In this document: one piece after another, positions 1 through 33,028 of the stretch
Position numbering within the stretch: the first letter of the stretch is position 1
Layout of the letters: each line of letters starts with the position of its first letter
DNA from: Candidatus Kapaibacterium sp.
GTDB lineage: Bacteria > Bacteroidota > Ignavibacteria > Kapaibacteriales > UBA4661
DNA length: 33,028 nt
NCBI GenBank assembly: GCA_025358765.1
Contig: JANYIG010000099.1
Coordinates: 1-33,028 of the forward strand
Direction of reading: 5' to 3'
The notes under the pieces: model-generated
What the model saw: only the letters and a program-made list of their open reading frames with translations
What the model was told of the DNA's origin: nothing
Databases searched by the model: none
Made by a program: the position numbers and the translations under genes

Positions 1-293
1 TTGCGTCCCTCAGCGATGGTTTGGCGTTTAGTGTCTGTGTGCCGCACAATCACATCGGCGTATTGTTCGGCAATAACAAGAGTACGGTCGGTGCTGCCGC
101 CGTCACTCACGATAAGCTCAAGCGCATAGCATTCGCGGAGTTCTGGCGTGAAGGCGGTAAGTGTACGCTCAAGGAGTTTTTCTTCGTTCAGCGTCGGGAT
201 GATGACACTGATGCGCGGCAATTCCATGTCCGGCTGACGAGAAAGGCGCAATGGCGGCGCAGCAGTAGTGGTTTCAAGAGATTGTTGGTGCAT
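1..293 (-). CDS. family 2 glycosyltransferase, N-terminal part (runs off the window)
   Basis: Partial gene: reading the minus strand from ATG at 293 gives 97 codons with no stop before the window edge. After a ~25-residue Ser/Thr/Pro-containing leader comes a typical GT-A start, with ISVIIPTLNEEKLLERTL followed by LELIVSDGGSTDRTL and an end at IAEGR. The NE and DGGSTD segments are the nucleotide-sugar binding signatures of GT2 enzymes, which transfer a sugar from a nucleotide-sugar donor on the cytoplasmic side. The short spacing and the IAEGR segment resemble the small GT2 subfamily often annotated TIGR04283-like, but this is from memory. ATG 293 is preceded in frame by a TGA nine codons upstream; a second possible start is ATG at 224. 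The catalytic part lies outside the window, so acceptor and product are unknown. Confidence 0.8.
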   Translation of the reverse strand, partial: MHQQSLETTTAAPPLRLSRQPDMELPRISVIIPTLNEEKLLERTLTAFTPELRECYALELIVSDGGSTDRTLVIAEQYADVIVRHTDTKRQTIAEGR

Positions 294-440
294 ACATTCA
301 GCGTATTCAATTCATAATGTTTATACGTTGGCAGATGATATTGTGGTGTGTCAACATACCAAAATTTCCCCGAAAGCGCAATATTCAAGCAATATCGCCT
401 TGCTCACGCCATGCAATTTTTCAACAACCGAAAAAACTCC

Positions 441-469
441 TTGAATTTCAGCCCGAAAAGTGGTAAGAT
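441..469 (+). promoter_or_regulatory. candidate housekeeping promoter of ileS
   Basis: TTGAAT at 441-446 and TAAGAT at 464-469 are separated by exactly 17 bp, a good match to a sigma-70-type promoter. Transcription would begin near 476, giving a leader of about 28 nt before ATG 504. No experimental support; the call rests on spacing and sequence only. Confidence 0.45.
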
Positions 470-503
470 TGCGGCTTGTTTTACTGTAGAGGACACCGAC
501 ATA

Positions 504-3500
504 ATGTCTCAATCGTTTTTACCGTTTCCCGATAACCTTTCCTATCCCGCCTTAGAACATGAGGTACTGAAGATATGGGAGGAACACGACGTTTTTCATC
601 GCTCCGTCGAGGAGCGCAAAAACGCTGGCGCTCCTGTGTTTCTGTTTTACGAAGGTCCGCCGACGGTGAATGGTCGTCCGGGCATCCACCACGTAATGGG
701 CAGGACCATCAAAGATATGATGTGCCGCTACAAAACGCAGCGCGGTTACTATGTTCCCCGCATTGCCGGGTGGGACACACACGGATTGCCGGTTGAAATT
801 GCCGTTGAAAAAGAGCTTGGTATCACGGACAAAAAGCAAATTGATGATTACGGCATTGGCAAGTTTAACGAAGCTTGCAAAGCGTTTGTATATAAAAACA
901 TTGAGCAAAATTTAGGGTGGCGGGAACTCACACGACGCATGGGGTACTGGCTCGACCTCGACAATCCGTACATTACCTGTACGCCGGAATACGTCGAGTC
1001 TGTGTGGTGGTCGCTTCAGCAATTTTTCAACAAAGGGCTGATTTACAAAGATTTCAAGATTGTTCCGCAATCACCCACGATTGAAACGCCGCTCAGTTCG
1101 CACGAACTTTCGCTCGGCTATAAAGATGTGCGCGACCCGAATTGCTACTTAAAACTCAAACTTACTTCTTCTCCGCAAAAAGAACTTGAAGGCTCTGAAA
1201 TCATTGTCTGGACAACCACGCCGTGGACGTTGCTTTCCAACGTGGCGCTTGTGGTGGGCGCAGACATAAACTACGTGTTGGTTCACAACAAACGCGAGGT
1301 GAAATCCGGCAACGAAAAAATTACGCTCGAAGACAACCTTGTGCTTGCCGAAGAGCGTTTGTCCGTTCTTGAAGGCGAACACACAGTGCTTGCAACGTTC
1401 AAAGGCAGTGAAATTGCGGGTTCGCAGTACGAGCAGATTTTCCCGTACGCTGCGATTGACCGCGTGAAATATCCCGATGCGCTCACCGTGCTGCTTGGCG
1501 ATTTTGTTTCGACCAGCGACGGCTCTGGTGTTGTCCACATCGCGCCCGCATTTGGTCAGGACGACTTCGAGATGACGAAAAAATACAAACTCCCATTCTT
1601 GCAACTCGTAACACCCGGCGGGCGTTTTACGGCGGAAGCGGGTGAATTTGCGGGGCGCACGGTGAAAACGTTCACGTATCCTGACCGCACCGAAGAAGGT
1701 TCGGACAAAGACCTTGCGATTGCGCTCAAGAAGGCGGATAAAATCTATCGGTACTCAAACGATTACCTCCACAGCTATCCTCATTGCTGGCGCACAGGGA
1801 ACCCTGTGATCTACTACGCTCGTGAATCGTGGTTTATCAAATCACCGGCGTACAAAGATGCAATGATAACCAATAACAATCAGGTGAATTGGCAGCCGCC
1901 CGAAATTGGCTCTGGGCGCTTTGGTAACTGGCTTGAAGATGTAAAAGAATGGTCGCTTTCGCGTGACCGTTATTGGGGGACACCGCTCCCACTCTGGGTT
2001 TCGGAGGACGGCAAGGATGTGTTTGCGATTGGCTCTATCGCGGAATTAAAAGAGGGATTGTACGAATATCGTGTCGCAGGGCAAGAAAAAAAACGGGTTC
2101 CTATGCACGAAGCGCTTGCAAGCGGCATCGAATTTGACGTTCACCGCCCGTTTGTTGATCACGTGGTGTTCGAGAAAAATGGCAAAACCTATCGTCGCGT
2201 GACGGAAGTCATTGACGTATGGTACGATTCAGGGGCAATGCCGTTTGCACAGCTTCATTATCCGTTCGAGAATAAAGAGTTATTTGATAATTCTTTTCCT
2301 GCAGATTTTATCTGCGAGGCGATTGACCAAACACGGGGCTGGTTCTACACGCTGCACAATATTGCTACGGGCGTGTTTGGCAAACGGGCGTTCAAAAACA
2401 TCATTGTCAACGAACTTATTCTTGACAAAGATGGTCTCAAAATGTCGAAATCGAAGGGTAATGTTGTTGACCCGTTCGACGTGATGGAAGAATTTGGTGC
2501 GGATGCCGTTCGCTGGTATTTTATCACGAGCAATCCGCCATGGAAACCCACGCGCTTCAATAAAACGGACATTGCACAAACCGTCGTCTCAGACTTCCTG
2601 CGGTCGCTGACGAACACCTACGCATTTTTTGCGCTGTACGCCAACATTGACGAATTTACGGGCGCAGAGGCGGAAGTGCCGATTGCGAGCCGCCCAGAGA
2701 TAGACCGATGGATTCTCTCGAAATTGAATACTACGCTTGCTGAATACCTGCGATTGATGGACGCATACGAAATCACGAAGGCAATGCGCCTCGTGCAAGA
2801 TTTTATGCGCTACGAAGCCTCAAACTGGTACGTGCGCCGCAATCGTCGTCGTTTTTGGAAGGGTGAAAAAGATGCGGAAAAAATCGCCGCGTACCAAACG
2901 CTCAAAACCGTGCTTTCCACGATGTGCAGCATGATGGCTCCGTGTGCGCCGTTCCTTGCAGACGACCTCTATCGCCGTTTGCATGGCGAGCGGTCTGTTG
3001 TGAGTGGGAAGCTGACATCGGTGCATCTGGAGCAAATGCCCGTGCCGGACATGACACTTGTAGATGCAGCATTGGAGCGCCATATGGCTCGTGCGCAAGA
3101 AATCGTCTCGCTTGCGCGGTCGTTGCGAGAAAAATCAAAAATTAAAATTCGTCAGCCACTTCGCCGCATCCTTGTTCCTGTCTCGTCGCCGGACGAGCGT
3201 CGTGAGATTCAAGCGGTGGAAGACATCATCATGGAAGAACTCAACGTAAAAGCTGTTGAGTATGTGACGGGGGACACAGACATCGTGAAGAAGTCTGCAA
3301 AAGGTAATTTTAAGACGCTTGGCAAAAAATTCGGCAAAGAAACACAACTTGTGGCGAATGCTATCAAAGAATTGAATGTGGTGCAAATCCGCGAATTAGA
3401 ACGCACACAGGCGTACACGATTGTGCTTGGTGAAACGTCCTACACGGTTGCGTTAGACGACGTGGAAATCCAAAGTGAAGACATTGAAGGCTGGCTTGTA

Positions 3501-3812
3501 GCATCGTCCGGTGCGACGACGGTTGCATTAGATACGGAGTTCGATGCAGCGCTGAAAAATGAAGGCACGGCACGCGAATTCGTGAGCAAATTACAGAGCC
3601 TTCGCAAAGAATCTGGCTTTGAAGTAACCGATAGAATCCGCATCCAATATAGTGCTTCGGATGAGTACCGAAAAGCATTTGAGGTAATGCGTGAGTACAT
3701 CATCCAAGAAACGCTCTGCGAAGCGCTTGAATACGTATCGTCACTCAATGGTGCGGCAACGACTTTAGATGTGAACGATGAAGCCGTTGTGGTCAATGTG
3801 ACAAAAGCGTAG
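504..3812 (+). CDS. ileS: isoleucyl-tRNA synthetase
   Basis: Class I aminoacyl-tRNA synthetase that charges tRNA-Ile in the cytoplasm; 1102 residues. The ATP-binding HIGH signature is present as GIHH (about residues 60-63, in the context GPPTVNGRPGIHH), and the second signature is KMSKS at about 646-650. WDTHGLPVE follows the first motif, and the editing-domain segment TTTPWTLLSN lies in the connective polypeptide. The C-terminal part carries the anticodon-binding helices (residues about 720-900) and an extended tail rather than the four-Cys zinc finger of the E. coli-type enzyme, fitting the longer eukaryote-like/type 2 class common in Bacteroidota and Chlorobiota. The frame is open upstream to a GTG at 348, but ATG 504 is preferred: AGAGGA lies about 10 nt upstream, homology starts right after it, and the promoter-like 441-469 falls inside the longer version. 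Confidence 0.97.
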   Translation: MSQSFLPFPDNLSYPALEHEVLKIWEEHDVFHRSVEERKNAGAPVFLFYEGPPTVNGRPGIHHVMGRTIKDMMCRYKTQRGYYVPRIAGWDTHGLPVEIAVEKELGITDKKQIDDYGIGKFNEACKAFVYKNIEQNLGWRELTRRMGYWLDLDNPYITCTPEYVESVWWSLQQFFNKGLIYKDFKIVPQSPTIETPLSSHELSLGYKDVRDPNCYLKLKLTSSPQKELEGSEIIVWTTTPWTLLSNVALVVGADINYVLVHNKREVKSGNEKITLEDNLVLAEERLSVLEGEHTVLATFKGSEIAGSQYEQIFPYAAIDRVKYPDALTVLLGDFVSTSDGSGVVHIAPAFGQDDFEMTKKYKLPFLQLVTPGGRFTAEAGEFAGRTVKTFTYPDRTEEGSDKDLAIALKKADKIYRYSNDYLHSYPHCWRTGNPVIYYARESWFIKSPAYKDAMITNNNQVNWQPPEIGSGRFGNWLEDVKEWSLSRDRYWGTPLPLWVSEDGKDVFAIGSIAELKEGLYEYRVAGQEKKRVPMHEALASGIEFDVHRPFVDHVVFEKNGKTYRRVTEVIDVWYDSGAMPFAQLHYPFENKELFDNSFPADFICEAIDQTRGWFYTLHNIATGVFGKRAFKNIIVNELILDKDGLKMSKSKGNVVDPFDVMEEFGADAVRWYFITSNPPWKPTRFNKTDIAQTVVSDFLRSLTNTYAFFALYANIDEFTGAEAEVPIASRPEIDRWILSKLNTTLAEYLRLMDAYEITKAMRLVQDFMRYEASNWYVRRNRRRFWKGEKDAEKIAAYQTLKTVLSTMCSMMAPCAPFLADDLYRRLHGERSVVSGKLTSVHLEQMPVPDMTLVDAALERHMARAQEIVSLARSLREKSKIKIRQPLRRILVPVSSPDERREIQAVEDIIMEELNVKAVEYVTGDTDIVKKSAKGNFKTLGKKFGKETQLVANAIKELNVVQIRELERTQAYTIVLGETSYTVALDDVEIQSEDIEGWLVASSGATTVALDTEFDAALKNEGTAREFVSKLQSLRKESGFEVTDRIRIQYSASDEYRKAFEVMREYIIQETLCEALEYVSSLNGAATTLDVNDEAVVVNVTKA

Positions 3813-3820
3813 CACGATGT

Positions 3821-3985
3821 CAGGAATTTAAGTTTAGATAACCTTGACTACCCTCAAGCGCATCATCCCTCTGCAAGCCGCCACGAAGACGTGTTACGTC
3901 TTGCTTCTCCCCTTATAAGGGGAGATTGAGTGGGGTTCTTGCGCGTAAGGTTTGATGCGGTTTTCAGGAATTTATCTAAACTTCA
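3821..3985. repeat. intergenic repeat-like element with inverted ends and an 18-nt palindrome
   Basis: The decamer CAGGAATTTA occurs at 3821 and again at 3965. A perfect 12-nt inverted repeat, AAGTTTAGATAA at 3830-3841 and TTATCTAAACTT at 3972-3983, brackets about 130 nt. Inside lies the perfect palindrome CTCCCCTTATAAGGGGAG (3907-3924) followed by ATTGAGTGGGGTT. No ORF is present. The layout resembles a small non-autonomous interspersed repeat, but only one complete copy is visible, so family membership cannot be shown. It could also act as the ileS terminator, although no T-run follows the palindrome. Confidence 0.45.
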
Positions 3986-4044
3986 ACAGGAAACAACTAC
4001 AAAAAAAACTTTACCTACTACCAATCTCAAGTGAGGAGAATATT

Positions 4045-4803
4045 ATGGCAAAAACAGCCGTTAAACCAACGACAAAAGGTTCTGCTGCAAAAAGCAAAAC
4101 TTCTACCGCCGCTAAACCAGCAGCAGTGAATAAAGTGTCGGCAAAAGCAGCAGAGGAAAAAAAATCGGCAACGAAAAAAGCTGCCGTCGGAGCAAAAACT
4201 TCCGCTCAAAAAGCAGTAACAGTTGCTCCAGAAAAACTTGTGATGCCGAAGAACGTTCCTGTTACAGCAGAAATGATGGAGCAGGAAACAGCATTACTTT
4301 ATGCAGATAACGACCGTGAAACCCGTCAGCAAATAGCAGAGCGCGAAGAAGCCGAAGCGGCTGCAAACCGCCTTGCTGCACGTCCGAAGGTGCGCTATTC
4401 TGACGCAGATTTGAAGATGTTCCGCGCCCATATCGAAACCGAGCGCAAAAAAGCGGTTGAAGAATTTCAGATTCTAAAGGAAAATCTCGAAGACATCACC
4501 AACTCAGAGATGGCAGACGAAAACGCCTCGTACTCGATGCATATGGCGGAACAAGGCACGAATGCTCAAGAGAAGGAGAAAATCTACGCGCACGTACAAC
4601 GTCTAAGCGATCACATCAAAAAACTCGACGAGGCACTCCAGCGCATCAACGACAAAGTTTATGGCATTTGCAAAATGTGCGGTATTTTGATTGCGAAAGA
4701 GCGTCTGCTTGCCGTGCCGATTACTACACAGTCTGCGTCGTACAAAATTCACAAGCGTTGCCCTGACGACGGCATTGACCGTATTACGCCAGTGCAGAAA
4801 TAA
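4045..4803 (+). CDS. TraR/DksA-type zinc-finger protein with long Lys/Ala-rich N-terminal tail
   Basis: A 252-residue protein in two parts. Residues 1 to about 75 are low-complexity Lys/Ala/Thr, like a histone H1 tail. Residues about 115-252 resemble TraR/DksA proteins: a long charged coiled-coil helical hairpin (about 120-205), then YGICKMCG and a short zinc-binding end. DksA-family proteins enter the RNA polymerase secondary channel and modulate initiation. The putative metal ligands are C209, C212, H236 and C239; the third position, usually Cys in DksA, is His here (IHKRC). The start is ATG 4045 because GAGGAG sits six bases upstream; an in-frame TTG at 3952 would add a tail with no RBS. 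The gene stands alone between the intergenic repeat and a strong terminator. The exact role (transcription factor or nucleoid-associated protein) is open. Confidence 0.85.
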   Translation: MAKTAVKPTTKGSAAKSKTSTAAKPAAVNKVSAKAAEEKKSATKKAAVGAKTSAQKAVTVAPEKLVMPKNVPVTAEMMEQETALLYADNDRETRQQIAEREEAEAAANRLAARPKVRYSDADLKMFRAHIETERKKAVEEFQILKENLEDITNSEMADENASYSMHMAEQGTNAQEKEKIYAHVQRLSDHIKKLDEALQRINDKVYGICKMCGILIAKERLLAVPITTQSASYKIHKRCPDDGIDRITPVQK

Positions 4804-4841
4804 TCGTTACAGGCAAGATTCATTGCTGCGATAGACAAACA

Positions 4842-4881
4842 AACGCCGTTGCCCTTTTAGAAAAAGGGCAACGGCGTTTTT
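4842..4881. terminator. strong, probably bidirectional terminator
   Basis: A perfect 17-bp stem (arms 4842-4858 and 4862-4878) with a 3-nt loop is followed by TTTTT on the plus strand. It sits 38 nt after the TraR/DksA-like gene and 24 nt beyond the stop of the convergent MarR-GNAT gene, so it can end both transcripts. Confidence 0.9.
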
Positions 4882-4905
4882 GTTGGGATGAACATAGGCA
4901 CTCCA

Positions 4906-5868
4906 TTACAACCAAATCTCCATCGCAATATTTGCACGGTTGTACGGTGAGCTAAACTCTGGAAGGCGTGTAAATCCAAGTTTGTAATACAAATTGATTG
5001 CCGGAGCAAGAACGGTATTGCTCTCCAAATACACGCGCTTCATGCCCATTTCCCGAGCTTTTTCGAGTGCCGCCTGCCCTAATTTCCAACCTACGTGTTT
5101 GCCTTGTGCTGCTTCGGCAACTGCCATTTTTGCTAATTCTACGGTGTCGTTGTTCATGGCAATAAGCGCAACTGCGCCAACGTATTCGCCATCCAGCGTT
5201 GCCAGCAAAATTGCCCCGCCGCTTTCTAAAATCGTATGTTCAGCCGCTTCTAATGCTTTACGGTCTCCGTCTTCGACCGTAAAAAACCGCTTTATCCATG
5301 CGTAGTTCAGACGTTTGTAGGCTTCTAAATACTCTTTAGTGTGCTTCCCACCTTGCTTACACTCAATAATTTTCACCACAGAATGTGTGCGTTCTTTGCG
5401 CTGCGCTGTCATGCGTTCTGTGTAGTTCAACCGTTGTAGGGCACGCTCGTAATCCTGCAAGGCGGCGAGCGGATTGGTGCTGCACTCAGCGAAAATAGCG
5501 GTCATCACAACTTCAATATCTTCCAGCATTGTGAGCATTTTTGCCTGCTCTTTGCGACCTTTTGCGGTGAGTTGTACGTGGGTCTGCCGCTTGTCTTCAG
5601 GACTTTTGGCGAGCGTCACAATCTTCGCTGCCGCCATTTCTTTTAATGTCTGGCTGACCGAAGCGTGAGTGTGACCCACGTACTCCGCAAGCTCAGTAAC
5701 AGTAGTGCCACCATCCCAAATAATCGCTTGAAAAATCGGAAACCATCGTACTTCAAGCTGTACGTCGTACATGGTATAAACCTGCGTTGCCCACTGCGAC
5801 ATCATTTCACCTAAACGGCGCAAATAGCTACCAAAGGCGATTTTTCCGGCACGTTGGTAAAATTCCAT
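4906..5868 (-). CDS. MarR-family regulator fused to a GNAT acetyltransferase
   Basis: 320 residues. The N-terminal half (about 1-145) is a winged-helix MarR domain: a recognition region TVTELAEYVGHTHASVSQTL, then the wing with DKRQTHVQLTAKGR. The C-terminal half (about 165-320) is a GNAT fold with AQGKHVGWKLGQAALEKARE as the acetyl-CoA loop, followed by the YLESNTVLAPAINLYYKLGF segment typical of GNAT C-termini. Such fused proteins are known and usually annotated as bifunctional HTH regulator/acetyltransferases; the acetyl acceptor is unknown. ATG 5868 is chosen because it lies one base after the stop of the upstream GNAT gene, with AGGAAA about 9 nt upstream; a longer start at 5895 would overlap that gene. 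The two genes form an operon, and the operator-like palindrome in their promoter suggests autoregulation (inference). Confidence 0.9.
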   Translation of the reverse strand: MEFYQRAGKIAFGSYLRRLGEMMSQWATQVYTMYDVQLEVRWFPIFQAIIWDGGTTVTELAEYVGHTHASVSQTLKEMAAAKIVTLAKSPEDKRQTHVQLTAKGRKEQAKMLTMLEDIEVVMTAIFAECSTNPLAALQDYERALQRLNYTERMTAQRKERTHSVVKIIECKQGGKHTKEYLEAYKRLNYAWIKRFFTVEDGDRKALEAAEHTILESGGAILLATLDGEYVGAVALIAMNNDTVELAKMAVAEAAQGKHVGWKLGQAALEKAREMGMKRVYLESNTVLAPAINLYYKLGFTRLPEFSSPYNRANIAMEIWL

Positions 5869-5869
5869 G

Positions 5870-6409
5870 TTATATTTCCTTTCGCATGGGAACAAAAGGA
5901 ATCATCACGCCGTCGCCCGCATCGTGCAGAATAGAATCGCTTGGAATGAAGCCATATTCGCGGTAGAGTTTTACGCCCGGCAACGTTCCCATCAATTCCA
6001 ATGCCGTGAACCCGTGTTCGCGGACAGCATGTTCGCAGTGTTCGAGCAGCATTTTTCCAAGCCCGCGCCGTGCATGATTCGGGTGTACAAAAAATGCACG
6101 AATCCGTGCTGCATCGGTGCGTGGGTCGAGTTCTTCCGAAACCCGCGCAGCAAATTGGTCGCCGCCAAAGAGTGTCTTTTTTTTACTCCACCCCCCACAA
6201 GCCGCTATTTCACGTGCTTCTGAGGCTTCGATAACGAAATATGTACCGTCGTTGATAAGTTCGGTATCTACACCAAAAACGGTTTTGAGCGCCGCTTCGA
6301 TTTGCTCTGGGGAATATTCTTCACGACTGAGTCCACGTACGGAATTTTCGATAAGCATCATCATTACTGGCTTATCGGCAAGTGTAGCAGGGCGAATAGT
6401 ATAGTTCAT
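5870..6409 (-). CDS. GNAT-family N-acetyltransferase
   Basis: A 179-residue single-domain GNAT protein. It starts MNYTIRPATLADKPVMM, the usual beta1-alpha1 opening of the fold. The acetyl-CoA pyrophosphate loop is seen at FVHPNHARRGLGKMLLEHCE (about residues 107-126), followed by the beta5 segment ALELMGTLPGVKLYREYGF. It would transfer an acetyl group from acetyl-CoA to an amine of unknown identity. It is the first gene of a two-gene operon, and its stop codon is separated by one base from the start of the MarR-GNAT fusion, so the two are probably translated together. A typical Shine-Dalgarno is not visible before ATG 6409. Confidence 0.9.
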   Translation of the reverse strand: MNYTIRPATLADKPVMMMLIENSVRGLSREEYSPEQIEAALKTVFGVDTELINDGTYFVIEASEAREIAACGGWSKKKTLFGGDQFAARVSEELDPRTDAARIRAFFVHPNHARRGLGKMLLEHCEHAVREHGFTALELMGTLPGVKLYREYGFIPSDSILHDAGDGVMIPFVPMRKEI

Positions 6410-6437
6410 AGAGTGTATTTTTATAGGATAGAAATTG

Positions 6438-6451
6438 CGTAATTACTTACG
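6438..6451. promoter_or_regulatory. operator-like palindrome, candidate MarR site
   Basis: CGTAATTACTTACG is an inverted repeat (CGTAA-N4-TTACG). It lies immediately downstream of the -10 element of the minus-strand promoter, across the expected transcription start, which is a classical position for repression. The first operon product containing a DNA-binding domain is the MarR-GNAT fusion, so self-repression is the simplest reading. The binding itself is inferred. Confidence 0.45.
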
Positions 6452-6452
6452 T

Positions 6453-6481
6453 AAAATAATTAATAAAAAAATAATTGTCAA
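6453..6481 (-). promoter_or_regulatory. promoter of the GNAT / MarR-GNAT operon
   Basis: On the minus strand a perfect TTGACA (6481-6476) is followed after 17 bp by TATTTT (6458-6453). Expected transcription start is near 6446, giving a leader of about 37 nt to ATG 6409. The -35 match and spacing make this one of the clearest promoters in the window. Confidence 0.6.
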
Positions 6482-6503
6482 GAAAAAACAGCGAGAAAAG
6501 TAC

Positions 6504-6538
6504 AAAGCCGTTACTCTTTTGGAAAGGGCAACGGCTTT
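6504..6538. terminator. hairpin at the end of the membrane-protein array
   Basis: Arms AAAGCCGTTACTCTTT and AAAGGGCAACGGCTTT form a 16-bp stem with one or two imperfect pairs. TTTTT follows on the plus strand and GTACTTTT on the minus strand. It ends the minus-strand array 12196-6511 and also separates it from the promoter of the GNAT operon. Its 13-nt arm AAAGGGCAACGGC is identical to an arm of the hairpin at 4842-4881. Confidence 0.65.
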
Positions 6539-6624
6539 TTAGCACGTTTTCGTGTGGACATGCGGCTAGCCTTTGTTTTGCATTGCCGCTTTCGGCTTTT
6601 CGTCGCGGTAGAAGATTTGCTCAT
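6511..6624 (-). CDS. short basic ORF overlapping the preceding stop (ATGA); possible remnant of a fourth array gene
   Basis: 37 codons starting MSKSSTATKSRKR and ending KKPLPFPKE, with 14 Lys/Arg residues. Its ATG (6624-6622) overlaps the TGA (6623-6621) of the membrane-protein gene upstream, an arrangement typical of translational coupling. Composition and opening resemble the cationic cytoplasmic tails at the N-termini of the three membrane proteins of this array, particularly the one at 8623-10200, which starts MSKKPTSASTQKKRPAKGSS. No hydrophobic segment follows; the stop codon lies inside the terminator hairpin. It may be a real small basic protein, the stub of a deleted fourth gene, or chance. 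It was found by reading the sequence past the stop of the array. Confidence 0.35.
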   Translation of the reverse strand: MSKSSTATKSRKRQCKTKASRMSTRKRAKKPLPFPKE

Positions 6625-8579
6625 GGTTGCGGGGTACGTGGAGTGGTTGGAGCGCTATCAAGCTCCATTTTGCCGACCATATACGTGCGATACGCAAAGC
6701 TCGGATCCGTCTCAGGATAGTTCGTTAAAAAACGGCTTCCACCTTTGTCATTGACGACTCTGCCGTAATGTTCGACCATATATTTTCCGTAGCGCGTTGG
6801 ATACCGCAGTTCAGGACGCATGTTTTGGTTGAGCGAGAGCAAAAATACCACATTCGGCTTTGTAGCCAAATCCCAATAGATATTTTGCACCCCAAACCTC
6901 TCCAATACTGCTTTGCTGGTAGGTGTCCGTTCCGACCACGACAGCCACAACGCATGAAATGAAGCGAAGGCATCTAAACTACTAAACGGTGCTACATATT
7001 GAAATGGGAAGCCATCTGCCCACACCACAAATAATTGATCGGCATGAGGATATAGTGTTTGTATGATGGATTCAAGCTCCTTGCTGTCGCTCTTGATTTG
7101 ACGCGATGTTGCAGCATAACCCACACAAGTGTTGAAGACCGCAATAAAGACAACCGTCAGCGCAAGAGCGCTACCGACCAAACGTAACGTCGTTCGTTGA
7201 TGGATCGCCTGCGATGAACGCTTTTCCGTCAATAGCATCGGCAACAGACACACACACGCAAAAAGAGGGTGGGTCACGCGCTCTAACGTGTCGCGGAGCA
7301 AGGTTTTTTCATTGATGTAGAGCGCCACCGCAAAAAGCGTCACGAGAAAACCCGCAGTGTACAACGCAGCTTTTCGATTGAACGGCAGCATCAGACACGC
7401 GGCGACCATTGCTACGGCAAAACTGTAAAGTGCTCGGTCGGAGGTGAACGTGGCAATCTGACGCTGGTAGAGTTTTTGTCGTAATGAGGTTTGGTGCGCC
7501 TCGTTGTCGCTTTGTTCTTGTGCGTTGCTACGGGTTGTGGTGGTAAGACGGACAAGTTCGTCGCGTACACGGGTTAGGCTTTCGGTTGTGTAGAGCTTTT
7601 CGTCCATGAAAAACCAATTTTGCAGCATTTCCAAATCATCCATAGACCAATTCCCGCCTGCTTTCAAGACCGTTGCGGCAGTTTGCGGTGATAACACAGT
7701 TCGCCGTACAATATTCACATCCAAAAACTCACTGCAAAGTTTGTTGAACTCGATATAGTTGAACGTTCCCCACGAGTTGTAGCGGTAGCTGTTGTACGAA
7801 TACGCCCCCATGCACAATATGATGCCAATCGCAAGCGCTGGAAGCTGACGCAACAACCACCCGCGAGAATCAGCAAATACCATCCGTACACCCAAAAGTG
7901 GCATAATGCAGGCAAGTACCATTAAACATGCTTCCATCCGAATCATAAATGACCAGACCAGAAGCAGCACCCCAAACAAAACAGGTAATGATAATCCTTG
8001 TAGTGTTGTCAGGTTTTGCACCCAGGACGATTCATCGTCTCGCTCTGGGTATGGCAAAAAGAACAACAGCGCCATGCTGCCGAGCGCTGCAATACTGGAA
8101 GTCATTGTAAATTGCAAACTGAGTAACATATATGCGCCGGACACAAAAAAATATGCTGTATAAAGGGCAAGCACCACAATCGTCCGTTTCCGTGACAACA
8201 TAACGTACAACAGTGCTACGTGTGCGGCAAAGAGTGTAGCCACCAAATACCACGCATACCACGCCATGCTTGGAGCAACCAAGTACAGCGCTTTGAGAAT
8301 ATGTCCGATGATGATGTTCGTAAAAATCAGATATTCCGTTGGTTCCAGCGCAATAACTTTGCCGGCGGCAAGGAACATCATGCCCGTATCATCCCGTGTG
8401 TTGAACTGAGGCGAAAAGAGCAGATACGTCAACGCGAAGAGCAAAAGATTGGCGGCAAACGCCACCCAAAGCGGTGTCCAGCGTACAGGAAGTGGTGTGG
8501 AAAGCTTATCCACAGCCGAACTCCGATGCGCTTGGCGCTTGGTGGATTTAGGGGCGGATTGTTTTTTGTGATTGCTCAT
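6621..8579 (-). CDS. polytopic membrane protein, putative GT-C glycosyltransferase (paralog A')
   Basis: 652 residues with a basic cytoplasmic tail (1-35), about 11 hydrophobic segments, and a soluble C-terminal domain of roughly 140 residues. Right after the first membrane span comes SPQFNTRDDTGMM with D63-D64; an acidic pair in the first external loop is the catalytic hallmark of GT-C enzymes that use lipid-linked sugars. Further conserved pieces are EPTEYLIFTNIIIGHILKAL, DLEMLQNWFFMDE in a large central loop, and FVVWADGFPFQYVAPF in the C-terminal domain. All recur in the protein at 10244-12196, so the two are paralogs. ATG 8579 is preferred because it follows the stop of the previous gene by 43 nt; the frame is open to 8741 but that would overlap the previous coding region. 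Substrate and acceptor unknown. Confidence 0.8.
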   Translation of the reverse strand: MSNHKKQSAPKSTKRQAHRSSAVDKLSTPLPVRWTPLWVAFAANLLLFALTYLLFSPQFNTRDDTGMMFLAAGKVIALEPTEYLIFTNIIIGHILKALYLVAPSMAWYAWYLVATLFAAHVALLYVMLSRKRTIVVLALYTAYFFVSGAYMLLSLQFTMTSSIAALGSMALLFFLPYPERDDESSWVQNLTTLQGLSLPVLFGVLLLVWSFMIRMEACLMVLACIMPLLGVRMVFADSRGWLLRQLPALAIGIILCMGAYSYNSYRYNSWGTFNYIEFNKLCSEFLDVNIVRRTVLSPQTAATVLKAGGNWSMDDLEMLQNWFFMDEKLYTTESLTRVRDELVRLTTTTRSNAQEQSDNEAHQTSLRQKLYQRQIATFTSDRALYSFAVAMVAACLMLPFNRKAALYTAGFLVTLFAVALYINEKTLLRDTLERVTHPLFACVCLLPMLLTEKRSSQAIHQRTTLRLVGSALALTVVFIAVFNTCVGYAATSRQIKSDSKELESIIQTLYPHADQLFVVWADGFPFQYVAPFSSLDAFASFHALWLSWSERTPTSKAVLERFGVQNIYWDLATKPNVVFLLSLNQNMRPELRYPTRYGKYMVEHYGRVVNDKGGSRFLTNYPETDPSFAYRTYMVGKMELDSAPTTPRTPQP

Positions 8580-8622
8580 AACGTGATTGCTCAAAACGAA
8601 AAAATGGATACGAAGAACCGTT

Positions 8623-10200
8623 TTATGAGATTTGGGTGGCTTTTGGGAGAGTTTTTTGCTCACGCCAATATCGGTATAGAATACCAGCCAGTACAAGCGC
8701 TGCCAGAGCAACTGCAATCCCTTGATAGATATAGCTTTCAAGGCTCATATAAGGACCTTGATTCATAAAATATTTCTGGAGCGGAAATGTGAACCGCGAG
8801 CCGCCGCCATAGACGTATTCCTGCATTCCGGGAAAATTTAACGGCATCCATATTTTTGTGGATACCAACGAGAGTGTCGCAATAATCCAAACCGTGAGAG
8901 TATTCACGCGAACTCTCTCCAAACCTTTGATGCAAGCAATGACCACAAAAGGGTAGAGATTTATCAACTGGCGAGATTCCGTCATAATGCTACTTAGCAA
9001 CACCGTTCCGGCAACTATCAGCATAAATCCCACTCCCAATTCCGCCGCTCCCCGCACGGTATCTTTGTACAAGAGTGCTGCAACCAACAGTATTGGTCCG
9101 AAATACACCACATTTGCTACCAACGGCAATAGTGGTTTGCCAATCGCCGCCGAAAAACTCCCGCCGAAAAACAACTCAGTTGTCATCGGTAGTGGTGCTG
9201 CGGGATTACAAAGGGATTGTTTGAAAAACCAAAGAGCAATAGCCACTACCGCCCCACAAACAAAGCGCAATGCGAATTGTCTGGTTGTGAAAAAACGCAG
9301 AATCTGGACGTACGGAAATGTTCGTGCAAATGGAAGCATCGAAGCTGCAATGTACGCAAGCACCAATGTGGCTCCCAAATAGATGGTCGGTTGAAAGAGC
9401 GCATCGGTGCCGGGGAATTGAAGCTGCTTTACAAACGAAAGATACCACATTGCGACCGCCGCAAAGAGCGTTATGACGGCTGTAAGCACGAAGCCAAGAG
9501 TTTTATTGGTCTCCGTTGCCAGAAGGTCGGTTGTGGACTGTTTTCGAGGAAAGAGAAACAAGACCATGCTGACATAAAACGCGGTGGGCCAGGTAAAAAA
9601 TCCAACGGCTGCCACCAGCAATTGTGCGGCGTGTGCCACCGAAGAATCCAGCAGGTAACAATAGATGGCGCACAGGCACAAGAATACAGCCGTTTGGTCG
9701 GTCAACGGTGGATAGTAGAAACTATATTTCATCACCGCAAAATTGACAAATAATCCCACAAAACCGAGCCATCGCAGCATTACCGACAACCGCAATCGCG
9801 TCGCAATCAACGCCCATAGTAATCCACACGCCGTCAAAATCCAAAGATTATAGACATAAAAATAATACACGGTATTTTCTCGATAGGGCAGAATGTTTTG
9901 GCTTTTGAGAATGTAGTGGACGATGGCGCTCGGCACAATACGCTGAATCCGATAGGAATCTAACGATGCGTCTGCCATATATTGGTCAAACTTAAAAACA
10001 ATATCGGCATACGCGCTACCATCCCAGCCACAACCACCATCCACGCCGATAATTTCTCCTGTTCGCATATAGATAAACCCCCATATCATAATGATAAGCG
10101 GCATAATCACGAGATAGTACGGTATCCTTGGAAAGGTTCTTGATGACCCTTTGGCAGGACGTTTTTTCTGTGTTGATGCGGAAGTTGGTTTTTTACTCAT
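8623..10200 (-). CDS. polytopic membrane protein, putative GT-C glycosyltransferase (type B)
   Basis: 525 residues, about 12 hydrophobic segments after a Lys/Ser/Thr-rich tail (1-22). The first external loop contains GGCGWDGSAYADI (D60) and, a little later, YRIQRIVPSAIVHYIL. A WDG..Y motif followed by an Arg-rich R..P segment is typical of GT-C membrane mannosyl/glycosyltransferase-like proteins (PMT/PIG-V-like layouts); this is from memory of the families. It is not closely similar to its two neighbours. It is the middle gene of a minus-strand run with 43-nt gaps on each side, so an operon is likely. The start ATG 10200 has only a weak purine stretch upstream. It may transfer a sugar from a polyprenyl-linked donor to a cell-envelope acceptor; specificity cannot be read. 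Confidence 0.75.
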   Translation of the reverse strand: MSKKPTSASTQKKRPAKGSSRTFPRIPYYLVIMPLIIMIWGFIYMRTGEIIGVDGGCGWDGSAYADIVFKFDQYMADASLDSYRIQRIVPSAIVHYILKSQNILPYRENTVYYFYVYNLWILTACGLLWALIATRLRLSVMLRWLGFVGLFVNFAVMKYSFYYPPLTDQTAVFLCLCAIYCYLLDSSVAHAAQLLVAAVGFFTWPTAFYVSMVLFLFPRKQSTTDLLATETNKTLGFVLTAVITLFAAVAMWYLSFVKQLQFPGTDALFQPTIYLGATLVLAYIAASMLPFARTFPYVQILRFFTTRQFALRFVCGAVVAIALWFFKQSLCNPAAPLPMTTELFFGGSFSAAIGKPLLPLVANVVYFGPILLVAALLYKDTVRGAAELGVGFMLIVAGTVLLSSIMTESRQLINLYPFVVIACIKGLERVRVNTLTVWIIATLSLVSTKIWMPLNFPGMQEYVYGGGSRFTFPLQKYFMNQGPYMSLESYIYQGIAVALAALVLAGILYRYWREQKTLPKATQIS

Positions 10201-10243
10201 AATTCTTCTTTATGCGTAGAGTATGGAGATTACAAATTTGCGG

Positions 10244-12196
10244 TTACGGTTGATACATGATGCTCATTTCCACATACGTTGAATATGGGTCTGGTTTTGT
10301 CCCGGCGGCATAAGGAGGCAGATACCGCACACCATCCGGCTTTGTCAGGACATTTTTCCCATAATGCTCTTTTATATACTGGTTCAAGCGTTGATGATAG
10401 ACAAGTGCGGGGCTTGCGAGTTGATTTAGCACAAACAACACTTTCACGTTGTCGTTGCCTGCAATGGATGTGTAGATGTTCTGAATGTTATATCGAGCGA
10501 GCGTTGCTTTGGCAGTGGGCGTACGTTGCGCCCACGATAACCAAAGTGCGTGAAAATTTACGAATTCAGTAAGCCCGTCGAACGGGGCAATAGAGCCAAG
10601 CGGAAAACCATCCGCCCAAATTACGTACAAATTCTCTGGTTTGGGCTGGAACGCCGCCATCACGCGCTGCAATTCACTGCGATTAGTAGCGGCTTGTGTG
10701 GAAAGACCCGCATATTTGCTTACGGCTGACCATGTACCCACAAGCACTGCCACAAGTGCCACTGCTCCCACCGCAAGCCGTAGCGTCGTTTTTTGTCGGA
10801 GTGCGTTAGTCTCACCTTTGCTACCCATCTGTACACTCGTGCCGGCAATCAGGAAGGGCAACAGGCTTGCGTAGGCAAAAAGCGGGTAAAAGACTCGTTC
10901 CGGCATGTCCCGCATAAGTGTCTGATAGTTGACATAGAGCGCCAATCCCGCAAATGAGCACATAAACAGTGCTACTTTGAGCAAAGAATAGCGATTCATC
11001 GTGAACATGAAGCAGCCGCAAAACAGTGCTAATGCGGTTGCGAACAACGCCGTTGTGGAAGAGAATGTTGCAATTTGGCGGTCAACGAGTTTGGAGCGCA
11101 GAGCCGCACGGTTTGCTTCAACTTCCTTTTGGATAGCGGCATCGGCATACACTTTTTTGTCATATTCTTCAAAGGAGGCTTTCAAAATCGTTAGCTTTTC
11201 CGTGCTGAATACGGTTTCGTCCATAAAAAACCAATTCATGAGGATTTCAAAATCGTATGCCGACCAACCAACACGTTGCATAATCGTATTAAACTCCTCC
11301 GGCGGCATCTTCACACGCATGTCAGCGCCAAAATCGAGAAAATGCCCGTAAAGTTTGTTAAACGTTACCGCATTTTCTGTTCCCCAATGCTCGTACCGAT
11401 ACGAGTTGTAGCCTACAACTGCCGCACAAAGCAGCATTGCAACGCCAAGCGCTGGAAGCTGTAGCAATAGTCGTTTTCGCGTTGTGCTGAACAGCGCATC
11501 AACCGCTACGATTGGCAGAGTACAAGCGGCTATCAACAATAGCGATTCCATCCGTATCATGTCTGCCCATACAATCAAGCCAATACCACATAATGCATTG
11601 ATGCTGCGTAATCGTGCGAACCATGGTTGTTGTTCATCTTTTTTATTATCAGGAAGGAAGAACAGAAGCGCCATTCCAGCAATTGCAACGATACTGGCAA
11701 TCATTGTAAACTGGAGGCTTAAAAATAGATATGTACCCAATACAAGGAAGTATGCGACATAGAGGACAACGGTGAGCAAATTGTTAAATTTCCGAAGAAA
11801 CAGGTACAACAACGCTGTATGTGCCAGAAACAGGCTCGCTACCAGATACAGCGCATACCAAGCCACGCTGGGCATAGCAGAATAAAGCGCTTTGAGTAAA
11901 TGCCCGATAAGGATGTTCGTGAAAAGTAGATATTCCGTTGGTTCGAGCGCAATAATTTTGCCGGCAGACAGGAGCATCATGCCAATGTCATCGCGTGTGT
12001 TAAATTGTGGTGTCCATAGCAGATAAGTCAAGGCACAAAGCGCAGCGTTCACTACAAGTGCCGTCAGCACTGGGTTCCAGCGCAGCGCGAATGGTGCAAA
12101 AAAATGCTCGATAGTCGTGAACAATGCAGACGACGAGCGTTGTGCAGAGGTTTTACTGGTGGAAGGCTGCGGAGAGGTTTGTTTGCGTTGTTTCAT
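10244..12196 (-). CDS. polytopic membrane protein, putative GT-C glycosyltransferase (paralog A)
   Basis: 650 residues with the same architecture as the protein at 6621-8579: a basic Ser/Thr-rich tail (1-40), about 11 membrane segments, and a C-terminal soluble domain. The first external loop reads TPQFNTRDDIGMMLLSAG with D69-D70. The segments EPTEYLLFTNILIGHLLKAL, YDFEILMNWFFMDE, YVIWADGFPLGSIAPF and ALWLSWAQRTPTAKATL match its paralog closely. Similarity is also visible at DNA level, for example around the EPTEY region. It is the first gene of the array in transcription order. ATG 12196 is chosen over a TTG at 12211, which adds only five residues; neither has a good Shine-Dalgarno. Comparable proteins in Firmicutes are, as I remember, unnamed polysaccharide-related membrane proteins. 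Function is inferred from topology and the Asp pair. Confidence 0.8.
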   Translation of the reverse strand: MKQRKQTSPQPSTSKTSAQRSSSALFTTIEHFFAPFALRWNPVLTALVVNAALCALTYLLWTPQFNTRDDIGMMLLSAGKIIALEPTEYLLFTNILIGHLLKALYSAMPSVAWYALYLVASLFLAHTALLYLFLRKFNNLLTVVLYVAYFLVLGTYLFLSLQFTMIASIVAIAGMALLFFLPDNKKDEQQPWFARLRSINALCGIGLIVWADMIRMESLLLIAACTLPIVAVDALFSTTRKRLLLQLPALGVAMLLCAAVVGYNSYRYEHWGTENAVTFNKLYGHFLDFGADMRVKMPPEEFNTIMQRVGWSAYDFEILMNWFFMDETVFSTEKLTILKASFEEYDKKVYADAAIQKEVEANRAALRSKLVDRQIATFSSTTALFATALALFCGCFMFTMNRYSLLKVALFMCSFAGLALYVNYQTLMRDMPERVFYPLFAYASLLPFLIAGTSVQMGSKGETNALRQKTTLRLAVGAVALVAVLVGTWSAVSKYAGLSTQAATNRSELQRVMAAFQPKPENLYVIWADGFPLGSIAPFDGLTEFVNFHALWLSWAQRTPTAKATLARYNIQNIYTSIAGNDNVKVLFVLNQLASPALVYHQRLNQYIKEHYGKNVLTKPDGVRYLPPYAAGTKPDPYSTYVEMSIMYQP

Positions 12197-12593
12197 ACAG
12201 GGAATTGTCAAGCGATGATTTAGTCAGATATCGTCGTCACTCAAGCAACGACAAGGAGGTTATAAAGGTTGCAAGGCGCTCAATATACGGTTTTTCGTGG
12301 AAATTTTTCAAAACTCTTGGCGCTAAAAAAGCGGCAACCATCTCTCTATTGATTATTCCTGCCATGTTGTCATACTACGGTCTGCAACTATGGCAGAATA
12401 GCCGAAGTGATTATTGTGTTCTGACAAAATGGCGGCTCGAAAACGCTTTTAGTCTGACAAAATGGCGTAAAAAGCGCATGAAACCTAATTGGCATGGTTT
12501 TCGTACAAGCAACTGGCGTACACGATAAACAAACAATAAAACGCATCGAAACGCCGAAAATCAACAATCTTTTAATCCATTAGGAGAACCGGT
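12197..12593. other. divergent intergenic region between the membrane array and hsp20 genes
   Basis: About 400 nt. It must hold the promoter of the minus-strand array and that of the first hsp20. The main visible content is the set of four palindromic sites at 12359-12468. Short open frames exist on both strands (for example 12237-12365 minus, 42 codons) but lack ribosome sites and recognisable content. No confident -35/-10 pair was assigned. Confidence 0.6.
12359..12468. promoter_or_regulatory. four copies of an imperfect palindrome CTGNCA-N3-TGNCAG upstream of the hsp20 cluster
   Basis: Copies: CTGCCATGTTGTCAT (12359-12373), CTGCAACTATGGCAG (12382-12396), CTGACAAAATGGCGG (12421-12435) and CTGACAAAATGGCGT (12454-12468). 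Each matches 10 or 11 of the 12 fixed positions of a perfectly symmetric consensus. Copies 3 and 4 share the 15-mer TCTGACAAAATGGCG exactly. Start-to-start distances are 23, 39 and 33 nt. Being repeated and symmetric in a 110-nt stretch ahead of a heat-shock gene suggests a regulator site; the factor is not identified. Confidence 0.55.
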
Positions 12594-13055
12594 ATGAACC
12601 GCTTTCATTTCGACCCACGCGATATGCAAAACTTCCAGAACGTTGCCGAAACAGTGGCGGAACGATTAGGCGACATTTTTAATGAAGTCGGCAGAAACAC
12701 GAGGGCTGCAACCTCAGAGCAACAAGGGAAATCGAAAATTCGTTTCGATATAGCCGATGATGGGGAAAATGTGTACGTCTTTGCGGAGCTTCCGGGCGTT
12801 CGTAAGGAAGATGTGAGCGTAACATTGAACGACGAAAATGTTTTGACGATAAAAGGCGATAAAAAGCGCCCTGAAGCTGATGAGAAGAACTTTACTCTCG
12901 TTGAACGTAAGTACGGAACATTTAGCCGTTCGGTGGCAATGAACGAACAAATCGAACAAGAGCGCATCACCGCTGAGTTCCGCGATGGTGTCTTAACTGT
13001 CACGCTTCCGAAACTTGTGCCAGTGACGAAAGAATTTAGAGTGAATATTCAGTAA
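12594..13055 (+). CDS. small heat shock protein, Hsp20/alpha-crystallin family (first copy)
   Basis: 153 residues. The alpha-crystallin domain spans about residues 47-140: it opens with KIRFDIADDGENVYVFAELPGV, continues with the KEDVSVTLNDENVLTIKG block and RKYGTFSRSVAM, and closes with the family signature FRDGVLTVTLPK. The N-terminal arm (1-46) is short and charged, and the C-terminal tail ends KEFRVNIQ. Such proteins form oligomers that hold unfolded proteins without ATP until DnaK or other chaperones refold them. AGGAGA about 8 nt before ATG 12594 gives a clear ribosome site. It leads a run of three same-strand hsp20 genes and lies directly downstream of the four palindromic sites, so it is probably stress-induced. 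Confidence 0.95.
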   Translation: MNRFHFDPRDMQNFQNVAETVAERLGDIFNEVGRNTRAATSEQQGKSKIRFDIADDGENVYVFAELPGVRKEDVSVTLNDENVLTIKGDKKRPEADEKNFTLVERKYGTFSRSVAMNEQIEQERITAEFRDGVLTVTLPKLVPVTKEFRVNIQ

Positions 13056-13262
13056 CTGAAAAATTCAGTACTGCCCAAAACAAGCATCAGTGCGGTTTAC
13101 ACGGATTGGATGGGCAAACAACAAATTAAGAGTGAGGCGTTCTCTCGTTCAATCCGTTGAATCCGCAGCAATTTCAGGTAAAGATATTGTCATACAAGGC
13201 GTACACAAAACCCTTACAATCTCAATCACACGATATAACAGAATTACGAAAGGATGATGACC

Positions 13263-13646
13263 ATGACTGCGACTTTCAAAACCCCGCATTTTAGAACCCA
13301 ATGGAATGTTGACACTGCGGCTTGTCTCATGCCCCGCGTCAATGTTGCGGACAGCGATACCGAACTTTCGGTCTATGTCTTTTTGCCGGGTGTAACAAAA
13401 GAAGATGTGACCGTAAATGTGAGTGATGAACGCGTGCTGACCATCAAAGGCGAAAAAAAGCGTGGCGAACAGCCCGAAGGCTTAAAATTCCAACGGAAAG
13501 AGCGTCGTTTTGGAGCTTTCAAACGCCAATTCTATTTGCCGAAACATGTCAGTTCGGAGAATATCGGCGCAACGTTCGAGAATGGCGTACTGACCGTTAC
13601 GCTCCAGAAAACACAGCCGAAAACGACGACCGTGGAAATCAAATAA
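13263..13646 (+). CDS. small heat shock protein, Hsp20/alpha-crystallin family (second copy)
   Basis: 127 residues, the shortest of the three. The alpha-crystallin domain fills nearly the whole protein (about residues 23-118), with ELSVYVFLPGVTKEDVTVNV, VLTIKGEKKRG, RRFGAFKRQFYLP and FENGVLTVTLQK; the tail ends TTTVEIK. It lacks the long N-terminal arm of the third copy, and would form smaller oligomers if other family members are a guide. ATG 13263 is preferred because AAAGG sits about 9 nt upstream; the ATGs at 13254 and 13257 directly abut that Shine-Dalgarno. A 12-nt piece containing the stop codon, GAAATCAAATAA, is repeated 17 nt later, indicating a small tandem duplication at the gene end. 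About 200 nt separate it from the first copy, so it may have its own promoter. Confidence 0.94.
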   Translation: MTATFKTPHFRTQWNVDTAACLMPRVNVADSDTELSVYVFLPGVTKEDVTVNVSDERVLTIKGEKKRGEQPEGLKFQRKERRFGAFKRQFYLPKHVSSENIGATFENGVLTVTLQKTQPKTTTVEIK

Positions 13647-13788
13647 GCATCGAAATCAAATAAAGCCGTCGTCCCCTCGGCTCCGCTCTGGACGGCGATT
13701 GCATACAATCTCAAGCATATATTTGTGAATAATATCAAGCACGAGCAGAGAACAAACGTAAGAGAGAATTTTTAAGCACAAGCACATT

Positions 13789-13827
13789 GATTAACGGCAT
13801 CCGTTCTGCTTTTGCCGTTAATCTTTT
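13789..13827 (+). terminator. hairpin between second and third hsp20 genes
   Basis: GATTAACGGCA (13789-13799) and TGCCGTTAATC (13813-13823) form a perfect 11-bp stem with a 13-nt loop, followed by TTTT. It lies about 140 nt after the second hsp20 stop and 115 nt before the third hsp20 start. It is either the terminator of the second gene or a leader structure of the third. Confidence 0.55.
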
Positions 13828-13941
13828 GAGAAAAGTGGAACCCCGAACGGCGTATGAATACTCGTTCCGTTCTTGAACGTACCTTCTCAAACACATCAAC
13901 AAATACTATTTTTTATCCGTTTAATTGTAGGAGATACCATA

Positions 13942-14592
13942 ATGAATACCATGAATATCGTTCGCTTCCAGCCGTTTGGCGAGTTTGACCGCGTTGCAAA
14001 TCATCTTGTACGCCGCGCTTTCAATCAAAATTTTCGCCCATTTGCCGAATTGGAACACACGGCAAGCGAACTTACAAAACAAGTAAATACGCAATTTTCG
14101 GACATTGTTCGCGCATTTGACCAAAACTTTAGCGAGTTTACCAGCAAAACAGGTTTGACGAGCAATCGCGTTTTTAACGTGTGGTCGGACGCAGCGTTTT
14201 TGGGCAATAGCCTTCTGAACACGGTTCTTAATGGCGCGAATGCAACAAACGGCGAATTTGTGCCGCGTATGGACGTTACCGAAAATGAGACATCCATTAA
14301 CCTATATGTTGAATTGGCGGGTTTGAGTAAAGATGACGTGTCGGTTACCGTCAGCGAAGACCGTATTTTGACTATTAAAGGTGAACGCAAGCGCGAAGCC
14401 ACAACGGAAGACGCTGCAAAAAATATCATTCGCACCGAACGTCACTACGGCACGTTTGCTCGTTCGTTTGCATTGCCGGAATACGTGAACGCAGAAAGCG
14501 TAAGCGGCAAATTCGAGAACGGCGTTCTTGCGCTTACGCTCGAAAAAGTGGAGCCGGTGCAGCCAAAGCAAATTGAAGTGAAAATCAAGTAA
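13942..14592 (+). CDS. small heat shock protein, Hsp20/alpha-crystallin family (third copy, long N-terminal arm)
   Basis: 216 residues. The first ~110 residues form an extended amphipathic, Phe/Gln/Asn-rich arm with repeated FxQ/FxxF pieces (for example RRAFNQNFRPFAELEHTA and RAFDQNFSEFTS), an arrangement that drives oligomerisation and substrate capture in this family. The alpha-crystallin domain (about 113-205) includes ETSINLYVELAGLSKDDVSV, RILTIKGERKR, RHYGTFARSFALPEYV and FENGVLALTLEK. The C-terminal tail ends KQIEVKIK, where IEV may serve as the I-x-I/V anchor. ATG 13942 has GGAG eight bases upstream; an in-frame start at 13873 would add a segment without an RBS. It is followed by a hairpin and then dnaK. 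Confidence 0.95.
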   Translation: MNTMNIVRFQPFGEFDRVANHLVRRAFNQNFRPFAELEHTASELTKQVNTQFSDIVRAFDQNFSEFTSKTGLTSNRVFNVWSDAAFLGNSLLNTVLNGANATNGEFVPRMDVTENETSINLYVELAGLSKDDVSVTVSEDRILTIKGERKREATTEDAAKNIIRTERHYGTFARSFALPEYVNAESVSGKFENGVLALTLEKVEPVQPKQIEVKIK

Positions 14593-16952
<2,360 letters not shown>

Positions 16953-16969
16953 TCGTGCTGACATTTGCC

Positions 16970-17005
16970 ACGAGCCACTTGTTTGAATGCAAGTGGCTCG
17001 TTTGG
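16970..17005 (+). terminator. terminator after dnaK
   Basis: ACGAGCCACTTG (16970-16981) and CAAGTGGCTCGT (16990-17001) form a perfect 12-bp stem with an 8-nt loop, followed by TTTGGTTT. It lies 17 nt after the dnaK stop, so dnaK is transcribed separately from the protease gene. Confidence 0.85.
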
Positions 17006-17087
17006 TTTCCGTACACGATAGAGAATAAGGAACGCCAAAGTGTTAAGATTTGTTAAATTTGCGGCTGCATGAAACCCGCATAAACAC

Positions 17088-17115
17088 TTGACGTATCTAA
17101 CAATCGTCTGATAGA
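17088..17115 (+). promoter_or_regulatory. weak promoter candidate for the HtrA protease
   Basis: TTGACG (17088-17093) and GATAGA (17110-17115) are spaced by 16 bp, about 50 nt before the start codon. The -35 is good, the -10 poor. It is the best match in the gap between the dnaK terminator and the protease gene. Confidence 0.3.
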
Positions 17116-17163
17116 CAACAAACGGACACATTCACTTATATCAATTTTTAGGAGCATAACTAT

Positions 17164-18750
17164 ATGAAGAACAAACCCATGCTGGCGGCTGCCATATTGG
17201 TCAGCGTTGGCGTTGTGATTGGCGTAGCAATTGTTTCATTGTTTGATACCAACTCGTGGTCTTCGCTCTACGCGCAGGCGAAGCAGGTGACGGAACTCGG
17301 CGCAAAACAAGCGCCCGTCAAAGTTGAATCGTCATTACAAATTCTCAACAATGGCTTTATCGCTGTGAGCAAGGCAGTGAATCCGACGGTAGTGAGCATT
17401 AACGTCGTGACGGAAAAAAAAGTCAGCAAAGATCAGCGTAAATTTCAAGATTTTTTCGGCTTCCGTATGCCCGGGCAGCCTGACGGCGAGGACGGTGGCG
17501 AGGGTGATGGTGGTGACGGCACATTCCGTTCGCAGGGTGCAGGTTCGGGCGTGTTCATCACGGCGGACGGCTACATTATGACGAATAATCATGTGGTTGA
17601 AGATGCTAAGAAGTCAGGTGGAATCAAAGTTGTGACCGCAGATAAACATGAATACGACGCAAAACTCGTTGGGCGCGACGAACTGACGGACATCGCGGTA
17701 ATCAAAGTGGAGCCACGCGCTGGCGAGAGCTTTACGCCTGCTTTCCTTGCCAACAGCGACGAAGTGCGCGTGGGTGAGTGGGTTGTTGCGGTTGGTAATC
17801 CACTCGGCTTAAACTCGACCATTACGGCGGGCATTGTAAGCGCTATTAGTCGTGGTCGCTTGGGACTCAGTCGTGACGCTCGTTCGGTGGAAAACTACAT
17901 CCAAACAGACGCAGCCATCAATCCGGGTAATAGCGGCGGCGGTTTGTTCGACCTCGAAGGCAAGCTCATCGGCATCAACACAGCGATTGCTACACGTACG
18001 GGCGGATTCCAAGGTTACGGTTTTGCGATTCCGGTGAATCTTGCAAAAGCGGTTGCCGCTGATTTGATGGACGACGGGAAAATTAATCGTGGCTACATCG
18101 GTGTAAATATAACCCCTGTGGATGAAGCAACGGCAAAGGCTGTGGGCTTGAGCAAGGTCACGGGCGCAATGGTGCAAGGATTCAGCGAAAAAAGTGCTGG
18201 CAAAGATGCGGGCATGCAAGAAGGTGACGTGATTCTGGAAGTTGACGGCGTGGAAGTTGGCAGCTCGAACGAGCTTCAAAGCCGTATTGGTATGCGTCGC
18301 GCAGGCGATAAAGTGAATCTGACCATCTGGCGCGACAAACAAAAACTCACCAAAACCGTGACGTTACGCGCTCCTGACGCTGATAAAAATGACAAATTAG
18401 CATCAAACGTCACACCGAGCGAAACAAAGACGGATGAGTCGGTCAATAAACCCGTTACGCTTGATAATCTCGGTTTAACCGTTGAACAACTTGATACAAA
18501 AACCAAAGACGACTTGGATGTAAAAAACGGTGTGAAAGTCGGCAAGGTCGAACAATTTGGTCCCGTGTTTAGCACGTTGGCTCCGGGCAGCGTTATCACG
18601 AAGGTTGCGGGGCAGGCAGTAACGTCTCCAAAGCAGTTCAAAGAATTAATGGCAACAAAAAAGCCGGGCGAGGCAGTGTTGCTCCAAGTGAAGTTCAAAG
18701 GTGGGTCGCGTTTTGTGGGCATTGAGATTCCCCGCAAGGACGCGAACTAA
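17164..18750 (+). CDS. HtrA/Deg-family serine protease with two PDZ domains
   Basis: 528 residues. An N-terminal hydrophobic segment (about 7-27) is a signal sequence or membrane anchor, so the protein acts in the envelope. The trypsin-like domain (about 50-310) has the triad H143 (TNNHVV), D176 (LTDIAVI) and S257 (GNSGGG). The first PDZ domain (about 310-405) begins RGYIGVNITPV, and a second, more divergent PDZ lies at about 430-525. A Gly/Asp/Glu-rich stretch (about residues 100-120) occupies the LA-loop region that gates the active site in DegP. The protein would degrade or hold misfolded envelope proteins. GGAG nine bases upstream supports ATG 17164. DegP/DegQ/DegS cannot be told apart by eye; two PDZ domains favour a DegP/DegQ type. 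It follows dnaK but has its own transcript. Confidence 0.95.
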   Translation: MKNKPMLAAAILVSVGVVIGVAIVSLFDTNSWSSLYAQAKQVTELGAKQAPVKVESSLQILNNGFIAVSKAVNPTVVSINVVTEKKVSKDQRKFQDFFGFRMPGQPDGEDGGEGDGGDGTFRSQGAGSGVFITADGYIMTNNHVVEDAKKSGGIKVVTADKHEYDAKLVGRDELTDIAVIKVEPRAGESFTPAFLANSDEVRVGEWVVAVGNPLGLNSTITAGIVSAISRGRLGLSRDARSVENYIQTDAAINPGNSGGGLFDLEGKLIGINTAIATRTGGFQGYGFAIPVNLAKAVAADLMDDGKINRGYIGVNITPVDEATAKAVGLSKVTGAMVQGFSEKSAGKDAGMQEGDVILEVDGVEVGSSNELQSRIGMRRAGDKVNLTIWRDKQKLTKTVTLRAPDADKNDKLASNVTPSETKTDESVNKPVTLDNLGLTVEQLDTKTKDDLDVKNGVKVGKVEQFGPVFSTLAPGSVITKVAGQAVTSPKQFKELMATKKPGEAVLLQVKFKGGSRFVGIEIPRKDAN

Positions 18751-18959
18751 CAATGGTAGAGTTTGTACAACTTTTTATTTCCGGCTGTCCGCTTCTTAGC
18801 GGGCTGTCGGATTGACGCGGCGTTGTATTCGACAGCCCGACCCCGTAAGAAAATCACTATCACTTGTTCACACTGTTCCAAATGGCTATCATATATTTTT
18901 AACCACGACCAAAAAGACTAAAAACCTTACTTAATTAAGTTTTTTTAAGTTTTTGGCTG

Positions 18960-19005
18960 AATATAAAAAGCCACCTATTCTTCGGAATAGGCGGCTTTTT
19001 ATATT
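18960..19005. terminator. strong bidirectional terminator with a UUCG tetraloop
   Basis: AATATAAAAAGCC..CCTATTC pairs with GAATAGG..GGCTTTTTATATT around a TTCG loop closed by C-G, an unusually stable tetraloop. A- and T-runs flank it on both sides, so it can act in either direction. It lies between the protease gene and amtB. Confidence 0.85.
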
Positions 19006-19152
19006 GAATGCCGTGCCTCAATGCCGCTGCCCGTCTGGGTTAGAAGAAAATATAATGATGCGAATATGTGTTCTTTTTCGCTCCAATCGGATTCGCTGTC
19101 GGCGAAATAGTTTAAGTATTTTTTGTTAAAAACTAATATTATTAAATAAATA

Positions 19153-19183
19153 TTGACATTAACGGAAAAATACTTTACGTTTG
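19153..19183 (+). promoter_or_regulatory. amtB promoter, TTGACA with a Bacteroidota-type -10
   Basis: TTGACA (19153-19158) is followed after 17 bp by TACGTTTG (19176-19183), an exact match to the TAnnTTTG -10 described for Bacteroidota sigma-A. The leader to ATG 19298 would be about 110 nt. This supports both the start of the amtB transcript and the suggested taxonomic group. Confidence 0.6.
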
Positions 19184-19297
19184 TAGGGTAATCGTTAAAC
19201 AATAGCGACAAACAAACAGATAGACAATACAAGCTCATTTTTTTCACGGTATGGAATATTTTTATACTTCTTGTTTCACAAACACAAAGGAACAGTT

Positions 19298-20662
19298 ATG
19301 AAAACGGAATTTAATTCCAAGTGGCTCATCCCTCTGGGACTGTTGCTCATCGTCAGTTGCGTTGGGGCGTTTATGCCGTCGGCGGCACCAATTGTTATTG
19401 GGGATAAAGTTGTTGCTGGTGATGTGGCATGGATGCTGATGGCATCGGCGCTTGTCATGTTGATGACACCCGGTTTAGGGTTTTTCTACGGTGGTATGGT
19501 GCGTCAACAAAACGTGATTTCAACAATGCTTCAGAGTTTTATAGCGCTTGGCGTTATTAGCGTTCTTTGGGTTGTCGTTGGCTTTAGCATTGCCTTTGGG
19601 GACAGTATTGGCGGGGTTATTGGCAATCCGATGACATTTTTAATGTTCAATCACGTAGGTGGGGCAACACATCCAGCGTTGTCACCGACAATTCCGCTTA
19701 TGCTGTTCGCCATGTTCCAAATGAAATTTGCCATTATCACGCCTGCACTGATTACTGGCGCGTTCGCAGAGCGTGTGCGCTTTTCGAGCTATTTGCTCTT
19801 TATTTGTTTATTCAGTCTTTTTATTTACGCACCGCTTGCTCACTGGACCTGGCATCCTGACGGCTTCCTCCACAAATGGGGTGTATTGGACTTTGCCGGT
19901 GGTTCGGTTGTGCATATGTCCGCAGGGTTTGCGGCGCTTGCTGGAGCGCTTATGTTTGGTCGGCGCAAGGTTCATGTTGACAGCGAAGCGCATTCGCCAA
20001 ATAACGTTCCCTACGTGATTTTGGGAACAGGATTGTTGTGGTTCGGCTGGTTTGGCTTCAATGCAGGTTCGGCGCTCTCTGCGGGAGAATCGGCAGCGCT
20101 TGCTTTTACGACTACAAACACAGCAGCAGCAGCAGCAGCAATTGCATGGATTTTCTTCGATGCCGTGCGCGGTCGCAAGCCGTCTGCCATTGGTGCTTGT
20201 ATTGGCGCGGTTGTTGGGTTGGTTGCTATTACTCCTGCGGCTGGTTTTGTGAGCGTCGGTTCAAGTATCTTTATTGGCACAGTTGCCAGTATCATTAGCA
20301 ACTATGCCTGCCACCTGAAAGCCTCTAAAACATCGGTAGATGACACGTTGGATGTGTTCGCGTGCCATGGCATCGGCGGATTGTTCGGGATGCTCGCAAC
20401 GGCTGCATTCGCAACTACGGGCGGCTTGGTAACGGGCAACTTGACGCTTTTCACAACGCATATTGTGGCGCTTGTTATTATTTCGGCATTCACCTTTGGT
20501 GGCGCGTTCGTGCTTTTTAAGATTACAGATTTTATCATTCCGCTTCGTGTTTCCGCGGAGCAAGAGGCAATTGGTTTGGATATGAGCCAGCATGGCGAGA
20601 CCATTGTGGATGAAACTTCAATGATGGAAAAAGTAAAATCGCTCCTTGCCGAAGGGGAATAA
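19298..20662 (+). CDS. amtB: ammonium transporter, Amt family
   Basis: 454 residues, a polytopic inner-membrane channel with about 11 to 12 hydrophobic segments, the first possibly a signal peptide. Family signatures are MLMTPGLGFFYGGMVRQQN near the first core helix, LDFAGGSVVHMSAG containing the first twin histidine (H206), and FACHGIGGLFGML containing the second (H357). The twin histidines line the hydrophobic pore that conducts ammonia/ammonium. The C-terminal cytoplasmic tail has EQEAIGLDMSQHGE, the usual GlnK-contact and coupling region. ATG 19298 has AAAGGAA seven bases upstream; a frame opening at 19271 would only add nine residues. No glnK is adjacent, unlike the common glnK-amtB pair; glutamate synthase genes follow instead. 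Confidence 0.97.
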   Translation: MKTEFNSKWLIPLGLLLIVSCVGAFMPSAAPIVIGDKVVAGDVAWMLMASALVMLMTPGLGFFYGGMVRQQNVISTMLQSFIALGVISVLWVVVGFSIAFGDSIGGVIGNPMTFLMFNHVGGATHPALSPTIPLMLFAMFQMKFAIITPALITGAFAERVRFSSYLLFICLFSLFIYAPLAHWTWHPDGFLHKWGVLDFAGGSVVHMSAGFAALAGALMFGRRKVHVDSEAHSPNNVPYVILGTGLLWFGWFGFNAGSALSAGESAALAFTTTNTAAAAAAIAWIFFDAVRGRKPSAIGACIGAVVGLVAITPAAGFVSVGSSIFIGTVASIISNYACHLKASKTSVDDTLDVFACHGIGGLFGMLATAAFATTGGLVTGNLTLFTTHIVALVIISAFTFGGAFVLFKITDFIIPLRVSAEQEAIGLDMSQHGETIVDETSMMEKVKSLLAEGE

Positions 20663-20746
20663 AGCACAATAGTGAGTCAAACATCAATACGGTGATAATA
20701 ATTTGGTCGTATCCGTAAAATTTCTCTCATACTCCTCCATTCCTGT

Positions 20747-20785
20747 CAGAACGCTATTGGATTTGTCCGATAGCGTTCTGTTTTT
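20747..20785 (+). terminator. terminator after amtB
   Basis: CAGAACGCTATTGGA (20747-20761) pairs with TCCGATAGCGTTCTG (20766-20780) over 15 bp with one G-U pair and a 4-nt loop. TTTTT follows directly. amtB therefore ends here and gltB has its own promoter. Confidence 0.92.
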
Positions 20786-20836
20786 ATGAACCTGCGATTT
20801 GCGAAAAAGAATTATTTTTATTACATTACGCTAAAC

Positions 20837-20858
20837 AGCGAAATTTCGCTCATATAAA
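20837..20858 (+). promoter_or_regulatory. palindrome and candidate -10 just upstream of gltB
   Basis: AGCGAAATTTCGCT (20837-20850) is a perfect 14-nt palindrome, and TATAAA (20853-20858) follows two bases later, about 20 nt before the gltB start. If TATAAA is the -10, the mRNA leader would be only about a dozen nt, in keeping with the missing Shine-Dalgarno. No -35 is evident, which would fit an activated promoter. Speculative. Confidence 0.3.
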
Positions 20859-20877
20859 CTTCTTCTCAAAAAAACGT

Positions 20878-23800
20878 ATGAAACCTGCCCAACCATCAGA
20901 CGATGCCTCTTGGCGTAGTCAGCTCCAGCAGATGCCTCTCCAGCCAAACGGATTGCCGATTAAACAAGGTCTTTACGACCCAGCGTTTGAACGCGATGCC
21001 TGCGGCGTAGGATTTATTGCTCACATCAAGGGGCAAAAATCACACGAGATTGTTCGGCAAGGTTTGGAAATTCTTAAAAACCTGAAGCATCGTGGAGCCT
21101 GTGGTTGCGACCCGTACACGGGTGATGGCGCTGGGATTTTGGTACAAATACCGCACGATTTTTTTAAGCGAATGTCCGGTGAAGGGGAATTGTTGGAGTC
21201 GCAGCGCGGCAAGTCTGATGGGTTGTATAGCAGGCCTGATGCGGTGTTCGAGCTTCCTGAAGCGGGGCGTTATGGTGTTGGGATGATGTTTTTACCAACA
21301 TTACCGAAAGAGCAGTTTCGCTGCGAAGCCATCGTCAACGCACAACTTCGCTCCGAGGGCTTAGATATTTTGGGTTGGCGGGATGTGCCGACCGATACGA
21401 GTGCCATCGGCACAAACGCGGGAGCTTCTCAGCCCTACATTCGTCAGGTGTTTGTTAGCGCCGACCATCTGACCCAAGAACAATTCGAAATCAAACTGTA
21501 TGTCGTGCGCCAGATGATTACGAAGGAAGTGCGCCGTATGGGGCTTCAGCAGGCGAGTCATTTTTTTATTCCGAGCTTTTCTACGCGGACAATTTGTTAC
21601 AAAGGTTTGCTGTTGCCGGAGCAGATGGATAAATTTTATTCCGACCTCCACGCCCCTGATTTCACCTCGTCGCTGGCACTTGTGCATCAACGCTTCAGCA
21701 CAAACACCTTCCCAAGCTGGCAACTCGCCCATCCGTTCCGAATGCTGGCGCACAACGGTGAAATCAACACGCTCCGCGGCAATGTCAATTGGATGCACGC
21801 GAACGAATACCTCTTGGCATCACCGTTGTTTGGCGCAGACATCAAAAAAATCAAACCGATTGTGGATGAATACGGCTCTGACTCTTCGATTCTGGACAAT
21901 ATGTTGGAACTACTCGTGCTTGGAGGGCGCTCTATTGCTCATGCGCTGATGATGCTTGTACCTGAAGCGTATGAAAGCAAGCCGAATATTAGTGAAGAAC
22001 TGCGTGGGTTTTACAAATACCATAGTACGCTTATGGAACCTTGGGACGGTCCGTCAGCCCTTGCGTTTACGGATGGCACGAACATCGGTGCGGCACTTGA
22101 CCGCAACGGGCTTCGTCCGGCGCGGTACGTCGTAACGGATGATGACCTTATCGTGCTTGCGTCCGAATCCGGCGTGTTGCAATTTCCGGCTGAACGTGTG
22201 GTGAAGCGTGGTCGCGTGGAACCCGGAAGCATGATTCTCGTGGACGCGCAGCAAGGACGTATCATCGAAAACGATGAACTCAAACGTTCGATTGCCGCAC
22301 AAAAGCCGTACGGCGCTTGGGTGAATGACAATATTTTGCACAGCGATCAACTGCCGGAACTCACGCAAGAAGCGCATCAAGACTACGCGAGCACATATTT
22401 GTTCGACCGCCCAGAACTTATCACGCAACAACAAGCGTTTGGCTACACCGACGAGGACGTGAAGGTCGTTCTATTGCCGATGGCAGAACAAGGTGAGGAA
22501 CCGCTTGGTTCTATGGGTACGGACACGCCGCTTGCTGTGCTATCCGACAAACCGCAATTATTTTTCAATTATTTCAAACAGCTGTTCGCGCAAGTCACGA
22601 ACCCGCCTATTGACCCCATTCGTGAAAAGCTCGTGATGTCGCTGAAAGTCTTCACGGGGCGGCGGGGTCCGTTGCTCGAAGAAAATCATGACCATTGCCG
22701 TTACATTTTGCACCTTGATAGCCCCGTCGTAACAAGTACGGAGCTTGAGAAAATTCGCACGATGGATATTGAAGCGAGCGCTGATGCGAGTGTGAATGGT
22801 GATTCCGGACGATTCACGGCAACAACGCTTTCCACGCTCTACGAATTGAAAAAAGGTGAACGTGGCTTGGAACGTGCTTTGGAACAGCTTTGTAGGCAAG
22901 CGGAAGTCGTTTTGGACGAAGGACATAGCATTATTATCCTCAGCGACCGAGGCGTAAGCCCGACGATGGCACCGATTCCGAGCCTGCTGGCGGTTTCTGC
23001 GGTGCATCATCATCTTATCAACGTCGGTAAGCGCACAAAATGTGGTCTTATCGTCGAGTCCGGCGAACCGCGCGAAGTCATGCACTTTGCGTTGCTCGTG
23101 GGCTACGGTGCGAGTGCGGTGAACCCGTATTTGGCACTCGCTTCGATTGACGATTTGGTGTTCAATGGCAAAATTGCCGATACGCTTGACCACGCCGTAA
23201 AAAATTACATCAAAGCAATTGAAAAAGGTTTGCTCAAAATCTTCTCGAAGATGGGTATTTCCACGATTGCGTCCTATCGCGGTGCACAGATGTTCGAGGC
23301 TGTGGGCGTGAGTCTGCGCCTGATTGACAAGTACATGCCCCGCACAACATCTCGTCTGGGTGGCGTGGATGTAAAACATATAGCGCAAGACATCGAAGCG
23401 CGGCACAAACACGCTTTCCCTGAGCGATCCGTCGGTAAGCCAGCCCTCACGCGCTCTGGACAGTACCAGTGGCAGCGCGACGGCGAGTTCCATGCCTATA
23501 ACCCCGCTTCCATCCACAAATTGCAGCAAGCCACGCAGAACAACGATTATGCCGCGTTCAAGGAATATTCCGACATCGTGAATTACCGTGTGAAGCGGCA
23601 TCAAACGCTTCGCGGGCTGTTGGAGTTCAAAAAAGGCATTTCAATTCCAATTCACGAAGTCGAGCCGGTGGAAACCATAATGAAGCGTTTTACGACGGGC
23701 GCGATGTCGTTCGGCTCCATCAGCGCGGAGGCGCACGAAACATTGGCGAAGGCGATGAATAGCATTGGAGGGCGCTCTAATACTGGTGAAGGTGGCGAAG

Positions 23801-25617
23801 ACCCCGCTCGGTTCGTGGATAGTCGCCGTTCTGCGATTAAGCAAGTGGCATCGGGCAGGTTTGGTGTGACATCGGCGTACCTCGTAAATGCGGATGAACT
23901 GCAAATCAAGGTGGCGCAAGGCGCGAAGCCGGGTGAGGGTGGGCAACTTCCCGGACACAAGGTTGACGGCGTGATTGCGCGGGTGCGACACTCGATTCCG
24001 GGCGTAACGCTGATTTCGCCGCCGCCGCACCACGATATTTATTCCATTGAAGACCTCGCCCAACTTATTTTCGACCTCAAAAACGCTAATTCTCGCGCGA
24101 AAATTTCCGTTAAACTCGTCTCGGAAGCAGGCGTGGGCGTGGTCGCAGCAGGTGTAGCAAAAGCACACGCCGACCTTATCGTGATTTCCGGTTACGACGG
24201 CGGAACCGGCGCATCGCCGATTAGCTCCATTCGTCACGCAGGTGTCCCGTGGGAGCTTGGTTTGGCGGAAGCACAGCAGGTGTTGGTGATGAACGATTTG
24301 CGGGGGCGGACGAAATTGCAAGTAGATGGGCAGATGAAAACGGGGCGTGATGTGGTGATTGCGGCGTTGCTTGGCGCGGAGGAATTTGGCTTCTCGACGG
24401 CTCCACTTGTGGTTGAGGGTTGTATTTTGATGCGGAAGTGCCACCTCAATACGTGTCCAGTGGGCATTGCTACGCAGCGTCCGGAGCTTCGTGCGAAATT
24501 TACGGGCAAGCCGGAACACATTGTCAATTTTTTCCGCTTTATTGCCGAAGAAACCCGTGAATTGATGGCAGAACTTGGGTTCCGAACGATGGACGAGATG
24601 ATTGGTCGCTCGGACTTTATGCGGGCAACGACGGATGTGGAAGGCAAAGCGGCAACGCTTGATTTGGAGCCGATTCTTTACCGACCCAAATCCGTAGATG
24701 GTGTGGCTATTCGCTGCGTAACCACGCAAGACCACGAACTCGAAACTGCGATTGATAACGAGCTTATAGAGCGCTGCAAACCTGCCTTGGAGACGAACGA
24801 CCTGCATCGCCAACCTGTCGCCTTTATTATGCCGATGTTCAACAAAAATCGTAGTGTCGGTACGATGCTTGGAAGCGAGGTTTCGCGGCGTTTTGGGGCA
24901 AGTGGTTTATCGGAAGATACTATTTGTTTGACGTTCCATGGTACGGCAGGGCAAAGTTTTGGTGCGTTCGTCCCAAAGGGAATCACGATGCTGCTTGAAG
25001 GCGATGCGAACGATTATGTTGGCAAAGGTTTGTCGGGCGGGAAGCTCGTTGTGAAGCCACCTGTGGGGCATCGTTTTGCAGCTGAACAGAGCGTGATTGC
25101 GGGCAATACGATTCTCTACGGTGCTACGAGCGGCGAAGCATACATTTCTGGCAAAGCTGGCGAACGGTTTGCGGTACGAAATTCCGGCGCAACAGCAGTC
25201 GTGGAGGGTGTCGGCGATCACGGCTGTGAGTACATGACGGGTGGCGTGGTTGTGGTGTTGGGCGGAACGGGACGCAACTTCGCGGCAGGAATGAGCGGCG
25301 GTTTGGCATTTGTGTATGACCCTGAACGCACGTTTGCTACACGCTGCAATCACGAAATGGTGGATGTGGTGAATCTTGCCGACGAAGAATACAAAACGCA
25401 ACTCCGCACATTGATTGAGCGCCACGTGGAATACACCGCAAGCGCCGTTGGAAAGCGGATTCTGGCGGATTGGGATACGGCGGTACAAGATTTTGCGCTT
25501 GTGTTTCCGCACGAGTACAGGCGCTATGTTCAGAATGTGCAAAACGCACAGATGATACAAACGCAAAAGGTACAGACGAGCATCGTTCAAGCAGCGCCAG
25601 CACTTGTTGTTGCGTAA
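20878..25617 (+). CDS. gltB: glutamate synthase (NADPH) large subunit
   Basis: 1579 residues, slightly longer than most GltB proteins. It makes two glutamates from glutamine and 2-oxoglutarate with electrons delivered by GltD. The class II amidotransferase domain starts at C42 (in RDACGVGFIAHIKG), the Ntn nucleophile that should be freed by removal of a 41-residue propeptide. QRFSTNTFPSWQLAHPFRML is the domain's glutamine-channel signature. The FMN-binding synthase domain (about 850-1290) carries the [3Fe-4S] cysteines C1182, C1188 and C1193 (KCHLNTCPVG context). The C-terminal GXGXG beta-helix domain (about 1310-1560) follows, with GGTGRNFAAGMSGG. The ATG at 20878 lacks a Shine-Dalgarno; the leader is short and A/T-rich. 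gltD follows 46 nt downstream on the same strand. Confidence 0.98.
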   Translation: MKPAQPSDDASWRSQLQQMPLQPNGLPIKQGLYDPAFERDACGVGFIAHIKGQKSHEIVRQGLEILKNLKHRGACGCDPYTGDGAGILVQIPHDFFKRMSGEGELLESQRGKSDGLYSRPDAVFELPEAGRYGVGMMFLPTLPKEQFRCEAIVNAQLRSEGLDILGWRDVPTDTSAIGTNAGASQPYIRQVFVSADHLTQEQFEIKLYVVRQMITKEVRRMGLQQASHFFIPSFSTRTICYKGLLLPEQMDKFYSDLHAPDFTSSLALVHQRFSTNTFPSWQLAHPFRMLAHNGEINTLRGNVNWMHANEYLLASPLFGADIKKIKPIVDEYGSDSSILDNMLELLVLGGRSIAHALMMLVPEAYESKPNISEELRGFYKYHSTLMEPWDGPSALAFTDGTNIGAALDRNGLRPARYVVTDDDLIVLASESGVLQFPAERVVKRGRVEPGSMILVDAQQGRIIENDELKRSIAAQKPYGAWVNDNILHSDQLPELTQEAHQDYASTYLFDRPELITQQQAFGYTDEDVKVVLLPMAEQGEEPLGSMGTDTPLAVLSDKPQLFFNYFKQLFAQVTNPPIDPIREKLVMSLKVFTGRRGPLLEENHDHCRYILHLDSPVVTSTELEKIRTMDIEASADASVNGDSGRFTATTLSTLYELKKGERGLERALEQLCRQAEVVLDEGHSIIILSDRGVSPTMAPIPSLLAVSAVHHHLINVGKRTKCGLIVESGEPREVMHFALLVGYGASAVNPYLALASIDDLVFNGKIADTLDHAVKNYIKAIEKGLLKIFSKMGISTIASYRGAQMFEAVGVSLRLIDKYMPRTTSRLGGVDVKHIAQDIEARHKHAFPERSVGKPALTRSGQYQWQRDGEFHAYNPASIHKLQQATQNNDYAAFKEYSDIVNYRVKRHQTLRGLLEFKKGISIPIHEVEPVETIMKRFTTGAMSFGSISAEAHETLAKAMNSIGGRSNTGEGGEDPARFVDSRRSAIKQVASGRFGVTSAYLVNADELQIKVAQGAKPGEGGQLPGHKVDGVIARVRHSIPGVTLISPPPHHDIYSIEDLAQLIFDLKNANSRAKISVKLVSEAGVGVVAAGVAKAHADLIVISGYDGGTGASPISSIRHAGVPWELGLAEAQQVLVMNDLRGRTKLQVDGQMKTGRDVVIAALLGAEEFGFSTAPLVVEGCILMRKCHLNTCPVGIATQRPELRAKFTGKPEHIVNFFRFIAEETRELMAELGFRTMDEMIGRSDFMRATTDVEGKAATLDLEPILYRPKSVDGVAIRCVTTQDHELETAIDNELIERCKPALETNDLHRQPVAFIMPMFNKNRSVGTMLGSEVSRRFGASGLSEDTICLTFHGTAGQSFGAFVPKGITMLLEGDANDYVGKGLSGGKLVVKPPVGHRFAAEQSVIAGNTILYGATSGEAYISGKAGERFAVRNSGATAVVEGVGDHGCEYMTGGVVVVLGGTGRNFAAGMSGGLAFVYDPERTFATRCNHEMVDVVNLADEEYKTQLRTLIERHVEYTASAVGKRILADWDTAVQDFALVFPHEYRRYVQNVQNAQMIQTQKVQTSIVQAAPALVVA

Positions 25618-25663
25618 GCGAAGGGGTACATTGTCATTCTTCATTCTCAATTCTTAATTATGT

Positions 25664-27154
25664 ATGGGCAAGCCAACTGGATTTCTTGAATTTGAGCGCC
25701 TTGCGCCCAAAAAAGCGCCCGTGCAGGAGCGCGTACAACATTTTGGTGAATTTGAAACGGTGCTTCCCGTCGTGGAAGCGCAGAATCAGGGCGCACGGTG
25801 TATGGACTGCGGAACGCCATTTTGCATGTCCGGCTGCCCGCTTGGTAACCGCATTCCTGAGTGGAACGACCTCGTTTTTCGGGATGATTGGCAGATTGCG
25901 CTTGAGCAACTTCACGCAACGAACAACTTCCCTGAATTTACGGGGCGCACGTGTCCAGCACCATGCGAATCATCGTGCGTGTTGGGCATTAATGCGCCAT
26001 CGGTGAGCATCAAAGGTATTGAAAATGCGATTATTGAACGTGGGTTTTCGGAGGGATGGGTTATGCCGGAAGCTCCCGGATGGCGCACGGGCAAGCGCGT
26101 GGCGATTATCGGCTCTGGTCCGGCGGGTTTGGCTGCCGCACAACAGCTTAATCGCGTAGGGCATTCTGTGACGGTATTCGAGCGAGATGACCGTATTGGC
26201 GGCTTGTTAGTATATGGTATTCCGAATTTTAAGTTAGAAAAAAATGCCGTAGAACGGCGTGTTCAGCAGCTTCGCGCCGAAGGCGTAGAGTTCCGAACGA
26301 ACACCAATGTCGGTGTGGATGTGTCTGTGGAACAGCTTCGCGCTATGTTTGATGCAGTTGTGCTGGCAATTGGTTCCAGTGTTCCGCGTGAGTTGCCGAT
26401 TGAGGGGCGCAATTTGAAGGGTATTTATCCCGCAATGAAATACCTCACGCAGCAAAATCGCGTGGATTGCGGCGATGAGATTGCGCCAGCAGAGCGCATA
26501 GATGCTCGTGGTAAACACGTTGTCGTTATCGGTGGTGGTGATACTGGTTCGGATTGTATTGGCACAGCAAACAGGCAGGGTGCGGCTTCCGTGACGCAAT
26601 TAGACGTGCACCAGCGTGGAATGCAGATGGAAGATGATTCCAACCCGTGGTGGCCCTTTGTGCCGATGTCGTACACGGAATCGTCGTCGCATCAAGAAGG
26701 TTGCGACCGGCTTTACACCATCGTTACACAACGTTTTGTGGGCAATGCCGAAGGAATTGTCACAACGCTCGAAGCGCTGAAAGTTGGGCGAACGCTGCGC
26801 CGCGAGGAACGCACCGCCCCACATCTGCTTCACGGCGAACAACTGCATCTGAGGGCAGATTTGGTGCTGCTTTCCATTGGGTTCAAGTATCCTGAATATC
26901 CACTTTTGAGGCAACTTGGCGTGGAAACCACGAACAGCGGTACGGTAAAAATTGACCGCGCGAATGCAACATCGCAACGCGGTATTTTTGCGGCGGGTGA
27001 TTGTTCGCGTGGAGCTTCGCTTGTGGTGTGGGCAATTGCCGAAGGACGGAATGTTGCCCACAGTGTAGATACATACTTGATGGGCGAAAGCTCGCTTCCA
27101 GCGCCGCTTCAGGAAACACTTGTCGTAGAACATCACAACGTGGCAGTGTATTGA
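25664..27154 (+). CDS. gltD: glutamate synthase (NADPH) small subunit
   Basis: 496 residues. The N-terminal ferredoxin-like domain has the cysteines C46, C49, C54 and C58 (CMDCGTPFC..GC) and a second set at CPAPCESSC, which bind [4Fe-4S] clusters and pass electrons to GltB. The FAD-binding GxGxxG is at residues 150-155 (IIGSGPAGLAAA) and the NADPH-binding GGGDTGSDC begins at 290. The C-terminal GDCSRGASLVVWAIAEGR is the last family signature, contacting FAD. The ATG at 25664 follows an A/T-rich stretch without a Shine-Dalgarno; another ATG at 25660 is in a frame that stops after nine codons. The 46-nt spacing to gltB implies one transcript. Confidence 0.97.
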   Translation: MGKPTGFLEFERLAPKKAPVQERVQHFGEFETVLPVVEAQNQGARCMDCGTPFCMSGCPLGNRIPEWNDLVFRDDWQIALEQLHATNNFPEFTGRTCPAPCESSCVLGINAPSVSIKGIENAIIERGFSEGWVMPEAPGWRTGKRVAIIGSGPAGLAAAQQLNRVGHSVTVFERDDRIGGLLVYGIPNFKLEKNAVERRVQQLRAEGVEFRTNTNVGVDVSVEQLRAMFDAVVLAIGSSVPRELPIEGRNLKGIYPAMKYLTQQNRVDCGDEIAPAERIDARGKHVVVIGGGDTGSDCIGTANRQGAASVTQLDVHQRGMQMEDDSNPWWPFVPMSYTESSSHQEGCDRLYTIVTQRFVGNAEGIVTTLEALKVGRTLRREERTAPHLLHGEQLHLRADLVLLSIGFKYPEYPLLRQLGVETTNSGTVKIDRANATSQRGIFAAGDCSRGASLVVWAIAEGRNVAHSVDTYLMGESSLPAPLQETLVVEHHNVAVY

Positions 27155-27206
27155 TGCTTGTTGTTTAGGAATACTAAAAAATGAGCAGCCAAATTAGAGT
27201 GGGAGG

Positions 27207-27248
27207 GGAAGTTCGCAAGAGAGCTTCAATGTTTTGTTGCGAACTTCC
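27207..27248 (+). terminator. hairpin downstream of gltD
   Basis: GGAAGTTCGCAA (27207-27218) and TTGCGAACTTCC (27237-27248) form a perfect 12-bp stem with an 18-nt loop, 52 nt after the gltD stop. No T-run follows, so it may be an mRNA-end stabiliser or a weak terminator. The rest of the gap up to 27439 shows no gene. Confidence 0.5.
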
Positions 27249-27439
27249 ATTCGCATTCCAATACGGTTATGTTATTGTACCATCATTCCTTCGTCGTTCC
27301 CCGTAGTCTGCAATCCGTATAAAAACTCAATAAAGAACTCCACCCACGAATCTTTCCGCCCGAATTTACGGTAAGAGTTGTAATTTTGTGTGACTTTTTG
27401 CAAATCATGGTTTTTCGCACTTCTCAAGGATAGACTCTC

Positions 27440-28954
27440 ATGAAACTCGCATTCTCACAATCTTCTCTTTCCCACATCAAATCTGATCTTCTGGTTCTCT
27501 TCGTTTCAAGTGACAAAACGCTTTTTGACGCTCAAAAAAAACTCGTCACCAAAGAATTTCCCGCCGCCGCACCTGCGCTGGATTCCGGCGATTTTATCGG
27601 TAAAAAAGAATCAAACGTGATGATCTACACCAGCGAAAAAGCGGCTTCCCCGCGCCTGCTGCTCGTTGGGTTTGGCGAGACCACTGCGCTCACCCTCGAA
27701 ACACTGCGCCGATGCGCCGCCCAAGTCGCAAAGGTTGCTACGGGCAAAAAACTATGTAGCGTGGCGGTTGCATTGCCCGCAAAGGCAATGATGGCGGGAC
27801 TTTCTCATGCTTCAATTGGCGAGGCGCTCACCGAAGGAATAATGCTTGCAGCGTATAAATTTGATAAATATTTTTCCGATAGCGATGCAAAGAAAAATAA
27901 TACCATTCAAACATTGACGTTTTGCACCGACGACAAAAAATATTTGAACGAGGCGAAATCTGGCGCGGAATACGCTCAAACCGTTGGTGATGGCGTTTTA
28001 CTTGCTCGTGCATTAGCAAACGCACCCAACAGCGAGATTTATCCTGAAACGCTTGCTAAAGCTGCCCAAAAAGCCGCAAAAGATGCCGGTTTCACAATAA
28101 CAGTGCTGGATAAAAAGAAAATTGCGGCGCTTCGCATGAATGGTTTGCTCGCGGTGAATCAAGGCAGTGTGCGCCCTCCGGTGTTCCTCGTTATGGAATA
28201 CAACGGCGGCGGCAAAAAAGATAAACCTATCGTACTCGTGGGTAAAGGTGTGACGTTCGACACGGGCGGCATCTCGATTAAGCCAGCGGCAGGCATGGGG
28301 GAAATGCGAATGGATATGCACGGCTCGGCATCAGTGATTGGGGCAATGTACGCAGCAGCAAAACTCGGTATCAAACAGAATATAGTGGGGCTTGTGCCAG
28401 CAACAGAAAATATGCCAAGCGGTTCTGCGCTTGTTCCGGGTGATGTTATCACATACTCGAATGGTGTGAGTGTGGAAGTTGATAACACCGATGCCGAAGG
28501 GCGATTGATTCTTGCCGACGCGCTGATTTATGCCCAGCGATACAAACCGCAAGCCATCATTGACCTTGCAACGCTTACGGGAGCTTGTGTTGTGGCACTT
28601 GGATTTGTAACGTCAGGTTTGTTCGGCACAGACGAGGCGCTCAAAACCCGCATCAAGTCTTCCGCTGACTACACGAACGAGTATGTATGCGAATTGCCAC
28701 TTTACAGCGAATATGAAGAACTCATCAAAAGCGATATCGCCGACATCAAGAATGCAGGCGGGCGTTGGGCGGGTGCTATCACGGCAGCACTTTTTTTGAA
28801 GCGATTCATTAAAACAGAGTCAGGCGAGATGCCGTGGGCACATTTGGATATTGCCGGTCCCGCTATCTTGCCTTCCGATACCGCTTATATGCCCAAAAAT
28901 GGTTCTGGCGTTTGTGTACGGCTTCTTTGCGACATGCTCAGAAATTGGAAATAA
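27440..28954 (+). CDS. pepA: leucyl aminopeptidase (peptidase family M17)
   Basis: 504 residues, the usual length. The catalytic C-terminal half contains VGKGVTFDTGGISIKPA with K269 and D274, RMDMHGSASVIGAMY, and NTDAEGRLILADALIYA with D351 and E353; these residues bind the two metal ions. PepA removes N-terminal amino acids from peptides in the cytoplasm, and in some bacteria also binds DNA. The N-terminal half (about 1-165) is the less conserved macro-like domain. AAGGA lies 9 nt before ATG 27440. The gene sits alone between the hairpin after gltD and the shared terminator at 29003-29038. Confidence 0.95.
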   Translation: MKLAFSQSSLSHIKSDLLVLFVSSDKTLFDAQKKLVTKEFPAAAPALDSGDFIGKKESNVMIYTSEKAASPRLLLVGFGETTALTLETLRRCAAQVAKVATGKKLCSVAVALPAKAMMAGLSHASIGEALTEGIMLAAYKFDKYFSDSDAKKNNTIQTLTFCTDDKKYLNEAKSGAEYAQTVGDGVLLARALANAPNSEIYPETLAKAAQKAAKDAGFTITVLDKKKIAALRMNGLLAVNQGSVRPPVFLVMEYNGGGKKDKPIVLVGKGVTFDTGGISIKPAAGMGEMRMDMHGSASVIGAMYAAAKLGIKQNIVGLVPATENMPSGSALVPGDVITYSNGVSVEVDNTDAEGRLILADALIYAQRYKPQAIIDLATLTGACVVALGFVTSGLFGTDEALKTRIKSSADYTNEYVCELPLYSEYEELIKSDIADIKNAGGRWAGAITAALFLKRFIKTESGEMPWAHLDIAGPAILPSDTAYMPKNGSGVCVRLLCDMLRNWK

Positions 28955-29002
28955 ACCGATTATTGAGTACAAGGGGTAACTAAACAAGAGCCAAATAAAA
29001 AC

Positions 29003-29038
29003 GGTACGTTTGGATATATGACATGACCCAAACGTACC
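29003..29038. terminator. bidirectional terminator between pepA and mscL
   Basis: GGTACGTTTGG (29003-29013) and CCAAACGTACC (29028-29038) form a perfect 11-bp stem. GCTTTTTG follows on the plus strand and CGTTTTTATTT on the minus strand. It can end both convergent genes. Confidence 0.85.
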
Positions 29039-29064
29039 ATTGCTTTTTGTCTATCCAGATTCCG

Positions 29065-29466
29065 TTAGCGCTGTTTGAGCGCATCGCGGATTTCCATGAG
29101 AAGTTTTTCTTGTGCCGATGGCTCCGGCGGAGTTGCGGGCGCGACTGCCTCTGCCTTTTTCAAATTGTTCATGGCTCTAACCATCAGGAAAATAATCAAC
29201 GCCAAGATTGCAAAATCAAGGATTGTCTGGACAAATGCTCCATATCGAACGGCAACTTCCGGTGTTTTATCCACCGCAGCCTTCAGAACAAATTGTAAAT
29301 CCTTAAAATTTACACCCCCCAGCGCTATGCCAATTGGCGGCATAATGACATCGTTCACTAACGACGATACGATTTTGCCGAATGCGCCCCCGATAATCAC
29401 GCCAACTGCCAAATCAATAACATTTCCTTTGACGGCAAATTCTTTGAACTCCTGTATCATACCCAT
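29065..29466 (-). CDS. mscL: large-conductance mechanosensitive channel MscL
   Basis: 133 residues. The family core is at the start: [20 protein letters not shown] continuing into [20 protein letters not shown], which covers the amphipathic N-terminal helix and first pore-lining helix. The second membrane helix is [22 protein letters not shown], and the charged C-terminal helix ends RDALKQR. It forms a homopentamer that opens under membrane tension and releases solutes on osmotic downshock. ATG 29466 is preferred because GAGG lies six bases upstream; ATGs at 29478 and 29460 are also in frame. It is convergent with pepA. Confidence 0.96.
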
Positions 29467-29721
29467 ACAACACCTCATGATTACAATAAAACAACGATGA
29501 ATTTGAATGTTTTGGTTTCAGTCTTTGCACAGGATTATTTGTTATCAAGCATTGCGAACAAGATAAGAAAAAACATACCCATAAAAAATAATGGATGAAA
29601 AACGTGTGAAATACCAAATAATAACAAACAGTAAACTGTCTTCGCAGATGCGCGAATTTTTGTAATTTGGCGGTATCGTATTCTTTTTCTCATTCTTACA
29701 TTTCTTTGAAGGATTTTTACT

Positions 29722-30084
29722 ATGGAACGTACAACAATGATTTTTGGAGCGCTGTTTGTTGTCATCGGCGCGGTTGCATTTGGCATGACGCAGGCTCCAA
29801 CCTCACTTATTCCGGGCTTAATCGGTGCGTTGATGATTTTTCTCGCATGGTTTGGTACACAAAAGCCCGATCTCAAAAAAAATCTCATGCACGGTTCAGT
29901 ATTGATGGCACTTCTTATGTTTCTTTCGTCCGTCCCAGCAGTACCAACGGCGTTCCAAATGCTCTCCGGCGCAGATGTTGAGCGCCCCGTAGCGGTGATT
30001 GTCCGCTCCATAACGACGCTCCTTTCCGGCACATATATTGGCTTGGCTGTTCAATCATTCATTAACGCCCGCAAAAACAGATAA
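29722..30084 (+). CDS. small membrane protein with four predicted spans, function unknown
   Basis: 120 residues, very hydrophobic. Four membrane segments can be outlined: about 5-21 (TMIFGALFVVIGAVAF), 28-45 (LIPGLIGALMIFLAWFG), 56-75 (HGSVLMALLMFLSSVPAVPT) and 92-112 (IVRSITTLLSGTYIGLAVQ). A basic KPDLKKN piece sits between spans 2 and 3, and the end is basic (ARKNR), giving a cytoplasmic C-terminus by the positive-inside rule. AAGGA about 9 nt before ATG supports the start. The layout recalls small unnamed membrane proteins in other bacteria, but no family name can be given with certainty. It is followed after 72 nt by the dipeptidase gene; an operon is possible. Confidence 0.8.
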   Translation: MERTTMIFGALFVVIGAVAFGMTQAPTSLIPGLIGALMIFLAWFGTQKPDLKKNLMHGSVLMALLMFLSSVPAVPTAFQMLSGADVERPVAVIVRSITTLLSGTYIGLAVQSFINARKNR

Positions 30085-30156
30085 ATTATTGCGAAGAAGG
30101 AAGACGAATAGCATCAAACCTCCGTCCGCACTCACTATCCACTATTACCTGAATCT

Positions 30157-31125
30157 ATGCTGCCTGTTTTTGACTTGCACTGCGATTTGCTTGCGTACCT
30201 GACTGCCATTGACGGTGCTGACCCGATGGGTGATGAAATTGGTTGTTCGTTGCCATCGCTCGAAGAAGGAAACGTCAAATTCCAAACGTTGGCAATTTTT
30301 ACGATGACGGGTGAAGGTAGCGTGGAATCGGGAGCCGAGCAAGTGATGGCATTCAGCGAGCTGCTGGAGGATTATGATGCTTACGTTCAAGTGTTAGACG
30401 ACCCGAACGACCTTGAAAATATTGCCGAATCTGACTTCACAACAGTGGTAACGGCAATCGAGAACGCATCGGGCTTCTGCGGCGAAGAGGACGATTTGGA
30501 TGAAGCATTCAAGACGTTTGAAACTATGCTGGAGACTATTGCGCCATTGTTATACATTTCGTTGACACATAACGAGGAAAACCGATTTGGCGGCGGCAAC
30601 CTCAGCAATAATGTGGGTTTGAAGGCTGACGGGCGGGTATTGCTCGATTACCTGAGCGAACGGCGTATTGCGATTGACCTCTCGCACACCAGCGATGAGC
30701 TTGCTCGTGACATTATAGATTATACATACGCTCAAGGGTTAAATATTCCCATCATTGCCAGTCACTCGAATTTTCGTACTATCCGCGACCATATACGGAA
30801 CCTGCCCGACGACATTGCACAAGAAGTGATAGCGCGGGGCGGTCTGATTGGTATGAATTTTTGTCACGAATTTATTGATGAGTTTGATTCCGACGTACTT
30901 GTGCAACACATTTTGCACGGTTTTGAGCTTGGCGGTGCGAACGCGATGGCGTTTGGCTCCGATTTTTTCTTCTCGCCGGACGATGCCGAATTTTTCTACG
31001 ACCACCGCAATTCCGCACAATTTCCGAATATCCTCACACAACTCGACAGTGTTCTCTCACAAGAGCAGCTTCACGCCTTGAGTTACGGCAACGCGCTTCA
31101 TTTTATGAATCGTTTATGGCGGTAA
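30157..31125 (+). CDS. membrane dipeptidase-like metallohydrolase (peptidase family M19)
   Basis: 322 residues. The zinc ligands of the renal-dipeptidase family are all present: H8 and D10 (DLHCDL), the bridging E102 (AIENASGF), H177 (IDLSHTSD) and H203 (ASHSN); the catalytic-site D269 is in FGSDF. YISLTHNEENRFGGG is the substrate-loop signature. The enzyme would hydrolyse dipeptides, possibly including D-amino-acid dipeptides. There is no signal peptide or GPI-type end, so a cytoplasmic enzyme is likely, as in other bacterial members. The ATG at 30157 has no evident Shine-Dalgarno. The segment at about 110-120 (GEEDDLDE) is unusually acidic. Confidence 0.92.
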   Translation: MLPVFDLHCDLLAYLTAIDGADPMGDEIGCSLPSLEEGNVKFQTLAIFTMTGEGSVESGAEQVMAFSELLEDYDAYVQVLDDPNDLENIAESDFTTVVTAIENASGFCGEEDDLDEAFKTFETMLETIAPLLYISLTHNEENRFGGGNLSNNVGLKADGRVLLDYLSERRIAIDLSHTSDELARDIIDYTYAQGLNIPIIASHSNFRTIRDHIRNLPDDIAQEVIARGGLIGMNFCHEFIDEFDSDVLVQHILHGFELGGANAMAFGSDFFFSPDDAEFFYDHRNSAQFPNILTQLDSVLSQEQLHALSYGNALHFMNRLWR

Positions 31126-31265
31126 TCTTATTTCATATTCTCCATCCAACGAAATAAACACTGTTCTCAAAAGCCTGTGGCATTATCACAATTCATTTAT
31201 GAATACGTACCGCAACAAATAAACTCCCGATTCTTCAGCGTAGCGCTTTGTTAAGAAAGTTTTTT

Positions 31266-31306
31266 AATATGCGAATCCACCTCAACGATGGATTCGCATA
31301 TTTTTT
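31266..31306 (+). terminator. terminator of the dipeptidase gene
   Basis: AATATGCGAATCCA (31266-31279) and TGGATTCGCATATT (31289-31302) form a perfect 14-bp stem followed by a T-run (TTTTTT at 31301-31306). It lies 140 nt after the dipeptidase stop. Confidence 0.9.
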
Positions 31307-31330
31307 ATGGCGGCATAGGTTTCCTTAAAC

Positions 31331-31374
31331 AAAAAAAAACAGCCCCCAAAACATTTTTTTGTGTACTTGGGGGC
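31331..31374 (-). terminator. minus-strand terminator with no called gene ahead of it
   Basis: GCCCCCAA (31342-31349) and TTGGGGGC (31367-31374) form an 8-bp GC-rich stem. On the minus strand it is followed by TG and nine T (31339-31331), a textbook rho-independent end. On the plus strand an A-run follows instead, so its natural direction is minus. No firmly called minus gene lies within several kb upstream of it, pointing to a short transcript from about 31600. Confidence 0.6.
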
Positions 31375-31482
31375 AAAAAAATAGGGCAAAAATGCCAAAT
31401 CGTTTTTTGGAGAAAAATGAATTTTAGACATTTTTACCCCAAAATTTACCGCTTGTCCTAATAAAACGACCTCTTACGAAAA

Positions 31483-31584
31483 TTATCTGGATTTTTCTTG
31501 CTTTCTAAACCATATTGTTGCCGCGACAAACATCACAAAAGTACCTGAAAACAGTATTGGGAAAAAGCGGGAAGCAGAAGACAA
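31483..31584 (-). CDS. possible small membrane peptide (33 codons, TTG start)
   Basis: Reads from TTG at 31584: a hydrophobic stretch FFPILFSGTFVMFVAATIWF followed by a basic end RKQEKSR and TAA. One membrane span with a positive C-terminal flank is a common shape of small bacterial membrane proteins. Its transcript would end at the minus terminator 31331-31374. Against it: no Shine-Dalgarno, no ATG near the start, and very short length. Listed as a candidate only. Confidence 0.22.
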   Translation of the reverse strand: MSSASRFFPILFSGTFVMFVAATIWFRKQEKSR

Positions 31585-31698
31585 AAAGAAAAAATATCAC
31601 ACATTCGTGGTATAGACATTGACCTTGCGCCTGACGTATTTTGCAGAGTAATTAGGGGTAGCTTGTTTTCCGCCATTTATTCTACGACGAGGAGTGTT

Positions 31699-32907
31699 AT
31701 GAAAGAATGGTTTCACATTTTGGAATTGTTAGTAAGCGTTGTCAATCATGCGCCAGTAATTATGTTTGGGATTGACATGTGCGGCAAATTTACGCTGTTT
31801 CGTGGTAAAGGATTAGAAAATTTGGAATTGAGTCCTGACGAGCTTGTTGGAGCATCCATCTTTGACTACTATTCCGGTCATCTGGATATGTGCAATCTGG
31901 TGGCACGCAGTATGCACGGGGAGTTTGTGCGTGGTGATTTTTTTGTCCAAGACACATTCTATGAAGCAATCTTATCACCTTCGTATTGCAACGATGGCTC
32001 ACAGACCGGTGTGAGTGGTGTTTTGGTGAATATCACCGAGCGCAAACAATTTGAGCAAACATTGATGACGATGAGCAGCAAATTGGAGCTGCTCAACCGT
32101 GAAAAGAATGATTTTATGGGTATTGTGGCACACGACCTGAAAAATCCTCTTACAGGTATTCGTGGAAGTGCGGAACTTTTGCTTCGTGATGCGCAGCTCA
32201 AATCGCCGGAACGGGCGTTGGTTGGCCAGGTTGTTGACAGCTGCAATAGGATGTTTGAGCTTATTGGCAATCTTTTGGATACCAATGCTATTGAGCAAGG
32301 TAGAATGAGCTTAAAACCATCGGAATTTAATATCAGTTTGTTGGCGCATTATGTGGTGGAGGTCTATACGCATCGGGCAAACGAAAAAAATATCACGTTG
32401 TCGTTTACGAGCGAGTCGGAGACGGTGATGGCGTTTGCCAACGAAAATGCGACTATGCAAGCATTGGACAACCTAATTTCCAACGCAATCAAATATTCAC
32501 CACACGGCAAAACAATACACATCCGAGTTCGTTGCACACAAAAGCCGCGTCTCTACGGCAAAACACTCTCCGAATGGTTTACGCTTCCGCCGATTGATTT
32601 GGATGAGGCACTGAAGAACCCCTTTACGCCTTGTATTCGGATTGAAGTCGAGGATGAAGGTCCGGGGCTTTCAGACGAGGATAAAAAAGCACTTTTTACA
32701 AAATTTGCCAAACTCTCTGCACGACCAACGGGTAATGAGACATCCACTGGCTTGGGGCTTTCCATTGTGAAAAAGCTCGTTGAGGGCATGGAGGGTCGTG
32801 TGTGGTGCGAAAGCCAGTACGGAAGCGGTGCAATTTTCATCGTGGAATTACCACTCGTCCAGCAAGAAGAAGTCTCCTACGCCATGAACGGTAGTGTTGT
32901 GTATTAA
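31699..32907 (+). CDS. PAS-domain sensor histidine kinase, orphan
   Basis: 402 residues, no membrane segment, so probably cytoplasmic. The N-terminal part (about 5-125) is a PAS domain ending VSGVLVNITERKQFEQTL. The dimerisation/phosphoacceptor helix has H145 in FMGIVAHDLKNPLTGI. The ATPase domain contains the N box (ALDNLISNAIKYSPHG), G1 (EVEDEGPGLSDEDKKALF), and G2 (TSTGLGLSIVKKLVEGMEG). Between N and G1 there is an insert of about 35 residues with aromatic and Pro residues (LYGKTLSEWFTLPPIDLDEA). GAGGAG six bases upstream fixes ATG 31699; the open frame at 31663 has none. No response regulator lies beside it inside the window, so its partner and signal are unknown; about 120 nt of non-coding sequence follow to the window end. 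Confidence 0.95.
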   Translation: MKEWFHILELLVSVVNHAPVIMFGIDMCGKFTLFRGKGLENLELSPDELVGASIFDYYSGHLDMCNLVARSMHGEFVRGDFFVQDTFYEAILSPSYCNDGSQTGVSGVLVNITERKQFEQTLMTMSSKLELLNREKNDFMGIVAHDLKNPLTGIRGSAELLLRDAQLKSPERALVGQVVDSCNRMFELIGNLLDTNAIEQGRMSLKPSEFNISLLAHYVVEVYTHRANEKNITLSFTSESETVMAFANENATMQALDNLISNAIKYSPHGKTIHIRVRCTQKPRLYGKTLSEWFTLPPIDLDEALKNPFTPCIRIEVEDEGPGLSDEDKKALFTKFAKLSARPTGNETSTGLGLSIVKKLVEGMEGRVWCESQYGSGAIFIVELPLVQQEEVSYAMNGSVVY

Positions 32908-33028
32908 AACCTGAATGCGAGAACTATACCTTGATGAGAAAATATTCGAGAAAATAATTTTGCTTTGCCTCCTGCCGTGAGACTCCCTCTCCCCTCCTCC
33001 CTTGCCAACACAAGTGGCAGAGGGAAAG
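32908..33028. other. non-coding end of window, start of a possible repeat
   Basis: After the kinase gene the sequence turns pyrimidine-rich (CTCCCTCTCCCCTCCTCCC near 32983-33001). It ends with TGGCAGAGGG, which can pair with CCCTCT and GCCA just before it. This resembles short intergenic repeats of the CTCCCC type, such as the one at 3907-3924, but it is cut by the window edge. Confidence 0.3.

Follow-up and report, generated by a model that had tools for sequence, protein, structure and literature searches.

Promoter-phased symmetric sites ahead of the hsp20–dnaK unit of Kapabacteriales as probable activator sites of a sigma-54 promoter

The four symmetric sites that precede the first hsp20 gene in a 33,028-nt stretch of a 'Candidatus Kapaibacterium' genome (the window, by which the whole stretch analysed is meant) are best read, with a probability of roughly four in five, as upstream activating sequences (UAS) through which an activator switches on a sigma-54 promoter of an hsp20–dnaK unit, rather than as a repressor operator. 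The evidence throughout is computational. The first-pass annotation, which took the sites for a possible heat-shock or stress operator of hsp20, was right to see in them a real and conserved control element of stress genes; the sites are, however, most likely those of an activator and not a classical operator, and hsp20 is too narrow a target, sites being found in the dnaK leaders of relatives as well. The genome in question (G000; 4.86 Mb in 362 contigs) belongs to an order of 'Candidatus Kapaibacterium' MAGs, taken here to be the Kapabacteriales.

All four sites lie where they had been placed, at 12359–12468, and none of them is a perfect match to CTGNCA-N3-TGNCAG. UAS 1 (CTGCCATGTTGTCAT, 12359–12373), UAS 2 (CTGCAACTATGGCAG, 12382–12396) and UAS 3 (CTGACAAAATGGCGG, 12421–12435) each have one mismatch and UAS 4 (CTGACAAAATGGCGT, 12454–12468) has two, no strand being assigned to any of them; their offsets are −130, −107, −68 and −35, respectively, with the first, third and fourth in phase with the promoter and the second lying about 2 bp out of the shared phase. 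The last two sites had been described as sharing an identical 15-mer, and they do have TCTGACAAAATGGCG in common, but it begins one base 5' of the motif and, in the register of the motif itself, base 15 is G in UAS 3 and T in UAS 4. Over the whole window, the 12 matches with up to two mismatches are at chance level (11.8 expected); four sites within 110 nt were reached in none of 1000 dinucleotide-preserving shuffles, the biggest shuffled cluster being of three sites (in 12 shuffles), and three matches with at most one mismatch were likewise reached in none of 1000.

Downstream of the sites, at 12489–12504 on the plus strand, is a sigma-54-like −24/−12 promoter, TTGGCATGGTTTTCGT, which the first-pass annotation had missed and in which the −24 element is complete (TTGGCAT, counted as a YTGGCAC element) and the −12 element, TCGT, deviates from TTGC. 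Nearly all hsp20 leaders of relatives carry TTGGCAC-R-N-TTTT, in other words a −24 element of the sigma-54 type with an unusual, T-rich −12 element, and the order-wide consensus is TTGGCAC-R-N-TTTT-[CT][CG][TA]. TTGGCA(C/T), TGGCACG or CTGGCAC is present in 55 of 57 leaders, and TGGCA in all 55 promoter-bearing leaders, which were chosen by this very element. At −12 the relatives mostly have TTCW or TCSW as against TTGC, the place of the G being taken by C in 32 of the 55 leaders and by G in 16, while canonical TTGC is seen in some leaders of Chlorobi and Planctomycetes. Despite this unusual −12 element the promoter is predicted to be sigma-54 dependent; rpoN was found in 60 of 61 genomes, and both rpoN and bacterial enhancer-binding proteins (bEBPs) are encoded in G000. 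In genera g1 and g3 of family f1 (G000, including its rpoN on contig C275, and G002–G009) the match to PF04552, the sigma-54 DNA-binding domain, is split in two, whereas it is unbroken in G001 (g2) and elsewhere; the corresponding region of the f1 g1/g3 RpoN has an apparent insertion of about 20–35 residues.

Conservation of the element, for which hsp20 leaders were collected from relatives in ten families, is strong in relatives that stood outside the definition of the motif. In the 54 leaders tested, with the window left out, the 170 nt upstream of −24 contain 89 sites with two mismatches or fewer (present in 42 leaders) against 2.7 in mononucleotide shuffles, and 63 against 2.2 when family f1 is removed. 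CTGNCA ranks first of 1024 half-sites in these leaders, and 3 nt is the only spacer that works. Moreover, a period of 10.5 bp runs through the distances from site to promoter (R = 0.754, n = 93) and persists when one site per family and position is retained (R = 0.667, n = 62; equalled by none of 2000 random sets), although, the genomes being related and hence non-independent, these conservation and phasing figures are descriptive and not exact probabilities. The sites show what is expected of bEBP UAS, namely multiple dyads upstream of the promoter that are both conserved and phased. In family f4 the N3 site is missing from the hsp20 leaders (L030, L040 and L045), which contain TGCC(A/G)-N5-TGGCA palindromes instead, and the dnaK genes of this family keep N3 sites, at −26.

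The promoter is followed on the plus strand by hsp20-1 (12594–13055; Pfam HSP20, 3.3e-19), hsp20-2 (13254–13646), hsp20-3 (13942–14592) and dnaK (15000–16952; above the NCBIfam DnaK cut-off), the last being the probable final gene of the unit, with a terminator-like hairpin of 13 pairs directly 3' of it (16970–17001, plus strand). The three hsp20 genes and dnaK may form one transcript, an idea weakened by intergenic gaps of 199–408 nt; in families f1, f2, f3, f5, f6 and f9, hsp20 and dnaK are neighbours. The earlier proposal of control over the first hsp20 or a polycistronic transcript is judged right, and so is that of a single element, confined to the leader of that gene: in the hsp20 cluster loci of the window and of six of seven same-family relatives (together L016–L020, L022 and L023), no other TTGGCA(C/T) precedes an hsp20. 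The seventh relative, G004 (L021), has CTGGCATAG and UAS sites in the corresponding position, without an exact TTGGCA(C/T). Upstream, on the minus strand, the window encodes two long, related-looking membrane proteins (6621–8741 and 10244–12211), the second of which matched no NCBIfam model.

An even spread of hits through the genome had been named in advance as evidence against the proposal, and the bare motif is indeed spread in this way, with 100 matches genome-wide against 107 for the reversed control. Only together with its promoter context does the motif have specificity. A strict composite, AAAANYGTGCCAA-N8-38-GNCANNNTGNC, scanned over 61 whole genomes, gave 15 matches at 14 loci, 13 of them leaders of hsp20 and the other a leader of dnaK, against three matches for the reversed pattern. 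A dnaK that is not placed behind hsp20 has its own copy of sites plus promoter in nine of nine cases (G010, G033, G054, G045, G035, G028, G050, G024 and G016); in G010, where no hsp20 was found in the genome, the element is directly ahead of dnaK. Neither hsp20 nor a true dnaK match was found in G017 and G052, which assembly gaps may explain, and a looser composite (UAS plus TGCCAA) is mostly noise, yet includes the dnaK leaders of family f4. Together with the conservation, the phasing and the coupling to the −24 element, this confinement of the composite to hsp20 and dnaK leaders and dnaK's own copies make activator sites the most likely reading.

In mechanistic terms, a homodimeric bEBP of the Fis type would bind the four UAS on the helical face of the promoter, and its AAA+ ring would remodel the sigma-54 RNA polymerase waiting at 12489–12504, thereby switching on hsp20-1 and probably also hsp20-2, hsp20-3 and dnaK, with protein-folding stress as the presumed trigger.

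The regulator had been predicted to be encoded outside the window, rightly as far as can be judged, and among the nine true bEBPs of G000 it is rather likely, from co-occurrence, to be an AAA+/Fis protein designated group A (G000:C114:4663–5973, minus strand). In a tree of 96 bEBPs group A, which is composed of AAA+ plus Fis without a receiver, is found in Kapabacteria and Chlorobi, and it is the only clade that is both common to the sampled members of the two and present in every sampled Kapabacteria family. A profile of its Fis domain has a clear match (66 bits or more, the next class reaching 55 bits or less) in 57 of 61 genomes, and it also matches in three further Chlorobi. Of the four genomes in which a clear match is missing, G006, G013 and G055 are fragmented assemblies, G006 having four UAS nonetheless, and in G048 the protein sequence breaks off within the Fis domain; in the Chlorobi genome G064 sites are present and group A was not found. 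The recognition helix, LGISERTLYRK, is almost invariant, in keeping with the unchanging UAS. In G019 there are just two true bEBPs, one each of groups A and C. No group A gene stands beside hsp20, nor does any bEBP adjoin the hsp20 loci of relatives in Kapabacteria or Chlorobi; in G007 the gene is about 3 kb downstream of rpoN (L203 2607–8871, G007:C51) and in G005 about 5 kb from it (G005:C516). A single AlphaFold model (mean pLDDT 73), which is informative as to domain order only, gives AAA+, a disordered stretch, a 34-residue helix and Fis. Lacking receiver and sensor domains alike, group A would depend on a partner for its control, and it may be speculated that the chaperones themselves are that partner. 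It is a tentative and less probable extension of this idea that the core DnaK/small-Hsp heat-shock response of Kapabacteria and Chlorobi is a dedicated sigma-54 circuit, with its sensor-less, clade-wide AAA+/Fis activator set by free chaperone; if true, this would be a bacterial heat-shock loop in which sigma-54 replaces sigma-32.

It is possible, if doubtful, that the sites are bound by another bEBP, either the order-wide response regulator of group C or an orphan response-regulator bEBP on contig C23 of G000. Group C does occur in all the Kapabacteria families sampled in the tree; but it is confined to Kapabacteria, not being found in the sampled Chlorobi, and its recognition helix is not constant (SREHCHRLIK, SRETLHNKIR), unlike the UAS. 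Although only about 2.8 kb separate the C23 bEBP from a fourth hsp20, with uspA nearby, it is not order-wide, and it was rejected as the activator as there are no CTGNCA sites at the fourth hsp20. At this locus (L090 5554–13040, G000:C23), perhaps a separate sigma-54 stress island, the receiver-type bEBP is accompanied by two uspA-like genes, one for a YtfJ-like protein and the fourth hsp20, which has a TGGCATGGCATTTGGCT of its own; multihaem cytochrome-like genes come next.

Far less probable is an operator that has nothing to do with sigma-54, be it for a repressor or for heat shock, of the HrcA/CIRCE, HspR or RheA kind, to which inverted repeats preceding chaperone genes might point. The sites are 35–130 nt upstream of the promoter and never overlap it; they keep phase with it for about 12 turns and go together with TTGGCAC. 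Moreover, CIRCE (TTAGCACTC-N9-GAGTGCTAA) is absent from the hsp20 leader, and its reported absence was borne out across the window at up to three mismatches, whereas groES–groEL in the same genome has a perfect CIRCE at groES. Two chaperone circuits therefore appear to coexist in G000, and groEL, which had been listed among the chaperone genes to be checked for the motif, is outside the regulon here. That the cluster is a product of chance, or a by-product of the overlapping 134-residue ORF at 12124–12528, is scarcely credible, since, common as single sites with two mismatches are, the clustering is beyond the shuffles and, across the order, the leaders of hsp20 and dnaK keep the sites in a fixed phase.

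As activator sites, the four UAS invite comparison with sigma-54 promoters of the NtrC/PspF/NorR type, which they resemble in the −24 TTGGCAC, the multiple upstream dimeric sites and a genome that encodes rpoN as well as AAA+/Fis activators, and from which they differ in a −12 element that is TTCW/TCSW in most leaders and not TTGC, in the hsp20–dnaK chaperone unit as target and in a candidate activator that is sensor-less and has the 34-residue helix between AAA+ and Fis. NorR sites are GTCA-N3-TGAC; the GNCA-N3-TGNC geometry is thus shared, as is the placing of several such sites before a sigma-54 promoter, whereas here the fourth base is free (C/T/A) and the outer CT..AG is conserved. As a NorR orthologue group A was rejected (298.5 bits against an NCBIfam cut-off of 476, and no GAF domain). 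PspF is also AAA+ plus Fis without an N-terminal sensor, but has different targets, and group A has the extra linker helix; its score as PspF, 281.1 against 443.55 bits, is likewise below the cut-off, and group A reached no NCBIfam equivalog cut-off among the matches listed.

In the classical picture, bacterial DnaK is controlled through sigma-32 or HrcA/CIRCE. A sigma-54 route kept across an order, with an enhancer that is defined and phased, would show how a lineage can place its central chaperone unit under an activator-gated promoter, and it gives a widely conserved, sensor-less bEBP a target that can be tested. Some Chlorobi relatives are cultivable, such that the circuit could be tested in them. 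In Escherichia coli the small heat-shock gene ibpB has, as cited in PMC4316790, a sigma-54 promoter additional to sigma-32 control, while here the sigma-54 promoter is apparently the main one, is order-wide and extends to dnaK. A 2025 in-silico survey found predicted sigma-54 promoters enriched at DnaK, IbpA and GroEL genes of Bacteroidota and Planctomycetota; the available part of that paper does not give an activator, UAS, phasing or regulon, and groESL here has CIRCE (PMC12316311). In Myxococcus an NtrC-like protein, HsfA, activates the heat-shock gene lonD (PMC9109919), but HsfA is a phosphorelay response regulator with another target. No description of the UAS or of the activator was found in the literature searched.

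Beyond the order, the arrangement, which is order-wide in Kapabacteriales, is apparently common also to the green sulfur bacteria (Chlorobi): their hsp20 leaders contain 10 sites, where shuffles give 0.54, and sigma-54 promoters, of which some show TTGC. The evidence from Planctomycetes is weaker: six hsp20 leaders have canonical sigma-54 promoters and six GNCA-N3-TGNC cores against 0.24 shuffled, and the full motif is weak there, 2 of 300 shuffles reaching the observed level. Sigma-54 promoters ahead of hsp20, many with canonical TTGC, occur far outside the order, in Chlorobi (L144–L195) and in Planctomycetes (L138, L149, L164, L169, L170 and L175).
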